A DNA stretch of 64,000 bases from Bacteroidota bacterium (GTDB taxonomy: Bacteria; Bacteroidota; Bacteroidia; Bacteroidales; Prolixibacteraceae): positions 1-64,000 of the forward strand of contig JAHEYT010000035.1 of the NCBI GenBank assembly GCA_023251455.1, given 5' to 3'. Made by a program: the position numbers and the translations under genes. The stretch's first letter is position 1. Each line of letters begins with the position of its first letter. Below are positions 1 to 64,000 of this stretch, piece after piece. The notes under the pieces were generated by a model that saw only the letters and a list, made by a program, of their open reading frames with translations, did not search any database and was not told the origin of the DNA.

Positions 1-120
1 GCAAGGATAAATCGTTCTTAGAGGGTGGTCAATTTGATCCGGCGAAACTCAACCATTTTGACCGGCGGAAGGTGGTCAATTTGTTCCGGCGCACACTGGA
101 TATTTTATCCGGCGTGTCCA
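1..120. mobile_element. Terminal repeat region of an IS21-family-like insertion sequence
   Basis: Four degenerate copies of a roughly 20-base unit of the type GGTCAATTTGATCCGGCG lie at 24-44, 49-67, 69-91 and 93-114. Serial copies of a unit like this near the tips are characteristic of IS21-family elements. Read from the other strand, the putative tip at 120 begins TGGACACGCCGG, which fits the 5'-TG rule of the family. The transposase (istA) and helper ATPase (istB) genes would lie to the left, outside the window. The junction at 120/121 and the family are inferred from the repeats. The target-site duplication cannot be checked because the other end is missing. Confidence 0.65.
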
Positions 121-1032
121 TATAATATCAACACTAATTACGATACGATAGAAATACAAACACCTTATTGCAAAGACACTCAATGCATTATTAACACTAT
201 ATTTCTCTCAAAAATTAAGAGAGGATGTTTTGACGATTCTTTTATTGAAAAAGCTAAATATAAGTTAAGGCTTTACGATCCCTCAAAATTGATTTATCCA
301 ATAAATATTAAACCAGACCCTATAAATTGGATACCCTTGGGTATTTCTCAAGAAGATTTCATTCAATTTAAAGACTTGGATGATTTTAAATCAGTATTTA
401 TTGACAGGGAGCCAGAATATATCACTCTTGCTGAGTTTGGAGATCAACGAACAGGGCAAAGCTTTGATGACGGCTTAAAAACTTGCTATTTTGAAATTTT
501 TGCCTTTTTAAAAAACAAAGGGTTCGATGATTCCATACTGGATTCTAATTATTACGAAGGAATAGCTCCAAAAATTTATGACGAAAACCTCTTCGCATAT
601 GATTTACCTATAGAAGAGTATACGTCGCATAGCTTCCCAATAGAAGAAATTAAACCACTTGTTCAAGTATCCCACAACAATTTTAGAGGAGAATCTGATT
701 TAAAAATCGCCTGTCTTTTATACGATTTTTATGAAGTACTTAGCATTGAAAGAAAAAATCTTTTGGAGATAATGACAAACAATAGTAGCAGCTATCCTCT
801 AAAAGCTGAAAGATGGCAAGATGCTTATACATCCACTGGCAGAAGAAGGTATAAACCAATATCGATGGGTTTTAGCCTTAAAATAGAAAAGAATTTATTA
901 ATAAATTATATAGAGAGAAATAATCTGGAATTATGTTATGAAATTAAGCTGAAACGGTCCTGTTCTCGTGGAACACCTGAATCTTACATGAAATGGTATA
1001 ATCTCAATCGTAGAATTGCTATTACTAATTAA
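121..1032 (+). pseudogene. 5'-truncated gene of unknown function next to the IS end
   Basis: About 303 codons are open in one frame from the putative IS tip to a TAA at 1030-1032, with no ATG early in the frame. The frame continues leftwards through the IS repeats to a non-native ATG at 25, so the original 5' end has been removed or displaced by the insertion. The protein is rich in Asn, Ile, Tyr and Lys and is clearly more AT-rich than the genes after 3 kb, which suggests recent transfer. I recognise no domain with confidence. The last 60 residues, with alternating hydrophobic positions and the string NNLELCYEIKLKR, faintly recall the C-termini of large ATPases found on defence islands. That is a guess only. 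Confidence 0.5.
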
Positions 1033-1291
1033 TAGTTTGGATTTCCTTTTCTGTGCTTCGGTATTCATAAACTTAAGTACAGCTTCATAATCCTCAAACA
1101 AAAAGTTCTAAATTTCTCCGCTTGGGGTCAGAAATTCGGAGCTAGAAAGCATTAATTTAAATATGTTTTCTTCTTAATATCTGGGCACCCAACTCATTCA
1201 TGTATGGTCAAATTGGAAGAGACTATTTCGATATTCACATGATTAGCAACCAATTCGAACTCCAAAACTTGGCTAATCAATTACTGTTGTT

Positions 1292-2500
1292 TTATGCATT
1301 GCATAGTTTAGCTTCCAATACATCCATATCTTCTGATATCTTTTGATCCAATACTTTTGCATAGATCTGTGTTGTTTTCAAAGATGTATGTCCAAGTAAT
1401 TTTGAAACAGTTTCTATTGGAACCCCGTTGCTAAGGGTCACCGTTGTGGCGAATGTATGCCTGGCAATATGCATGGTAATATTCTTTTTAATGGCGCAGA
1501 TATCCCCTAATTCTTTCAAATAGCTGTTCATTTTTTGATTGGCTAATACAGGAAGTAAAAGGCTCTTGCCTGTAGTTTTTGGATAGTCCTCATACCGTTT
1601 CAATATTTCTTTTGCTTTGGGTAAAACAGGGATACGGCACCTATTATTCGTTTTTGACCGGTCTATTATAATCCATTCTTTGCCATCCGATTTTTGTTGA
1701 AGATGAATGTCGCTAAGTTTTGAAATATCCGCAAAGGAAAGTCCGGTATAACAGGCAAAAACAAATATATCCCGAACAACGGACAAACGTTCAATTTGAA
1801 TTTGCTTTTCTTCAATCCGTTTCAGCTCTTCCATTGAAAGGATTTCCCGGTGTGTTTCATCCAAACCAACTTTAAATTTTGAATATGGGTTCTTATCAAT
1901 ATAGTCGAATGAAATGGCCAGATTTAAAACCCTTCTCAGATGCTTGTGGTAATTCCATGCTGTATTTTGTACGTTGTTGAAATCCTTTTTAATAAAAACA
2001 TCGAACGCATCCAGAAATTTGTAGTCGATACACTGAACTGAAATGTCAGGTCTTTTTAAACTTGAATTTATATATTCAGCCAATCGTTTCCGGGAAGATT
2101 TATAATGCTTGTAGGTTTCCATGGAATACCCTTTATTTAGCTTAGCAAGGATACTATCCAGGTAATAATCGAATACAGCTAGAATCCCTTTTGACTCCTG
2201 GATATTCAAAAGTTTACGCTTAATTGTATTTGCATCAAAATTTTCATTTGTTGACCGAAGTTGGTTAAAAATGTCCTGTATCTCAGTTTTTATACGATCA
2301 AGACGTTCATTGTTCACTCTTGCGCCAATGACTTTATCTTTTATCCGTTGTCGGACAATATCCCAATGATCTGTTGATGAATAAATTCCAGTTGAAAGTT
2401 CAATACGGTTACCAAGGTAAGTAATTCTTACACAGACAGATGATTTACCATCATCGGCTTTTCTGTTTTTTCTCAATAAAAAATTAGTAATAATTTTCAT
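1292..2500 (-). CDS. Tyrosine recombinase / integrase of the Bacteroidota mobile-element type
   Basis: A 402-residue site-specific recombinase. The N-terminal part has the Arm-DNA-binding pattern with VRITYLGNRIELSTGI near residues 20-40. A SAM-like core-binding domain follows at about 105-215, and the catalytic domain is C-terminal. HIAR gives the His344/Arg347 pair, LLGH gives His371 and IYAK gives the nucleophile Tyr380. Box I reads CYTGLSFADISKL, so the usual first catalytic Arg is Ser. A substitution at this site is known in IntDOT of CTnDOT. The start at 2500 (MKIITNFLLRK) is preferred over an in-frame ATG at 2602 because it matches where such proteins usually begin. The gene sits 287 bases from the 3' end of a tRNA-Leu, so it probably drives insertion and excision of the element extending left out of the window. 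Confidence 0.92.
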   Translation of the reverse strand: MKIITNFLLRKNRKADDGKSSVCVRITYLGNRIELSTGIYSSTDHWDIVRQRIKDKVIGARVNNERLDRIKTEIQDIFNQLRSTNENFDANTIKRKLLNIQESKGILAVFDYYLDSILAKLNKGYSMETYKHYKSSRKRLAEYINSSLKRPDISVQCIDYKFLDAFDVFIKKDFNNVQNTAWNYHKHLRRVLNLAISFDYIDKNPYSKFKVGLDETHREILSMEELKRIEEKQIQIERLSVVRDIFVFACYTGLSFADISKLSDIHLQQKSDGKEWIIIDRSKTNNRCRIPVLPKAKEILKRYEDYPKTTGKSLLLPVLANQKMNSYLKELGDICAIKKNITMHIARHTFATTVTLSNGVPIETVSKLLGHTSLKTTQIYAKVLDQKISEDMDVLEAKLCNA

Positions 2501-2528
2501 GGTACGACAATTAACAAAATCAAAAATC

Positions 2529-2674
2529 TGGTCTCGAAGACGAACTAAAATACCCCATTTTGTACGATAAAAAAAGTGCAAAAATGAGTCAAAAAGAATC
2601 AAATAAAATGTTTTGAATCAATTCGTTGCGTGATTTGCCGCGACCAGAAAAAGTGAATTTGAGTTTGGTCTCGA
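2529..2674. repeat. Direct 9-base repeats upstream of the integrase gene (possible arm-type sites)
   Basis: TGGTCTCGA occurs at 2529-2537 and again at 2666-2674. A related inverted copy (TGGTCGCGG on the minus strand) lies around 2636-2645. They sit between the integrase start and the tRNA-derived attachment region, where arm-type integrase binding sites or excisionase sites are found in integrative elements. The function is inferred from position only. Confidence 0.3.
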
Positions 2675-2729
2675 TTTTGTCGCTTTTTCTTTGATTTTAA
2701 AGGTTTTTTTTTGAAAATTCCCCAAAAGA

Positions 2730-2763
2730 AAAAGCGCTTAAATCATTGAATTTAAGCGCTTTT
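2730..2763 (-). terminator. Intrinsic terminator downstream of tRNA-Leu
   Basis: A perfect 14-base-pair inverted repeat, AAAAGCGCTTAAAT at 2730-2743 and its complement at 2750-2763, encloses the loop CATTGA. On the minus strand it is followed by a T-rich run (TTCTTTT), as expected for termination of the tRNA transcript. It lies on the element side of the tRNA 3' end, so it may have arrived with the element. Confidence 0.7.
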
Positions 2764-2787
2764 GATACATTTTGATACTTCTATCAG

Positions 2788-2871
2788 TGCCCAGAACAAG
2801 ACTCGAACTTGCACACCGGAACCGGCACCAGCCCCTCAAGCTGGCGTGTCTACCAATTTCACCATCTGGGC
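2788..2871 (-). tRNA. tRNA-Leu (anticodon GAG)
   Basis: Read on the minus strand, the acceptor arm GCCCAGA (2871-2865) pairs with TCTGGGC near 2795-2789. The anticodon arm is CCAGC-TTGAGGG-GCTGG with anticodon GAG. A long variable arm typical of type II tRNAs and a T arm with the loop TTCGAGT are present. The discriminator base is A, and CCA is not encoded (the next bases are CTG). Length is 84 nt. The 3' end faces the tyrosine recombinase, the classical arrangement for an element integrated into the 3' part of a tRNA gene. Confidence 0.95.
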
Positions 2872-3013
2872 ATTTCAATTTTGTGAGTGCAAAACTAAAA
2901 AAAATCTTAAAACCTCATCCATATATTAATGAATAATTTCAAACTTATTCTAACTTTGATTTTATCATATATTTTAAGTGCCTGAAATCACTTTCATTCA
3001 AAGACCATTTATT

Positions 3014-3661
3014 ATGAAACGCCTGTTTTATTTGTTGATATTGAGTCTGTTCGTTTTAGTTGGTAATTCTCAGGAGAAAATGCAAAATATAACTCACTAC
3101 CTTTTTCCTGAATTTACAAAAGGAGTTGTCCTGATGAAAACTGGAGTAAAGAATGAGTCTTTATTGAATTTTAATTCGCTGACTGAAGAAATGATCTTTG
3201 AAAATAAAGGTATAAAACTGGCCATTGGTAACGTTGAACAGATTGATACTATTTATATCAGTGGCAGGAAATTTTTTCCTTTAAATGGTAAATTTCTTGA
3301 GTTGATCCTTCATTCAAAATACGATTTGTACGCCGAACACAAATGTAGAATAAAAGATCCCGGGAAACCTGCAGGTTACGGCGGGTCGTCTCAAACTTCA
3401 GCTACAACAACATACTCTACTTTTTTTTCTGGAAGTCAGGTTTACGACATGAAATTACCTGAGAGTTTTGAGACAAAACCTTACTCATTATACTGGCTGA
3501 ATAAAAATGGTGAATTAATTAAGTTTGTTAGTTTAAGACAGTTGTCTAAGGTTTTTGGAGAGAAGTCCAGTCAATTTAAAAAGTATACAAAGGAGAATGA
3601 TGTTTCGTATGATGATCCGGAAAGTTTGGTAGGTCTTATTCGGTTTTTAGAGTCGAACTGA
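3014..3661 (+). CDS. Secreted or periplasmic protein of unknown function
   Basis: A 215-residue protein starting MKRLFYLLILSLFVLVGNSQ, a standard signal peptide with no lipobox cysteine. An upstream in-frame ATG at 2978 would put a charged 12-residue extension ahead of the signal, so 3014 is preferred. The mature part is mixed polar and hydrophobic and contains a Gly/Ser/Thr-rich patch (PAGYGGSSQTSATTTYS) near residues 120-135. I recognise no catalytic motif or named domain. It is the first native-looking gene to the right of the tRNA-Leu, so it probably belongs to the backbone genome and not the island. It converges with the next gene, only 12 bases apart. Confidence 0.7.
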   Translation: MKRLFYLLILSLFVLVGNSQEKMQNITHYLFPEFTKGVVLMKTGVKNESLLNFNSLTEEMIFENKGIKLAIGNVEQIDTIYISGRKFFPLNGKFLELILHSKYDLYAEHKCRIKDPGKPAGYGGSSQTSATTTYSTFFSGSQVYDMKLPESFETKPYSLYWLNKNGELIKFVSLRQLSKVFGEKSSQFKKYTKENDVSYDDPESLVGLIRFLESN

Positions 3662-3673
3662 TGCAGTAATATT

Positions 3674-4189
3674 TTACTGAAGATACATGTCTGCAAGATC
3701 TTCAAAAGCATTTCTATTAGGCCATTTTTGATCCCAAGTGTCACCAGCGATTTTTTCAATCCGTCCCTTAAATTCGGCAAGAATACCTTTTTCTGAAACA
3801 AAACGCAGGGTTTCGTCAAACGATTTATACATACTCGTATAAAAAGATTCCTGACGAATGAAATGTTCCCCAGAAAATGTAAGGGCGATCTCGATATTAA
3901 AAAACATTACATCAGCCAACAGTGAAGCATCCGCATCAAATAGCATTAGTTTTTTGATCCATTTCTGAGCCACAGACCTTCTCATTTTTGCTTTACGGCT
4001 GCCAACCGGATAATATTCCTTGCTGATTTGAAACCGGCACTGTTCAATTAATTCGTTTTCTTTTGGATTGAAAGCAAAATCATAATATTCTTTTACCGGC
4101 TTGAATCTTTCGTACAGGTCAATGATTTGATCCTCCAGCTGTACTTTGGTCAGTTCTTTTAAGTATTTCCGGAGTTCTCGTTTGCTCAT
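3674..4189 (-). CDS. DUF6155-like protein
   Basis: A 171-residue soluble, mostly helical protein beginning MSKRELRKYLKELTKVQLEDQIIDLYERF. The conserved-looking core includes VKEYYDFAFNPKE, ISKEYYPVGSRKAKMRRSVAQKWIKKL and DVMFFNIEIALTF. This pattern is what I recall of the Bacteroidota DUF6155 family, whose function is unknown. It has no signal peptide or membrane segment, so it should be cytoplasmic. It lies 140 bases downstream of yebC on the same strand, but a hairpin at 4238-4286 separates them, so it probably has its own transcript. The family assignment is from memory of the motif. Confidence 0.7.
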   Translation of the reverse strand: MSKRELRKYLKELTKVQLEDQIIDLYERFKPVKEYYDFAFNPKENELIEQCRFQISKEYYPVGSRKAKMRRSVAQKWIKKLMLFDADASLLADVMFFNIEIALTFSGEHFIRQESFYTSMYKSFDETLRFVSEKGILAEFKGRIEKIAGDTWDQKWPNRNAFEDLADMYLQ

Positions 4190-4237
4190 GAGTAAAGTTT
4201 TAAAGTTTCATCCTGATCAGGAAATATAAAAATAAGA

Positions 4238-4286
4238 AAGTTCGCTGGAAAATTCTGTCTAAAGCCAAAATTCAACCAGCGAACTT
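4238..4286 (-). terminator. Probable terminator after yebC
   Basis: AAGTTCGCTGG at 4238-4248 pairs perfectly with 4276-4286 (11 base pairs) around a 27-base loop. On the minus strand it is followed by TTCTTATTTTTATATTT, so it fits a terminator for yebC with an unusually long loop. Confidence 0.55.
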
Positions 4287-4329
4287 CTATTTTATGATAT
4301 TCAGTCTAAACTGAACTATTGTTTTTCAA

Positions 4330-5040
4330 TTAAGCGATGTTATGAAAGACAGATTGAATATCGTCATCGTCTTCAATTTTATCGATCAATTTTTCGATAT
4401 CAACCAACTGTTCTTCAGTAAATTCAACCGGAGTGTTCGGAATTCGTTGCAAACTGGCTTTGCTCACCTCTATTTTGAGTGCTTCGAGTGCCTGCGACAT
4501 TAATCCAAAATTGGTATAATCAGCATTCGCATAAATAACCCCATCAATTTCTTCAATTTCTTCCAATCCGGCATCAATCAATTCCAATTCCAAATCTTCA
4601 ATATTCATTCCGTCTTTTTTCGGAAATTCGAAAACGGCCTTACGCGAAAACATAAATTCAAGCGAACCTGTTGGAACCATAATGCCACCAGCTTTATTGA
4701 AATATGATTTTACATTGGCAACAGTGCGTGTTGGATTGTCAGTAGCACATTCAATAAAAATCAGCACTCCATGAGGCCCTTTGCCTTCATAGTTTATCTC
4801 TACAAAATTCTCCGCATCTTTTCCCGAAGCCCTTTTGATAGCTGCTTCAATGTTGTCTTTCGGCATGTTTTGTGCCTTTGCATTTTGAATGGCTGTGCGA
4901 AGTTTTGAATTCATTTCCGGATCAGGTACGCCTTCACGAGCTGCTACGGTAATAGCTTTTCCTAATTTCGGAAATGTACGTGACATTTTATCCCAACGTT
5001 TTTCTTTGGATGCTCTTCGGTATTCGAACGCTCTTCCCAT
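4330..5040 (-). CDS. YebC/PmpR family protein
   Basis: A 236-residue member of the YebC family, recognised from the N-terminal signature [19 protein letters not shown], the segment [19 protein letters not shown], and the central [17 protein letters not shown]. YebC-type proteins are cytoplasmic. They were long annotated as transcriptional regulators, and some members are now reported to act at the ribosome on proline-rich stalls. I cannot say which applies here. Length is normal for the family. An acidic C-terminal stretch (KIEDDDDIQ) is visible. The gene appears to be monocistronic. Confidence 0.93.
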
Positions 5041-5395
5041 AACAGTTATTTTTTTAGTTTCAGCTTAAATCACCTTATTTTTTAACGGCACAAAAATACA
5101 AATTGCAATTCTTTTTCCCGAATGAATATTTAAAATAATTGCATTAACATCTGTGCACAACTTTTTTGTCCTGAATTGCAGCAATAATCTGGTCAGTAGC
5201 AACTGTTCAAAAAATTTGTTGATAAAGTTTTTGTACTTTTGTCAATCTTATCAGAAATGCAAATCATTTTTTTGTATAGCTCCGATTTACAATATCTGTT
5301 TTGATGATATAGTCATAACCGGAATTCCAGAATAATGAATGTATTTGCAAATTTGAATAAGAAGTTTGAATGTGAATTAAAATAGATGAATACCA
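5041..5395. other. Intergenic region between yebC and the helicase gene
   Basis: A 355-base AT-rich divergent region. A promoter-like TACTTTTG (the TAnnTTTG -7 type) lies at 5234-5241, with TTTG at 5215-5218. The 15-base spacing is shorter than usual. If it is used, the downstream helicase mRNA has a leader of about 150 nt. A 60-codon frame at 5153-5335 has no family resemblance and I do not consider it a gene. Confidence 0.45.
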
Positions 5396-6637
5396 ATGAG
5401 ATTTGATGAACTTGGGTTAAACGATAAAATACTGGAAGCAATTTCATATATGGATTATGAAAAAGCTTCTGAAATACAGGAACTAACAATACCAGCGATA
5501 CTAGAAGGCAAAGATATTTTGGCATGTGCACAAACCGGAACCGGCAAAACAGCGGCCTTTATGCTGCCGATTCTAAACCATCTTTCGGTTGAAGATAACC
5601 ATGACTTAAGCACCTTGATAATTGTACCCACTAGGGAACTTGCTATTCAGATTAACCAGCAGATACAGGGATTTTCATATTTCCTGAATATCAATTCGAT
5701 AACTGTTTATGGTGGGCGCGACGGATCGGATTGGGATGCCGAAAGTAAAGCATTGACCAAAGGCACCAATATTATTGTTGCCACACCCGGAAAATTGATT
5801 TCACATTTGAATTTAGGGTATGTTAAGTTTGATAAAATCAAACATTTGGTGTTGGATGAGGCCGACCGTATGTTGGATATTGGCTTTTATGATGATTTGA
5901 TGCGTATTCTGAGTTATGTTCCTGAAGAAAGACAAACATTAATGTTTTCGGCCACAATGCCTCAGAAGATTAGAGAATTAGCCTCAAAAATTCTGAAAAA
6001 TCCGGTTGAGTTTAGTACAGCAGTTTCAAAACCTGCTGAAGGTGTATTACAGGCCGCATATGTAGTGCATGAAAACCAAAAGATTCCGGTAATCAATAGT
6101 TTGATTTCAAATAAGCCTGACTTAGATAGCATTCTGGTTTTTAGTTCAACTAAACGAAAGGTTACCGAAATTGTTCGGAGCTTGAAAAAGGCTGGAATTA
6201 TTGCTGAAGGAATTTCATCTGATCTGGAACAAAAAGAACGTGAAGATGTATTGATGCGTTTTCGTTCCAGACGAACCCGTGTTTTGGTTGCAACCGATGT
6301 GTTAAGCCGTGGAATTGACATTAAAGATATCAACCTTATTATCAATTTCGATGTTCCCGGATCGGCTGAAGATTACGTGCACCGTGTGGGCAGAACTGCT
6401 CGTGCCGATAAAACCGGTATCGCCATTAGCCTGATTAATGAGCACGATATGGATAAGTTTGATAAGATTGAAAAGCTTATCGAAATGGAAGTTCTGAAAA
6501 TTCCGGTACCGCCCGAATTGGGAGAAGGGCCAGTCTATAAAGTTCGTCCGCCACGAAAAGGAGGCAGTCGCCCTCAAACTAAACGGAAATTCTCTTCCGG
6601 AGGAAGACCGGGCAGGGGAGGAGCAAGTCCAAGCTAA
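5396..6637 (+). CDS. DEAD-box ATP-dependent RNA helicase
   Basis: A 413-residue helicase with the full DEAD-box motif set in order: the Q-motif region around FDELGLNDKILEAI, AQTGTGKTAAF (motif I), PTRELA (Ia), TPGKL (Ib), DEAD in VLDEADRMLDIG (II), SAT in FSATMP (III), VFSSTKRKV (IV), TDVLSRGIDI (V) and HRVGRTAR (VI). A basic, Gly/Arg-rich tail (RPPRKGGSRPQTKRKF to the end) probably binds RNA nonspecifically. Size and layout fit the RhlE-like helicases of Bacteroidota, which remodel RNA in ribosome assembly, decay or cold adaptation. The long leader suggests possible control at the mRNA level. Confidence 0.96.
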   Translation: MRFDELGLNDKILEAISYMDYEKASEIQELTIPAILEGKDILACAQTGTGKTAAFMLPILNHLSVEDNHDLSTLIIVPTRELAIQINQQIQGFSYFLNINSITVYGGRDGSDWDAESKALTKGTNIIVATPGKLISHLNLGYVKFDKIKHLVLDEADRMLDIGFYDDLMRILSYVPEERQTLMFSATMPQKIRELASKILKNPVEFSTAVSKPAEGVLQAAYVVHENQKIPVINSLISNKPDLDSILVFSSTKRKVTEIVRSLKKAGIIAEGISSDLEQKEREDVLMRFRSRRTRVLVATDVLSRGIDIKDINLIINFDVPGSAEDYVHRVGRTARADKTGIAISLINEHDMDKFDKIEKLIEMEVLKIPVPPELGEGPVYKVRPPRKGGSRPQTKRKFSSGGRPGRGGASPS

Positions 6638-6791
6638 ATCTGGCTCTGTTTTTTAACGAAATCACTTGTTTTTCACGCAATTTTTGAGCTTTCTGAATTC
6701 ATTCATTTTTGTGCGAATTCATGGCAAGTTGATATTTTCCACGCGATACGGTTTGTCCATATTTAATCTTTAAGTTCTCAAACAGGCGAAA

Positions 6792-8051
6792 ATGCTATCC
6801 CTATTTAAAAATATTGACAACAAAAACCATAAACCAACATTCGGAGCATTAAAAATCCTCAAATATATAGGTCCCGGATTATTGGTTACTGTTGGTTTTA
6901 TTGATCCCGGCAATTGGGCATCAAACATTGCCGCTGGAGCCAATTTTGGATTTACGCTCTTGTGGATGGTTACAATGTCAACCATAATGCTAATCATTCT
7001 TCAGCATAATGTGGCGCATTTAGGTATTGCTACCGGATTGTGTTTGTCCGAAGCAGCCACTCTGCATACTCTACCGTTAGTTTCCAGAACAATTCTTGGT
7101 TCTGCAATGGTAGCCTCCGTTTCTACCTCATTGGCTGAGATTTTGGGTGGTGCGATTGCTCTTCAAATGCTTTTTGGAATACCAATTCCAACCGGGGCAA
7201 TAATCGTGGTTTTATTTGTTGGAGTCATGCTGTTTACCAATTCCTATGCACTCATCGAGAAGATAATCATTGCATTTGTTTCAATCATTGGCCTATCGTT
7301 TTTGTATGAATTGAGTTTGGTCAATATTGATTGGGTTCAGGCCGGAATTGCGTGGGTTGTTCCTTCGATTCCTGAAGGATCAATTCTGATTATTATGAGT
7401 GTTTTGGGTGCTGTAGTGATGCCTCACAATCTATTTCTTCATTCCGAAATTATTCAGAGCCGTCAATGGAATCTTGAAAATGATGAGGTCATTAAGAAAC
7501 AGCTTGATTATGAATTTGTTGATACACTGGTTTCTATGCTTATTGGATGGGCGATAAATAGTGCCATGATTATTTTAGCAGCTACAACTTTTTTCACTCA
7601 TGGGGCGAAGGTTGGCGAACTTCAACAAGCACAGTCGATGCTGGGGCCATTACTCGGAAATAACGCGGGAGTCGTTTTTGCCATTGCCTTACTATTCGCC
7701 GGAATAGCCAGTTCTATTACTTCAGGTATGGCAGGTGGAAGTATTTTTGCTGGTTTGTATAGCGAACCTTACGATATTAAAGATAATCATAGCCGATTGG
7801 GAATTGCCTTGTCTTTGCTTGTTGCATTAATCTTGATTTTTGTGATCAAAAATCCATTTAATGCGCTCATTATCTCACAAATGATATTGAGTATTCAACT
7901 TCCTTTTACAATCTTTTTACAGATTTATCTGACCTCATCTTCAAAGGTGATGGGAAAGTATGTCAATTCAAAATCAACCACCATTTTAATGCTCTTGATT
8001 GGTAGCATTGTTACCTTCCTGAATGTTTTGCTTTTCATTAGTTTTTTCTGA
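6792..8051 (+). CDS. Nramp family divalent metal (Mn/Fe) transporter
   Basis: A 419-residue inner-membrane protein with about 11 hydrophobic segments. The Nramp metal-binding signatures are present: DPGN in GFIDPGNWASN (first membrane segment) and MPHN in VVMPHNLFLHSEI (sixth). These place the Asp, Asn and Met ligands of proton-coupled Mn2+/Fe2+ importers (MntH/DMT1 family). A conserved-looking SSITSGMAGG segment lies further on. The gene stands alone on its strand. No manganese or iron operator could be recognised upstream. The next feature is a long non-coding tract, not another coding gene. Confidence 0.95.
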   Translation: MLSLFKNIDNKNHKPTFGALKILKYIGPGLLVTVGFIDPGNWASNIAAGANFGFTLLWMVTMSTIMLIILQHNVAHLGIATGLCLSEAATLHTLPLVSRTILGSAMVASVSTSLAEILGGAIALQMLFGIPIPTGAIIVVLFVGVMLFTNSYALIEKIIIAFVSIIGLSFLYELSLVNIDWVQAGIAWVVPSIPEGSILIIMSVLGAVVMPHNLFLHSEIIQSRQWNLENDEVIKKQLDYEFVDTLVSMLIGWAINSAMIILAATTFFTHGAKVGELQQAQSMLGPLLGNNAGVVFAIALLFAGIASSITSGMAGGSIFAGLYSEPYDIKDNHSRLGIALSLLVALILIFVIKNPFNALIISQMILSIQLPFTIFLQIYLTSSSKVMGKYVNSKSTTILMLLIGSIVTFLNVLLFISFF

Positions 8052-8137
8052 TTAGAACGATAAGTTGACTTCATTGCATCTTCTGAAAGATGAAAGCCAA
8101 TCGATTTGGGTATAAATTGGTGCAATAAAAGGGCACT

Positions 8138-8166
8138 TTTGTGGCAATAATGAACATCTATTTTTG
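8138..8166 (+). promoter_or_regulatory. Bacteroidota-type promoter (upstream copy)
   Basis: TTTG at 8138-8141, a 17-base spacer, then TATTTTTG at 8159-8166 match the Bacteroidota -33/-7 consensus TTTG-N(17-23)-TAnnTTTG. Transcription from here would start near 8172 and run into the ncRNA candidate. Confidence 0.5.
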
Positions 8167-8299
8167 TTAATAACTCTGATAATGGTATGTTTATGAACTA
8201 TAAAGTCCAACACTGGCGCCTGAAATGTTTCCAATAGGGTTATCAACAAATGTTCATAACAATCAATGATATTCAGTTGGTTATAACCGTTAAAAAAGC

Positions 8300-8331
8300 T
8301 TGACAGATATACTTTTAATGAAGTATCTTTA
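8300..8331 (+). promoter_or_regulatory. Promoter immediately before the ncRNA candidate
   Basis: TTGACA at 8300-8305, an 18-base spacer, then TATCTTTA at 8324-8331, a near match to TAnnTTTG. The predicted start is around 8338, just before the first potential helix of the structured tract. Confidence 0.5.
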
Positions 8332-8337
8332 TTACAT

Positions 8338-8876
8338 CAGACGAGCGATAAAAGACTGCTCAGAACGAATGGAGAAGGTAATAGATTTTTAACCGAATTT
8401 AAAACCTTATCACCCGGATCTTCGGATCTGCTTTCGGAAAGAGCTGAAGTTGAACCAGAAAGCTTGCTTTCAAAGTTCATCAACAAACGATTTTCCGTCA
8501 AAAGTTCATTGTAAAGTTGATTCAGGAAGGTGTAAGATTTGAAAGGACTTCGGTTCTGGATAATTGGCCGAAGTGGAAGACTGTCCTCGGACTATCGGAA
8601 ACTTTTCATCGAGAGGCTAATCGAAAGATCGGTTCTCAGATGGCTAACCTGAAGCTTCGTCCGTGAAGATCAATTCGAAAGAAAAGGTCGAACGGACAAC
8701 CGGACGATCTTGCTGTAACAGGCGAAATCAGATGGTTCAAGGCTGGACGAAAAAGCTGAAAAGCCGAATCAAACAGCCAGTCGTAATAACCGTAATCTGG
8801 CACTAAGGAGAACCCTCGGGCGATCTAAAAGTGAATGGGAACCATCCTTAACGGATTGTTCCCATTCGTGTTTTTT
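8338..8876 (+). ncRNA. Large structured non-coding RNA candidate (about 540 nt)
   Basis: No frame longer than about 60 codons exists on either strand. The tract is bounded by a promoter (8300-8331) and a strong terminator (8833-8876). Many short helices can be drawn: GATC-TTCG-GATC at 8417-8428, GTTGAAC (8449-8455) with 8475-8484, GAAAG-CTTG-CTTTC at 8458-8471, ACTTCGG (8547-8553) with CCGAAGT (8568-8574), and a hairpin at 8611-8637 closed by a GAAA tetraloop. GTCCGT (8659-8664) pairs with ACGGAC (8692-8697), and TTCGA/TCGAA nests inside it. AAGATC (8666-8671) can pair with GATCTT (8706-8711) to make a pseudoknot. It lacks the hallmarks I know for tmRNA, RNase P RNA, group II introns and 6S RNA. 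The RNA nature is inferred and the function is unknown. Confidence 0.55.
8833..8876 (+). terminator. Strong intrinsic terminator of the ncRNA candidate
   Basis: GAATGGGAAC (8833-8842) pairs with GTTCCCATTC (8858-8867), and ATCC (8844-8847) with GGAT (8853-8856). This gives about 14 base pairs with one mismatch around the loop TTAAC. Six T residues follow at 8871-8876. It lies just before the 3' end of the convergent histidine-kinase gene. Confidence 0.85.
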
Positions 8877-8890
8877 ACCATTTGATAACT

Positions 8891-11800
8891 TTAATTCATT
8901 TCAAAATCTTCGGGCAGCGCGAAATAAAAGGTCGATCCTATATTTGGCTCAGATTCAAGCCAAATTCGTCCGCCAAGTAATTCGGCCAGATTTTTGGTGA
9001 TTGCAAGACCCAATCCATTACCACCATATTTCCTGGTTTGCGATGCTTCAACTTGTCTGAAACGGTCGAAAATTTTGTCGTGGTAATCCTTCGGAATTCC
9101 TATTCCAGTGTCTTTCACATAGAATTGAATGTTGTTCGAAATAACATCTACTCCAATTTCAATGTATCCTGAATCGGTAAACTTTAGTGCATTACCTACG
9201 AAATTGATCAAGACCTGTTTAATTCTTGACTCATCACTCATAATGATTAATTCCCGGGTGTCCATCCGAGGTTTTATAATTAATTGGATTCCTTTTGTAT
9301 TTGCTCTGAATGAATATTCTTTTTGTATTTCAGAGATAAGGTCATAAGCTGAGAACACATTTTTTATCAATGTAATCTGTCCTGCTTCTATTTTTGAAAT
9401 ATCAAGAATGTCGTTGATAATTGTCAGCAGATTGTTGCCGCTTGAGTTAATCAGATTGGCAAAATCTCTTCTTGATTCAGTATTCAGGTCAGGAGCCGTG
9501 AGCAGATCGGAAAAGCCAAGAATGCTGTTTAATGGAGTGCGTATCTCGTGTGACATATTTGCAAGAAAGGCTGATTTTAAGCGGTCGCTTTCTTCTGCTT
9601 TTTCTTTTGCAGCGATCAGATCTTTCTCCATTTTTTTACGTTCACTAATATTTTCACTCAGAACAACAAAGTTGGTTATTTTGCTTTCCTGATTTTTGAT
9701 TGGAGAAATTTGAACTGATTCCCAATATATTTCATTGTTTCTTGTTCGGTTTTGGTGTTCTCCCTTCCATGTATTTCCTGCAAGTAGGTTATTCCAGATT
9801 TCATTATAAACATCATCGGAAGTGTGTCCTGGTTTTAAAATACGAAGCACCTTTCCAATTAATCGTTGATTTGGATATTCTGAAACCTCTAGAAATTTTT
9901 TATTTACATATTCTATAACTCCCTGAGTATCGGTGATTACAACAGAGGCTGGATTTTGCTCGATAGCAACCGAAAGTTTGAGAATTTCCAGATCTGTTTT
10001 CTTCCGGTTTGTAATATCTTCTTTAATTGCCATATAATTGACAATCGTTCCTTCTTCGTCACGGATTGGCGATATGACTGCGGTTTCCCAATACAGTTCA
10101 CCATTCTTTTTTCTGTTTTGAATCTCTGTATGGTATTCGTTGCCCGAAGTAATTGTATCCCAAAGTCTTTCATATTCACTTTCAGAAGTATATCCGGATT
10201 GTAAAATTTTAGGGTTTTTCTTCTTTGCTTCATCGAATGTGTAACCGGTAATTTCAGTAAATTTTGAATTTACATATTCAATGTTTCCTGAGGTATCGGT
10301 AATAATTATACTCGCCGGACTTTGTTCAATCCCTTTCGATAGCTGAATAATTTTCTGTTCGCTTTGTTTTTGAATGGTAATGTCGTGCCCAACACCAACT
10401 AACCCGATTATTTCTCCTGAATCGTTGGTTAATGGCATTTTGCTGGTTAAATAATATCTTTTTGTGCCTTTCCGATCAGTAAAAAATTCGAGCTTATTTA
10501 AAATAGGTTGTGCTGTTTTTATAACATGCATGTCGTCGTTGAATGTTTGAGAAGCATCGCCGGGATAGGATGATTCTATGTCTGTTTTTCCAAAAATGCT
10601 GCTTTCGCTGGTCGATCCCAACACCTCCAGATCAGCTTTATTTGAGATTAACTTTCGGCCAAGAGTATCTTTTACATAAATCGGATCCGGTATGTTATCG
10701 ATTAATGTTCGTAAAAGAATACGTTCATCAGCAATTGCCTTTTGAGATTTTCGTCGTTCGGTTATATCGGATAAAACACAATGAGTTTGTTTAAATTGAC
10801 CTTCATTTGTATGTCCAATGCGACCTTCAAGTTGAATCAAGATTGTTGATCCATCTTTTCTAACCATTTCTAATTCAGACTGAACTTTTCCGGTTGATTT
10901 AAAAGCCACGAATCGTTTTTGCACTGGTTCAATATATTCAGGAGCTAGAAAATTACTAAAACGGCATCCAATTACCTCGTTTTTTCGATAGCCCATCATT
11001 TCGAGCCATGTTTCATTAACATCGATCAAATTCCCGGTTTCATCAAGCGACTGGTATCCAACTGGTGCCTTTTCATATAACATTTTAAATCGCTCTTCAC
11101 TTTCCTTGAGAGCTTCTTCGGCCATCTTACGTTCGGTAATATCCCGCATAATTCCTTCATGAAAAAGAACTTCTCCATCGGCATCCAAAGAATACCATCC
11201 ATGATCTTCGACCCAAATACCCGATCCGTCTTTCTTTTTTAACCTGAAGATTCCCATTTCCTCGAACTTCTCCTGCAAAACAAGACTTTCACGATCTTCT
11301 GGCTGAAAATACAATTGCGATTTTATGTCGATCGCTAATAATTCTTCTTTCGAATCATACCCAAGCATTTTGACCATCGCCTCGTTTACTTCAACAAATT
11401 GCCCCTGGTGTGTGCTCTTATAAACTCCATCAGGTAAACGCTCAACCAAATTTTTGTATACTTTTTCACTTTCCAGTAAATCAGCTTCAGCCTTCTCCAG
11501 TGCACTTAAGTCAGCTACTTTAATCGTTTTTTCTCCCTGGATTGATTCCAAGTTAGTCGTTTCAGGTAAATGAGTGCGATTTGGTTTTAACAAGTTTCTT
11601 AATTGGAGGTTAAAACTTAATTCGTTTACCGGATATTGGAAAAAAGCATCAGCTGCTGACTCAATAATCGCATTGGTCAAATACTGCTGAGCCGATTGAG
11701 TACCATAAAGAATAACTGGTATTTGATGGCAAAATTGATTGATTTTTAGAGTTCTGCAGATCTCAGCGCCATTCTGATAAGGTAATTCTATATTTATAAG

Positions 11801-11953
11801 GATGATATCGGGTCTCTCTGAAACAACTAACGGAAGCAAATCGTTTCCGGAAGTTGCATGTCGAATTTCAGAGTCCAATTCCAGTTTCAGGATCAACGAT
11901 TTTAATACCGAAACACTTTTCTCAGAATCATCCGCAATGATGAATTTACTCAT
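8891..11953 (-). CDS. Multi-PAS sensor histidine kinase with an N-terminal pseudo-receiver domain
   Basis: A 1020-residue protein. Residues 1-125 form a receiver-like domain (FIIADDSE, IILINIELP) with Asn54 where the phosphorylated Asp should be and Tyr107 in place of the conserved Lys before the cis-Pro. Five PAS domains follow, with starts recognisable as YKNLVERLPDGVY, FKMLYEKAPVGYQ, LRTLIDNIPDPIY, GIEQSPASIIITD and AIEQNPASVVITD, each separated by a short amphipathic PAC-type linker. HisKA has His802 in SHEIRTP. HATPase_c has the N box NALKF, DTGIGIP and GGNGLGLAI. No membrane segment is evident, so the protein is probably cytosolic. The start at 11953 (MSKFIIADDS) is chosen over 11983 because the receiver fold begins directly. 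No partner regulator gene is adjacent. It converges on the ncRNA candidate. Confidence 0.93.
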   Translation of the reverse strand: MSKFIIADDSEKSVSVLKSLILKLELDSEIRHATSGNDLLPLVVSERPDIILINIELPYQNGAEICRTLKINQFCHQIPVILYGTQSAQQYLTNAIIESAADAFFQYPVNELSFNLQLRNLLKPNRTHLPETTNLESIQGEKTIKVADLSALEKAEADLLESEKVYKNLVERLPDGVYKSTHQGQFVEVNEAMVKMLGYDSKEELLAIDIKSQLYFQPEDRESLVLQEKFEEMGIFRLKKKDGSGIWVEDHGWYSLDADGEVLFHEGIMRDITERKMAEEALKESEERFKMLYEKAPVGYQSLDETGNLIDVNETWLEMMGYRKNEVIGCRFSNFLAPEYIEPVQKRFVAFKSTGKVQSELEMVRKDGSTILIQLEGRIGHTNEGQFKQTHCVLSDITERRKSQKAIADERILLRTLIDNIPDPIYVKDTLGRKLISNKADLEVLGSTSESSIFGKTDIESSYPGDASQTFNDDMHVIKTAQPILNKLEFFTDRKGTKRYYLTSKMPLTNDSGEIIGLVGVGHDITIQKQSEQKIIQLSKGIEQSPASIIITDTSGNIEYVNSKFTEITGYTFDEAKKKNPKILQSGYTSESEYERLWDTITSGNEYHTEIQNRKKNGELYWETAVISPIRDEEGTIVNYMAIKEDITNRKKTDLEILKLSVAIEQNPASVVITDTQGVIEYVNKKFLEVSEYPNQRLIGKVLRILKPGHTSDDVYNEIWNNLLAGNTWKGEHQNRTRNNEIYWESVQISPIKNQESKITNFVVLSENISERKKMEKDLIAAKEKAEESDRLKSAFLANMSHEIRTPLNSILGFSDLLTAPDLNTESRRDFANLINSSGNNLLTIINDILDISKIEAGQITLIKNVFSAYDLISEIQKEYSFRANTKGIQLIIKPRMDTRELIIMSDESRIKQVLINFVGNALKFTDSGYIEIGVDVISNNIQFYVKDTGIGIPKDYHDKIFDRFRQVEASQTRKYGGNGLGLAITKNLAELLGGRIWLESEPNIGSTFYFALPEDFEMN

Positions 11954-12311
11954 ATTTAATTGGTTATCGAATATGAATGTCAATTGATTGGAATATATTT
12001 TTCGCTGATTATTTTGAGGTTAACCGGGGAATAATCTATTCAAAGCTTTATTAAACTATAATGAACTTAAAATCGACAAGATAAATAAATAAAACAATTA
12101 AAATTGAAATAGAATAGGTGATTTATAGAGATTTGATAAATTTTGATCAGAGGTTAAAAAACATAACTCCGTGTTGGATTTTCGGCTTTTAAGTCGGATG
12201 CCGATTCCTGAACATTGATTTTTTGTGGACTAATCAGTTTTAGAGTGGGTTTAGATTTAGTTTCAGATAAGCTAAAATATTCTTACTTTGTAAATTCTTA
12301 TTGCTTTATTG
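11954..12311. other. Divergent intergenic region before the ECF sigma gene
   Basis: About 358 AT-rich bases between the histidine kinase and the sigma-factor gene. Near the sigma gene, TTACTTTG at 12283-12290 resembles the -7 box and would start a transcript about 15-20 bases before the ATG. I see no strong -33 box, repeat or coding frame in the rest. Confidence 0.4.
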
Positions 12312-12851
12312 ATGACCGATTTCGATTTTTTGTTTAGTAAGTATCACAGGCGGCTGTTACTTTATACACTGAAATTTGTAGAAAGCGAAGGCGATGCGCT
12401 CGATATTGTGCAGAATGTTTTTGTAGCCATATGGGAGAACGGAAAATACAAGCAAAAGGAAGAAATAGTTCAGGCATATCTGTTCAATTCCATCAGAAAT
12501 GCTTGCCTGAATTACCTGAAACACCAAAAAATTGTACAGAAGTTCGAAAATGAAACTTCGATCCGACTGTTGGAAATGGAAGCTGTTCATTACCAGTCGG
12601 GCGAAAAATCACTCATCGAACGAGAAAATCTGAAGCAAATTAACGATGCTATCGATTCATTGCCTGATATTTACAAAGAAATTATTTTGCTTAGCCGGTT
12701 TGATGGACTCAAAAATAGTGAAATTGCCGATCAGCTGAATCTCCCGATTCGCACTGTTGAAACCCGGGTATTCAGAGCCCTTTCCGCATTGAAAGAAAAA
12801 ATATCACGAAAATCATTTTTTACTCTGCTGTTCTTTAGAGGTTTACAATAG
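12312..12851 (+). CDS. ECF RNA polymerase sigma factor (FecI-like)
   Basis: A 179-residue sigma-70 family factor. Region 2 is visible in FLFSKYHRRLLLYTLKFV and ALDIVQNVFVAIWENG. Region 4 has LPDIYKEIILLSRFDGLKNSEIADQL followed by the recognition-helix segment PIRTVETRVFRALSALKEK. The ATG at 12312 is preferred to an adjacent in-frame TTG at 12309. Downstream lie a FecR-like anti-sigma gene, a SusC gene with an STN domain and susD, all on the same strand. This is the arrangement in which substrate passage through SusC releases the sigma factor to transcribe the locus. Its target is therefore probably the pectin locus, by inference from position. Confidence 0.95.
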   Translation: MTDFDFLFSKYHRRLLLYTLKFVESEGDALDIVQNVFVAIWENGKYKQKEEIVQAYLFNSIRNACLNYLKHQKIVQKFENETSIRLLEMEAVHYQSGEKSLIERENLKQINDAIDSLPDIYKEIILLSRFDGLKNSEIADQLNLPIRTVETRVFRALSALKEKISRKSFFTLLFFRGLQ

Positions 12852-12948
12852 AATGTAACTAATTTGTGAAGAAAAGTTAATTTCTCTGACGTAGTGTGAC
12901 GCGTTCAGTTGTCTTGGTATTATCAAAAAGAAAAGAAACTACTGCTGA

Positions 12949-13944
12949 ATGAAAGATAAAGAATACACCGAAAATCTGATTGCTCGCTATTTGAATGGGA
13001 ATTGCACGAGGGAGGAACAAGAAGAATTAAAGGTATGGATTGACGAATCGACAGATAAAAAGAACGAATTTCTTTCGATAAAAGATATTTGGGATTCTCT
13101 GAACTCGCCCAAAGAACGAACTGCCGAACAACTGGCCCTTTTCTATAAAAATCAATATCAAAAAAGTAAGAAATCGAGAATTGTATTGATCCGATCTTTT
13201 TCGGCAATTGCAGCAATTTTAATAATAGGATTGATTTTTTCTGTTTTAGTTCCATTAAATACAGTTAAGCCAACTGAAAATCTCCAGGTTTTTTCAGTGC
13301 CGCTTGGATCGCGTTCAAAAGTAATTCTTGCCGACGGAACAGAGGTGAGTCTAAATTCAGGAAGTGAATTGAAATACTCCTCCGGATTTTCATCTGCAAA
13401 TAGAGTCGTAAGTCTCAGTGGAGAAGGCTTTTTTAATGTAAAATCCGATCCAGAACATCCGTTTACCGTTAAAACATCCGATTTCGATATTAAGGTTACG
13501 GGTACAAAATTTAATGTTTGTTCGTATCCCGATAACAAATTTTCGACTACGACATTGGCTGAAGGAAAAATTGGACTTCAAATGAGCGGAAGCTTAAAAG
13601 TATTGAATGTTGCACCCGGCGAAAAATTTCAAATCGATCGTGAGACGCAGAAATTTTCATTTTCTGATGCTGATCTTGAAAGTGAAATTGCATGGAAAGA
13701 TGGTGAATTTATATTCCGGAAAATACCATTTCCGGAGCTGGTTCAGCGGCTTGAACGTTGCTACGACGTAAAACTGAATTGTTCGGGGTCCGAACTTCAG
13801 AACTATTCTTTTACAGGCAGGTTTAAAAATCAGGAAACGATTTGGCAGGTATTGGATGCGTTGAAGCTTACATCGCCTATCGATTACCAGAAAACAACCT
13901 TTAGAGAATTTACAATAACTTATAAACCATTAAAAGATATGTAA
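12949..13944 (+). CDS. FecR family anti-sigma factor
   Basis: A 331-residue protein in three parts. A cytoplasmic N-terminal domain (YTENLIARYLNGNCTREEQEELKVW) binds and holds the sigma factor in this family. A single membrane segment follows near residues 77-100 (SAIAAILIIGLIFSVLV). The periplasmic part carries the FecR signature (VPLGSRSKVILADGTEVSLNSGSELKY, then LSGEGFFNVKSDPEHPFTVKT) and a C-terminal STN-like segment (FRKIPFPELVQRLERCYDVKLNC). It starts 97 bases after the sigma gene and 87 bases before susC. It should relay the signal from the SusC STN domain across the inner membrane. Confidence 0.95.
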   Translation: MKDKEYTENLIARYLNGNCTREEQEELKVWIDESTDKKNEFLSIKDIWDSLNSPKERTAEQLALFYKNQYQKSKKSRIVLIRSFSAIAAILIIGLIFSVLVPLNTVKPTENLQVFSVPLGSRSKVILADGTEVSLNSGSELKYSSGFSSANRVVSLSGEGFFNVKSDPEHPFTVKTSDFDIKVTGTKFNVCSYPDNKFSTTTLAEGKIGLQMSGSLKVLNVAPGEKFQIDRETQKFSFSDADLESEIAWKDGEFIFRKIPFPELVQRLERCYDVKLNCSGSELQNYSFTGRFKNQETIWQVLDALKLTSPIDYQKTTFREFTITYKPLKDM

Positions 13945-14031
13945 TTAACAAAGAAAGCGAATTGTCGCCACAACAATCCGCCTTCCAAAAAACAATCATT
14001 TTTACATTAATTGTCTAAACATTTCAAAACT

Positions 14032-17000
14032 ATGAAAAAAAAATGGATTCACCCGAAGGGTAAGTCTTTTATCGACGTCCCTTTAATTGTACGTATTATG
14101 AAACTAGTAACGCTTTTTTTGTTTGTTGCAGTGATGCATGTTTCGGCAGCAAGCTATTCACAAACGACCAAACTCAAAATTGTTGGACAAAATCTGACAT
14201 TGGGCGAAATAATGGAACGGATTGAAAGTCAATCGGAGTTCTCATTTTTCTTTAATGCCAACCAGATTGATTTGACCAAACGAATCAATATTGATGCCGA
14301 GAACCAACAGATAAATAAAGTATTGGACGAGATTTTGGCTGGTACCGGATTAACCTACACGGTGAACAACAAGTTGATTGTGATTCACAAACAAGGTGAA
14401 GCTGACAATGTTTTTAGCAGCCAGCAAACCACCAAGATTTCAGGTAAAGTTGTTGATTCCGCAGGAGAAGCATTACCCGGAGTGTCAGTAGTAGTGAAAA
14501 AAACGACCAATGGAGTGATCACCGACATGGACGGACAATATAACCTGTCGAATGTTCCGGCCGGTTCAATCCTTTCTTTTTCGTTTGTTGGAATGAAGAC
14601 TCAGGAAATTGCTGTGGGCAATCAGTCCGTCATCAATGTTACTTTGGAAGAAGATGCTATTGGCATTGAAGAAGTAGTTGCTGTTGGATATGGAACTCAA
14701 AAGAAACGCGATGTAGTTGGAGCTTCTGCTTCATTCAAAGCCGATAAAATTGATGAACGTCCTTTGGTTCGCATTGACCAGGCTTTGGTTGGTCAAATGG
14801 CTGGGGTTCAGGTAAAACAAACTTCAGGAGCACTCGGTAAAGCATTCAGTGTTCAGGTTCGTGGTACGGGTTCTATCTCAGCCGGAAATGAACCATTGTA
14901 TGTAATCGATGGATTCCCTTTGGCTGCTGCGAATCCAAACAGCTCTGGAAACTACGCCAATGGTAACCCGCTCGATAATATTAACCCAAACGATATTGAA
15001 TCGATTCAGGTTTTGAAAGATGCTGCTTCGGCTGCAATTTACGGATCGCGTGCTGCAAATGGTGTGGTTTTGATCACAACCAAACACGGAAAAAGCGGCA
15101 AACCTCAAATTACACTCAACAGTTACGTTGGGTATAACGAAGCAAATCGCAAACTGGATATGTTAAACGCTGATGAATGGGTTGATCGTGCACAAGAAAT
15201 GATCAATGCACAATGGGTAGCTTCAGGAACTGGACGTTTGGCTTCGCAATCAACAGCAGAAAGACGCCAGATTTTAGGACTAGCCGGCAATGCTTATAAT
15301 ACCAATTACATGATCGACGATCGTTGGAATTTGCCAGGCCATCCAGGTTTGAATTACATCGATTGGCAAGATGAAGCTTTCCGTAAAGGTATTGTTCAAA
15401 ATTACCAGGTATCTGCCAATGGTGGAAACGATTTTGTAAAATACTATGTTTCGGTAAATACGGTTGGTCAGGAAGGTATGGTTATCGGAATGAACCACAA
15501 AAGCTATTCGGCCAGGGCAAACGTTGAAGTAAAGGCAAACGACAAATTGAAGTTCGGTATCAATCTCACCCCAACTTATTCGGAGACTAACGATCCGGGA
15601 GTTGAAGGAAAAGACAATATCCTGCACCAATTGGTCAGCTATTCGCCTGTTCAGGAAGATACCATGAAACTTTACCCGAATGCTTTTAACTACGGTCAAT
15701 ACAAATGGAGTACTTCGGCTAATAGTCCGATTGCAAAACTGGAAAACAAGATTGGATTAACTAAACGCTTTCGTACGTTGACTTCTATTTTTGGCGAATA
15801 CGAAATCATCAAAAATCTGTTCTTCAAATCTACCCTGAACTTCGACAATACCGACAATACAGCAAAAAGCTATGTGCCATACACCATTGCCAGTTCGCTT
15901 TCTGCACGTCTGTCCCAGTTAACAGTTCTTACTTCAGGATCGTTGAACAGCTACAAAAAACAAACTTTTGTGAATGAGAATACACTCTCGTACAGCAAAA
16001 CGCTGTTTGAAGACCACAACATTAACCTTTTGGCCGGAGCATCATACAACAGCGACAAACTGGAAGTTAGTACCATGAATTCGAATGGTGGGTTTAACAG
16101 TTATGTTATTACAACTCTGAATGCTGCAAACGGTATAACCGGTAACTCAACCGAAACTAAAAACGTATTGCTTTCTTATTTCGGGAGGGCGCAGTACAGC
16201 TACAAAGACAAATACCTGTTATCTGCCAGTATCCGTCGCGATGGTTCTTCAAGGTTCGGTGCAAACTCGAAATGGGGGGTATTCCCATCGGCGTCTGTCG
16301 GTTGGAGAATTTCGGAAGAAAATTTCATGAAAAGCATCAGGATAATTAATGACCTTAAATTGAGAGGAAGCTGGGGTAGATCTGGTAATTACAGTATTGG
16401 TGATTACAGCAGTATTCCTGTTTTGGCGAATTACAACTATACTTTTAACTCAGCTCAGGCAACAGGGCAGGCGCCGAGTGCTATAACCAATCCGGATATT
16501 ACCTGGGAAGAATCGGAAACTTATGATGTTGGATTCGATTTTGGATTGCTTGGTTCACGCATTACAGGTTCGTTCGACTACTACAATAAGCTGAATTATA
16601 ATCTTTTGCTGAATGTGCCGGTTCCTCAGAGTACTGGTTTCTCAACTTCACTGAACAATGTTGGAAAAGTTAGGAACCAGGGATGGGAAGTTGAACTTAC
16701 TTCCAGAAATATCACTGGTAAATTTCAGTGGATTACATCCGCCAATTTGAGCCACAACGCCAATAAAGTTGTTGAACTGGCTACAGGTCAAACTCAAATC
16801 CTGATTCCTTCGTTGTTTGATATCTCTCATTCAATCCTGAAAGTGGGAGAACAAATGAACAGTATTTATGTAGTGAAACAAATCGGAATTTTAACACAGG
16901 CTGATATCGACAATAAAGTGGCGCTTAATGGTACTGAAACTGTTGGTGATCCTAAATACTTTGATGCAAATAACGATGGAAAAATTGACGCTAACGACCG

Positions 17001-17535
17001 TGTTATCGTTGGACATCCAAATCCAACATACAACTGGGGTGTTACAAATACCTTCAGGTACAAAGGATTCGACTTATCTATTTTGGTTCAGGGTCAAAGT
17101 GGTGGATCGATATACTCATTGCTTGGTCGCGCTTTAGGCCGTACCGGTCAGGGAGTGGTCGACAATGCCCTTGGGTTTTATCGCGATCGCTGGCGTTCGG
17201 CCGAAGATCCGGGTGCAGGAAGAGTTAGTAAAGCCTATTCAACTTTTGGTCGTATCAAAAATACCGACTGGTTGTATTCATCCGACTACTGGCGTATTCG
17301 TAACATCACGCTTGGCTACGATTTAGGTCAGGTACTTCATACTAAATTTCTGAATGGTGCACGTGTTTATGTAACAGCCGAAAACTGGTTTGGAAAAGAT
17401 AAGTATTACGGAGGTTTTAATCCTGAAGCAACAAATACCGACTTGTCAGGAAACTCTTCATTCCCGGAAGCCGGAGATTACGGCGGTTTACCTCTGGCAA
17501 AATCCTTAATCCTCGGGCTTAATTTAACTTTCTAA
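14032..17535 (+). CDS. SusC/RagA family TonB-dependent transporter with STN signalling domain
   Basis: A 1167-residue outer-membrane transporter. A long N-terminal leader with signal peptide (hydrophobic core near residues 23-42, VTLFLFVAVMHVSA) precedes a secretin/TonB short N-terminal (STN) domain at about 45-120 (LKIVGQNLTLGEIMERIE). A carboxypeptidase-D-like regulatory domain (ISGKVVDSAGEALPGVSV) follows, then the TonB-box region EEVVAVGYGTQKKRDVVGA, the plug (VRGTGSISAGNEPLYVIDGFP) and a 22-strand barrel ending in LILGLNLTF. The STN domain marks it as a signalling transducer working with FecR and the ECF sigma. The ATG at 14032 is used instead of a TTG at 14011. It pairs with susD, which starts 20 bases later. 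Confidence 0.97.
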   Translation: MKKKWIHPKGKSFIDVPLIVRIMKLVTLFLFVAVMHVSAASYSQTTKLKIVGQNLTLGEIMERIESQSEFSFFFNANQIDLTKRINIDAENQQINKVLDEILAGTGLTYTVNNKLIVIHKQGEADNVFSSQQTTKISGKVVDSAGEALPGVSVVVKKTTNGVITDMDGQYNLSNVPAGSILSFSFVGMKTQEIAVGNQSVINVTLEEDAIGIEEVVAVGYGTQKKRDVVGASASFKADKIDERPLVRIDQALVGQMAGVQVKQTSGALGKAFSVQVRGTGSISAGNEPLYVIDGFPLAAANPNSSGNYANGNPLDNINPNDIESIQVLKDAASAAIYGSRAANGVVLITTKHGKSGKPQITLNSYVGYNEANRKLDMLNADEWVDRAQEMINAQWVASGTGRLASQSTAERRQILGLAGNAYNTNYMIDDRWNLPGHPGLNYIDWQDEAFRKGIVQNYQVSANGGNDFVKYYVSVNTVGQEGMVIGMNHKSYSARANVEVKANDKLKFGINLTPTYSETNDPGVEGKDNILHQLVSYSPVQEDTMKLYPNAFNYGQYKWSTSANSPIAKLENKIGLTKRFRTLTSIFGEYEIIKNLFFKSTLNFDNTDNTAKSYVPYTIASSLSARLSQLTVLTSGSLNSYKKQTFVNENTLSYSKTLFEDHNINLLAGASYNSDKLEVSTMNSNGGFNSYVITTLNAANGITGNSTETKNVLLSYFGRAQYSYKDKYLLSASIRRDGSSRFGANSKWGVFPSASVGWRISEENFMKSIRIINDLKLRGSWGRSGNYSIGDYSSIPVLANYNYTFNSAQATGQAPSAITNPDITWEESETYDVGFDFGLLGSRITGSFDYYNKLNYNLLLNVPVPQSTGFSTSLNNVGKVRNQGWEVELTSRNITGKFQWITSANLSHNANKVVELATGQTQILIPSLFDISHSILKVGEQMNSIYVVKQIGILTQADIDNKVALNGTETVGDPKYFDANNDGKIDANDRVIVGHPNPTYNWGVTNTFRYKGFDLSILVQGQSGGSIYSLLGRALGRTGQGVVDNALGFYRDRWRSAEDPGAGRVSKAYSTFGRIKNTDWLYSSDYWRIRNITLGYDLGQVLHTKFLNGARVYVTAENWFGKDKYYGGFNPEATNTDLSGNSSFPEAGDYGGLPLAKSLILGLNLTF

Positions 17536-17555
17536 CAGATTAAAATATACGAAAA

Positions 17556-19052
17556 ATGAAAAAGATATTTTATTTCATCATATCATTAACCGCAATTTTT
17601 TCTTCCTGCTCCGACGAGTTGAATTTATTGCCGATCTCAAGCGCAACAACCGAAACGTTCTATAAATCGACCAACGATTTTTTACAAGGAGTCAATGCCG
17701 TTTATGCTGACTTAAGGGCATATCCCGACCGTCAGTTAAACCTTTCCGAAACAAGATCTGATAATTTGTACGCTGTTTCCGACGGTGGAGTGCGCGATTG
17801 GGAGGGAATTAACAGTTTCCATAAAACCATTTCAGCCAATGTTTACATTACTGAAGCATGGCTCACCAACTATAACGGAATTTATCGTGCAAATGTGGTT
17901 CTCGACCAGCTTGAGAAAAACGGAAATTTAATAACCGATGCAACGTTGCGCAAAAGGTTGGAAGCTGAAGCCAAATTCCTTCGTGCAACTTATTATTTTG
18001 ATTTGGTGCGTTGGTTCGGAAAAGTTCCGGTTATCACAGCTCCTGTGAGTGTTGCCGATGCGATCACAATCCCGCGCAGTCCGGTAACCGATGTTTATAC
18101 TCTTATTATTTCCGATTTGCAATTTGCTACTGAAAATCTGTTGGAAGTAAATGCTGCTGCTGACAAAGGACGTGCAACCAAATACAGTGCAAAAGGTTTG
18201 TTGGCTTTGGTTCACATGACACGCTCTGGCCCAACCTATAACATCGAGGGACCGGGATTGGGTTTAAATGAATGGAGTCAGGCAATCACTTTGCTTAATT
18301 CTATTATCGACAGCAAAAAATATTCGTTTCTGCCCAAATATGCTGATATTTTCAGCTTTACCAACGAGAACAATGCTGAGGTGGTTTTTGATATCCAGTA
18401 TATTACAGGTTCAAGTCCTGTGCTGGGATCGACATTTGCATGGCTTTTAGTTCCTGATCCTTATTTTCAATCGAAGGGAAAAGCAATTCAGGGAGGTTTA
18501 ACTATTCGTCCGGTTGCCGAAACATTGATGAATTCATACGAAACCGGTGATGTCCGTAAAACATTCTCAATTCAACCTGGATATGTTTATAACGGAGTTT
18601 CTGAACCTCGTTCGTTCTTTGTAAAGTATGTTGACCTGACTAAAGTACCGACAAACCGTTTAGACTGGCCAATCAACTTTATAGCACAACGTTATACTGA
18701 TATTTTGATGCTGAAAGCTGAATGTATCCTGCACGGAGCTTCAGGAACACAGGCCGAAGTTGACGCAATTGTGAATCAGGTTCGTACACGCGCCGGTTTA
18801 ACCACGCCTGTTTCAGGTGTAACACTTCCTCAACTGATGGCTGAACGTCAAAAAGAATTTGTTGCCGAAGGATTACGTTGGCACGATCTGGTTCGTTCGG
18901 GTCTAGTTGAAACGGTAATTCCTGCCTGGATTGCTGCGGAAGATTTACAAAAACAAATTCAACCATTCCAGAAAAATTATATTATCTATCCTATTCCTCA
19001 ATCAGAGATTGATGTAAAAGATGGTCTTTATACTCAAAATGCAGGTTATTAA
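17556..19052 (+). CDS. SusD/RagB family surface glycan-binding lipoprotein
   Basis: A 498-residue lipoprotein. The signal MKKIFYFIISLTAIFSSC ends in a lipobox cysteine followed by SDELNLLP, a usual SusD N-terminus that is exported to the cell surface. Typical SusD features follow: TTETFYKSTNDFLQGVNAVYADLR, TPR-like helices (LEAEAKFLRATYYFDLVRWFG) and the C-terminal RWHDLVRSG and YPIPQSEID. It should form the lid of the SusC transporter and bind oligosaccharides, here presumably fragments of rhamnogalacturonan. A strong terminator at 19111-19140 follows, so the sigma/anti-sigma/SusC/SusD set can form one transcript separate from the enzymes. Confidence 0.97.
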   Translation: MKKIFYFIISLTAIFSSCSDELNLLPISSATTETFYKSTNDFLQGVNAVYADLRAYPDRQLNLSETRSDNLYAVSDGGVRDWEGINSFHKTISANVYITEAWLTNYNGIYRANVVLDQLEKNGNLITDATLRKRLEAEAKFLRATYYFDLVRWFGKVPVITAPVSVADAITIPRSPVTDVYTLIISDLQFATENLLEVNAAADKGRATKYSAKGLLALVHMTRSGPTYNIEGPGLGLNEWSQAITLLNSIIDSKKYSFLPKYADIFSFTNENNAEVVFDIQYITGSSPVLGSTFAWLLVPDPYFQSKGKAIQGGLTIRPVAETLMNSYETGDVRKTFSIQPGYVYNGVSEPRSFFVKYVDLTKVPTNRLDWPINFIAQRYTDILMLKAECILHGASGTQAEVDAIVNQVRTRAGLTTPVSGVTLPQLMAERQKEFVAEGLRWHDLVRSGLVETVIPAWIAAEDLQKQIQPFQKNYIIYPIPQSEIDVKDGLYTQNAGY

Positions 19053-19110
19053 ATTTCAGCCAGATGTTTAAAATCTAGTTGAGTAGCTCATTTTGATAAA
19101 AATTGAATAT

Positions 19111-19140
19111 AAAAGGTGGGTGTTTTTGCCCACCTTTTTT
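19111..19140 (+). terminator. Intrinsic terminator after susD
   Basis: AAAAGGTGGG (19111-19120), the loop TGTTTTTG, CCCACCTTTT (19129-19138) and two further T residues form a perfect 10-base-pair stem with a T tract. Confidence 0.85.
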
Positions 19141-19266
19141 AAACCTAAAATTGGCCATTTAAAAGGAAATGGTTCTCCCAAGAACTAGCCATTGCCGAAT
19201 GAGCAGCCGAAAATCAAGCGTCAAAATTGCCAGATAAGGCAGGATAGTTCCTGAATTTGTTAACTG

Positions 19267-19274
19267 TATATTTG
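19267..19274 (+). promoter_or_regulatory. Promoter -7 box before the enzyme run
   Basis: TATATTTG at 19267-19274 matches TAnnTTTG. It lies about 30 bases before the oligogalacturonate lyase start and after the susD terminator, so it is a candidate start for the downstream enzyme transcript. No clear -33 box is visible. Confidence 0.35.
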
Positions 19275-19302
19275 ATCGACCTATTAAACCAACGATAACC
19301 CA

Positions 19303-20514
19303 ATGAAACCAATAATCCTGTTTCTAATTTTTACTTTTATTATGGCAACAGCTTCCCGGGCTGATAAGCCACCGGTTGTCGAAACCGGCTCTGTTACACC
19401 CATGCCCAGCCAGTGGATTGACAAGGATACCGGGCACAAAATCACTCACCTCACTTTGCGCAAAGGCGAAAATCGCAGCTTTTATTTTCACAACAATCCG
19501 TTTCTGCCTTCCGTAAATGGAGTGAATGAGAAAATGATTTTTTCAGGAAAAGTAAACGACGACATGCAGTTGTTTTCGGTTGATTTAAAAACCGGGAATG
19601 CAGACCAGATTACCAATAAAAAAGCGATTTCCGGAGAAATTGTTTCGGTAAAAGGGCGTGAGGTTTATTACCAGTGTGGCGACAGCGTTTTTGCAACGAG
19701 AGTCGAAAACCACAAAATGCGACTAATTTATGTTTTTCCGGAGAACGCCCGCGGGCATATTACCACTTTAAATGCCGATGAAACTTTGTTGGGCGGAGCG
19801 CTAAATTCAGCGGAAGAAGCAGAAATCCTAAAGAATTATCCGGAAAAGAAAGACTTTTTCAACCGTATTTACGATGCGAAACTTCGCCGGACACTTTTTA
19901 CGATTCCGGCAAAAGGAGGAGCGTTGAAACAAATTTATTCTGAAAATGCCTGGCTCAATCACATTCAATTTTCGCCAACCGAGCCCGATTTGCTGATGTT
20001 TTGTCACGAAGGCCCGTGGCACAAGGTCGATCGCATCTGGACAGTAAATGTGAACGGCGGAGAACCGAAACTGATGCACAAAAGAACTGTTGATGGTGAA
20101 ATTGCAGGGCACGAATTTTTTAGTCCCGATGGAAAACGTATTTGGTTCGACCTGCAAATGCCCCGAAGTGTGACTTTTTTCCTGAGTGGTACTGATTTGG
20201 CAACAGGAAATGAAAAAAGATACGAAATGACCCGCAACGAATGGTCGATTCATTTTATCGTTTCGCCCGATCAAAAATTATTTGCCGGCGACGGTGGCGA
20301 TTCGGGGCAAGTTGCCAAAGCCGAAGATGGTATGTGGATTTACCTTTTCACGCCTGAAGGAGACCGGTTTAAATCGGAACGTCTGGTAAACATGAAACAT
20401 CACAATTATAAGCTTGAACCCAACGTTCATTTTTTTCCCGATGGGAAATGGATTATCTTTCGTGCTAATTTCGAAGGGCATTCAGATATTTATGCCGTCG
20501 AGATTGAGAAATAG
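19303..20514 (+). CDS. Oligogalacturonate lyase, PL22 family
   Basis: A 403-residue beta-propeller protein. The family is recognised from GHKITHLTLRKGENRSFYFHNNPF near the N-terminus and the central LLMFCHEGPWHKVDRIW, which carries a conserved His of the family. Later repeats such as GHEFFSPDGKRIWFDLQ and PNVHFFPDGKWIIFRAN are propeller blades. PL22 enzymes cleave oligogalacturonides, often digalacturonate, by Mn-assisted beta-elimination. Unlike the well-known cytoplasmic Ogl, this one begins with a signal peptide (MKPIILFLIFTFIMATASRA), so it should act in the periplasm. GH106 starts 28 bases later on the same strand. Confidence 0.9.
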   Translation: MKPIILFLIFTFIMATASRADKPPVVETGSVTPMPSQWIDKDTGHKITHLTLRKGENRSFYFHNNPFLPSVNGVNEKMIFSGKVNDDMQLFSVDLKTGNADQITNKKAISGEIVSVKGREVYYQCGDSVFATRVENHKMRLIYVFPENARGHITTLNADETLLGGALNSAEEAEILKNYPEKKDFFNRIYDAKLRRTLFTIPAKGGALKQIYSENAWLNHIQFSPTEPDLLMFCHEGPWHKVDRIWTVNVNGGEPKLMHKRTVDGEIAGHEFFSPDGKRIWFDLQMPRSVTFFLSGTDLATGNEKRYEMTRNEWSIHFIVSPDQKLFAGDGGDSGQVAKAEDGMWIYLFTPEGDRFKSERLVNMKHHNYKLEPNVHFFPDGKWIIFRANFEGHSDIYAVEIEK

Positions 20515-20542
20515 GACTATTTATACCAATAATATAAAGCAT

Positions 20543-23413
20543 ATGAACACGAATAAAATTCGCAGATATTCACTGATACTGGCGTCTGCACTGATTGTTT
20601 TGGTATTTACATTTGGCAGCGCTTCCGGACAAAAAACAGTTCAGCAAGCTGGTTGGCCGCAAATTACCAAAGAAGCAAAACCATGGAGCCGCTGGTGGTG
20701 GATGGGTAGCAGCGTTGATCCAGCCAATCTGAAAGCAGCCATGGAGGCCTATTCAAAGGCTGGAATTGGTGGATTGGAAATCACTCCGATTTATGGTGTG
20801 CATGGTTACGAAAACCGGTTCGTCGAATTTCTTTCTCCTGAATGGATGAAAAACCTCGAATACACGCTTCAGGAAGGGAAACAACTTGATATGGGCATTG
20901 ATCTGGCAATGGCTTCGGGCTGGCCTTTCGGAGGATTGTGGGTAACGCCCGAAGACGCCTGCAAATATATGTCTGTGCAATCGTATGCACTGATTAAAGA
21001 AGGCGGACAACTTCAGGAAAAAGTTGCCATGGTCCAGGAAACTTTGCTTCGATCGATAAGTCGCCCGAAACTCAATATTTCGCAACTGAAATATCCGGTA
21101 AGCGAAAATGCCGACAGTTTGCAAAATTGGGCTATCGATCAGGTGCGCTACCCGGTTACGATGCCTTTGCAGGCTTTGATGGCTTATTCTGATAAGGGCG
21201 AAATCCTGAACCTGACCTCGAAAGTTGATCAGGATGGAAAGCTTAACTGGACTGCCCCTGCGGGTCTCTGGAAATTGTTTGCTGTTTTTGAAGGATGGCA
21301 TGGCAAGATGGTTGAACGCGCCGGTCCTGGCGGAGAAGGCGATGTGATCGACCACTTTTCGGAAAAAGCGATTGATAATTATCTGGAGCATTTCACGATT
21401 TCGTTTAACGGACATGATATTAATGGATTACGTGCTTATTTCAATGATTCCTACGAAGTTGATGATGCGCGTGGGGAGGCTAATTTTACACCCCTGATGT
21501 TCGATGAATTTCAGAAAAGACGTGGTTACGATCTTCGCGAATACCTTCCGGCCTTATTAGGGCAGGATACTCCTGAATACAATCAGCGCGTTTTATCGGA
21601 TTACCGCGAAACAATTTCGGATCTGATTCTCGAAAAATATACTCAGCGCTGGCACGACTGGGCTGCTAAAGGTGGAAAAATAATACGCAACCAGGCACAC
21701 GGCGCACCGGCCAATATTTTGGATTTATATGCTGCTGCCGACATTCCTGAAACCGAAGGCGAAGATATCGTGAAAGTAAAAACCGCATCTTCGGTGGCTC
21801 ATGTGATGGGCAAAAAACTGGCTTCGTCCGAATCGGCAACCTGGTTGAAAGATCATTTTGAAGCTTCGCTCTCGGATGTGAAACATGCCATTGACTTATT
21901 TTTGCTGGCCGGTATCAACCATGTTTTTTACCACGGAACAACCTTCTCGCCGCAAGATGCTTCGTGGCCGGGCTGGATGTTTTATGCCGCAGTGCATTTC
22001 GGACCAACCAATTCGTTCTGGAACGATTTTGGAACCTTGAATACTTACATTACCCGTGCGCAGTCGTTTTTGCAGGCCGGAAAACCTGATAATGATATTC
22101 TGCTTTATTATCCAATTTCAGACGAATATGCTGTTCGTGGCAAATCGATGTTGTTGCATTTCGACGGCGCTGCCAAAGGTTCATCGGTTCGAAAATCGGC
22201 CGAATACCTTTTCGGAAAAGGATATGCTTTCGATTATATTTCAGATCGTCAAATCACCCAACTCCAAACTACATCAGGAAAAATCCAGACGGGTGGGGTA
22301 AGCTACCAAACGGTCTTGCTTCCTCCGGTGAAACTGATGCCACTTGAAACATTCGAAAAAGTAATGAATCTGGCTAAAAGCGGAGCAACAATTTTAATGG
22401 AAGAACTTCCTCTGGACGTGCCCGGATTAGGAAAACTGGCCGAAAGACAGATCAAATTAAAGGCGTTGAAAAACTCACTGAATCTCGTGAAACAAGCTGG
22501 AAGCACCGTTCAAAAAGCCAAAGTTGGCAAAGGGCAGATTTTGGTTGGCAATTTATCCGAATTACTTTCTCAGGCTAAAATCCGACATGAAATTATGGCC
22601 GAACGCGGACTACAATGTATTCGTCGGGTTGACGGAGCCAACACAACTTATTTCATTGCCAATCGTGGTGCCGAAACCATCGACGGAATGGTTACTGTTG
22701 AAACTAAAATCGGATCGGCAGTTTTGTACAACCCAATGAATGGAACTTTTGGCAAAGCTCTGACCAAATCTGACACTAATTTTGGAGAAGTGTATCTTCA
22801 GTTAAAACCGGGCGAAAGTTGTTTGGTGCAGATTTTCCCGGGAAAAGTAAATGTTCCTGGATATGCTTATTGGAAGGCTTCAGGAGATAAAATTGCATTA
22901 AATTCTGATTGGACACTGACTTTTGTGAGCGGAGGCCCTGAACTTCCACAGCCGGTAAAACTTTCGAAATTAGGTTCATGGACCGAAATTGAAGGTGCAA
23001 GCTACAAAGCGTTTTCTGGAACAGCAGTGTATAAAACCACCTTTTCAAAGCCGTCAGGAATAGCAAAAAATTACCGTCTCGATTTAGGCAAAGTCCTTCA
23101 CAGTGTGCGAATCAGCTTAAACGGCAAAGAGTTAGTGACTTTGATTAGCGCTCCGTATACGCTTGATATTCCGGCAGCCGATTTGAAAGCTGAAAATACG
23201 CTTGAGATTTCGGTGACCAACCTGATGGGCAACCGCATGGCCGATATGGAACGAAAAGGACAACCGTATAAGATTTTCTACAATGTCAATTTCCCGGCAT
23301 ACAAAGCTACTAACAGAGGTGCTGATGGTCTCTTTACCACTTTAGGATGGAAACCTCAGGAATCCGGACTGTTCGGGCCTATTTCTTTAACGCCGATGCA
23401 ACCTGTGAAATAA
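20543..23413 (+). CDS. GH106 alpha-L-rhamnosidase
   Basis: A 956-residue exported glycosidase. The signal peptide MNTNKIRRYSLILASALIVL... ends near ASGQ. The GH106 signature region is PWSRWWWMGSSVDPANLKAAMEAYSKAGIGGLEITPIYG, followed by a catalytic barrel containing YFNDSYEVDDARGEANFTP and the acidic segment around AADIPETEGEDI. The C-terminal part (about 790-950) is a beta-sandwich, galactose-binding-like domain. GH106 enzymes release alpha-L-rhamnose from rhamnogalacturonan I or II. The start at 20543 is chosen because longer in-frame starts overlap the PL22 gene and precede the signal. Nearby pectin enzymes make an RG-I role likely. Confidence 0.93.
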   Translation: MNTNKIRRYSLILASALIVLVFTFGSASGQKTVQQAGWPQITKEAKPWSRWWWMGSSVDPANLKAAMEAYSKAGIGGLEITPIYGVHGYENRFVEFLSPEWMKNLEYTLQEGKQLDMGIDLAMASGWPFGGLWVTPEDACKYMSVQSYALIKEGGQLQEKVAMVQETLLRSISRPKLNISQLKYPVSENADSLQNWAIDQVRYPVTMPLQALMAYSDKGEILNLTSKVDQDGKLNWTAPAGLWKLFAVFEGWHGKMVERAGPGGEGDVIDHFSEKAIDNYLEHFTISFNGHDINGLRAYFNDSYEVDDARGEANFTPLMFDEFQKRRGYDLREYLPALLGQDTPEYNQRVLSDYRETISDLILEKYTQRWHDWAAKGGKIIRNQAHGAPANILDLYAAADIPETEGEDIVKVKTASSVAHVMGKKLASSESATWLKDHFEASLSDVKHAIDLFLLAGINHVFYHGTTFSPQDASWPGWMFYAAVHFGPTNSFWNDFGTLNTYITRAQSFLQAGKPDNDILLYYPISDEYAVRGKSMLLHFDGAAKGSSVRKSAEYLFGKGYAFDYISDRQITQLQTTSGKIQTGGVSYQTVLLPPVKLMPLETFEKVMNLAKSGATILMEELPLDVPGLGKLAERQIKLKALKNSLNLVKQAGSTVQKAKVGKGQILVGNLSELLSQAKIRHEIMAERGLQCIRRVDGANTTYFIANRGAETIDGMVTVETKIGSAVLYNPMNGTFGKALTKSDTNFGEVYLQLKPGESCLVQIFPGKVNVPGYAYWKASGDKIALNSDWTLTFVSGGPELPQPVKLSKLGSWTEIEGASYKAFSGTAVYKTTFSKPSGIAKNYRLDLGKVLHSVRISLNGKELVTLISAPYTLDIPAADLKAENTLEISVTNLMGNRMADMERKGQPYKIFYNVNFPAYKATNRGADGLFTTLGWKPQESGLFGPISLTPMQPVK

Positions 23414-23417
23414 TATT

Positions 23418-23497
23418 AACCACATAGACACATAGGACACAATAGAAAATAATTTTCTCAATGAAGCTCTGTGTTCTTTCTGTGTGCTCTGTGGTTA
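23418..23497. repeat. Dispersed intergenic repeat, copy A (CACATAG / CTGTGTTC type)
   Basis: The left arm AACCACATAGACACATAGGA and the right arm ending CTGTGTGCTCTGTGGTT are imperfect complements around an AT-rich centre. A second copy lies at 30034-30108, and an inverted half-copy lies at 23521-23545. Similar sequences are common between genes in Bacteroidota genomes, as I recall. No transposase is encoded. Confidence 0.7.
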
Positions 23498-23520
23498 AAA
23501 GTGATTTTAAAATTTAATCA

Positions 23521-23545
23521 ATGTGCCCTATGCGCCTATGTGGTT
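23521..23545. repeat. Inverted half-copy of the dispersed repeat overlapping a gene start
   Basis: The 25 bases beginning ATGTGCCCTATGCGCC and ending TATGTGGTT are the inverse of the left arm of copy A. The first codons of the downstream lipoprotein gene are made of this repeat, including both candidate ATG codons (23521 and 23530). Confidence 0.6.
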
Positions 23546-25674
23546 CAAAAACAAAACTTTTTCTGATTGCGTTGGCATTTACAGCTTGCCAATCTACCCT
23601 GAAGCCTACTAAAATCGACAGGTTGGCATTGGTTACCCGCAACAATGTAGTGGTCGAACAGCCCGACACCCTGGCTAGTCTTTCGGTTGGAAACGGCGAA
23701 TTTGCCTTTACCACTGATGTCACCGGACTTCAAACTTTTTACAAAGAGTACGAAAATGGAGTAACGCTCGGAACGCAGTCGAACTGGGGATGGCATACTT
23801 TTCCGAATACCGAAAATTATCAGGTGATGGAAAGCGCCAAATACTCCGATTATCGCGGACGAAAAGTTCCTTATCTGGCGCAGTTCTCCGGAGATGGTCG
23901 CGATGCCAAAGCTGCCGATTATTTTCGTGAAAACCCACAACGTTTGCAGCTTGGGGTCATCCGTTTACTCCTGAAAAAGGCCGATGGTACCGAAGTGAAA
24001 CTAGCCGATATTGAAAGTCCGAAACAGTTGTTGAATTTATGGGAAGGCCGTATCAGCAGCGAGTTTTCGGTTGAAGGTCAGCCAGTGAAAGTGGAGGTTT
24101 TTTGCCATCAGCAAAAAGATATGGTTTCGGCAAAAATCAGCTCCCCATTGATTGAAAAAGGGCAGCTGAAAGTGGAATGGATTTTCCCTTATGCCGTGCC
24201 TGTAAATACCCATTCAGGCTACGATTTTGCTTCGATCGACAAACATGTGTCGAAGCTCGAAAAGCTGGACGACACCTCTGCAAAAATTCTTCGCACCTTA
24301 GATAACGATCATTATCAGGTTAAACTCAATTGGGAAGGTCAGGCAGTTTTGGATGAAACCGAAAAACATCATTTCGTGCTTTCGGCCAAGTCTGGTACTA
24401 TTTCATTCAGTTGTTTATTTTCTCCGGAAGAAAAACCGGAGGCATTGCCAACATTTGCTGAAACTGAGAAGAACAACATAGAAAGCTGGAAGAATTTGTG
24501 GGAAACCAGCGGTATGGTCGATTTTTCTGAATGTACCGATCCTCGCGCCAAAGAGTTGGAGCGCCGTTTCGTGTTGTCACAATACCTGACTAAGATTCAA
24601 AACTCCGGTTCACTTCCACCACAGGAAACCGGTTTGGTTTACAACAGTTGGTACGGAAAAGCTCACCTCGAAATGCACTGGTGGCACTCGGCCCATTTCG
24701 CAAACTGGGGTCATCCAGAAGTGCTCGACAAGCAGTTGGAATGGTATCACATCATCTATCAGAAAGCGCTCGAAACAGCACAATTACAAGGTTTTAAAGG
24801 CATTCGCTGGCCAAAAATGGTTGGTCCAGAAGGTCAGAATAGTCCATCGGGTGTAGGCAGTTATTTGATTTGGCAGCAACCACACATTATCTATATGGCA
24901 GAGCAGTTGTATCGTAGCAATCCGTCAGCCGAGATACTGAACAAATACAAAGACCTGATTTTTGCCACAGCCGATTTTATGGCCGATTTTGCAGTGCCCG
25001 ATTCAACCGGAAAAGTTTACAATCTACTTCCTCCACTTATTCCGGCACAGGAACACTGGAAGCGCGAGACGACAATGAATCCACCGTTCGAATTGGCTTA
25101 TTGGCATTGGGCGCTGGGCGTTGCGCAGGAATGGCACAAACGTTTAAACCAGCCAGTTGATGCGCATTGGAGCGATGTTATGAACGGACTTCCGGCACCT
25201 GATCAGGAAAATGGTGTGTACCTTGGAATTGCCAAAGCGTCCGATTCGTACACCAACCCAAAAGCAATAACCGACCATCCGATGGTGACTGGAACAGTTG
25301 GGATGCTTCCGATGTGGGATAAAGTTGATCCGGAAGTGATGTGCAATACGTTGAAAAAAGTAATGAGTAACTGGGATTGGCTTACCACTTGGGGCTGGGA
25401 TTACCCGATGGTTGCCATGTGTGCCACCCGTTTGAACGAGCCTGAAATTGCACTGGAAGCTTTGCTGAAAAACGTTCAGAAAAACACTTACCTGAAAACC
25501 GGGCACAATTATCAAAGTCAACGCTTGCGCATCTATTTACCTGGCAACGGCGGTTTCCTGAAAACTATTGCCTTGATGTGTGCCGGATGGGAAGGCTGCT
25601 CAGTTGAAAATCCGGGCTTCCCGAAAGACGGTAAATGGAATGTGAAATGGGAAGGATTGACAAAAGACTTTTAG
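23521..25674 (+). CDS. Unclassified six-hairpin-type glycosidase lipoprotein
   Basis: A protein of up to 717 residues with a signal (KTKLFLIALAFTAC) ending in a lipobox cysteine at about residue 23. The N-terminal half is a beta-sandwich-like region with LASLSVGNGEFAFTTDVTGLQTF, which recalls the GNG motif of GH95 and related families. From about 340 onwards the sequence is helical and rich in Trp/His motifs (LEMHWWHSAHFANWG, IRWPKMVGPEG, PPFELAYWHWALGVAQEWH, GTVGMLPMWD), like an (alpha/alpha)6 barrel of the GH65/GH95 group. I cannot assign a family. Context points to pectin side-chain hydrolysis. The start may be 23521 or 23530, and both ATGs come from a dispersed repeat. Confidence 0.75.
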   Translation: MCPMRLCGSKTKLFLIALAFTACQSTLKPTKIDRLALVTRNNVVVEQPDTLASLSVGNGEFAFTTDVTGLQTFYKEYENGVTLGTQSNWGWHTFPNTENYQVMESAKYSDYRGRKVPYLAQFSGDGRDAKAADYFRENPQRLQLGVIRLLLKKADGTEVKLADIESPKQLLNLWEGRISSEFSVEGQPVKVEVFCHQQKDMVSAKISSPLIEKGQLKVEWIFPYAVPVNTHSGYDFASIDKHVSKLEKLDDTSAKILRTLDNDHYQVKLNWEGQAVLDETEKHHFVLSAKSGTISFSCLFSPEEKPEALPTFAETEKNNIESWKNLWETSGMVDFSECTDPRAKELERRFVLSQYLTKIQNSGSLPPQETGLVYNSWYGKAHLEMHWWHSAHFANWGHPEVLDKQLEWYHIIYQKALETAQLQGFKGIRWPKMVGPEGQNSPSGVGSYLIWQQPHIIYMAEQLYRSNPSAEILNKYKDLIFATADFMADFAVPDSTGKVYNLLPPLIPAQEHWKRETTMNPPFELAYWHWALGVAQEWHKRLNQPVDAHWSDVMNGLPAPDQENGVYLGIAKASDSYTNPKAITDHPMVTGTVGMLPMWDKVDPEVMCNTLKKVMSNWDWLTTWGWDYPMVAMCATRLNEPEIALEALLKNVQKNTYLKTGHNYQSQRLRIYLPGNGGFLKTIALMCAGWEGCSVENPGFPKDGKWNVKWEGLTKDF

Positions 25675-25979
25675 CCGATTATAACCGTCAGCTAAAGCAG
25701 ACGGCAAAGGATATCGCTCTGATAATGATTGTAAAATATACTTTGCCGTTTGCCTTTAGGCAACGGATGGGAAACAGGAATAGATTAAGGCCTGCCAATG
25801 ATGTTTGAAACACAAGCGCTGTATGCGCCGCATGGAATTGCCCTTTTAACCTCATGTTGACCAAATGATATTAGGGTAGTAAAGCTTAAAGTCGTCTTTA
25901 TTTAAAGAACAATCAACTGAATCTGAACTAACCTAATATTCTCTGCAATGAGGGAATTTGAGGACATAAATCTTGAGCT
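25675..25979. other. Intergenic region with an inverted repeat before the GH2 gene
   Basis: A 305-base gap. CCGTCAGCTAAAGCAGACGG... at 25685-25709 is an imperfect inverse of 25741-25766, around a 31-base loop, so the transcript can form a long hairpin. The remainder is AT-rich. No coding frame or clear promoter could be supported. Confidence 0.5.
25685..25766. repeat. Imperfect inverted repeat, 25-base arms
   Basis: The left arm at 25685-25709 and right arm at 25741-25766 share CGGCAAAG at their inner edges and CTAAAG/CTTTAG further out. The right arm contains its own small hairpin (GCCTTTAGGC). It could act as a processing or partial termination structure between the six-hairpin and GH2 genes. 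Confidence 0.55.
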
Positions 25980-28880
25980 ATGAAATTAAATTGTACCATT
26001 TTTCTGCTTGTCATTTCCTGTTTTCTATCTTTTGCAGCTCCAACTCAAAAGCAAACTTTGTTCCTCTCCGGAACGGATAATACAAACACCAAAACATGGG
26101 AATTTTTTTGCACTTCTGGACGAAACAGCGGAGTTTGGTCAAAGATTGAAGTGCCCTCACACTGGGAGCAACAAGGATTTGGCGAATACGATTATGGTCG
26201 CGATTACCGCACCTACGGTAAAAAGTTCAAGTTTGCTGAAGAAAAAGGAATGTACAAATATGCATTTCAGGTTCCTGCTGACTGGAAAAATCGAAAGGTT
26301 TTCATAGTCTTTGAAGGTTCGATGACTGACACCGAGGTGAAAATCAATGGCCAATTGGCTGGGGATATTCATCAGGGCGCGTTTTACCAGTTCCGATACG
26401 ATATTACCGACAAACTGAAATTCGGACAATCGAATTTGCTCGAAACAACCGTGAGCAAGATGTCTGCTGAACCTTCGGTGAACCGTGCCGAACGTTTTGC
26501 CGATTACTGGGTGTTTGGCGGTATTTTCCGTCCGGTTTATCTTGAAGCTTTTCCTGAAGAATACATTGAACGGGTTGCCATCAATGCCAACGCAGATGGC
26601 TCTTTCGCGATGGATGTTTACCTTCTGAATTTAAAGGAAAGCCGCACTGTTTCTGCCGAAATCATTGATTCAAAAAATAAAGTAGTAGCTACCTGCCATG
26701 CCATTGCACCCGGCAAAGATTCGCTGGTGACCTTGAGCTGCAAAGTTGCAAATCACGAATTGTGGACAGCCGAAACGCCTAACCGCTATACCGTTCGCGT
26801 TTCGCTAAAAAATGGAAAGACCGAATTGTATTCGACTTCTGAAAAATTTGGTTTCCGTACCATCGAAATCCGTCAGGGCGACGGCATTTACCTGAACGGC
26901 ACCAAAATCAAGATGAAAGGCATCAACCGTCACGCGTTCTGGCCTGAAACGGGTCGCTGCCTGAACGACCAGATTAACCTCGACGATGTGAAACTGATCA
27001 AGTCGATGAACATGAATGCCATTCGCTGTTCGCATTATCCGCCGGATCAGGTTTTTCTGGATTACTGCGATTCGCTGGGTTTGTATGTGCTCGACGAACT
27101 GGCGGGCTGGCAAAATGCGTATGCCACAGTTCCGGGAGCTAAGCTGGTTAAAGAAATGGTGGTTCGTGATTTGAATCACCCTTCGATTATTTTCTGGAGC
27201 AACGGCAACGAAGGTGGCACCAATAAGGAACTGGACGATGATTTTGCAATTTACGACAAGTCGAATCGGCCGGTCATTCACGCGCATCATCGTCCGGGAA
27301 ACGATTTTAACGGTATTGACTGCAACCATTACGAGAACTACTACAGTTCACAAAAAATATTTGCTGAAGGCAAAATTTACATGCCCACCGAGTTTCTGCA
27401 TGCACAGGATGATGGTGGCGGCGCTGCCGGACTCGAAGATTTCTGGGAGTTATTCTGGAAAACTCCGAATTCAGGCGGTGGATTTACATGGGTTCTGGCC
27501 GATGAGGGAATTGTCCGCACTGATTTGAATGGTTTTATCGATGCCAACCGGGTTAATGCACCTGATGGTGTGGTTGGACCTCATCGCGAAAAGGAGGGCA
27601 GTTATTATGCTTTCCGCGAGATTTATTGCCCAGTCAAAATCAATCCGAAAAAACTTCCGGAGCAGTTCGATGGTAAAATCCCGGTAGAGAATCGCTACCA
27701 TTTTACCAACCTGAAAGACTGTCGTTTCGAATGGCAGTTGGTGAATTTCAGCACGGTAACTGATCGCCAGGCTGCCCACATCATACAAAAGAGCGGAATT
27801 GCTAAAAGTCCCGAAGTCCTCCCCTTGGAATTTGGAACTTTGAACTTGGAACTCCCTTCCGATTTCAAAAAATACGATGCTCTTTACCTGAAAGTATTTG
27901 ATCGTTCAGGAGAAGAGATATTCTGTTACAGCTGGAAAATTGGTGGCAACCTGCGACAGGTTTCGCAACTGGTAAAAATGGATATAAGCGAGCAGGAAAA
28001 GCAGCAGCGCGAAAAACTGAAAGCGGCCGGAATTGAAGCTGACAATATTTTACCCATTGAGCAGCAATCGGCTGATCTATCCAAAGAAAATGGTGTGGCC
28101 GAACTGACAGAAAATGATAGCCTTTACACCTTGAAAGCCTCCGGAATTGCAGTGGCTTTCAGTAAAAAAGATGGGAAAATCCGGAGAATTGCCAATGATC
28201 TGGGATTGCCCTTGCCCTTCACAAACGGGCCGGTTTTGGTGAGCGGAAATGCCCGACTGGAAAACATCAAACCTGTAAAAACAGACAAGAGTTATTCGCT
28301 TGAAATGTCCTATTCCGGCGACCTGAAAAAAGTAACCTGGACTATGTTCAGCAGTGGTTGGTTGGCGATGGATTACGAATATCAGGTGGCAGGCGAGCAG
28401 AAATTTAGTGGTATCAGTTTCGATTTTCCGGAGTCGGATGTGATTGGCGCCAAATGGCTGGGCAAAGGGCCTTCGCATGTGTGGAAAAACCGCACGGCTG
28501 GTGGGGTACTCGATGTGTATCAACGCATGTACAATAACCGCTTGCCTGCCGATAACTCATGGGGATTGCCACAGTTCAAAGGTTATTTTCCTGAAGTTTC
28601 GTGGATGGAATTCAATACGGTTGACGGCAAGTTCACAGTTGTAGCACAGGAAGACGACCTGTTTGTGCGCCTATTCAACTTTTATGGTATTTCAGGACCA
28701 AAAAATTATCCGGAATTGCCTGTTGGCGATATTTCGTTTCTGGATGCCATTCCACCAATTGGTACCAAGCTGGCGATGGGCATCAGCAACGATACCTGGA
28801 ACCTTGGACCAATGGGCGAGTTGAATAAAATGGAAAAACCTGTGAAGCGAACACTGTATTTTTATTTTGGACTATTGTAG
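25980..28880 (+). CDS. GH2 family glycosidase, probable beta-galactosidase
   Basis: A 966-residue exported enzyme: a signal peptide (MKLNCTIFLLVISCFLSFAA), a sugar-binding jelly roll (VPSHWEQQGFGEYDYG), an immunoglobulin-like domain, a TIM barrel, and C-terminal beta domains typical of large GH2 beta-galactosidases. The acid/base is Glu411 in FWSNGNEGG and the nucleophile is probably Glu471 in MPTEFLHA. GH2 galactosidases in pectin loci trim galactan side chains of RG-I. The exact substrate cannot be read from sequence. A palindrome lies directly behind the stop codon, and a GH43-like gene follows 53 bases later. Confidence 0.92.
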   Translation: MKLNCTIFLLVISCFLSFAAPTQKQTLFLSGTDNTNTKTWEFFCTSGRNSGVWSKIEVPSHWEQQGFGEYDYGRDYRTYGKKFKFAEEKGMYKYAFQVPADWKNRKVFIVFEGSMTDTEVKINGQLAGDIHQGAFYQFRYDITDKLKFGQSNLLETTVSKMSAEPSVNRAERFADYWVFGGIFRPVYLEAFPEEYIERVAINANADGSFAMDVYLLNLKESRTVSAEIIDSKNKVVATCHAIAPGKDSLVTLSCKVANHELWTAETPNRYTVRVSLKNGKTELYSTSEKFGFRTIEIRQGDGIYLNGTKIKMKGINRHAFWPETGRCLNDQINLDDVKLIKSMNMNAIRCSHYPPDQVFLDYCDSLGLYVLDELAGWQNAYATVPGAKLVKEMVVRDLNHPSIIFWSNGNEGGTNKELDDDFAIYDKSNRPVIHAHHRPGNDFNGIDCNHYENYYSSQKIFAEGKIYMPTEFLHAQDDGGGAAGLEDFWELFWKTPNSGGGFTWVLADEGIVRTDLNGFIDANRVNAPDGVVGPHREKEGSYYAFREIYCPVKINPKKLPEQFDGKIPVENRYHFTNLKDCRFEWQLVNFSTVTDRQAAHIIQKSGIAKSPEVLPLEFGTLNLELPSDFKKYDALYLKVFDRSGEEIFCYSWKIGGNLRQVSQLVKMDISEQEKQQREKLKAAGIEADNILPIEQQSADLSKENGVAELTENDSLYTLKASGIAVAFSKKDGKIRRIANDLGLPLPFTNGPVLVSGNARLENIKPVKTDKSYSLEMSYSGDLKKVTWTMFSSGWLAMDYEYQVAGEQKFSGISFDFPESDVIGAKWLGKGPSHVWKNRTAGGVLDVYQRMYNNRLPADNSWGLPQFKGYFPEVSWMEFNTVDGKFTVVAQEDDLFVRLFNFYGISGPKNYPELPVGDISFLDAIPPIGTKLAMGISNDTWNLGPMGELNKMEKPVKRTLYFYFGLL

Positions 28881-28887
28881 TTAATAA

Positions 28888-28920
28888 ATCCCTGACAGGG
28901 TTTCAAACCCTGTCAGGGAT
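28888..28920. repeat. Perfect 33-base palindrome with single-base centre
   Basis: ATCCCTGACAGGGTTT at 28888-28903, a central C at 28904, and its exact complement at 28905-28920. It lies 7 bases after the GH2 stop and 13 bases before the next ATG. It has the same architecture as the palindrome at 32174-32206. Confidence 0.85.
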
Positions 28921-28933
28921 AAAAAGTGAATCT

Positions 28934-30022
28934 ATGACAACGCGCCGAAAATTCATACAACAATCTCTTTTTGCCGGTACTGCTTTGTTTGCATCTGGCT
29001 TGACAAGCTTTGCCGCAATTCCGGATAAAAAATACAGCAAAAAGGATATCTCACGGTTTGCCAAACGCTTGAAACCGCTGGGCCGGATTCTGGAACTGGA
29101 AGGATATTACGTTTGGGGAACCAGTCCGATTGTGGCTCCGGACGGAAAAATTCATGTGTTCTTTTCGCGCTGGAACGCAAAAAAGGGAATGGGTGGCTGG
29201 ATCAACGGTTCGGAGATTGCCCATGGGGTGGCCGATCGGGCTGAAGGACCATATTCCAATATTGAAACCATTTTGGCACCACGGGGCGAAGGTTTTTTCG
29301 ACGGAACCACCTGCCATAATCCGCATATTCAGTTTGTCGACGGCAAGTACTGTCTGTTTTACATCGGAAATTCGAACAAAAAGACCGATACCAAACGCAT
29401 TGGCTTGGCAACCGCCGATTCGTTGAATGGTCCATGGAAACGACCTGAAAAACCTTTGCTGGAAGCTGGAGCAACCGGTTCGTGGGACGATCATTGTACA
29501 TCGAATCCGACATTTCTGAAACATCCGAACGGGCAATACTGGCTGTATTACAAATCGTGGAACACCGAAGAATATGAGCATCCGCTTGATCCTGCCATCC
29601 GAGGTAACCGCAAATATGGACTGGCCATTGCCGACCAGCTGGAAGGTCCGTATGTGAAATACTCCGGAAACCCGATTTTGGATTATTCCAAATTAGGAAA
29701 TAACCGGCAGTTGGAAGACGGAAATGTATTTATGAAAAACGGCCGGTATTACATGCTGGCGCGCGACATGGGACGGTTTGATCATGAGGTTGGAATCATT
29801 CTGGAATCAGAAGATGGCATACATTGGTCGGAACCGAAGATCAGTTATTTCGGCTACAACCATTATTTGCAACAACCTCCGGCTCCGTCGCATCTGAAGA
29901 AATATGGTCGTTTCGAGCGTCCCCAAATCCTGATGCAAAATGGGCATCTAGCGTATTTGTTTTTGGCCTCGCAGGGCGGAAAATACATGACTTCGTCAGC
30001 TTTTGTTTTTGAAGTAAAATGA
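28934..30022 (+). CDS. GH43-like five-bladed beta-propeller glycosidase
   Basis: A 362-residue exported protein. The N-terminus MTTRRKFIQQSLFAGTALFASG resembles a Tat leader (RRKF followed by a mild hydrophobic core). The repeated pattern of acidic or Pro residues and aromatic strands (PIVAPDGKIHVFFSRW, HNPHIQFVDGKYCLFYIG, SNPTFLKHPNGQYWLYYKSW, EDGNVFMKNGRYYMLARDMG, ERPQILMQNGHLAYLFLAS) is that of five-bladed propeller enzymes of the GH43/GH32/GH130 type. I favour a GH43-like arabinofuranosidase or galactosidase because of context, but the subfamily cannot be fixed. It sits between GH2 and the acetylesterase on one strand. Confidence 0.75.
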   Translation: MTTRRKFIQQSLFAGTALFASGLTSFAAIPDKKYSKKDISRFAKRLKPLGRILELEGYYVWGTSPIVAPDGKIHVFFSRWNAKKGMGGWINGSEIAHGVADRAEGPYSNIETILAPRGEGFFDGTTCHNPHIQFVDGKYCLFYIGNSNKKTDTKRIGLATADSLNGPWKRPEKPLLEAGATGSWDDHCTSNPTFLKHPNGQYWLYYKSWNTEEYEHPLDPAIRGNRKYGLAIADQLEGPYVKYSGNPILDYSKLGNNRQLEDGNVFMKNGRYYMLARDMGRFDHEVGIILESEDGIHWSEPKISYFGYNHYLQQPPAPSHLKKYGRFERPQILMQNGHLAYLFLASQGGKYMTSSAFVFEVK

Positions 30023-30033
30023 TGATAAGAATG

Positions 30034-30108
30034 AACCACTTAGACACATAGGTCACATAGAATAATTTTTTCTGTGGAACTCTGTGTTTCCTCCGTGTTC
30101 TCTGTGGT
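30034..30108. repeat. Dispersed intergenic repeat, copy B
   Basis: It has the same plan as 23418-23497: AACCACTTAGACACATAGGT on the left, and CTCTGTGTTTCC and TTCTCTGTGGT on the right, around an AT-rich centre. It fills nearly all of the gap between the GH43-like gene and the acetylesterase start at 30122. Confidence 0.7.
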
Positions 30109-30121
30109 AAAATTTATAAAA

Positions 30122-32164
30122 ATGAAACTAAGGACATTACTTGTTATTTTAGGATTAGTATTTAGTCTGAACCTTCAGGCTAAAGACAAGCCAACCGTGT
30201 TTACCATTGGCGACTCGACTGTGAAGAATGGTAAAGGTGATGGCGCCGGAGGCCAGTGGGGTTGGGGAGACCTGATATTTCAGTATTTTGACACCACGAA
30301 GGTGTTTGTAAAAAATCGTGCATTAGGCGGAACCAGTAGTCGCACTTATCAAACGAAAGGACTTTGGGAAGCTCTTCTTAGAGATCTTAAAAAAGACGAT
30401 TTTGTATTGATGCAATTTGGACACAACGATGGAGGTGCGATCAATGATACCTTGCGTGCCCGTGGAACCATCAAAGGCGTTGGTGAAGAAATCGAGGAAA
30501 TCGATAACCTGATTACCAAACAGCAGGAAATAGTTCACAGTTATGGCTGGTATCTCCGGAAAATGGTTCGGGAAGCCAAAGCCAAAGGTGCAACACCAAT
30601 CATTGTCACTCCTATTCCGCGCAACGACTGGGAAAATGGTAAGATCAAAAGGACTCCAGCGAGTTATCCCGATTGGGCGATGGAAGTGGCCCGTCAGGAG
30701 AAAATCAGCTGCATCGATCTGAATAAACGCATGTCGGAATCGCTGGATGGGTTGGGAGAAACGCAGGTTACCGGAATCTATTTTTTTGCTCCCGATCACA
30801 CGCATACTTCGGTCAAAGGTGCTGCAATGGCTGCATCACTTGTAGTTGACGGAATCAAAGCAAATAAAAAATGCGGACTAAATCATTTCCTGTTGAAAAA
30901 GCCCGAGATTAACTTGTCTGTTTTCTCGACGCCGTCGGTATTCCGTTTTGGCTTTGGGACAGAACAATCCGCTCCGGGCTGGACTCCTGTTACAAAAAGC
31001 TCTGTTTATTCGGCGCAAAAAGGATTCGGAATCATTCCTTCCGGCGAAATGGGAACAGGCAAAAACTATTTGAGCAGCAAAAAACCGTTTTATTTCGTGG
31101 TAGATCTGCCGGAAGGGCATTATGAGTTAATGCTTACATTGGGTGGTTCGGCTGAAGGATCTTCAACAACGCTTAAGGCCGAGTCGCGTCGATTGTTGTT
31201 CGAAAATGTAAAGACCGAACCTGGCAAAACCGTTCAGAAAACGGTGGTAGTTGATGTTCGCTATCCGGAAATGAAAAATCAGGATGGCATAAAGCTGAAG
31301 GAACGCGAAGTGAATTACCTGAACTGGGACCACAAACTGACGCTCGAATTCAATGGGGAACATCCGTGTGTTGCTGCGATGGAAATTAAAAAAGCCGACC
31401 ATTTGCCAACTATTTTTCTGGCCGGAAACTCAACGGTTACCGATCAGGAAAACGAGCCCTGGGCTTCTTGGGGACAGATGTTTCCGAACTTCCTGAAGCC
31501 GGAAGTAGTGGTTGCCAATTATGCTGAATCGGGCGAAACACTACTGGCTTTTAAACGCGAAAACCGTCTGCAAAAGATATTGAGTCAGATGAAAACAGGC
31601 GATTACCTGTTCATGGAATTTGCGCACAACGATCAGAAACCTGGCGGCAACTATCTGGACGCAATGACTACCTATAAAGATGAACTGAAATATTATATTG
31701 CTGAAGCGCGTAAAAAAGGCGGAAAGCCAGTTCTGGTGACTTCCACCAATCGCCGCAGGTTTGACGAAAACGGAAAAATCATCAATACGCTGGAAGAGTT
31801 TCCGGAGGCCATGCGCCAACTGGCCCAAGAGCAAAATATACCATTGATCGACCTGAACGCGATGAGCAAAACACTGTACGAAACGCTTGGAGTTGAAAAC
31901 TCGAAAAAGGCGTTTGTGCATTATCCGGCAAACAGTTATCCGGGACAGGACAAACCGCTGGCCGACGATACGCATTTCAATCCTTATGGCGCTTACGAAT
32001 TGGCGAAATGCGTGACGCAATCCGTTCTGCAAAGCATTCCCGATTTGGCCAAATATGTTCGCGACGACTGGAAAACTTTCGATCCGGCCACGCCCGATCC
32101 GGTAGCTCAGTTCCGTTGGTACGACAGCCCGGCAGTGAATTTGATTAAACCGGATGGGAATTAA
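30122..32164 (+). CDS. Tandem-domain rhamnogalacturonan acetylesterase (CE12-like, two SGNH domains)
   Basis: A 680-residue exported protein with signal peptide MKLRTLLVILGLVFSLNLQA. Domain 1 has the SGNH blocks IGDSTVKNG, GGTSSRT, QFGHNDGG and DHTHTSVKGA. A beta-sandwich-like linker follows at roughly 260-440 (FRFGFGTEQSAPGWTPV). Domain 2 repeats the plan with AGNSTVTDQ, YAESGETL, EFAHNDQKPGG and DDTHFNPYGA, so its first block has Asn where domain 1 has Asp. CE12 enzymes remove acetyl groups from the rhamnogalacturonan backbone before lyases and hydrolases act. The start at 30122 is set by the signal peptide, since longer frames run through the repeat. Confidence 0.9.
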   Translation: MKLRTLLVILGLVFSLNLQAKDKPTVFTIGDSTVKNGKGDGAGGQWGWGDLIFQYFDTTKVFVKNRALGGTSSRTYQTKGLWEALLRDLKKDDFVLMQFGHNDGGAINDTLRARGTIKGVGEEIEEIDNLITKQQEIVHSYGWYLRKMVREAKAKGATPIIVTPIPRNDWENGKIKRTPASYPDWAMEVARQEKISCIDLNKRMSESLDGLGETQVTGIYFFAPDHTHTSVKGAAMAASLVVDGIKANKKCGLNHFLLKKPEINLSVFSTPSVFRFGFGTEQSAPGWTPVTKSSVYSAQKGFGIIPSGEMGTGKNYLSSKKPFYFVVDLPEGHYELMLTLGGSAEGSSTTLKAESRRLLFENVKTEPGKTVQKTVVVDVRYPEMKNQDGIKLKEREVNYLNWDHKLTLEFNGEHPCVAAMEIKKADHLPTIFLAGNSTVTDQENEPWASWGQMFPNFLKPEVVVANYAESGETLLAFKRENRLQKILSQMKTGDYLFMEFAHNDQKPGGNYLDAMTTYKDELKYYIAEARKKGGKPVLVTSTNRRRFDENGKIINTLEEFPEAMRQLAQEQNIPLIDLNAMSKTLYETLGVENSKKAFVHYPANSYPGQDKPLADDTHFNPYGAYELAKCVTQSVLQSIPDLAKYVRDDWKTFDPATPDPVAQFRWYDSPAVNLIKPDGN

Positions 32165-32173
32165 GCTTTACAT

Positions 32174-32206
32174 ACTCAGCAGGTGACTTCAAGTCACCTG
32201 CTGAGT
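32174..32206. repeat. Perfect 33-base palindrome with single-base centre (second)
   Basis: ACTCAGCAGGTGACTT at 32174-32189, a central C at 32190, and the exact complement at 32191-32206. It lies in the 81-base gap between the acetylesterase and the GH105 gene. Both perfect palindromes have 16-base arms and a TTCAA centre. Confidence 0.85.
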
Positions 32207-32245
32207 AGTTCAACAGACAAAACATTAATATTAAATATTAGCACA

Positions 32246-33364
32246 ATGAGACAAAAAGCAATTCTTATTTTAATGGCATTTCTGATTGGAGCAGGAAGCC
32301 TTCAAGCCCAAAAACTTCCGGCGAAGAAAGAAATCATGGATAAAATGGTGCTTACCAACGCCTATTTTATGCAGAAATGGCCCGATACCGGAAAAACCAT
32401 CATCACCAACAAAGAGCGTCAGAGCAATATCTGGACCCGCGCGGTGTATTACGAAGGACTGATGGCGCTGTATTCTGTCAATCCGGATAAAACGTATTAC
32501 GATTATGCGATGTCGTGGGGCGAAGCTCACAGATGGGGATTGAACGGGGGCGTGAAAACACGCAATGCAGACAACCATTGTTGCGGTCAGACTTACCTCG
32601 ATTTGTACGAGAAGGAGAAAAAGCCGGAAATGATTAAAGACCTGAAGGAATCGATTGACCTGATGATTGCTTCGGACAAAATTGATGACTGGACATGGAT
32701 TGATGCCCTGCAAATGGCTATGCCGGTTTATGCCAAACTTGGAGTGATTACCGGTGACCAGAGATATTCGGACCGGATGTACCAGATGTACATGGATTCG
32801 AAAGTTCGTCAGGGTTTTTATAATACCGCCGATGGTTTATGGTGGCGCGATAAGGATTTCCGCCCTCCGTATAAAGAACCGAATGGCGAAGATTGCTACT
32901 GGTCACGCGGAAACGGTTGGGTGGTTGCCGCATTGGTGCGGGTAATGGAAATTTCACCTAATGATCCGCATTACAAGGAATACAAAAAGACCTACCTTGA
33001 AATGATGAAGGCTTTGTTGCCTATTCAGCGGGCGGATGGTTTTTGGAATGCCAGTTTGCACGATTCAACTAATTTCGGAGGAAAAGAAACTTCGGGAACT
33101 GCTTTGTTTGTGTATGGAATGGCCTGGGGAATAAATAATGGATTGCTGAAAGAGAAAAAATATTTGCCGGCCATTACCAAAGCCTGGAATGCGATGGCCA
33201 CAGAAGCTGTTCATGCCGATGGCTATATGGGTTATTTGCAGGGAACGGGCAAACAACCTTCGGATGGACAGCCTGTAACTTACGATAGCAAACCTGATTT
33301 TGAAGATTACGGTTTGGGCTGTTTCCTTCTTGCCGGAAGCGAAGTGTGGAAAATGGCGAAGTAA
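32246..33364 (+). CDS. GH105 unsaturated rhamnogalacturonyl hydrolase
   Basis: A 372-residue exported (alpha/alpha)6-barrel enzyme with signal peptide MRQKAILILMAFLIGAGSLQA. Family signatures are IWTRAVYYEGLMALY, RNADNHCCGQTYLDLY, DDWTWIDALQMAMPVYAKLG, DCYWSRGNGWVVAALVRV and a C-terminal DFEDYGLGCFLLAGSEVWKM. GH105 enzymes hydrate and release the 4,5-unsaturated uronic acid left at the non-reducing end by pectin lyases (YteR/YesR type), so this gene complements the PL22 lyase. The start at 32246 is set by the signal peptide. A very strong terminator follows at 33383-33429. Confidence 0.95.
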   Translation: MRQKAILILMAFLIGAGSLQAQKLPAKKEIMDKMVLTNAYFMQKWPDTGKTIITNKERQSNIWTRAVYYEGLMALYSVNPDKTYYDYAMSWGEAHRWGLNGGVKTRNADNHCCGQTYLDLYEKEKKPEMIKDLKESIDLMIASDKIDDWTWIDALQMAMPVYAKLGVITGDQRYSDRMYQMYMDSKVRQGFYNTADGLWWRDKDFRPPYKEPNGEDCYWSRGNGWVVAALVRVMEISPNDPHYKEYKKTYLEMMKALLPIQRADGFWNASLHDSTNFGGKETSGTALFVYGMAWGINNGLLKEKKYLPAITKAWNAMATEAVHADGYMGYLQGTGKQPSDGQPVTYDSKPDFEDYGLGCFLLAGSEVWKMAK

Positions 33365-33382
33365 ATTTTGGCTTGAAAAGTT

Positions 33383-33429
33383 AAATTCTCTCCAATGAAT
33401 TCTTTTGTTCATTGGAGAGAATTTTTTTT
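33383..33429 (+). terminator. Intrinsic terminator after the enzyme run
   Basis: The 17-base arm AAATTCTCTCCAATGAA at 33383-33399 pairs perfectly with 33408-33424, around an 8-base loop. Its 3' arm runs into a T tract to 33429. It closes the transcript carrying PL22 to GH105. Confidence 0.9.
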
Positions 33430-33480
33430 ACTTGTATTTTCATAAATGACTTACTTTTGAACAAACTAAATCATTAAATC

Positions 33481-34785
33481 ATGAGACTTAAAAACCTAAG
33501 AATTTTCCTGTTGCTTGGCTGTATGTTGAGCGCCTTTATCTTATCAGGCCAACCCGTCGAAAAACTCGTTAAAATTGTGGTTGCTCCCGATCATGCCAAC
33601 TGGGTGTATAGTCCCGGCGAAAAAGCCAGTTTTCAGGTAACTGTAATGAAAAACAGCGAACCTATTCAGAATGTGAAAATCAAGTATGAATTTGGCCCCG
33701 AAATGATGACCCCGGTGAAACGCGATTCCGCAGTTCTGAAAGATGGCCAATTCCGGATTGAAGGTGGCACCCTGAAAGAAGCCGGTTTCCTTCGCTGTAA
33801 AGTTTCGGCTGTGGTCGACGGCGTTCGCTACGAGAATCTGGCAACTGCCGCGTATTCACCAGAAAAGGTTAAACCGACGACTGAATTGCCTGCCGATTTT
33901 GTGCAGTTTTGGGACAACGCAAAAGCCGAGGCCTCTAAAATTCCAATGGACGCGAAACTGACTTTACTGCCTGATCGTTGTACCGAAAAGGTGAATGTTT
34001 ATCAGGCTAATATTCAGAATTATCGCGTAGGAACCCGTTTGTACGGCATTTTGTGTGTGCCGAAAAAAGCTGGCAAATACCCGGCTGTGCTGAAAGTTCC
34101 CGGAGCAGGAGTTCGTCCGTATGGAGGCGATATTGCAATGGCCGAAGCCGGAATAATCACTTTCGAAATCGGCATTCACGGAATTCCTGTAACGATGGAT
34201 CCTTCGGTATACTCTGATATGGGTCGGTCGGTTCTCGACGGGTATCCTTTTTATAACCTCGACGATCGAGATCGCTATTATTACAAGCGCGTTTATCTGG
34301 GATGCGTTCGCGCGATTGACTTCATTTATTCTATGCCTGAATTCGATGGATCAACCCTGGCAGTTACCGGAGGTAGTCAGGGCGGCGCGTTGTCGATTGT
34401 AACCGCTGGTCTGGATTCGCGCATTAAATATCTTGCGGCACTTTATCCGGCACTTTGCGACGTGACTGGTTATTTGTATGGAAGGGCAGGAGGGTGGCCT
34501 CACATGTTTAACGATGCGAATAAAGCTTTCAATGCGAAAAAAGACAAAATCGAAACTTCGAAATACTACGATGTGGTCAATTTTGCCCGAATGGTAAAGG
34601 CTCCGGGCTATTATTCTTGGGGTTACAACGATGTGACTTGCCCACCAACTTCGATGTATTCGGCCTATAACGTGATTCAGGCACCCAAAAGCCTGGTTAT
34701 TTTTGAAGAAACCGGACACTGGACTTATCCGGAAGAAACCGAAAAACTCCGGAACTGGTTGGTTGAAAAATTGACAGGAAAATAA
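33481..34785 (+). CDS. CE7-like acetyl esterase (AXE1 type alpha/beta hydrolase)
   Basis: A 434-residue exported protein: a signal peptide (MRLKNLRIFLLLGCMLSAFILSGQ), an N-terminal immunoglobulin-like domain (about 30-130) and an alpha/beta-hydrolase domain. The nucleophile Ser299 lies in GGSQGG, the acidic residue probably in YNDVTCPPTS, and the His in EETGHW. These match acetyl-xylan esterase / cephalosporin-C deacetylase (CE7) proteins, which remove O-acetyl groups from oligosaccharides. With the CE12 enzyme it gives the locus two deacetylation activities. It has its own terminator and follows one, so it is likely monocistronic. Confidence 0.88.
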   Translation: MRLKNLRIFLLLGCMLSAFILSGQPVEKLVKIVVAPDHANWVYSPGEKASFQVTVMKNSEPIQNVKIKYEFGPEMMTPVKRDSAVLKDGQFRIEGGTLKEAGFLRCKVSAVVDGVRYENLATAAYSPEKVKPTTELPADFVQFWDNAKAEASKIPMDAKLTLLPDRCTEKVNVYQANIQNYRVGTRLYGILCVPKKAGKYPAVLKVPGAGVRPYGGDIAMAEAGIITFEIGIHGIPVTMDPSVYSDMGRSVLDGYPFYNLDDRDRYYYKRVYLGCVRAIDFIYSMPEFDGSTLAVTGGSQGGALSIVTAGLDSRIKYLAALYPALCDVTGYLYGRAGGWPHMFNDANKAFNAKKDKIETSKYYDVVNFARMVKAPGYYSWGYNDVTCPPTSMYSAYNVIQAPKSLVIFEETGHWTYPEETEKLRNWLVEKLTGK

Positions 34786-34815
34786 GGAGAACGGAAACAG
34801 TAAAAGAAACTCAAT

Positions 34816-34854
34816 AAACAACAAATCCGGCCAAATCAGCCGGGTTTGTTGTTT
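34816..34854. terminator. Bidirectional terminator between the CE7-like and SPFH genes
   Basis: AAACAACAAATCCGGC (34816-34831) pairs with GCCGGGTTTGTTGTTT (34839-34854), 16 pairs with one G-T wobble. It separates two convergent genes. Confidence 0.8.
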
Positions 34855-34871
34855 AATAGAATATGGAAATC

Positions 34872-35768
34872 TTATTTTCCATCCACGATAATCGGACTTC
34901 CCTTTTTACTATCCATGATGATCAGTTTGGCATTGGGCGATGTAGCGATGGCTTTAATCATCTCGTATTGCAACTGCTTGTCGCTAAGTCCGGTACTTAG
35001 AATTTTCTGATAATCGGCAATACCCTGAGCTTCCACTCGTTTACGCTCGGCTTCCTGCTTTTCTTTCTGGAGTACAAAAGTCATTTTCTGAGCCTCCTGT
35101 TCTGCATTAATTTTCGATTCGATGGCAGCTTTTACCGATTCAGGCAAAGTAATATTCCGTACTAAAAGTTGTTCAAGTATTAAGCCCCTGCTTTTAAAAT
35201 CATCTTCAATGGTTTTAAAAATGCGAGACTGGAATTCGTCGCGTTTGGTCGAATACAAGGCAACGGCGTCGTAATACACAGCATTGTCCCTGATCTTGGT
35301 ACGACAAATCGGTCGAACTATGGTGTTGCGGTAATCGGTACCAATTTCTTTCAGGATACGTGGTGCCTGGTTCGGAATGACTTTGTACAAGACTGTAAGG
35401 TCGATGATTACTTCAAGTCCGTCGGCTGATAATACACGAATGGCATCATCGCCAGATTTATCGCCTTCATCGTGTACTCCCGACATGGTGTAATTCTGTG
35501 TGCGAACATCAAAAGTAACTACCTCAACCAACGGATTGATTACATTTAGTCCACTTTCGAGAATAGTATTGTTTACTTTTCCGAAAAGTTTCTGAACTCC
35601 TACATCGCCGGGTTCAATTTGTTTAACCGAGGAGTATAAAGCACCAACCAGTATGATCAAAATTCCAACGAGTTTGGTGGTGCTTCCAAAGGGTTTTACA
35701 GGTGATTCGTTTTTCGAAATCACAAATCCAATTGCAATAACTACGATACCAATAAAGATGATAAACAT
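34872..35768 (-). CDS. Prohibitin-like SPFH/Band 7 family protein
   Basis: A 298-residue protein with an N-terminal membrane segment (MFIIFIGIVVIAIGFVIS) and a second hydrophobic stretch (LVGILIILVGALYSSV). The SPFH domain follows (PGDVGVQKLFGKVNNTILESGLNVINPLVEVVTFDVRTQNYTMSG). A long charged helix (INAEQEAQKMTFVLQKEKQEAERKR) should form the coiled coil of ring-shaped assemblies. Bacterial SPFH proteins organise membranes and bind proteases such as FtsH. No partner is encoded nearby. It runs opposite to the polysaccharide genes and appears unrelated to them. Confidence 0.92.
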   Translation of the reverse strand: MFIIFIGIVVIAIGFVISKNESPVKPFGSTTKLVGILIILVGALYSSVKQIEPGDVGVQKLFGKVNNTILESGLNVINPLVEVVTFDVRTQNYTMSGVHDEGDKSGDDAIRVLSADGLEVIIDLTVLYKVIPNQAPRILKEIGTDYRNTIVRPICRTKIRDNAVYYDAVALYSTKRDEFQSRIFKTIEDDFKSRGLILEQLLVRNITLPESVKAAIESKINAEQEAQKMTFVLQKEKQEAERKRVEAQGIADYQKILSTGLSDKQLQYEMIKAIATSPNAKLIIMDSKKGSPIIVDGK

Positions 35769-36043
35769 TTTTTAGTTTTTTAGATTTTAAATACATGTGA
35801 TTATGTCATGTAAATATACAAGATAAACAGACCATTTGTTTTTTGCTTACCGTTTAAATATGAAAAATAGACGGCAGACAGGTAGAATTTAGCGGTGAAT
35901 TTGTGAAATATTGGATTGTGCCAATCAGTGCATTAGTCTATGATGAAGACCTTTAAATTTGAAAAACGTTCTTATTTTAATCCATTAGCTTTCTATATCT
36001 GCTTATTTGGCTTTAGGAATGATATAAATCGAACCGTATACAG

Positions 36044-37039
36044 TCAATTTGTAAACTTATTTTCTTCCAAATCATTAATGTATTTTAGAAACAATAATTC
36101 AAATTCATTCAATTGATTGGGATTGAAAGTACGATCCGGTTTATACCACGACATCGCCGCGAAATAGTTTTGTAATTCAAGATCCTTAAAAATATACCCA
36201 TGTCTGGCGAAAACTTCATTTCTCATCAACCTGAGCATTTGCTTGCTAAAATCCTGAGATTTAAATCGATTGTTTGGAAATGGATACTCAGTTAAACCCT
36301 TCTGTAGTTCTCCATAAGGACATTTCCAAAAACAGAGCAAATTTACCTTTAATGATTCGTTCCATTTTGGTAAGTAATTGTTGTAAGAAAAGACAGTGCT
36401 GTCGTTATAAATGTTCCGTTCAAGCCCCTTTGGTAGGGTTCTGTCTGAATAAAAAGTAGTATCCACAAATGCTTTTGATGCTATTTTTGAATAGTCGAAA
36501 ATAACCTTTCCATTGGCAATTGTACTGCTCCAGGTTTGTGCTGTTCCAATCAAATAGCTGAAGCTGCAGGTCCCGTCAGCCGAACCTCCCAGATCTCCAT
36601 TGTAGTTGTTTTCAACCAAAACGGTTTCTCCCGGCTTGAATTGCACATTCCAGCAAACCCATTTTTCGTAGCGTTTTAAATTTGGGATATTCTCAACCTC
36701 AGTTGTTTGAGTTCGTTTATCAAATTCGGTATTCATTCCGTTTACAGCGCAGGTAAAACCTCTGAGTGGTTTCGAGCCTTGCGATATATCCTCAAAATAG
36801 TCGGGAAAGCCCATGAATACATTTTCAGCTTTGGTTCCCAAATTTTTGAACCAAAACTTGCAATAAACTCTACAGCTATCATTTTCCATTACAACCTTTA
36901 TTTCTTCCTTAACCATGCGAATGCTTTCATTTCTGATTATAGGAAATACGTTTCCGCCTCTTGATCCCAGAAATGCATCGTTCGCTTTGATCGATACGAT
37001 GGAGAATACTAACAGTAAACCGAATATAAGATGCTTCAT
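36044..37039 (-). CDS. Secreted YARHG domain protein
   Basis: A 331-residue exported protein with signal peptide MKHLIFGLLLVFSIVSIKA. The C-terminal 70 residues contain MRNEVFARHGYIFKDLELQNYFAAMSWYKPDRTF, a clear YARHG domain (named for the Y-A-R-H-G motif, function unknown, extracellular). The N-terminal 250 residues look like a beta-rich domain that resembles proteins annotated DUF4424 only in general style. I cannot name it. It begins 8 bases after the stop codon of the winged-helix gene on the same strand, so the two are probably cotranscribed. Confidence 0.8.
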   Translation of the reverse strand: MKHLIFGLLLVFSIVSIKANDAFLGSRGGNVFPIIRNESIRMVKEEIKVVMENDSCRVYCKFWFKNLGTKAENVFMGFPDYFEDISQGSKPLRGFTCAVNGMNTEFDKRTQTTEVENIPNLKRYEKWVCWNVQFKPGETVLVENNYNGDLGGSADGTCSFSYLIGTAQTWSSTIANGKVIFDYSKIASKAFVDTTFYSDRTLPKGLERNIYNDSTVFSYNNYLPKWNESLKVNLLCFWKCPYGELQKGLTEYPFPNNRFKSQDFSKQMLRLMRNEVFARHGYIFKDLELQNYFAAMSWYKPDRTFNPNQLNEFELLFLKYINDLEENKFTN

Positions 37040-37047
37040 TTTTACAT

Positions 37048-38130
37048 TTATTTCTGAAATTTTACTTCCGTCTTCATTCCTGAAAAATGCCCGAAAGATT
37101 CGACAGCTTTTTCAATTAACCCAATTTCCTTTTTATTGTGTGGCCTGAAGTGGTCAAGTTCAATAATCACCGTATTTTTTTTGATTGTTCTTTTCCACAA
37201 TCCTGAAATTTGCCCGTTTACAACGATTATAGGCCTGAAAATACCATTGTTCGAAATGGCTTTGGTGTGATGATCGGCTGTAATTGCGGCACTTCGGTTT
37301 TTATAACTGATGAGGTATTCGTCAAAGGCAGGCAACAAATAAACTGAGTTGGGTGGGGAAGTAGGTAGGTTTATTGAATCGGAAAGCCAATACGTATCGG
37401 CGCCAATAGTTTCTGAAACCAAGTTCGCTTGGTTCATTTCCAGTGCTTTTCGGGCATCCGAAACAGCTAAGCCCGACCACCATACAAAGTCGACAAGAGT
37501 TGCCGGGCCGTGGCTGGTAAAGTACTTTTTAGCCAGCAAAGCCAACGCTTCTTCTTTCGTAAAAGTTTTCTTTTCCGGAACCCGCTCTGCAAGTAAAGTA
37601 TAGGTTTGCTTTTTCCCTGAAATAGCTCCGCTGCAAATGATCCCATTAATTTCAGCATCCATCAGGATGTGTGGTAATCGTTGTTCGAAGGTGTTTATTC
37701 CGGCCCGATTGAGTTGGTCGCCTAATTCTTCACGGGTCAATGACCGATTTCCTTCGAGCGATTTTACGAGGACTTCCTTACTTTTTTTTAACTCATTTTC
37801 CGTAAGCCCCAAATCACGGTGTCTCGATTTAGTTGTCGATTTAATTTGTTTTGCGGTGAGTTCCAATAACCAGTAAATGTCGTCGGCCGAAACAAAATGC
37901 CAGGTGGGACGCATCAAATGGGTGCGAAGGATTTCACCCTGATTAAAAGCCGATTCAATCTGTGCTTCGGTTAAGTGCGGCAACCGAGCGCCAATAGCCC
38001 ATTTAGCCTGATTGTAATCCTGAGCCTGCATGGCGCCCATCCAGCCTAAAAGTTCTTTTGCTGTCTTAAAATTGGTTGATACAATTTGTTGATTGTGAAG
38101 TCGGAGTGTGGAAATGTAGGATAGGTTCAT
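37048..38130 (-). CDS. Winged helix DNA-binding domain-containing protein (HTH_42 / YcaQ-like)
   Basis: A 360-residue cytoplasmic protein. The N-terminal LLGWMGAMQAQDYNQAKWAIGARLP, the segment EILRTHLMRPTWHFVSADDIYWLL and the central FTSHGPATLVDFVWWSGL are signatures of the winged-helix HTH_42 family. Some members (YcaQ/AlkX, AlkZ) are DNA glycosylases that repair alkylated bases or crosslinks. The QxQ-type element may be represented by QAQDY near residue 35, in keeping with the glycosylase group. Activity is not proven by the motif. The gene is divergent from the GH127 gene and probably leads a two-gene operon with the YARHG protein. Confidence 0.9.
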   Translation of the reverse strand: MNLSYISTLRLHNQQIVSTNFKTAKELLGWMGAMQAQDYNQAKWAIGARLPHLTEAQIESAFNQGEILRTHLMRPTWHFVSADDIYWLLELTAKQIKSTTKSRHRDLGLTENELKKSKEVLVKSLEGNRSLTREELGDQLNRAGINTFEQRLPHILMDAEINGIICSGAISGKKQTYTLLAERVPEKKTFTKEEALALLAKKYFTSHGPATLVDFVWWSGLAVSDARKALEMNQANLVSETIGADTYWLSDSINLPTSPPNSVYLLPAFDEYLISYKNRSAAITADHHTKAISNNGIFRPIIVVNGQISGLWKRTIKKNTVIIELDHFRPHNKKEIGLIEKAVESFGHFSGMKTEVKFQK

Positions 38131-38234
38131 GTAGTTTTATTATAACAATAGCAGAAGTAAAAATAGTTAATGTATTTCACATATCGTTTAAGTTGACTTT
38201 GTTCTTTAAAGTGTGTAAATAACACCTATTTTAT

Positions 38235-38242
38235 TATTTTTG
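38235..38242 (+). promoter_or_regulatory. Promoter -7 box before GH127
   Basis: TATTTTTG at 38235-38242 matches TAnnTTTG, about 46 bases before the GH127 ATG. No convincing -33 box at the usual distance is visible. Confidence 0.35.
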
Positions 38243-38287
38243 AAGTATCTGATTTTTCTGTAAAAACCGATACCTAAAATCCATATT

Positions 38288-40699
38288 ATGAAACTGCTCC
38301 AAACCACACTTTCACTAATACTCCTGACCGCTTCGTTCATTTTTCCGGCACATAGTCAAACTGCCAACGATTATCCCATCCGCCCGGTTCCTTTCACCTC
38401 AGTAAAGGTGACGGATGAATTTTGGGCTCCACGCATCAAGTTGAACCATGATGTGACCATTCCAATTGCGCTGAAACAGTGTTACATTACCGGACGTGTA
38501 GATAATTTCAAAGTTGCGGGTAAATTGCAGGAAGGTAAATTCTGCACCGAATATCCGTTTGACGACACCGACATTTACAAAATTTTAGAAGGCGCCAGCT
38601 ATTCGCTTCAAACAACTCCCGATCCGCAGCTCGAAGCCCGCATGGACACGCTGATTTATTACGTGGGAAAGGCCCAGGAACCCGATGGATACCTTTATAC
38701 TACGAGAACCATCGATCCGGCTCATCCTCACGAATGGTCGGGCAAGGAGCGCTGGGAAATGGAGTCGGATCTGAGTCACGAATTGTACAACAGCGGACAT
38801 TTGTTCGAAGCTGCGGTGGCACATTTTCAGGCAACAGGTAAACGGACATTTTTGGATATTGCCATTAAAAACGCCGATTTGCTGGTGAAAACTTTTGGTC
38901 CCGGAAAATTGATGCGCTCGCCCGGACACCAGATTGTTGAAATGGGTTTGGTGAAGATGTTCCGTACTACTGGCAAAAAAGAATACCTCGATCTTGCAAA
39001 GTTTTTCCTCGATAGTCGTGGCAAGAATTCACCCCATTCGAGAGGCGAATATTCACAGGATCAGGTTCCGGTTGTTGATCAGACTGAAGCTGTAGGCCAT
39101 TCTGTGCGGGCAACTTACATGTATTCAGGAATGGCTGATGTTGCTGCGATTACGGGAGATATGAACTACCTGAAAGCCATTGACAAAATTTGGGACGATA
39201 TTGTGAATTACAAATTATACATCACCGGAGGAATTGGAGCAGCTGCCGGTCACGAAGGTTTTGGACCTAAATACGAACTTCCAAATATGTCGGCCTACAA
39301 CGAAACATGTGCTTCCATTGGTAATATTTATTGGAACTATCGCTTGTTTCTGTTGCACGGCGACTCAAAATATTACGACGTGCTCGAACAGATCCTTTAC
39401 AACGGAATGATTTCAGGTGTTTCGCAAAGTGGCGATCATTTTTTCTATCCCAATCCGCTCGAATCGATGGGCCAACATTCGCGCTCTGAGTGGTTTGGGT
39501 GTGCCTGCTGCCCCAGCAATGTGTGTCGGTTTATCCCTTCCATTCCGGGTTATATGTATGGACAAACCGATTCGCGTCTGTATGTGAACCTGTTTATCCA
39601 GAGCAAAGCCAATGTCTCAATCGGCGGCGAAAAGCTGGAAATAGAGCAAACAACTCAATATCCATGGGATGGCGAAGTTAAATTCAGCATTAATCCTGAA
39701 AAAGCGAAGTCATTTGAATTGGCGCTGCGTATTCCCGGTTGGTTATCCGAAAAACCGCTCCCCGGAAGTTTATACGCGTTTGCTTCGGCCCCAGAAAAGA
39801 AATTTGTTTTGAAAGTAAATGGAAAACTCGCTGAATATAAAGCCGAAAATGGTTATGCCATCATCAGCAATCATTGGAAGAAAGGCGATGTGGTGACACT
39901 TTCGTTGCCAATGGAAATCCGTCGTGTAGTGGCCAACGAAAAGCTGGAGGCCGACAACAATAAAGTTGCCCTGATGCGTGGACCAATGGTGTATTGTGCC
40001 GAATGGCCCGATTTTCAGGACAAACATGTGCTGAACCTGATTCTGCCTGATGCATCTTCGCTTACATCCGAATTTCATCCTGAAATGTTGGGTGGCGCGG
40101 TAATCCTGAAAGGCGAGGCTCAAAGTGCTGTTCGCATAAATGATTCGGCGACCAAAGAAACGAATGTTGCGTTTACGGCTATTCCGTATTATTCATGGGC
40201 GAACCGTGGACCTGGCGAAATGGAAGTTTGGTTTGCCACCAAAGCCAGTGCCTCGAAACCTTTGCCAGCTCCGACTATTGCATCGAAAAGCAAAATAACG
40301 GCAGAGGACAAATTAAAGCCTCTCGTTGCATTGAACGACCAGATTCTGCCAAAGAATTCCAACGATAGGGAAGCTATTTATTGCCATTGGTGGCCACTTA
40401 AAAATGCCAGCCGATGGATTCAATACACTTTCGAAAAGCCTGAAAAAGTATCGGTGGCCAAAGTTTATTGGTTCGACGATAGTCCGTGGGGTGGCTGCCG
40501 CGTTCCGGCATCATGGAAAATCCTTTACCAGACAGCTTCCGGAGAATGGAAAGCTGTTGAAAATACTTCACCTTACGGAAATGAAAAGGACAAACTGAAT
40601 GAGGTGCATTTTAAGCAAATAGAAACTTCGGCACTCAAACTCGAAGTTCAGCTTCCGGCAGAAAATTCTTCGGGAGTGTATGAATGGGTTGTGCAGTAA
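38288..40699 (+). CDS. GH127 beta-L-arabinofuranosidase
   Basis: An 803-residue exported enzyme with signal peptide MKLLQTTLSLILLTASFIFPAHSQ. Family signatures are VKVTDEFWAPRIKLNHDVTIP, a six-hairpin catalytic region with YNETCASIGNIYWNYRLFLL (with the catalytic-type Glu and a Cys), and GCACCPSNVCR, the zinc-binding cysteine cluster that in GH127 surrounds the nucleophilic Cys. A C-terminal extension of about 130 residues (from about 670, including WWPLKNASRWIQYTFEKPEKVSVAKVYWFDD) resembles a discoidin/CBM32-like sugar-binding domain. It probably removes beta-arabinofuranose from pectin side chains. It is a separate transcription unit from the core enzyme run. Confidence 0.93.
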   Translation: MKLLQTTLSLILLTASFIFPAHSQTANDYPIRPVPFTSVKVTDEFWAPRIKLNHDVTIPIALKQCYITGRVDNFKVAGKLQEGKFCTEYPFDDTDIYKILEGASYSLQTTPDPQLEARMDTLIYYVGKAQEPDGYLYTTRTIDPAHPHEWSGKERWEMESDLSHELYNSGHLFEAAVAHFQATGKRTFLDIAIKNADLLVKTFGPGKLMRSPGHQIVEMGLVKMFRTTGKKEYLDLAKFFLDSRGKNSPHSRGEYSQDQVPVVDQTEAVGHSVRATYMYSGMADVAAITGDMNYLKAIDKIWDDIVNYKLYITGGIGAAAGHEGFGPKYELPNMSAYNETCASIGNIYWNYRLFLLHGDSKYYDVLEQILYNGMISGVSQSGDHFFYPNPLESMGQHSRSEWFGCACCPSNVCRFIPSIPGYMYGQTDSRLYVNLFIQSKANVSIGGEKLEIEQTTQYPWDGEVKFSINPEKAKSFELALRIPGWLSEKPLPGSLYAFASAPEKKFVLKVNGKLAEYKAENGYAIISNHWKKGDVVTLSLPMEIRRVVANEKLEADNNKVALMRGPMVYCAEWPDFQDKHVLNLILPDASSLTSEFHPEMLGGAVILKGEAQSAVRINDSATKETNVAFTAIPYYSWANRGPGEMEVWFATKASASKPLPAPTIASKSKITAEDKLKPLVALNDQILPKNSNDREAIYCHWWPLKNASRWIQYTFEKPEKVSVAKVYWFDDSPWGGCRVPASWKILYQTASGEWKAVENTSPYGNEKDKLNEVHFKQIETSALKLEVQLPAENSSGVYEWVVQ

Positions 40700-40792
40700 G
40701 TAGTTTCATGTGATGAAGATTATTTAACCTGAATTATTTGTTCTCACTGGTCAGTTTGTTGGTATGATATAAAAGTTTATTTTTGCTTCAAA

Positions 40793-40821
40793 TTGTCATT
40801 TGTACAATAATGTTATTTTTG
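40793..40821 (+). promoter_or_regulatory. Promoter before GH31
   Basis: TTG at 40793-40795, an 18-base spacer and TATTTTTG at 40814-40821 match the Bacteroidota promoter pattern, about 45 bases before the GH31 ATG. Confidence 0.5.
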
Positions 40822-40865
40822 ATTGTTTAAATTGCCTTTTCCGATTCAACTAAAACCGATATATC

Positions 40866-43712
40866 ATGAAGCGAATTTTATATTTTACCGTTGCAGCCCT
40901 CTTTTTGTCAGCCTGTACGCAGCAGGTTTGGGAGAAAACTCCGAAAGGAGTGCTCATTCATCCCAAATCGAAAACCGAAAACGGAGTTCGTTCGCTTAGC
41001 CTTGATGTAGTAAACGATGAAATTATCCATGTTTTAGCATCCCCAACCGATCAGTTCACGACAGCAAAAAGTTTGTGTGTGGTCGATCAGCCTGAAAATC
41101 AAATTCCATTTGACGTTTCGGAACAGAACGATAGCCTGATTTTATCGACTACAAAAGTAAAAGCTGCAGTTTCGCTTTCATCTGGTGCAGTCGTTTTTTA
41201 CGACGAAAATGGCCGGAAACTTCTTCAGGAAAGAGCAACCGGAGGAAAAACATTTTCACCGATAACTGTTGAAGGCACCAATGGATACCGCTTTTCACAG
41301 ATTTTTGAATCTCCGGATGATGAAGCTTTTTATGGATTGGGTCAACATCAGTCGGACGAGTTTAACTACAAAGGGCGTAATGAAATTTTATATCAGTACA
41401 ACACAAAAGTTTCGGTGCCGTTCGTGGTTTCGAATAAAAACTACGGACTTTTGTGGGACAATTATTCGGTAACCAAATTTGGCGATCCACGCGATTATTC
41501 TGATATGGATCTGTTCAAACTCTACAATGCGAAAGGCGAGGAGGGTGGTTTATCCGGAGTTTATTATACCAATTCAGATACGAATAAGGTCTTTGTCAAC
41601 CGCAACGAAACGGCCATCGATTACGAAAATCTGACGACCATCAAAAAGTTTCCTGAAGGATTTCAGTTCAATAATTCGACCATTGTTTGGAAAGGTCAGA
41701 TTGAGCCCAAGGAATCAGGCGAATTTCATTTCAAACTGTATTATGCCGGATACACCAAAGTTTATATCGATAATGAATTGGTTGTTCCTGAACGTTGGCG
41801 CACAGCCTGGAATCCGAATACCTACAAATTCACAAAGAATCTGGAACAGGGCAAAAAATATTCGATCAGGCTGGAATGGAAACCCGACGGAGGCGTTTCA
41901 TACATTAGCCTGAAAGCATTGAGTCCACGCCCAAAAGCCGACCAGAATGCTTTGTCGCTTTCGTCCGAGATAGGCGATCAGATCGACTATTATTTTATCC
42001 GTGGAAATAATCTGGATGAGGTAATCAGCGGATACCGCACAGTGACTGGCAAAGCGCAGATCATGCCGAAATGGGCGATGGGTTACTGGCAGAGCCGTGA
42101 ACGCTACAAAACGGCTGATGAACTAACAACAGTTGTTCAGGAATACCGCAAACACCAGATTCCGCTCGATAATATAGTCCTCGACTGGAGCTACTGGCAT
42201 ATGACTGAATGGGGTTCGCACGAATTTGATGCTGCCCGTTTCCCTGATCCTACCGCAATGGTCCAGAAAGTTCACGATTTGAATGCGCACATCATGATTT
42301 CGGTATGGCCAAAATTTTACTACAACACCGATCATTACAAGGAATTCGACAGCAAGGGCTGGATGTACCAACGTGCTGTAAAAGATAGCATTCGCGACTG
42401 GATTGGCAAAGGTTACATTGGTTCGTTTTACGATGCTTACAATCCAGATGCCCGCAAATTGTTCTGGAACCAAATGAAAGAACACATTTACAGCAAAGGC
42501 TTTGATGCCTGGTGGATGGATGCTTCGGAGCCGGATATTCTCTCGAATGCCAGCATCGAATACCGCAAAGAGCTGATGACTCCAACCGCGCTCGGACCAT
42601 CGACTAAATATTTCAACGCTTATGCGCTGATGAATGCCGAAGCCATTTACGACGGACAGCGAGGAGAAGATCCCAACAAACGGGTATTCCTACTGACACG
42701 CTCCGGATTTGCAGGGTTGCAACGTTATTCAACAGCTACCTGGAGTGGCGATATTGGTACGCGTTGGGAAGACATGAAAGCTCAAATTTCAGCAGGATTA
42801 AATTATGCTATCTCCGGAATTCCTTATTGGACGATGGATATCGGCGGTTTTTGTGTTGAGAAACGTTACGAACAGGCTAAAGAAGGATCAGCTGATCTGG
42901 ATGAATGGCGCGAATTGAATTCCCGTTGGTACCAGTTTGGTGCGTTTTGTCCACTTTTCCGTAGTCATGGACAGTTCCCTTACCGCGAAATTTACAACAT
43001 GGCTCCTGAAACTCATCCTGCTTACAAAAGCATGGTTTATGTGAATAAACTTCGCTACCGTTTGATGCCCTACATTTATTCGCTTGCCGGGAAAACGCAT
43101 TTTGAAGATTACACCATCATGCGAGCATTGGTGATGGATTTCAACGGTGATAAACAGGTTGAGAATGTTGGCGATCAATACATGTTTGGTCCATCGCTGA
43201 TGGTTGCTCCGGTTTACCAATACAAAGCCCGCAACCGCGAAGTTTATTTCCCTGCCGCAAATGGCTGGTACGATTTGTACTCCGGAAAATATACGGAAGG
43301 TGGACAAAAACTTACGATTGACGCACCTTACGAACGGATGCCATTGTTTGTGAAAGAGGGTTCGATTGTTCCTTTCGGTCCTGAAATTCAGTACACCGGA
43401 GAGAAACAAGCTGATGTAATTACCTTGTATGTTTACACCGGGAAAAATGCCGAATTTACTTTGTATGAAGACGAAGGCGTAAATTACAATTACGAAAAGG
43501 GCGCTTTCAGTACCATCCAGTTTAAATACGACGAACAGGCCGGGAAACTGATTATTGGTGATGCAACCGGCTCGTTTGACGGTATGTTAAAATCGCGTAA
43601 ATTCAATATCGTTTGGGTTGGAAAAGATAAACCTGTTGCTTTCGATTTAAGCCGAAAGGCTGATGATACAGTGACTTATGAAGGTAAAATGGTGGAAGTG
43701 ATAAGGAAATAA
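40866..43712 (+). CDS. GH31 alpha-glycosidase with inserted PA14 domain, probable alpha-xylosidase
   Basis: A 948-residue lipoprotein (signal MKRILYFTVAALFLSAC with lipobox Cys). It has an N-terminal beta-sandwich (FYGLGQHQSDEFNYKGR), an inserted PA14 domain at about 225-365 (STIVWKGQIEPKESGEFHFKLYYAGYTKVYIDNELV), a (beta/alpha)8 barrel and C-terminal beta domains. The nucleophile is Asp552 in WWMDASEP and the acid/base is Asp629 in SGDIG. PA14-bearing GH31 lipoproteins in Bacteroidota are often alpha-xylosidases acting on xyloglucan oligosaccharides. Substrate here is uncertain because the other enzymes point to pectin. It has its own promoter and ends at a bidirectional terminator. Confidence 0.9.
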   Translation: MKRILYFTVAALFLSACTQQVWEKTPKGVLIHPKSKTENGVRSLSLDVVNDEIIHVLASPTDQFTTAKSLCVVDQPENQIPFDVSEQNDSLILSTTKVKAAVSLSSGAVVFYDENGRKLLQERATGGKTFSPITVEGTNGYRFSQIFESPDDEAFYGLGQHQSDEFNYKGRNEILYQYNTKVSVPFVVSNKNYGLLWDNYSVTKFGDPRDYSDMDLFKLYNAKGEEGGLSGVYYTNSDTNKVFVNRNETAIDYENLTTIKKFPEGFQFNNSTIVWKGQIEPKESGEFHFKLYYAGYTKVYIDNELVVPERWRTAWNPNTYKFTKNLEQGKKYSIRLEWKPDGGVSYISLKALSPRPKADQNALSLSSEIGDQIDYYFIRGNNLDEVISGYRTVTGKAQIMPKWAMGYWQSRERYKTADELTTVVQEYRKHQIPLDNIVLDWSYWHMTEWGSHEFDAARFPDPTAMVQKVHDLNAHIMISVWPKFYYNTDHYKEFDSKGWMYQRAVKDSIRDWIGKGYIGSFYDAYNPDARKLFWNQMKEHIYSKGFDAWWMDASEPDILSNASIEYRKELMTPTALGPSTKYFNAYALMNAEAIYDGQRGEDPNKRVFLLTRSGFAGLQRYSTATWSGDIGTRWEDMKAQISAGLNYAISGIPYWTMDIGGFCVEKRYEQAKEGSADLDEWRELNSRWYQFGAFCPLFRSHGQFPYREIYNMAPETHPAYKSMVYVNKLRYRLMPYIYSLAGKTHFEDYTIMRALVMDFNGDKQVENVGDQYMFGPSLMVAPVYQYKARNREVYFPAANGWYDLYSGKYTEGGQKLTIDAPYERMPLFVKEGSIVPFGPEIQYTGEKQADVITLYVYTGKNAEFTLYEDEGVNYNYEKGAFSTIQFKYDEQAGKLIIGDATGSFDGMLKSRKFNIVWVGKDKPVAFDLSRKADDTVTYEGKMVEVIRK

Positions 43713-43793
43713 TATCAGGAAAAAGTCATTTGTCATTTGAAAATATTCCGCATAAACTTTTCCCAATGACTATTGACTTTTTTCAATAAAAGA

Positions 43794-43822
43794 AGAAGGC
43801 AGCTCCAATCGGGCTGCCTTCT
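43794..43822. terminator. Bidirectional terminator between GH31 and transketolase
   Basis: AGAAGGCAGC (43794-43803) pairs perfectly with GCTGCCTTCT (43813-43822) around TCCAATCGG. T-rich sequence follows on both strands. Confidence 0.8.
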
Positions 43823-43837
43823 CTACTTTTTATAGGC

Positions 43838-43857
43838 GGAGTGACTTCAAATCACCC
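43838..43857. repeat. Degenerate member of the TTCAA-centred palindrome family
   Basis: GGAGTGACTTCAAATCACCC has the same GTGACTTCAA core as the palindrome at 32174-32206, but with two mismatched positions in the arms. It lies beside the GH31/transketolase terminator. Confidence 0.5.
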
Positions 43858-43880
43858 CGTCAGTAAGAGTATCGCATAAA

Positions 43881-45908
43881 TTATGCAAGGATTTCCTTTA
43901 CCTGGTTGTAAACATTCACGGCTGTAAAACCAAGTTTTTCGTCCAGAACGGTATAAGGGGCAGAGAATCCAAATGATTCCAATCCGAATACTTTTCCGTC
44001 GGCGCCAACCAATCCTTCAAGGTTAACAGGCAAACCGGCAGTCATACCGAATTTTTTTATTCCGGCTGGCAAAACACTTTGCTGGTATTCTTTGCTTTGG
44101 CTACGGAATAAACCTTCGGAAGGAACAGAAACGATGCGGCATTTAATACCTTCTTTTTCCAATAATGCCTGTCCTTCAACCAAAGTAGCCACTTCAGAAC
44201 CACTGGCCAAAAGGATCACATCTGGTGTGCCTTCTGAATCGGTAACAATATATGCGCCTTTAGCAGCTTGTTGCGCTTCAGCATAACGGTCGCCTTTCGA
44301 AGGAAGATTTTTGATGTTCTGGCGCGATAAAATCAGCGCAGTTGGCGTATCAATATTTTCAAGGGCAAGTTTCCATGCAACGGTTGCTTCTTCTGCATCG
44401 GCAGGACGAAGCACCAAGGTTGAATTTTTGCCGTGGTGGTTTTTCAGTTTTTCCATCAGGCGGATTTGTGCTTCCTGCTCAACTGGCTGGTGAGTTGGTC
44501 CGTCTTCACCAACGCGGAAAGCATCGTGAGTCCAAACATATTTCACAGGCAACTGCATCAGGGCAGCCATACGAACTGCAGGTTTCATGTAATCGGAGAA
44601 CACGAAGAATGTTCCGCAAACCGGAATAATACCGCCATGCAGGGCCATACCGTTCATGATACAAGCCATTGTTAATTCGCAAACGCCAGCCTGGAAGAAT
44701 GAACCAGAGAAATCACCTTTAGTGAATGCTTTGGTTTTTTTCAGGAAGCCGTCGGTTTTATCCGAATTTGAAAGGTCGGCAGAAGAAACAACCATGTTTT
44801 CAACTTCACCGGCGAAAGCAGCCAAAACAGTACTTCCGGCAGCGCGTGTAGCCGAACCAGCTTTTTGAACAATTTTGCTGAAATCAAATTCCGGAGCTGA
44901 TTTGCTGAAGAATTTAGTCAGTTTGGCAGCCAGTTCAGGATTAGCTTTTTCCCAGACTTGCTGAGCGGCTTTTTTCTGAGAAGCTGCTGCAATCAGTTCA
45001 GCTTTACGTGCATCAAACAGTGTTTGAACATCGTCAAAAATAACGAATGGGTTCTTAGGATCACCGCCCAGGTTCAGGATTGATTTTTCGTAAGAAGCAC
45101 CAGCTTCGCCTAACGGCATTCCGTGAGTTTCGCAACGGCGTTCGTAGCTCGATCCGTCTTCTTTCAAAGCGCCTTTTCCCATGATGGTTTTACCAATGAT
45201 CAGGGTTGGCTTTTCTTTTTCAGACTGAGCTTCTTTCAATGCAGCACGGATGGCGTCAGCGTTGTTGCCATCGATGGTAACAACTTTCCATCCCCATGCT
45301 TCGTATTTTTTTGCAGTATCTTCGGTAGTAACATCTTTAGTTTCAGTCGAAAGCTGAATGTCATTCGAATCGTAGAACATGATCAGGTTGTTCAGTCCGA
45401 GGAACCCGGCAATACGTCCGCCACCTTGCGAAATTTCTTCCTGAACACCACCGTCGGAAATAAATGTATACGTTTTATGAGCCATCCATTCGCCAAAACG
45501 CTCAACCATAAATCGTTCTGAAATAGCTGCACCAATTGCCATTACATGTCCTTGCCCGAGTGGACCTGATGTGTTTTCAACACCGCGTGCAGGTTCAACT
45601 TCAGGGTGACCAGGTGTTGGGCTTCCCCACTGACGGAAGTTTGAAAGTTCTTCCATGGTGTAATTTCCGGTCATCGACAGGATTGAATACAACATTGGAG
45701 ACATATGCCCCGGATCGAGGAAAAACCGGTCGCGGTTGATCCATGTCATATCACTGGGGTCGTAATTCAGGAATTCTGAATACAATACAGTTACAAAGTC
45801 AGCACCACCCATTGCACCACCAGGATGACCAGATTTGGCCTTTTCAACCATTGAAGCCGAAAGGATTCTCACATTATCGGCAGCTTTTGTTACAAGATTT
45901 TTTTCCAT
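43881..45908 (-). CDS. tkt: Transketolase
   Basis: A 675-residue cytoplasmic enzyme of the pentose phosphate pathway, moving two-carbon ketol units between sugar phosphates with thiamine diphosphate and Mg2+. Visible are the N-terminal KSGHPGGAMGGADFVTVLYSEFLN, the central TPP region FISDGGVQEEISQ, the pyrimidine-domain segment ELTMACIMNGMALHGG, and HDAFRVGEDGPTHQPVEQEAQIRLMEKL, the transketolase signature with the catalytic His and Glu. Length is normal. It would process arabinose and xylose released by the polysaccharide locus, though it is a core gene and not obviously coregulated. Confidence 0.97.
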   Translation of the reverse strand: MEKNLVTKAADNVRILSASMVEKAKSGHPGGAMGGADFVTVLYSEFLNYDPSDMTWINRDRFFLDPGHMSPMLYSILSMTGNYTMEELSNFRQWGSPTPGHPEVEPARGVENTSGPLGQGHVMAIGAAISERFMVERFGEWMAHKTYTFISDGGVQEEISQGGGRIAGFLGLNNLIMFYDSNDIQLSTETKDVTTEDTAKKYEAWGWKVVTIDGNNADAIRAALKEAQSEKEKPTLIIGKTIMGKGALKEDGSSYERRCETHGMPLGEAGASYEKSILNLGGDPKNPFVIFDDVQTLFDARKAELIAAASQKKAAQQVWEKANPELAAKLTKFFSKSAPEFDFSKIVQKAGSATRAAGSTVLAAFAGEVENMVVSSADLSNSDKTDGFLKKTKAFTKGDFSGSFFQAGVCELTMACIMNGMALHGGIIPVCGTFFVFSDYMKPAVRMAALMQLPVKYVWTHDAFRVGEDGPTHQPVEQEAQIRLMEKLKNHHGKNSTLVLRPADAEEATVAWKLALENIDTPTALILSRQNIKNLPSKGDRYAEAQQAAKGAYIVTDSEGTPDVILLASGSEVATLVEGQALLEKEGIKCRIVSVPSEGLFRSQSKEYQQSVLPAGIKKFGMTAGLPVNLEGLVGADGKVFGLESFGFSAPYTVLDEKLGFTAVNVYNQVKEILA

Positions 45909-45997
45909 TTTTATTATTTAGACGAATAAATATTTTAGTTAGCCTTAATCAAATGCTTGTGCCAGAAAAGACAACGAGCAACTTGTATATACAAGAT

Positions 45998-46041
45998 AAT
46001 ACCCGGCAAATATAGTAATTACACTAACTTTACCGGGTATT
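45998..46041 (-). terminator. Hairpin downstream of serA (possible terminator)
   Basis: AATACCCGG (45998-46006) pairs perfectly with CCGGGTATT (46033-46041) around a 26-base loop. It is near the 3' end of serA, but it lacks a strong T run on the minus strand. Confidence 0.35.
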
Positions 46042-46069
46042 TCTACGATAATTGGTTGAAAATTTAATA

Positions 46070-47242
46070 TTATTTTGGAGGAAGTATCCGAACCATAATA
46101 ACACCTTCGATGGCAGAGATCATATCCTTAACCGCAGCAGGAACCGATCCGTCGATATCGATGATGTTGTAGGCAATTTCATCTTTGTTCCGGTTCAGCA
46201 TATTCGAAATATTCAGTCCTTCGTGAGCAAGTAAAGCTGAAATCTGGCTTACCATTTTAGGAATATTTTTGTTGGCAACCACAATGCGTGTTCCGCCATT
46301 ACGCTCCATTTCGGTGGTCGGGAAATTCACTGAATTTACAATGTTCCCGTTTTCAAGATAATCGATGATTTGATTCACCGCCATGATGGCGCAATTGGTT
46401 TCCGATTCTTCAGTTGATGCACCAAGATGAGGAATTGCGATGATATTCTTTACATTGATCAGCTCATCTTCAGGGAAGTCAGTCACATACTTGCCAACTT
46501 TTCCTGATTCGATAGCCGCCATAATGTCTGCATTATTTACGAGGCCGCCACGAGCAAAATTTAAAATCTTCACGCCGGGTTTCATCATTTTCAGCTTGTC
46601 GCTGTTGATGAATCCTTTAGTTTCGGGTAACTGTGGAATATGGAGGGTCACAAAATCGGCATTAGCAAGCAAGGATTCCATTCCTTCAGCTTTTTTTACA
46701 TTCCGGCTAAGTTTCCATGCATAATTTACTGAGATGTAAGGATCGTAACCCAAAACGTTCATTCCCAAAGCCTGAGCGGCATTGGCAACTAAAACGCCGA
46801 TAGCACCTAATCCAATAACAGCAAGGGTTTTTCCTCGTATTTCAGTTCCACCAAAATTCGATTTTCCTTTTTCAACAAGTCCGGGAACCTCGGCTCCTTT
46901 TCCTTTTAATCCTTTGGCCCACTCGATTGATCCTGCGATATCGCGCGAGGCAAGAAGCATGGCAGCCAAAACGATTTCTTTTACTGCATGTGCGTTTGCT
47001 CCGGGAGTATTGTAAACTACGATTCCTTTTTCGGTGCATTTCTCAATTGGAATATTATTTACGCCGGCACCGGCACGCGCAATGGCTAACAAACTTGATG
47101 GTAATTCCAGGTCGTGCATAGCCTGACTGCGAACAATTATGGCATCAGGAGCCGAAAATTCGCTGGCAATTTCATATTGGTCAAGTGGAAATATTTTCAA
47201 TCCTTCAGGATCGATCTTATTCAAAGTCTGAATTTTATACAT
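46070..47242 (-). CDS. serA: D-3-phosphoglycerate dehydrogenase
   Basis: A 390-residue NAD-dependent dehydrogenase, first step of serine synthesis. Substrate-domain residues include ARAGAGVNNI. The nucleotide-binding motif is GLGAIGVLVANAAQALG. Catalytic segments are FARGGLVN (Arg), FPEDEL (Glu) and IPHLGASTEESE (His). The last 80 residues (TRIVVANKNIPKMVSQISALLAHEGLNI) are an ACT regulatory domain, which usually binds serine. The neighbouring phosphoserine aminotransferase gene often found with it is not in the window. A perfect palindrome AGGCAATTGCCT lies about 90 bases upstream. Confidence 0.95.
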   Translation of the reverse strand: MYKIQTLNKIDPEGLKIFPLDQYEIASEFSAPDAIIVRSQAMHDLELPSSLLAIARAGAGVNNIPIEKCTEKGIVVYNTPGANAHAVKEIVLAAMLLASRDIAGSIEWAKGLKGKGAEVPGLVEKGKSNFGGTEIRGKTLAVIGLGAIGVLVANAAQALGMNVLGYDPYISVNYAWKLSRNVKKAEGMESLLANADFVTLHIPQLPETKGFINSDKLKMMKPGVKILNFARGGLVNNADIMAAIESGKVGKYVTDFPEDELINVKNIIAIPHLGASTEESETNCAIMAVNQIIDYLENGNIVNSVNFPTTEMERNGGTRIVVANKNIPKMVSQISALLAHEGLNISNMLNRNKDEIAYNIIDIDGSVPAAVKDMISAIEGVIMVRILPPK

Positions 47243-47598
47243 ACGATTAAGATTTTAAGGATATAACTGTTTTTGGTCTTTTATGACGTTAAAGTATGAC
47301 AAATATCACAATTATATTTAAGATTTGAAGGCAATTGCCTGAAAAAAATGTCAGAATGAAACTGAAAAACAACTAATCCTGAGATATTCAAAGTAGTGTC
47401 TCCGAACCTGATTTGTATTGGGTTGAATGATGCTGTACATCTGTTAATTTGAATGTTATCATCTCAATCTGTAAACTCTGATTCATGTTTAACTGTTTTA
47501 AAATTTCTGAATGATGATTCGTTTAAAATATCAGTTCCTGACAGGATTGACATTTTTTGTTACAAAATTCATTTCCTTTGACAACTAATTTTGTGAAG
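47243..47598. other. Divergent intergenic region, serA and membrane-protein gene
   Basis: 356 AT-rich bases. AGGCAATTGCCT at 47329-47340 is a perfect 12-base palindrome that could be an operator. TTGACA at 47547-47552 with TTCCTTTG at 47573-47580 (20-base spacer) is a plausible promoter for the rightward gene. I found no gene or other repeat. Confidence 0.4.
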
Positions 47599-48030
47599 AT
47601 GTATTTGAACCAAGTTATTCCCCGGGTCTCGAAACAATATTTGCTTTTGATTGCTGCGTTAGTTTGGACTTTTGCCGGAGGAATGTTGTTGTACCGTGGA
47701 TTTACGATTAACCATCCGTTACCATCGCATTGGAAAATTGAATTTTTCGGGTGTGCAATTGCGGGATTGCTATTTTTTGTGCTTTTATTCAACCAGATTT
47801 CAGCAAAACATGTGCTTCGGATTAAAAATTTACCCAACGAACGGCTAGTAATTTTTTCCTTTTTTAACCTGAAAAGTTACCTGATGATGTTTGGAATGAT
47901 TTCAATGGGAATAATGCTTCGTAAAACGGAAGTGGTTTCACCCGAGTACCTTTCTTTCATGTATGTTACCATGGGAATTCCGCTGTTGATGTCTTCCTTC
48001 CGGTTTTATCATACTTTTTTCAATTCCTGA
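47599..48030 (+). CDS. Small four-helix membrane protein of unknown function
   Basis: A 143-residue protein with four hydrophobic segments: YLLLIAALVWTFAGGMLLY, FFGCAIAGLLFFVLLF, YLMMFGMISMGIMLR and LSFMYVTMGIPLLMSSF. The ATG at 47599 (MYLNQVIPRVSKQ) is preferred to an in-frame TTG at 47557 because it gives the first helix a short charged N-terminus and leaves room for the promoter at 47547-47580. I recognise no family or functional residue. It stands alone and is followed by an intergenic repeat. Confidence 0.7.
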   Translation: MYLNQVIPRVSKQYLLLIAALVWTFAGGMLLYRGFTINHPLPSHWKIEFFGCAIAGLLFFVLLFNQISAKHVLRIKNLPNERLVIFSFFNLKSYLMMFGMISMGIMLRKTEVVSPEYLSFMYVTMGIPLLMSSFRFYHTFFNS

Positions 48031-48080
48031 AATTTGATACTAAGTAATTAGAATAATATAATGTTGTAGTGAATTTTTGT

Positions 48081-48165
48081 CACCCCTAAATCCCCTAGAG
48101 GGGACTTTGCTCATTCCTAATCGGTTCCGTTATTCACAGCCAGAGCCCCTTCTGGGGTTTGGGGT
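48081..48165. repeat. Inverted intergenic repeat (CCCCTAAATCCCC / GGGGTTTGGGG type)
   Basis: CACCCCTAAATCCCCTAGAG begins the left arm (48081-48109), and GAGCCCCTTCTGGGG plus TTTGGGGT forms the right arm (48142-48165). Each arm also folds on itself (CCCCTAGAGGGG; CCCCTTCTGGGG). It is a known style of dispersed repeat between Bacteroidota genes, as I recall. It lies between two convergent genes. Confidence 0.6.
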
Positions 48166-48196
48166 AAAAAATGCGACTCCAAATAGTTTACAGTAC

Positions 48197-48937
48197 TTAT
48201 TTGTCTTTCAGACAAGTTAAAACCAATGGCAAGCTCGTTGCTTTTAGAGGTTCTCGATTAAAACTGCCGAAGAATTCAATGGATGTGAATCCAGCTTCTT
48301 CCAATAATTCCTGAAGTTTATTTTGCCTGATGGCATAGAGTTTAGTGGAGTTTTTAATTTCCTGACCAGTTGATTTGACTATCAGTTTTGTATTGAAATC
48401 AATCAATCCTGATTCATCGCCAAACTCATAATTTCGTTCAAAACGGATGTGCTCGTTGTCAATTAATGGAAGCGTTTTTACCTGATTTTCGTGAATATAC
48501 AGATAATTCAAAATTTGGATGGTAAGTTTTCCTTCAGGGGATAGAACCTTGAAGGCGGCTTGAATAAATTTCCGAATATCCTCGTCGTTCAGTAAATGAA
48601 CCAGCGTGTTTCCGAAGCAGATAACTGTATCGAAATAGGCTTCCGGAAATCGTTCGTTGATTTGGCGCATATCCAATTGTTCAAATACCGGAAACATAGA
48701 CTCTTCCTGTTTGGTTTTCTGCGCAATCTGAATCATTTGAGGATCAAAATCGAATGCCCAGGTTGGAAAACCGAAATGGGTGAGGGCAAACGCCAACTCA
48801 CCTGTGGCGCAGCCAACATCCAATACCCGTGCTCCATTGTAAGGAAGAACATGCCTCAGAAATTCGATTTGTGCCGGGTTGAACGGAAAAATATGTTGAT
48901 AGTGTGGGGCAATGCTGGTGTAAAATTGTGAAGACAT
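48197..48937 (-). CDS. Class I SAM-dependent methyltransferase
   Basis: A 246-residue soluble Rossmann-fold methyltransferase. Motif I is ARVLDVGCATGELAFAL, the acidic ligand after strand 2 is in WAFDFDPQMIQIAQ, and motif IV is FDTVICFGNTLVHLL. The substrate cannot be deduced. The C-terminal part (STKLYAIRQNKLQELLEEAGFTSIEFFGSFNREP) matches the usual small-molecule methyltransferase layout. It lies 24 bases downstream of the CPBP-like gene on the same strand, so the two may be cotranscribed. Confidence 0.9.
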   Translation of the reverse strand: MSSQFYTSIAPHYQHIFPFNPAQIEFLRHVLPYNGARVLDVGCATGELAFALTHFGFPTWAFDFDPQMIQIAQKTKQEESMFPVFEQLDMRQINERFPEAYFDTVICFGNTLVHLLNDEDIRKFIQAAFKVLSPEGKLTIQILNYLYIHENQVKTLPLIDNEHIRFERNYEFGDESGLIDFNTKLIVKSTGQEIKNSTKLYAIRQNKLQELLEEAGFTSIEFFGSFNREPLKATSLPLVLTCLKDK

Positions 48938-48961
48938 AAAATATCTGTAAATGGTTATTAT

Positions 48962-49453
48962 TTAGAGATTAGCCTTATCAGCTATAGCTGCTATGAAGAA
49001 AGCCAATCCGTTTCTTAAGGAATGAATTAATGTAGTTGACCAAAATGCTATTTTGGGTGTTTTGCTGTAGAAAAAATAGGTATATCCCAGGATTAATCCT
49101 ACAGAAAATGCAAAAATCATATATTGTAAGCTATAAGTATGACATAGTCCAAACACGATTGCTGAAGTAAAAATATAAAGCCCATATTTGTTTCTTGTCA
49201 AATTCCATTTTTGTATAAGCCAAAAGGGTAAGTATTGATTCATTAAGGTTTCAAGGATAGGCACCAAAACAATAATTAAAAACCATGAACTGACATCTGG
49301 CCCATTGGTGCTATCTGACGGTTTGTCGGCCCAAAATAAAAGAGGTAAAACACAAAGGACAATCAGAAATGAAGAAATATAAAACGCAACGATCTGGACC
49401 CAATATGGTTTTCGCTTTAGTTTTAATGTCATTCTCCAAACCATAGATTTCAT
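48962..49453 (-). CDS. CPBP-like intramembrane protein with incomplete active site
   Basis: A 163-residue membrane protein with four to five hydrophobic segments. The order of motifs fits the CPBP (CAAX protease and bacteriocin-processing, Abi) family: VPILETLMNQ in place of EExxxR, FGLCH (FxxxH), and LIHSLRNGLAF (HxxxN-like). The first motif has a single Glu and lacks the second Glu and the Arg, so protease activity is doubtful, although both His motifs remain. It is shorter than typical members (about 220 residues or more). The gene sits between the HD-domain phosphodiesterase and the methyltransferase on the same strand. Confidence 0.65.
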   Translation of the reverse strand: MKSMVWRMTLKLKRKPYWVQIVAFYISSFLIVLCVLPLLFWADKPSDSTNGPDVSSWFLIIVLVPILETLMNQYLPFWLIQKWNLTRNKYGLYIFTSAIVFGLCHTYSLQYMIFAFSVGLILGYTYFFYSKTPKIAFWSTTLIHSLRNGLAFFIAAIADKANL

Positions 49454-49501
49454 TCTTTTATTCTATTTGAGGTAATCAATTTAGAAATGATTGAGTCGAA
49501 G

Positions 49502-51565
49502 TTATTTTGGATACTCAATTCGTACATGATAAATACTGACCAGTTTATCGAGCAAGGTGCTTTTCAGGATTGTAATATCACGCAAAGTCAGATCGGCATC
49601 GATCAGCTGGTTCGATTTGATTTTTTGTTCAACCAAATTTTCTATCATTTCACTAAATGTGGCTGCCGATTTTTCCTTTAGACTGTGCGCCGTGGCTTCA
49701 ACTCCATCGACAAGCATCAATACAGCCATTTCTTTGCTATGTGGCAATGGCCCGGGATACGAGAAAAGGGTGGTGTCAACCTCCATTCCCGGATTTTCTA
49801 TCTGATACTTCTTGTAAAAATAATTGGATTGCGTTGTTCCGTGATGTGTTGTGATGAACGAAATCAGAACTTCAGGCAATTTGTATTTTCGGGCAAGCTG
49901 GACTCCGTATGTTACGTGATCAATAATGATGACAGCGCTCTTCAGATAATCCAAACTATCATGCGGATTCATGCCAGCTACCTGGTTTTCGATAAAATAA
50001 TCCGATTTGTAGGTTTTTCCAATGTCGTGGTACAATGCTCCTGCATATACTAAATATGGGTTCCCCCCAATGCGTTGAATAACTGCTTCAGCCAGGTTTG
50101 CAACCTGAAGTGAATGTTGAAAGGTTCCCGGAGCTTCCTCGGCGAGCTTGCGTAACAATGGCTGATTGGTGTTCGATAGTTCTATAAGTGTAACGTCAGA
50201 CACAAATCCGAATATTTTTTCAAATATATAAATGAGCGGATATGTGATGAAAATGAAAAAGCTGCTGAAACCAAACCATTTGAGGGTAGTCCAGTTAATG
50301 GTTTTTAAACTGCCCTCCTGAACCAAAGCCAGGGCAACATATACAATTGAATACGCCAGAAATACCCAAAACCCAGAAAGTACAATGTGCGATCGTTTAT
50401 GCAGTTTGTTCAGGCTGAAAACAGCAATAATACCGGCGATCATCTGCAAAATAATAAATTCATAGCTGTTTGGAGCAAAATAACCAATAAGTAAGGTGGT
50501 GATCATCAAGGAGAAAATGGCAGTTCGCGAATCGAAAAATATCCGAACCAAAATTGGCAGTATAGCCATGGGAACTATGTAGATGCTGATTGTCTCTATT
50601 TTGGTTGCAATAGCGGCCATGAAAACCATGATCACAATCATCAGGATGATAAAGGTCAGTTTTCGTTTATGGTCGAATAATTCGCGGCGATAAAAAATTA
50701 AATACAGGAACATCAGGGCAATTAGTGCGGAAATGATAACAATGCGGCCTGCTAAAACCAGAAAATATTCGATGTTGTCGCCACGTTTAGTCTCGTAAGT
50801 TTTTTTCAGCGATTCGAGAATGATATATTTTTCGGCACCCACTAAATCGCCCTGAAAGATGATTCGTTCGCCTGCCTGAATCATTCCTTTGGTTGAAGAA
50901 AGTTCATCGAGCAGCTGTTTACGTTCATTTTGATTAAGCTTTTCATCAAAACTCAGATTTTCGGTTATATAATCGCTTAAATTTAGTTTTTGAATCAGAT
51001 CCGGATAATATTTGCCAGTCAGTTTTCGAATGGTGTCATTCAATTCCAGATAGGCCGTTTTGATGGAATGTAGCTTTTCTAGAGGAATCTTGATGGCTTT
51101 ATTTCCCCTGATTTGCCTGATTTCCGACTTCCCGTTCAATTCCGGATAAGAGCTGATGGATTGAGACAGAATTCCCGAATCGTACATATTTTGCAGGATT
51201 TCAGGAAAAGTTGAAATCGATTTTATTGTTTTAAGTTCTGGATGGGTATCAGTCAATTTGGATAAGCTGGCAGAAAATTCTTTGATTTTGGTCGTTTCAA
51301 CTAAAGTGTCTAATGTGAAGTATGGGAGGTAAGTAGTTAGTAACGAGTCGTTTTCTAGTTTTATTTCAGCATCAGTTTTCAGAATTGCAAAGTTGAACGG
51401 AGCAATCAGGGTTTCATGCCTCCATGGACTTCCCTTCTGAAATTCGTATTTGAAGCGGCTTTCACCCGGAAATACAAAAAAGATCAAGCCAATACCGGCA
51501 ACAAATACCATTAATAGATAAAAAAGATGGTATGAATGGTTCAGTTGGGTTAATAACTTTTTCAT
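49502..51565 (-). CDS. 7TM-HD family phosphodiesterase (PgpH-like)
   Basis: A 687-residue inner-membrane protein: a first membrane helix (LFYLLMVFVAGIGLIFFVF), a long extracytoplasmic 7TMR-HDED domain (about 40-285), seven close-packed helices from roughly residue 295 to 465, and a cytoplasmic HD domain with AGALYHDIGKTYKSDYFIENQ and the later metal-binding HHGT. In Firmicutes this architecture (PgpH) hydrolyses cyclic di-AMP. The same role is likely here but not proven. The start at 51565 (MKKLLTQLNHSYHLF) is preferred. An ATG at 51679 would overlap the divergent peptidase region. Confidence 0.92.
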   Translation of the reverse strand: MKKLLTQLNHSYHLFYLLMVFVAGIGLIFFVFPGESRFKYEFQKGSPWRHETLIAPFNFAILKTDAEIKLENDSLLTTYLPYFTLDTLVETTKIKEFSASLSKLTDTHPELKTIKSISTFPEILQNMYDSGILSQSISSYPELNGKSEIRQIRGNKAIKIPLEKLHSIKTAYLELNDTIRKLTGKYYPDLIQKLNLSDYITENLSFDEKLNQNERKQLLDELSSTKGMIQAGERIIFQGDLVGAEKYIILESLKKTYETKRGDNIEYFLVLAGRIVIISALIALMFLYLIFYRRELFDHKRKLTFIILMIVIMVFMAAIATKIETISIYIVPMAILPILVRIFFDSRTAIFSLMITTLLIGYFAPNSYEFIILQMIAGIIAVFSLNKLHKRSHIVLSGFWVFLAYSIVYVALALVQEGSLKTINWTTLKWFGFSSFFIFITYPLIYIFEKIFGFVSDVTLIELSNTNQPLLRKLAEEAPGTFQHSLQVANLAEAVIQRIGGNPYLVYAGALYHDIGKTYKSDYFIENQVAGMNPHDSLDYLKSAVIIIDHVTYGVQLARKYKLPEVLISFITTHHGTTQSNYFYKKYQIENPGMEVDTTLFSYPGPLPHSKEMAVLMLVDGVEATAHSLKEKSAATFSEMIENLVEQKIKSNQLIDADLTLRDITILKSTLLDKLVSIYHVRIEYPK

Positions 51566-51727
51566 AAGTTCTGGATTTTGAAAACCGCTGCAATTTAGAA
51601 AGTAACTGTTAAGTTTTATCTTTGATAAACTAAAATTAATAAAATCTTCGAAGTTTCGGGCAATCGGAGTATTTTGCATCGGTTTTGTGAATTCGCCAGA
51701 TTGAACGCTCCAATAATATTTTACACT

Positions 51728-52516
51728 ATGAATTACGGCATTTCAGGTTTGAGTATTATTCCTGTTCGCAGGGAACCATCGGAACAAAGCGAAATGATAA
51801 CCCAGATTTTATATGGCGAGCATTTCATCGTCAACGAAATTATGCTTGGTTGGGCCCATGTGAAACTGGCTTTTGATGGTTGCGATGGTTGGGTCGATAT
51901 GAAAATGATCACACCGCTTCCTGAAAAGTCGTATCAGAAAATTGACCACGCTCCATTTGCCGTTAGTACCGATATTTTCAATATTATTCCGGTTAACGCA
52001 GAACAGACAATGATGATTGTTGCCGGAAGTACACTGCCTTGCTGGCGCCCTTATCTGAAAGAGTTCTCAATTCAGTATGAAGTTTTTCAATACAGCGGCA
52101 ATTTCACTTACCGCAAGCCGCCTAATGTGAGGAAAGTGATGATCGATCAGGCATTAAAATATTTCAATGCACCGTATTTATGGGGTGGTCGTTCGCCTTT
52201 GGGAATTGATTGCTCAGGACTTACTCAGATTATCTACAAAATGGCAGGATATGCTATCCCACGCGATGCCAGTCAACAGGTTCACTGCGGAAAAGCGCTC
52301 AGTTTTGTTGAGGAAACTAAGCCTGGAGATCTCGCTTTTTTTGATGACGACGAAGGCCGGATTGTCCATGTAGGCATTATCTGGGAAAAGAATAAAATTA
52401 TTCATGCTTCGGGACAGGTGCGAATCGATAATGTTGATCAGTTTGGAATTTTTAATGTTGATACCAAACGATACACGCATCAAATGCGCGTGATGAAACG
52501 GATTATTAAGGATTAG
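51728..52516 (+). CDS. NlpC/P60 (C40) peptidase with SH3 domains
   Basis: A 262-residue protein. The N-terminal half has bacterial SH3-like segments (ISGLSIIPVRREPSEQSEMITQILYGE and WAHVKLAFDGCDGWVD). The C-terminal half is the NlpC/P60 domain with Cys162 in GIDCSGLTQ, the His in RIVHVGII and a third polar residue probably in IIHASG. Such enzymes cut peptidoglycan stem peptides, often between D-Glu and the diamino acid, and the short form is usually cytoplasmic and used in muropeptide recycling. No signal peptide is visible from the ATG at 51728, in keeping with that. AnmK, another recycling enzyme, lies 3 kb away. Confidence 0.92.
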   Translation: MNYGISGLSIIPVRREPSEQSEMITQILYGEHFIVNEIMLGWAHVKLAFDGCDGWVDMKMITPLPEKSYQKIDHAPFAVSTDIFNIIPVNAEQTMMIVAGSTLPCWRPYLKEFSIQYEVFQYSGNFTYRKPPNVRKVMIDQALKYFNAPYLWGGRSPLGIDCSGLTQIIYKMAGYAIPRDASQQVHCGKALSFVEETKPGDLAFFDDDEGRIVHVGIIWEKNKIIHASGQVRIDNVDQFGIFNVDTKRYTHQMRVMKRIIKD

Positions 52517-52676
52517 ATGATTTGAAAATTTGAAGATTTGCAAATGAGACTTGCGGGTTAAATTGCTAAATGGTTAGCATGGTTAGTTAACAATTCAGCA
52601 ATTAAACAATTTAACCGTTTTTCAACTCCGAACTTTAGGCACTTCGAATTCCGAACTCATAATTTATAACTCATAA

Positions 52677-53096
52677 ATGTTCACCTATTCTTATCCCCGT
52701 CCGGCAGTTACTGTTGATGCCATTTTAGTCAGTCCTCAGAATTCAGTTTTGTTGATTGAACGAGGTCGTGAACCTTTCAAAGGTAAATGGGCGCTTCCGG
52801 GTGGATTCATCGACATGGATGAAGAGCTTGAAACTGCCTGCCAACGTGAGTTGGAAGAAGAAACTGGTCTAAAGATGGGGGAGTTGAAGCAATTTCGTGC
52901 CTATGGCGGAGTAAATCGTGATCCGCGTCACCGCACTATTTCAGTGCTTTTTTATGCTTTTACTGAAGACGAATTAGCTGCTTGTGCAGGCGATGATGCA
53001 GCCAATGCACGATGGTTTCCGCTCAATCAACTTCCAGAGCTGGCTTTCGACCATCGTCAGATTCTGGAGGAATTTAAAGCAGGGGTATTGAAATAA
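52677..53096 (+). CDS. NUDIX hydrolase
   Basis: A 139-residue cytoplasmic hydrolase of nucleoside diphosphates linked to another moiety. The Nudix box is complete: GGFIDMDEELETACQRELEEETGL (Gx5Ex7REUxEExGU). The start MFTYSYPRPAVTVDAILVSPQ and the segment ERGREPFKGKWALPGG recall ADP-ribose pyrophosphatase and MutT-like branches. The substrate is unknown. A terminator at 53115-53147 separates it from the convergent fabD gene. Confidence 0.95.
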   Translation: MFTYSYPRPAVTVDAILVSPQNSVLLIERGREPFKGKWALPGGFIDMDEELETACQRELEEETGLKMGELKQFRAYGGVNRDPRHRTISVLFYAFTEDELAACAGDDAANARWFPLNQLPELAFDHRQILEEFKAGVLK

Positions 53097-53114
53097 ATAT
53101 CCGATACAACATAA

Positions 53115-53147
53115 AAAAGACTGTCAGCACATTGCCGACAGTCTTTT
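53115..53147. terminator. Bidirectional terminator between NUDIX and fabD
   Basis: AAAAGACTGTC (53115-53125) pairs perfectly with GACAGTCTTTT (53137-53147). The A and T tracts at the stem edges suit termination in both directions. Confidence 0.85.
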
Positions 53148-53176
53148 ACTATTTTCGATTGACTAATTTCTAATGA

Positions 53177-54061
53177 CTATTCGAAGCTTTGCACTCCTGC
53201 AACTTCAGCAGTTTTGTCAACTTTCTTAATTAATCCCTGAAGTACTTTTCCAGGACCAATTTCGGTAAATAAAGTAGCGCCGCCTTCAATCATGTTTTTT
53301 GCAGTCTGTGTCCATCTTACTGGAGCAGTTAACTGAGAAATCAGGTTCTTTTTAATCACTTCCGGATCGCTTGTAGGAGACGCATTTACATTCTGGTAAA
53401 TCGGGCAAACAGGAGTTGAAAATGGTGTTGCTTCAATAGCAGCAGCCAATTCTTCTCGTGCAGGTTCCATCAGTGGTGAGTGGAAAGCACCGCCAACAGC
53501 CAATTTCAAAGCACGTTTGGCGCCACGGGCAGTCATAGCTTCGCAGGCTTTGTCGATACCGGCAAACGAACCTGAAATAACCAATTGTCCTGGACAGTTG
53601 TAGTTTGCAGGTACAACCACATCATCGATCGAAGCACAAACTTCTTCAACAATCTCGTCATCCAGTCCAACGATAGCAGCCATGGTTGATGGTTCAGCTT
53701 CGCAAGCTTTCTGCATGGCTTGTGCACGCTTTGAAACCAGACGAAGGCCATCTTCAAAACTCAAAGCACCGTTTGCAACCAAGGCCGAGAATTCTCCCAA
53801 GGAGTGACCGGCAACCATTTCAGGTTGAAAGTTTTCCAACGTTTTTGCCAGTAAAACTGAGTGCAAAAAGATAGCTGGTTGTGTTACTTTGGTTTGTTTT
53901 AAATCTTCGTCAGTTCCATCGAACATGATGTCCGTAATCCGGAAACCTAAAATTTCATTGGCTTTTTCGAAAAGTTCTTTGGCCAAAGGCGATTTTTCGT
54001 ACAGGTCTTTACCCATTCCAGGGTATTGTGCACCCTGTCCTGGAAATACATATGCTTTCAT
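53177..54061 (-). CDS. fabD: Malonyl-CoA:ACP transacylase
   Basis: A 294-residue cytoplasmic enzyme that loads malonyl groups onto acyl carrier protein for fatty acid synthesis. Motifs are GQGAQYPGMGKDLYE at the N-terminus, the nucleophile Ser87 in GHSLGE, the KRAQAMQKA segment with the substrate-binding Arg, and the catalytic His194 in GGAFHSP. Length is normal. The gene is followed by a terminator and preceded by the PLP-enzyme gene 39 bases upstream on the same strand, which may make a two-gene unit. Confidence 0.97.
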   Translation of the reverse strand: MKAYVFPGQGAQYPGMGKDLYEKSPLAKELFEKANEILGFRITDIMFDGTDEDLKQTKVTQPAIFLHSVLLAKTLENFQPEMVAGHSLGEFSALVANGALSFEDGLRLVSKRAQAMQKACEAEPSTMAAIVGLDDEIVEEVCASIDDVVVPANYNCPGQLVISGSFAGIDKACEAMTARGAKRALKLAVGGAFHSPLMEPAREELAAAIEATPFSTPVCPIYQNVNASPTSDPEVIKKNLISQLTAPVRWTQTAKNMIEGGATLFTEIGPGKVLQGLIKKVDKTAEVAGVQSFE

Positions 54062-54100
54062 CTGTTATGTTTTAAATTTACAGGCGGCAAATATACAACT

Positions 54101-55303
54101 TTATTCAATTACGCCCTCTTCCCTGCAAATATCAAGAATCGAATTCAGGCTGTTCGAAATGTCATTATCGAGGCCGACTGAGAAGCGAACCAAACCTTGT
54201 GATAGTCCCATTTGTTGCTGAACTGAATCAGGAATTTCAGAAGAAGTGCTTTTTCCGGAGCAACTGAAAAGCGTTTTGAAATAGCCCAGACTAACCGCCA
54301 GATAACCAACATCGGCCTGTTGCATCTTTTGCATCACTTGGTTGGCTTTGGCAACAGTACCAAAATCGATAGCAAGCATTCCGCCGAAACCATATTCTTC
54401 GTTCATCAGTGATTTATGCAATTCGTGCTGTGGGTGATTTTCAAGTCCCGGATACGAAAGCTTCAGGCCAGCCTGTGATAATTCACGAGCCAGAAACATG
54501 GCATTCTTGCTGTGCTGACGAATGCGCAAATGCAAGGTATGAAGGTTTTTGTGGATTGACGCCGTACGCATAGGATCCAGAACCGGTCCTAAAAGCATGG
54601 CTGTTCCGTTGTTTACATTCGACAGATCATCAACAAATTGTTTCGTTCCGCAAATGGCTCCGGCCACACAATCATTTTTACCATTGATGAACTTGGTCAT
54701 GCTGTAAACCACAATGTCAGCCCCAAGTCGGGCAGGCGACATGATCATGGGTGTGAACGTATTGTCGACCATCAAAAGTGCATTGTTTTGATGTGCAATT
54801 TTCGCCAGTTCGGGAATATCAGAGACCTGCAACAGGGGATTGGTCACACTTTCAGTATAAATTAGCTTTGTATTAGGCCTGATGGCGGCTTCAACCTGGT
54901 CAAGCCGGGTGACGTCGACAAAACTGACGTCGATGTTGAACTTGGGAAGGTAGTTTTTCAGGAAAGCATACGTTCCGCCATAAGTGGTTACCGAAGTAAT
55001 AATGTGGTCGCCTGCGCTGCAGATTTGGAGTAGTGAACAGGTGATCGCAGCCATTCCGGATGCGGTAATCCACGCCGATTCGGTATCTTCCATTGCAGCC
55101 ATTGCTTCTGCAAGGTATTTATTGGTTGGATTCCAGTGTCTTGAGTAAAGAAAGCAACCCTCGGTGTGTCCCAGAAAAGTTTCTTCCATGTCATCGGCAT
55201 GGAGAAATGTAAAGGTCGATGAATCGGTGATGGACGGATTTACACCGCCAAATTCGCCAAATTGTTTGAGATGCTGAATGTTTGAAGCCGGATCGAATTT
55301 CAT
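54101..55303 (-). CDS. Trans-sulfuration family PLP enzyme (methionine gamma-lyase / cystathionine synthase type)
   Basis: A 400-residue enzyme of the Cys/Met-metabolism PLP family. Visible are SRHWNPTNKYLAEAMAAMEDTE (substrate and phosphate region), ITASGMAAI, VTTYGGTYAFLK, LMVDNTFTP with the PLP-pairing Asp, and the lysine motif YSMTKFINGKND. These enzymes catalyse gamma- or beta-elimination or replacement on sulfur amino acids. The precise reaction (methionine gamma-lyase, cystathionine beta/gamma-lyase or O-acetylhomoserine sulfhydrylase) cannot be read here. The start could be 55303 or 55312. I use 55303 (MKFDPASNIQH). Confidence 0.9.
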   Translation of the reverse strand: MKFDPASNIQHLKQFGEFGGVNPSITDSSTFTFLHADDMEETFLGHTEGCFLYSRHWNPTNKYLAEAMAAMEDTESAWITASGMAAITCSLLQICSAGDHIITSVTTYGGTYAFLKNYLPKFNIDVSFVDVTRLDQVEAAIRPNTKLIYTESVTNPLLQVSDIPELAKIAHQNNALLMVDNTFTPMIMSPARLGADIVVYSMTKFINGKNDCVAGAICGTKQFVDDLSNVNNGTAMLLGPVLDPMRTASIHKNLHTLHLRIRQHSKNAMFLARELSQAGLKLSYPGLENHPQHELHKSLMNEEYGFGGMLAIDFGTVAKANQVMQKMQQADVGYLAVSLGYFKTLFSCSGKSTSSEIPDSVQQQMGLSQGLVRFSVGLDNDISNSLNSILDICREEGVIE

Positions 55304-55393
55304 AAGTATCATGTTTTAGTTTCCCTATAAAGTTAGGCTTCAGGAAACTGGCACGACATGATTTTATTCAAGTATAACAGCTATTGTATAACA

Positions 55394-56449
55394 TCAGGGG
55401 AGGTAAATCACTCCTCCGGAATGGTCATGATCGGCTCCGGTGACAGATTTCAGGCAATTCGCTTCCTCCCGGAGACGGAGAACTCCCAGAAAAGCGAAAA
55501 TGATGGCCTCTTTGAAATCAATAATCTGCGACGAAGGCACAATGGTTTTATGCTTTGTTTTTTCGCTGAATAATTCAATGAGGAAAACATTGTGGGCGCC
55601 ACCGCCGGTAATCAGCATTCTTCCTTTGGGATATTGGTCAACGGCAAGACTTAGTTGGTCCGAAACGTGTTCGTAAAGCGTCCGGAGTGCGTCAACTGGC
55701 GACAATTGAAATGAATTAATCAGGGGAAGGAATTCTTCTTCGAACCATTCGCGGCCTAGTGATTTGGGCCCTTTGTGCTGATAAAATTCAAGGTCGTTCA
55801 ATAAACGGAGTAATTCTTCCTGAACCCGTCCGGTACGTCCGTAATTGCCATCGAGATCGTATTCGTAACCTAATTCTTTGATAAATTGGTTAAACGCCAT
55901 GTTGGCCGGACAAATGTCAAATGCCCGCCGTTCGCCATCTTCGCGAAACGAAATATTGGCAATTCCACCCAGGTTCAGGCAAAAATCATAATCGCCAAAA
56001 AGCAGTTCATCGCCAATTGGAACCAGGGGAGCGCCCTGACCTTTCAACGCTACATCCAGTGTCCTGAAATCACAAGCGGTTGGCAGTCCCGAATAGGCAG
56101 CAATTGATGCGCCGTTACCGATTTGCACAGTTAATTTATTTAGGGGCTGATGAAAAATGGTGTGGCCGTGCGACGAAACCAAATTGGGTTTTCGAGGAAG
56201 GTCAGTACAAAATTCGGTTACTTGTTTCCCGATAAATTTCCCGAAATCATTGTTCAGAAAGGCGAAGTCAAGAGCATTTAATTCAGTAGCAGTTGAGAGT
56301 TTGGTAACCCATTTATGCGAATATGGAATAGTCAGTGCTTTAATAATCTCATAATTCCACGATTGGTCGAAAGTAAAACGACAAGCAACCAGATCCAAAC
56401 CATCAAGCGAGGTTCCCGACATTACTCCGATGCTGACATAGCTTTGCAT
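55394..56449 (-). CDS. anmK: Anhydro-N-acetylmuramic acid kinase
   Basis: A 351-residue sugar kinase of cell-wall recycling. It splits and phosphorylates 1,6-anhydro-MurNAc to MurNAc-6-phosphate. Signatures are GVMSGTSLDGLDLVAC (ATP-binding), SSHGHTIFHQP, the catalytic-type segment VALKGQGAPLVPIGDELLF, LNLGGIANISF and ITGGGAHNVFL. Its start codon overlaps the stop of the M23 peptidase gene (TAATG), which implies translational coupling. The shared transcript couples peptidoglycan hydrolysis with recovery of the released sugar. Confidence 0.95.
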   Translation of the reverse strand: MQSYVSIGVMSGTSLDGLDLVACRFTFDQSWNYEIIKALTIPYSHKWVTKLSTATELNALDFAFLNNDFGKFIGKQVTEFCTDLPRKPNLVSSHGHTIFHQPLNKLTVQIGNGASIAAYSGLPTACDFRTLDVALKGQGAPLVPIGDELLFGDYDFCLNLGGIANISFREDGERRAFDICPANMAFNQFIKELGYEYDLDGNYGRTGRVQEELLRLLNDLEFYQHKGPKSLGREWFEEEFLPLINSFQLSPVDALRTLYEHVSDQLSLAVDQYPKGRMLITGGGAHNVFLIELFSEKTKHKTIVPSSQIIDFKEAIIFAFLGVLRLREEANCLKSVTGADHDHSGGVIYLP

Positions 56450-58170
56450 TATTTATTAAAATTAGTCTTATAAGTACTTGTGTTGCCTTTATAATCAGTA
56501 ACTTCCAATTTTAACTCGTGGTTTTCACCGAACTTCATTCGTGTTTTATCAAACGTATAAGATAGCAAATTGTTTTTCAGGTCGTATTCAAACAAAACCC
56601 AATTTCCGTCAATTGTTCCGCGGAAAGTTTCAATGCCCGAAAGGTTGTCAGTAATTTTGAATTTAAGCCTGCTGGTATCCTTTTTCCCATTTTTGTCGGC
56701 AACATTCAACGAAATAATTTTTGGCGCTTCAGTATCAACAGCTAAAGCGTAACTCCCCAATGTTCGGATATTTCCTTCTACCCAGCCGTCGTCAAATTTG
56801 CCAGTAGCCGAATAAATCCTTCCGGTAGAAGGATCAATTTGTGCCAACATGACTTTGCTATGAAGATTTTCAGGTAAGTTGACTGCTTTAATTCGCAACG
56901 GACAGGCAAAATGCAGTGCAACCGATGAATTGTGCAGCTGGTAAACCGGAGAGTAAAATTTCGGAAGCGCTGTTTTTCTTTTATACTGAAAATCGACATC
57001 GCTGTAAAGAGCGCCTTCCGGAACTGAAAATTTAATTCCGTCATCCTTGATTTCGTTGTGGTGTTTGTATTTAAATAATTCGCCTTTGGCAGGTAGCGGA
57101 TTAACCTTAATTTCTTTGGATTGAATTTTAAAAGTTAAACTCGTTGTATTGCCATAAACGTCAGCAATTTCGTACTTCACCTGATGCAGCTTTCCATCGG
57201 TAGCATCAAAGATTCCTCGTTTTTCAACCGTATTATAAATATTTAGTTTGTTTCCCGGTTCAAGCCAGGTTCGGTAAATCCGTTGTCCCGATCGTACGGC
57301 CAGCGCGTAATCCATGTGCGAATTAATGTATTTCGATTCGTTGATTACCACATCATCCATGGTAAATGAATAAATTAATTGGTCATCAACACTAAGTTTT
57401 ATTGAGTAGATTCCACATTTGTTAGGACTGCCATCCAATAAATCGACCGATTGCACACCAAACCCGACGTTACCATAAACCGAAATTGGTTGATTCAGTT
57501 TTAATTGATAACCGTTTGGTGACTTAATGATTTCAAATTTCTGAGGAGTTTGTTTTTCTGAAACACTGGCATCGTCCGATAATGGATAAACCATTAAAGC
57601 TTGCACTGAGGGTTTAATTTTATCTTTAACGGGCATGTTAAACATCAATGGATTCAGCATCATTTCTTCTTTCGTTCTCCTGATTTCGAAATGAAGGTGA
57701 GGCCCACCTGAGCTTCCTGCATTTCCGCTTTTGGCAACCTGTTCGCCTTTTTTTACCGTTAATAACCCGGGCGGAACAGTTTGATCGATCGAGAATGTTT
57801 CCTTTTCGTATTGAATATTCCGGATGTACTCGTCAATCGCAGGCGCGAAACTTTCAAGATGTCCGTAAACCGTGGTTGTTCCATTTGGATGATCGATGTA
57901 CAATGCCCGTCCATAGCCTGTTGGCGAAATTACAATTCTTGAAACATATCCATCGGCAGCTGCATCTACCTCAAGCCCGGTCCTTCCCTGAGTCTTAATA
58001 TCAATGCCTCCATGAAAATGATTGGGTCGCAACTCGGCAAAATTTCCCGCCAGAAAAACCGGAATCTTTACGGGGACTGCATAATAATTCGAGTCAATTT
58101 TGTCTAGCGGTTGTGAAAATGTGGCTAACCCAATGACTATAAATAGGAGCGTATTCAGAAGTCGTTTCAT
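56449..58170 (-). CDS. M23 family metallopeptidase (LytM-like)
   Basis: A 573-residue exported protein with signal peptide MKRLLNTLLFIVIGLATFSQ. The LytM/M23 domain lies at about 45-185: FHGGIDIKTQGRTGLEV supplies the zinc His and Asp, VYGHLESF lies in the middle, and GPHLHFEIR supplies the HxH motif. All residues of the active site are present. The remaining 380 residues are beta-rich, probably immunoglobulin-like, with no named motif. It probably cuts peptidoglycan cross-links in the periplasm. Its stop overlaps the anmK start. Confidence 0.92.
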   Translation of the reverse strand: MKRLLNTLLFIVIGLATFSQPLDKIDSNYYAVPVKIPVFLAGNFAELRPNHFHGGIDIKTQGRTGLEVDAAADGYVSRIVISPTGYGRALYIDHPNGTTTVYGHLESFAPAIDEYIRNIQYEKETFSIDQTVPPGLLTVKKGEQVAKSGNAGSSGGPHLHFEIRRTKEEMMLNPLMFNMPVKDKIKPSVQALMVYPLSDDASVSEKQTPQKFEIIKSPNGYQLKLNQPISVYGNVGFGVQSVDLLDGSPNKCGIYSIKLSVDDQLIYSFTMDDVVINESKYINSHMDYALAVRSGQRIYRTWLEPGNKLNIYNTVEKRGIFDATDGKLHQVKYEIADVYGNTTSLTFKIQSKEIKVNPLPAKGELFKYKHHNEIKDDGIKFSVPEGALYSDVDFQYKRKTALPKFYSPVYQLHNSSVALHFACPLRIKAVNLPENLHSKVMLAQIDPSTGRIYSATGKFDDGWVEGNIRTLGSYALAVDTEAPKIISLNVADKNGKKDTSRLKFKITDNLSGIETFRGTIDGNWVLFEYDLKNNLLSYTFDKTRMKFGENHELKLEVTDYKGNTSTYKTNFNK

Positions 58171-58312
58171 TGTAACTTATTTGGATTGCGAAAATATAAA
58201 ACTTATCAAAGCCAGAAACAGATTGTCCCGATTGGATTCTAACGAAATAAAAGGCCTCCAGATTTCATGTATTGGGCAAAAATGTTAATTTTGTCGATGA
58301 AAGTATAATGAA

Positions 58313-58606
58313 ATGACTGATCAGGAGAAAAATTTGCTGATAAATTTCGAGTATAAGGTTAAGCAGATCATTGCTAAACACGAGGCATTGAAGCAGGAGA
58401 AGCAACAACTTCTGGCGAAAACCGAAGACTTGGAAGAATCAATAAATCAACTTCGAAGGGAAAATCAAGTCCTTGAACAGAAATACGAGAATTTGAAGCT
58501 TGCAAAGATGTTGATTGCATCGGATGAAGAAAATAAGGATGCGAAAAACAGAATACAAAAATTAGTGCGGGAAATTGATAAATGTATTGCTCTATTAAAC
58601 CAGTAA
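58313..58606 (+). CDS. Small coiled-coil protein preceding zapA
   Basis: A 97-residue protein that is almost entirely a heptad-type coiled coil (EYKVKQIIAKHEALKQEKQQLLAKTEDLEESINQLRRENQVLEQKYENLKLAKML). It has no signal or membrane segment. It starts just before zapA (11-base gap) and is probably cotranscribed with it, which suggests a role at the division site or in chromosome and cell-wall coordination. This is inference. In size and position it resembles small coiled-coil partners such as ZapB, but I would not name it from sequence alone. Confidence 0.75.
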   Translation: MTDQEKNLLINFEYKVKQIIAKHEALKQEKQQLLAKTEDLEESINQLRRENQVLEQKYENLKLAKMLIASDEENKDAKNRIQKLVREIDKCIALLNQ

Positions 58607-58617
58607 TACAAAGATAA

Positions 58618-58911
58618 ATGACAGAGAAGCTTTCTATAAATATTAAGATCGACGGACGGACTTATCCGTTGAAGGTCGAAAAGGAGAATGAAGAAAAATT
58701 TCGGAAAGCTGCTAAAATAATAAACGATATCGTTCTTCAGTACCGTCAAAAGTACGTCAATAGTGATTCACAGGATTTTATAGCGATGGCCGCTTTTCAA
58801 TTTGTAGTGAAAAATATTGATCTGGAAGAAAAAGTTGATCAGTCGCCTTTATTCGATGGGTTGAAGAAACTCGACGAAGATCTGGGTGATTATTTGTCAT
58901 TGAGGGAATAA
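58618..58911 (+). CDS. zapA: Cell division protein ZapA
   Basis: A 97-residue protein with the ZapA plan: an N-terminal beta-rich head (LSINIKIDGRTYPLKVEKENEEKFRKAAKIINDIV) and a C-terminal helix for dimer and tetramer formation. ZapA binds and bundles FtsZ at the division ring. It follows the coiled-coil gene by 11 bases and is followed by a long hairpin and then rny. Confidence 0.9.
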   Translation: MTEKLSINIKIDGRTYPLKVEKENEEKFRKAAKIINDIVLQYRQKYVNSDSQDFIAMAAFQFVVKNIDLEEKVDQSPLFDGLKKLDEDLGDYLSLRE

Positions 58912-58930
58912 ATTTTATCATATAATCGAA

Positions 58931-58998
58931 AACCCGCATTTTTTATTTAAATTCCGGAATTCTAATGAATCCGTGGATTTGAATTAAAAATGCGGGTT
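58931..58998 (+). promoter_or_regulatory. Long hairpin in the zapA-rny gap
   Basis: The arms at 58931-58955 and 58975-58998, about 24 bases each, are near-perfect complements. The outer pairs are AACCCGCA with TGCGGGTT, and the inner AT-rich part is shifted by one base. The loop is about 19 bases and can pair further. No T run follows on the rightward strand, so it is not a standard terminator. It may be a processing or control element in the rny leader. Confidence 0.5.
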
Positions 58999-59030
58999 AT
59001 TAGTGTTAACAAGTTTAATTTAAATAACAA

Positions 59031-60581
59031 ATGGAGATAATATATGCCATATCTGGCTTGCTGGGTGGTGGAGTGCTTTCCTATTTTATGTGGGACAAAG
59101 CCCTGAAAAGTAAAAAAACGAAGATCGTTAGCGAAGCTGTTGCTGAAGGCGAGGTCATAAAGAAAGACAAAATCTTACAGGCCAAAGAGAAGTTTCTTCA
59201 GTTAAAATCTGAACACGAAGAGTATATCAACGAAAAAAGCAGCAAGGTTAACAATTTTGAAGCGAAACTAAAACAGCGCGAATCATCAATTAATCAGCGT
59301 AGAGATGAACTTAGCCGCGAGATTAAAGATTTTGAAACATCAAAACACGAAGTTGAAGTTATTCGCGAAAACCTGACTAATCAACTTGAACTTCTGGAAA
59401 AGAAGGAACATGAAGTTGAAAGCCTTCATCGTCAGCATCTGGAAAAACTGGAAACTCTTTCCGGATTATCTGCAGAAGAAGCAAAAGCTCAGTTGGTTGA
59501 ATCGTTGAAAAACGAGGCCAAAACTGAAGCGATGTCGTACATCAACGAAATAATGGAAGAAGCTAAGCTTTCGGCCAACAAAGAAGCCAAGAAAGTTGTA
59601 GTTAAGACCATTCAGCGTGTTGCTACCGAAACTGCAATCGAAAATTCGGTGACTATTTTCCACATTGAAAGTGATGAGATTAAAGGCCGCATCATTGGTC
59701 GTGAAGGACGTAATATCCGTGCACTGGAAGCTGCTACAGGAATTGAAATTATAGTTGACGATACTCCGGAAGCAATTGTCCTTTCAGGATTCGATCCGGT
59801 ACGCCGCGAAATCGCACGTTTGGCTCTACATCAGTTGGTTACTGACGGTCGTATTCACCCTGCCCGTATTGAGGAAGTGGTTGAAAAAGTTCGTAAACAG
59901 GTGGAAGAAGAAATTATCGAAACCGGTAAACGTACAACCATCGATTTGGGTATTCATGGATTACATCCTGAACTGATTCGCCTGATTGGTAAAATGAAAT
60001 ATCGTTCATCATACGGACAGAACCTGTTGCAGCACTCACGCGAGGTTGCCAACTTATGTGCTATTATGGCTACTGAACTTGGATTGAATGCCAAAGCTGC
60101 CAAACGCGCCGGTCTGTTGCACGATATTGGTAAAGTGCCCGATGATGAGCCGGAATTACCGCACGCAGTGTTGGGTATGAAGCTGGCCGAACGTTTCAAG
60201 GAAAAGCCAGATATTTGCAACGCTATTGGCGCTCACCACGACGAAGTGGAAATGACCACTTTACTTGCACCGATTGTACAGGTTTGTGACGCCATTTCTG
60301 GTGCCCGTCCAGGAGCACGTCGCGAAGTGGTTGAATCGTACATCAAACGTCTGAAAACATTGGAAGAACTGGCTCTTTCGTATCCGGGAGTGCTGAAAAC
60401 CTACGCTATTCAGGCCGGACGCGAATTGCGTGTAATTGTTGGAAGCGATAAAATAGGAGATAAAGAATCAGAACAATTGTCGTTCGATATTGCAAAACGT
60501 ATACAGGACGAAATGACTTATCCGGGTCAGATTAAGATTACGGTTATCCGCGAAATGCGAGCAATCAGCTATGCCAAATAG
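59031..60581 (+). CDS. rny: Ribonuclease Y
   Basis: A 516-residue membrane-anchored endoribonuclease. The N-terminal membrane segment is [20 protein letters not shown] long coiled coil follows to about 195. The KH domain contains [26 protein letters not shown], and the HD domain has [11 protein letters not shown] with His364-Asp365, then GAHHDEVE. Length and order fit RNase Y. It initiates mRNA decay at the membrane. The gene is preceded by a long hairpin and followed by a terminator at 60607-60641. Confidence 0.97.
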
Positions 60582-60606
60582 AAACTGATAATATAAATTT
60601 TAGAAG

Positions 60607-60641
60607 ATAGTCTCAAGCTTAAACTTGAGGCTATTTTTTTT
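60607..60641 (+). terminator. Intrinsic terminator after rny
   Basis: ATAGTCTCAAG (60607-60617) pairs with CTTGAGGCTAT (60624-60634), 11 pairs with one wobble, loop CTTAAA, then eight T residues. Confidence 0.85.
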
Positions 60642-60661
60642 GACCAATACTGAGGTAATTG

Positions 60662-62650
60662 TTATTTTAGCTGAAGATGATAAGCTCCGTCTGATTTTGT
60701 ATAGAAATTGATAGGAAGGTCTTGGTTTGCTTTTGAGTAAGGACTTCCGGTGGAGATATTGATGTTCCTATTTTGTGCCTGAAGAGATAAAATATCAGTA
60801 TTTTGAAATTTTGATACTTTATTAAATTTGATCGAGCAATTCATAAATTGAAGTGAGCTGCCTTCCAGAATTAAATTGCCGGCTTTGAAGTTGCTGATTT
60901 TGCTTTTGTCCAAAATAATTGGGCTGTTTAGTTTGAGATGATCCATTACTTTTCGGGTCATTTTAAACTCATTTTCAGGAATAATTGAATCGTTTGTTAC
61001 CAGATAGTTGTTACGTCCGTCAATCAAATGAATCAAGGTATTTCGTGTGTTGTACACAAAAACGAGTTTCTGGTTTAGAAGCTTATAATTGTTTGCCAAT
61101 ACAGAACATTGCAGCATTGGAATGAGGAAAAGTCCGTAAAATAACCATTGTTTCTTTTTCGAAAATAGATAAACCAGTATTGCCGAAATGATACCATAAA
61201 GAATCCAAACTTGTCCAGTTGTTAAAACAATACCTTTTGAAACGGCTATTGGTTGTGCATCCATTACTTTCAAAGTCCAAAGCATTACAAATGTTAGCTT
61301 TTGGATAATCATCCCAACAAACATGGCCAGACCATGAAATGGACTGAAAATGAAAAATGCAATACCAAACCACATGATAAAAGTTGTAATCGGAACGACC
61401 ACAAAATTGCTCAGCCAAAACAGGTTTGGAAATTGATTGAAGTAGAATAATCCCAGCGGAAAAGTCATTAGTTGGGCTGCTACTGAAACGGTAAATAAAC
61501 TCCAGCTCCATTTCAAAATAGGGTTGGTGAGTTCGAAAATGTTGTTCAATGCTGGTTGAATAAGTACAATTCCAAATATGGCGAGGTATGAAAGTTGAAA
61601 TCCAACATCGAAAAGGACATTAGGATTCAGTAAAATCAGGAATAGGGCAGAGGCAGTAAGCGAATTGTAAATGTTTACAGGTCTTCGGATTCCATTTCCG
61701 ATAATCACAAAAGTGAACATTACCGTTGCTCGCTGAACTGGTGGCGAAAACCCTGAAATAAAAGCATAAATCCACAGAAACGAAATCATAACCACAGAGA
61801 ATATGACCGGTCCAATTTTTCCACGCTTTAGGAATGATAAGAGGAAACCCAAAATCATATAGATCAAAGCCACATGTAATCCTGAAACCGACAGTACATG
61901 CATAGCGCCAGTTGATGCGAAATAATCGAGTGTATCCTGATCAATTTCAGTGCGGTATCCCAACGTTAGTGCCGAAACCACAGATCGCTCTTCTTTTTCT
62001 GGCAAAGCTTCAGCCAACATCGCAACAAGCCGGTCCCGAACCTTTTCAGCCAAATTACTGATATGACTGACCTGTTGGCCTGTCTTTAAATATGTCCCTT
62101 CAGTTAAATAAACGGAAAACCATATATTTCGCTGGTGCATCAGCGATTGATAATCGAACTCAAACGGATTGCCTGCATTCTTGATTTTCTGTGGTTTGGC
62201 AAGGATAATCAACCGATCTCCGGTGGTTATGGTCGAATCAAATCCGACTTTACTGAAATAAGCAACAATCTTTTCCGGTTCGGTAAGTTTGTCGTTCTGA
62301 ATCAGGAGAATGGTTTGAAAAGTCTTGGCTTTTTCTCCTGGTTTCTGGCAAACTTCAGCCAAATAATAATCTTTCCGGCTGAAATCACGATCTCTTTTTT
62401 CAATGGTTCGGTTTGGATAAAAAACACCCAGGAATACGATGGCAGCCGAAAGTATTGAATTTTGAATCTGAATGGAAACGAAGTTGCTGTTGTGCCAGAA
62501 TAAAATTAGAGTTGAAATCAACATCACCAGAATGATGGCAATCAGACGAGTATCCGGTACAAAATAATGATTAATCAGAATGCCAATCAGGAAAAGACTG
62601 GTAATCCGGATAAAAGGAATTTTCTGGAAAAAGCTTCTTGCAACTGGCAT
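60662..62650 (-). CDS. ComEC/Rec2 family DNA uptake protein
   Basis: A 662-residue inner-membrane protein. The N-terminal region has membrane helices and an extracytoplasmic DUF4131-like domain. The competence core includes HVLSVSGLHVALIYMILGFLL and GFSPPVQRATVMF, the signature of ComEC channels that move single-stranded DNA into the cell. The last 150 residues lack the metallo-beta-lactamase-like HxHxDH motif of longer ComEC proteins, so the nuclease-like domain is absent, a variant I recall in Bacteroidota. No other competence gene lies nearby. It converges with rny. Confidence 0.92.
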   Translation of the reverse strand: MPVARSFFQKIPFIRITSLFLIGILINHYFVPDTRLIAIILVMLISTLILFWHNSNFVSIQIQNSILSAAIVFLGVFYPNRTIEKRDRDFSRKDYYLAEVCQKPGEKAKTFQTILLIQNDKLTEPEKIVAYFSKVGFDSTITTGDRLIILAKPQKIKNAGNPFEFDYQSLMHQRNIWFSVYLTEGTYLKTGQQVSHISNLAEKVRDRLVAMLAEALPEKEERSVVSALTLGYRTEIDQDTLDYFASTGAMHVLSVSGLHVALIYMILGFLLSFLKRGKIGPVIFSVVMISFLWIYAFISGFSPPVQRATVMFTFVIIGNGIRRPVNIYNSLTASALFLILLNPNVLFDVGFQLSYLAIFGIVLIQPALNNIFELTNPILKWSWSLFTVSVAAQLMTFPLGLFYFNQFPNLFWLSNFVVVPITTFIMWFGIAFFIFSPFHGLAMFVGMIIQKLTFVMLWTLKVMDAQPIAVSKGIVLTTGQVWILYGIISAILVYLFSKKKQWLFYGLFLIPMLQCSVLANNYKLLNQKLVFVYNTRNTLIHLIDGRNNYLVTNDSIIPENEFKMTRKVMDHLKLNSPIILDKSKISNFKAGNLILEGSSLQFMNCSIKFNKVSKFQNTDILSLQAQNRNINISTGSPYSKANQDLPINFYTKSDGAYHLQLK

Positions 62651-62770
62651 TTAGGGTTTTCTGCCAGTTACGCTTTAAACTTATGTTTGGTTTGTTCTAA
62701 AAGGCCTAATTTTTTGAAGTGTCCGATTTTTTACACGAATGGTCAATTTTGACCAATGAAACGATTATTT

Positions 62771-63322
62771 TTATTTCCCCGGAACTTTAATCCGATACTT
62801 TGGAATTACCTTTCCTTTGGAGATAGCTGATAATTTGCTTTTCAAAATCCTTTTTCTCAGTGGATTTAGGTAATCAACAAACATGACACCTTCCAGATGG
62901 TCGTATTCATGTTGAATGACCCGTGAGGTAAAACCGCTGTATGATTCAATGTGTTCGTTGAATTCTTCATCAACGTACTTGATTTTAATGGTTTCAGGGC
63001 GTAGAACATCTTCCCTGATTTCAGGCAAACTCAGGCAACCTTCGTTCATTACCCATTCGTCACCCGATTTTTCAATGATTTCAGGATTAATAAATGCTTT
63101 TTTTATGCCGGGGAGTTCGTCTTCATCATCAATCATTGAGTCGATTACAAAAATACGTATCGCTTTTCCAACCTGTGGAGCAGCCAAACCAACACCATCT
63201 GAGTTATACATGGTATCAAACATGTTCTCAATAAACCCTTTTAAATCCTGAAAATCGCTTGTAACGGGTTCTGCTTTTTTTCTGAGTATTGGATCGCCAA
63301 ATACGGTAACCGGATAAATCAT
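62771..63322 (-). CDS. def: Peptide deformylase
   Basis: A 183-residue metalloenzyme that removes the N-terminal formyl group from new proteins. The three motifs are present and in order: GVGLAAPQVG, EGCLSLPEI (metal-binding Cys) and QHEYDHLEG (two His ligands and the catalytic Glu). It has a normal bacterial length. Its start codon overlaps the stop of ruvX by four bases (ATGA), so the two genes are translationally coupled. Confidence 0.97.
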   Translation of the reverse strand: MIYPVTVFGDPILRKKAEPVTSDFQDLKGFIENMFDTMYNSDGVGLAAPQVGKAIRIFVIDSMIDDEDELPGIKKAFINPEIIEKSGDEWVMNEGCLSLPEIREDVLRPETIKIKYVDEEFNEHIESYSGFTSRVIQHEYDHLEGVMFVDYLNPLRKRILKSKLSAISKGKVIPKYRIKVPGK

Positions 63323-63750
63323 CGAATGTAATTTTTTTGTTCTAAATAGCTTTGTAAAATAATGGTGGCGCTAACCCCATCAATCGTTCCTTTGTTTTGC
63401 CTGTCTTTTTTCTTTAGCCCGGCATCAATCATTGTTTGAAATGCCATTTTGGATGTAAACCGCTCGTCAACCTGTTCCAAAGGCATATCGGGATAATCCT
63501 TCTGAAATTTCTTCAAAAACGGATTGATATACAGAACGGCTTCAGAGGGCTGATTGTTCATTTGCATCGGATATCCTACAATTACTTTTTCAACATTTTC
63601 CTTTGCAAAGTAATCTTTCAGGAAAGTCCAGATTTCCGGACTCGAAACGGTTGTCAGCCGTGTGGCAATCATCTGAAGTGGATCAGTAACTGCGATTCCA
63701 ATGCGTTTTTTTCCGTAATCGATGGCTAATATTCTTCCCACAAGGTTCAA
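63319..63750 (-). CDS. ruvX: Holliday junction resolvase-like protein RuvX (YqgF)
   Basis: A 143-residue RNase H-fold protein. The N-terminal ILAIDYGKKRIGIAVTDPL carries the first catalytic Asp, VEKVIVGYPMQM is a conserved strand, and EQVDERFTSKMA and GVSATIILQSYLE carry later acidic residues. YqgF family members process ribosomal RNA precursors and have been called putative Holliday junction resolvases. It is the upstream partner of def. Confidence 0.95.
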   Translation of the reverse strand: MNLVGRILAIDYGKKRIGIAVTDPLQMIATRLTTVSSPEIWTFLKDYFAKENVEKVIVGYPMQMNNQPSEAVLYINPFLKKFQKDYPDMPLEQVDERFTSKMAFQTMIDAGLKKKDRQNKGTIDGVSATIILQSYLEQKNYIR

Positions 63751-64000
63751 TTTTGTCGCAAAAATAGCAATATTTAGGCTATAATTTGACTGGTTCTTAA
63801 ATGTTAGAATTTTAAAAGGACTATCGTGCTGTTTTTTAGTCTGATGGCTTAATTTCCGGATGGATAATCGCTCTTAGAGATAACCAACTTGTTTAATCTA
63901 TATCGTTCTATTATCGATCTGAAATTGTAAATTCGTTGTTTCATGGTTCTTTAAAATTTTATCAAATGATTTTATTCCGACAATGCGAAATATTTGCTCC

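Follow-up and report, generated by a model that had tools for sequence, protein, structure and literature searches.

What does the stretch at 8300–8876 encode, between the genes of an Nramp-type transporter (6792–8051, plus strand) and a PAS/histidine-kinase hybrid protein (8891–11983, minus strand)? The window, that is, the whole stretch of DNA analysed here, comprises 64,000 nucleotides of a contig of a Prolixibacteraceae genome (JAHEYT010000035.1), and an initial annotation made from its letters had proposed at this place an undescribed structured RNA with a promoter and a terminator of its own. Bacteria have few known classes of large structured RNA, and the functions of several of these are unsolved.

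An apparently noncoding gene with conserved ends

We place the RNA gene at 8336–8873 on the plus strand, about 540 nt between predicted ends; its 5′ end, 3′ end and terminator are conserved in homologues, and its helices covary. The longest open reading frames within 8300–8876 encode 54 and 55 amino acids, both on the minus strand, and no start-to-stop frame exceeds 55. Just 9 and 17 of 47 homologues, respectively, keep these two frames open, and the stretch differs in length from that of the window by something other than a multiple of three in 31 of the 47. The early statement that there is no usable reading frame is thus borne out, and the frames of the window copy are not kept in homologues. 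Read from stop to stop with no start codon required, the longest frame has a median of 90 and a maximum of 173 codons across 150 members; frames of such length count against a purely noncoding reading. Folding of the lone sequence beats 99 of 100 dinucleotide shuffles (z −2.1; 1 in 100 as good), a score that is weak evidence when taken alone.

The RNA matches no family in Rfam

At gathering cut-offs, Rfam 15 recognised only a tRNA-Leu in the whole window. Searching 8200–9000 at E ≤ 10 gave only flpD at 14.8 bits (cut-off 40) and group II D1D4-3 at 12.2 bits (cut-off 32). Twenty divergent loci searched at E ≤ 1 yielded two sub-threshold matches, both outside the RNA stretches; a short form of the RNA had one match (15.1 bits, cut-off 43), and the form from f35, a family of another order described below, had none. 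The expectation that no known family would be hit therefore holds for the window and for divergent members, at gathering cut-offs and at permissive E-values. A description of such an RNA was likewise not found in the open-access literature searched. These searches support the view that the RNA is a family undescribed in Rfam 15 as searched and in the open-access literature.

Could the RNA be a divergent form of a housekeeping RNA, such as RNase P RNA, tmRNA, 6S RNA or SRP RNA? RNase P RNA and tmRNA share with it, in outline, an end-closing helix, a conserved core and a variable periphery. However, the RNA matches neither model, and both RNAs have strong matches of their own elsewhere in the source genome: its only RF00010 match lies at C43 (219 bits) and its only RF00023 match above cut-off at C40 (151 bits). 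ARAGORN finds no tmRNA in the window, and Rfam down to E 10 offers no family of this kind. 6S RNA is one long hairpin with a central bubble; the consensus found here is multibranched, and cmscan returned no 6S match. RF00013 does not detect 6S anywhere in the source genome, which would favour a divergent 6S RNA, but this silence says little because the model also misses a Bacteroides control. A divergent housekeeping RNA is already disfavoured, and we hold it to be highly improbable.

Among other RNAs of comparable standing, the raiA motif RNA is shorter than the window RNA and comes from other phyla. Both are widespread, conserved, standalone noncoding RNAs of a broad bacterial group (for raiA, PMC11706538); unlike the raiA motif, the window RNA has no Rfam match. 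Bacteroidales-1, Bacteroides-1, 6S-flavo and Flavo-1 are described as candidate Bacteroidota noncoding RNAs and have Rfam accessions (Weinberg 2010, PMC2864571), yet none of them is among the cmscan matches of the window RNA. The smtA motif or 'Soda Lake RNA', reported in a 50-genome survey from Thioalkalivibrio only, resembles it as a large, covarying RNA with an unsolved role in one bacterial group, and differs in that this group is Thioalkalivibrio and not Bacteroidota (PMC11109978). None of the terms Bacteroid-, Prolixibacter, Draconibacterium, Flavobacter and Cytophaga appears in the main text of that survey.

The fold covaries within and beyond the genus

RNAalifold applied to 47 homologues gave a multibranched shape on the plus strand, closed by a helix, P1, whose 5′ strand (CAGAC, 8338–8342) pairs with its 3′ strand (8795–8799) in 233 of 235 cells over the 47 sequences. 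Next to P1 is a conserved internal loop. Its 5′ side (GAGCGATAAAA, 8343–8353) reads GAGnGATAAA-like with few departures in the 60 members displayed, and on its 3′ side (AATAACCGTA and flank, 8783–8794) TAAC and TA are invariant in 75 non-redundant members. The 5′ domain (8354–8444), most of whose pairs changed on both sides, contains helices 8354–8357/8779–8782, 8358–8361/8441–8444, 8366–8371/8431–8436, 8376–8378/8405–8407 and 8384–8388/8395–8399 and a UUCG hairpin (8415–8420/8425–8430). It is followed by a middle domain (8446–8658) closed by 8446–8451/8653–8658, by a 3′ domain (8659–8737) with helices 8659–8663/8693–8697, 8668–8670/8687–8689, 8698–8701/8734–8737 and 8706–8714/8721–8729, and by a stem-loop (8741–8778, stem 8741–8745/8774–8778). 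Outside P1, a 3′ hairpin closed by CRC/GYG (8800–8832) shows at least one double change in each of its three pairs and 95% paired cells in the 75 members; on the 47 homologues, RNAalifold alternatively pairs GCAC with GTGT after the terminator instead. Loops of UUCG, GAAA and GCAA type abound in the interior, as they do in rigid structural RNAs, and CTTCGG occurs 75 times over 75 members against 6.9 expected.

Pairs were counted on these 47 homologues after aligning them separately with MAFFT. Over 139 pairs, 92.5% of 6402 cells are paired versus 28.7–43.7% with partners slid, 92 of the 139 show double changes versus 52.7 on average in shuffles, and the observed value is not reached in any of 500 shuffles on any of five measures; these figures are flattered by a structure derived from the sequences scored, and the shuffles ignore relatedness. 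A cleaner test, even with sequences that are not all independent, is out of sample: when the structure derived from 40 sequences of the own genus is scored on 50 from other genera, 75.7% of cells pair (31.4–42.5% slid) and 94 of 145 pairs show double changes (34–56 slid). Covariation is thus present in the homologues, and the own-genus structure holds in other genera. Some helices of the middle domain hold poorly there, among them 8479–8484/8516–8521 at 34% and 8581–8585/8590–8594 at 31%, so that this domain differs between genera.

Several pairings first read off the single sequence recur in the 47 homologues: the UUCG hairpin at 8415–8430 keeps 96% of its cells, GTCCG (8659–8663) pairs with CGGAC (8693–8697) in 232 of 235, and two pairs of the GAAA hairpin (8621–8628) are kept in 45 of 45. 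Others are present as letters and fare less well. AAGATC/GATCTT, put forward as a pseudoknot, pairs in 65% of cells, a value equal to the median for 321 6-bp windows of the RNA that are complementary by chance; CGTCCG/CGGACG, put forward as a competing, switch-like pairing, is chance-like at 71%; and ACTTCGG/CCGAAGT pairs in 59%. We reject these three, whose conservation is no better than, or near, that of chance complementary windows. The proposed CUUG hairpin pairs in 36% of cells in the register tested. With no Rfam match, covarying helices and frames that are not kept, the central proposal, a structured RNA not described before and with a predicted promoter and terminator of its own, withstands those of its refuting conditions that were examined.

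Fixed ends enclose an interior of variable size

Both the 3′ motif (≤ 4 substitutions) and the 5′ motif (≤ 2) are carried by 150 of 171 matches. These members range from 302 to 645 nt (302–336 nt, n = 19; 337–430, n = 12; 431–507, n = 20; 508–576, n = 95; 613–645, n = 4), and the interior varies from lineage to lineage. The lineages have in common P1, the loop in which GAGnGATAAA lies opposite AATAACnGTA, the CRC/GYG hairpin and the terminator. P1 is mostly CAGAC/GUCUG, CAGGU/RCCUG or CAAGU/RCUUG and covaries across the 75 non-redundant members: its third (GC 52, AT 23) and fourth (GC 59, AT 14, GT 2) pairs never break, and the fifth is unpaired in 11 of 75. We propose to define the family by a 5′ motif CAnnY-GAGnGATAAA and a 3′ motif AATAACnGTA-RYYTG, joined by a covarying P1 and followed by the CRC/GYG hairpin and the terminator; P1 and the hairpin were traced across the 75 non-redundant members. 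RNAalifold on three other length classes (6, 8 and 14 sequences) returned the P1-closed shape again, with compensatory changes.

The interior can shrink and grow. In two genomes (G006 and G014; loci L065 and L066), a first-type copy is without about 170 nt of the middle domain (~8473–8646); by eye a small hairpin is left there, and the rest is kept. At about positions 992–1620 of the three f35 loci, L324–L326, the RNA consists of tandem repeated domains, with at least three modules in L325 and L326. A repeat finder detected four copies of a 38-nt unit in L324, spaced 102–112 nt apart, and a search with the unit core (GAGACGGGCAACCGCAGAA) found three copies in each of the three loci and none in 150 main members.

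The Rfam library searched presumably includes the OLE, ROOL and GOLLD models, and neither the window RNA nor its divergent members matched them. The RNA is like these three in being several hundred nucleotides long, highly structured, noncoding, independent of neighbouring mRNAs and of a function not evident from sequence; unlike them, it lacks an Rfam match at permissive E-values, occurs in a different lineage, and has conserved ends and a promoter module of its own. OLE, ROOL and GOLLD form RNA-only multimers (PMC12286853), and the window RNA, which resembles them in size, tetraloop-rich multi-domain fold and predicted independent transcription, might likewise be an ornate large RNA that builds a cage, dimer or other homo-oligomer, its conserved loop making the intermolecular contacts. 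The module repeated every 102–112 nt in L324 would suit such an assembly, but the short forms of 302–336 nt may be too small for it, and raiA RNA is a monomer (PMC12286853), so that size alone is no sign of oligomers. We rate an RNA-only oligomer as unlikely, and as the main rival to the role proposed below.

The RNA ends in an intrinsic terminator (8833–8873, plus strand), a stem at 8833–8867 followed by a T tract, with a GGG/CCC core conserved in sequence. The 14-pair stem of the initial annotation recurs: as we set it, it is paired in 91% of cells in the 47 homologues, with two of the 14 pairs kept in only about half. A simple terminator scan did not list this plus-strand terminator, probably because its stem is interrupted. 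Across 75 members the terminator region (window 8831–8871) keeps GGG/CCC as sequence and its outer pairs covary, which is unusual for a plain terminator.

A promoter and a near-unique palindrome precede the RNA

The consensus of Bacteroidota promoters at the −7 position is TAnnTTTG. In Bacteroides, promoters with −7 and −33 elements are described (PMC7366714). The pair named in the initial annotation, TTGACA (8300–8305, plus strand) and TATCTTTA (8324–8331, plus strand), is of this type, and homologues keep TTG or TTT and TAnnTTTG at the same places. We aligned 93 non-redundant upstream regions on their TAnnTTTG match (≤ 2 substitutions), a procedure that favours the motif; in this alignment the T, A and TTT of the −7 element reach 96–100% and its G 87%. 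At −24 relative to the −7 element stands TTG or TTT, with T in 72%, T in 87%, and G in 49% or T in 46% of the regions. A simple promoter count (3 found versus 1.9 expected) is no evidence by itself.

Further upstream lies an operator-like, 20-bp palindromic element (8240–8259, unstranded), with consensus TTATnAACAATTGTTnATAA in the 93 regions and one mismatch in the window copy. Two further half boxes of GTKnATA type follow within 8260–8290, at −59 and −48 from the start of the −7 element; these are consensus positions, and the boxes are by eye degenerate at the window copy. Palindrome and boxes recur in 48 upstream sequences that lie outside the near set. A search of 14 genomes that tolerated one mismatch located the palindrome at 20 places in 13 of them. 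Judged by coordinates, 17 of these places are just upstream of an RNA copy; a further one is a duplicate that adjoins a transposase gene, next to an RNA copy, and two are elsewhere. Three of the 20 RNA copies in these genomes are without a palindrome within one mismatch (that of G154 and one of two each in G136 and G140). A mirrored control pattern had no match in the 14 genomes, and by eye no such palindrome precedes the RNase P, tmRNA and tRNA-Leu genes of the source genome. The palindrome is nearly unique to this RNA gene in the genomes searched, and its putative binder is therefore probably dedicated to this RNA. In locus L043 (G011; positions 195–1954), two near-identical palindrome regions flank a transposase-like gene that immediately precedes copy 2.

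The boxes TTATnAACA and TGTTnATAA resemble DnaA boxes, and TGTGGATAA, upstream of the RNA in L324 at about 872–900, equals the DnaA-box consensus; DnaA is therefore a conceivable regulator. A search for an origin or a cluster of DnaA-type boxes around dnaA, with 1.5-kb flanks in six genomes and about 20 kb in four, found none, nor did GC skew and sampling in G011 reveal an origin or a box cluster.

Two copies in the genus and members in a second order

The RNA had been called an orphan; it belongs to a family. A DNA search of 61 genomes gave matches at E ≤ 0.1 in 36, with E below 1e-20 in 20 of 23 own-genus genomes, 19 of which 23 hold two diverged copies. In the source genome the second copy, 69% identical, lies on another contig. 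In a tree of 47 sequences, 21 own-genus first-type and 19 second-type copies, types grouped by us beforehand, form separate clades (supports 0.82 and 0.98); the duplication thus seems older than the genus, with both copies kept. Two or three neighbouring copies, spaced roughly 0.7 to 2.3 kb apart, occur in several genera (L108, L109, L110, L116, L117, L124, L125 and L154).

Such an RNA might be a regulator that base-pairs with targets, or a sponge that titrates a small RNA or a protein. A standalone gene that would act in trans, the two diverged copies in most own-genus genomes and the neighbouring copies in some are compatible with this, and a dedicated upstream element fits a regulator that is itself regulated. 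However, the most conserved letters form an internal loop between two helices and offer no open seed, and the enriched words are tetraloops and helix ends instead of one repeated binding site. A regulatory RNA of this sort is doubtful, and ranks second among the rivals.

R1, a covariance model covering the 3′ domain, has matches in 114 of 140 Prolixibacteraceae genomes at E ≤ 1e-3; among the 103 with a completeness of 90% or more and a contamination of 5% or less, 89 match. No R1 match was found in the four genomes listed from genus g12 of the same family (G033, G107, G108 and G109, two of them single-contig), a probable loss that makes a natural comparison. With no match in these four, and none in 26 of the 140 family genomes in all, the RNA is not indispensable everywhere. 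At E ≤ 0.01, R1 matches 50 of 295 genomes of the order; across 392 genomes of the phylum it matches the source genome alone (1/392), and we therefore turned to a broader model, R2, with 105 positions built from the 75 non-redundant members. At E ≤ 0.01, R2 matches 110 of 393 genomes of the order Bacteroidales, and 87 still match at E ≤ 1e-5; the majority of order genomes sampled show no match to R1 or R2.

Among 395 genomes of the phylum, R2 matches 19. Besides the source genome, three match at E ≤ 1e-6, all from f35, in another order of the same class; the other 15, with best E-values of 1e-4 to 1e-2, are left uncounted, many of their matches spanning the terminator end alone. The three f35 members carry the 5′ motif, the 3′ part and the terminator, and upstream a promoter-like pair whose first base departs from TAnnTTTG; a palindrome is not evident. 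One of these 15, locus L328 from another f35 genus (G480), has a weak R2 match (E 9e-4), and by eye its order of GAACAGTACCTTGG, hairpin, GTG and terminator is family-like; the exact 3′ motif is absent from it, and it is possibly a further member.

A pattern scan found at least 116 stretches and at least 80 loci among the matches listed, with Draconibacterium, Maribellus, Tangfeifania and Perlabentimonas as named hosts besides many Prolixibacteraceae and Bacteroidales MAGs. R1 matches 79 of the 80 pattern-scan loci listed, one match being cut by the locus end. A pattern match in Arsenophonus (L201), which neither covariance model supports, is regarded as fortuitous. The exact core pattern has no match in the viral_contigs set, and distant blastn with the window copy has none in plasmids and phages, a search that more diverged members would escape; an origin from a phage, plasmid or virus is disfavoured by these empty searches.

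Discussion

The gene described here is conserved, covarying and transcription-unit-like, with no kept reading frame, a fixed core, a variable interior and a dedicated upstream site. What surrounds it bears on how it might act. Across 172 loci, a set in which many overlap or come from related genomes, the genes on either side stay the same only within a lineage: Nramp and the hybrid kinase; an unassigned 223-aa protein and a PfkB kinase; alpha-L-fucosidase and a DAHP-type synthase; enolase and UbiD; or DnaG primase. PfkB-type kinase and DAHP-type synthase genes, of sugar metabolism, lie downstream of some copies on the same strand in particular lineages only. A leader or riboswitch would have a conserved same-strand gene downstream; the gene downstream of the window copy is on the opposite strand, and the gene at this place varies by lineage. 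Cis regulation is therefore rejected. This is the pattern of a free-standing gene, one that would act in trans.

The invariant unpaired residues beside the closing helix are compatible with an active site or a template boundary, as expected of a ribozyme or of an RNA that serves an enzyme as template. However, features of self-cleavage or of a template were not seen, and genes for a reverse transcriptase or nuclease do not recur in the neighbour clusters examined, of which only 10 members were assigned to families. We consider this reading quite improbable.

The likeliest role, to which we assign a probability of roughly 0.5, is that of an independently transcribed, trans-acting noncoding RNA that serves as the RNA part, or scaffold, of a ribonucleoprotein. 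We place it first because the most conserved letters form a loop between two helices, and a core with a variable periphery is typical of ribonucleoprotein RNAs. The transcript, presumably stable, would adopt a compact fold closed by P1 between its two ends. The internal loop next to P1, present in every lineage examined, would be the binding site of a conserved protein or a functional centre, and the lineage-variable interior, which can be lost or expanded, may act as a peripheral scaffold, so that a fixed core would be joined to a variable periphery as in RNase P, SRP or OLE RNAs. Expression would be set by the housekeeping-type promoter together with a putative factor recognising the palindrome and the boxes that follow it. 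Against a ribonucleoprotein, the internal loop can instead be a tertiary contact or a catalytic site, no gene travels with the RNA across the lineages examined, and some genomes of the family have no match to the RNA.

Taken more broadly, we find it rather probable that the RNA represents an ancient, hitherto unknown class of large structural RNA of the Bacteroidales and at least one further order, in which a fixed two-ended core carries interchangeable, lineage-specific domains, from a minimal form of 302 nt to four tandem modules. It would work in a dedicated ribonucleoprotein or RNA assembly, and its production would be under a regulator with a near-unique palindromic site. The RNA occurs widely in a large order, among others in named isolates from the four genera given above, though most of the order genomes sampled show no match, and its natural size series marks the core parts. 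Cultured hosts include Draconibacterium sediminis, Draconibacterium mangrovi, Maribellus sediminis and Tangfeifania diversioriginum. The near-unique, widely conserved operator-like site is a direct handle on the putative regulator, and as several hosts are cultured, experimental work on the RNA is feasible.
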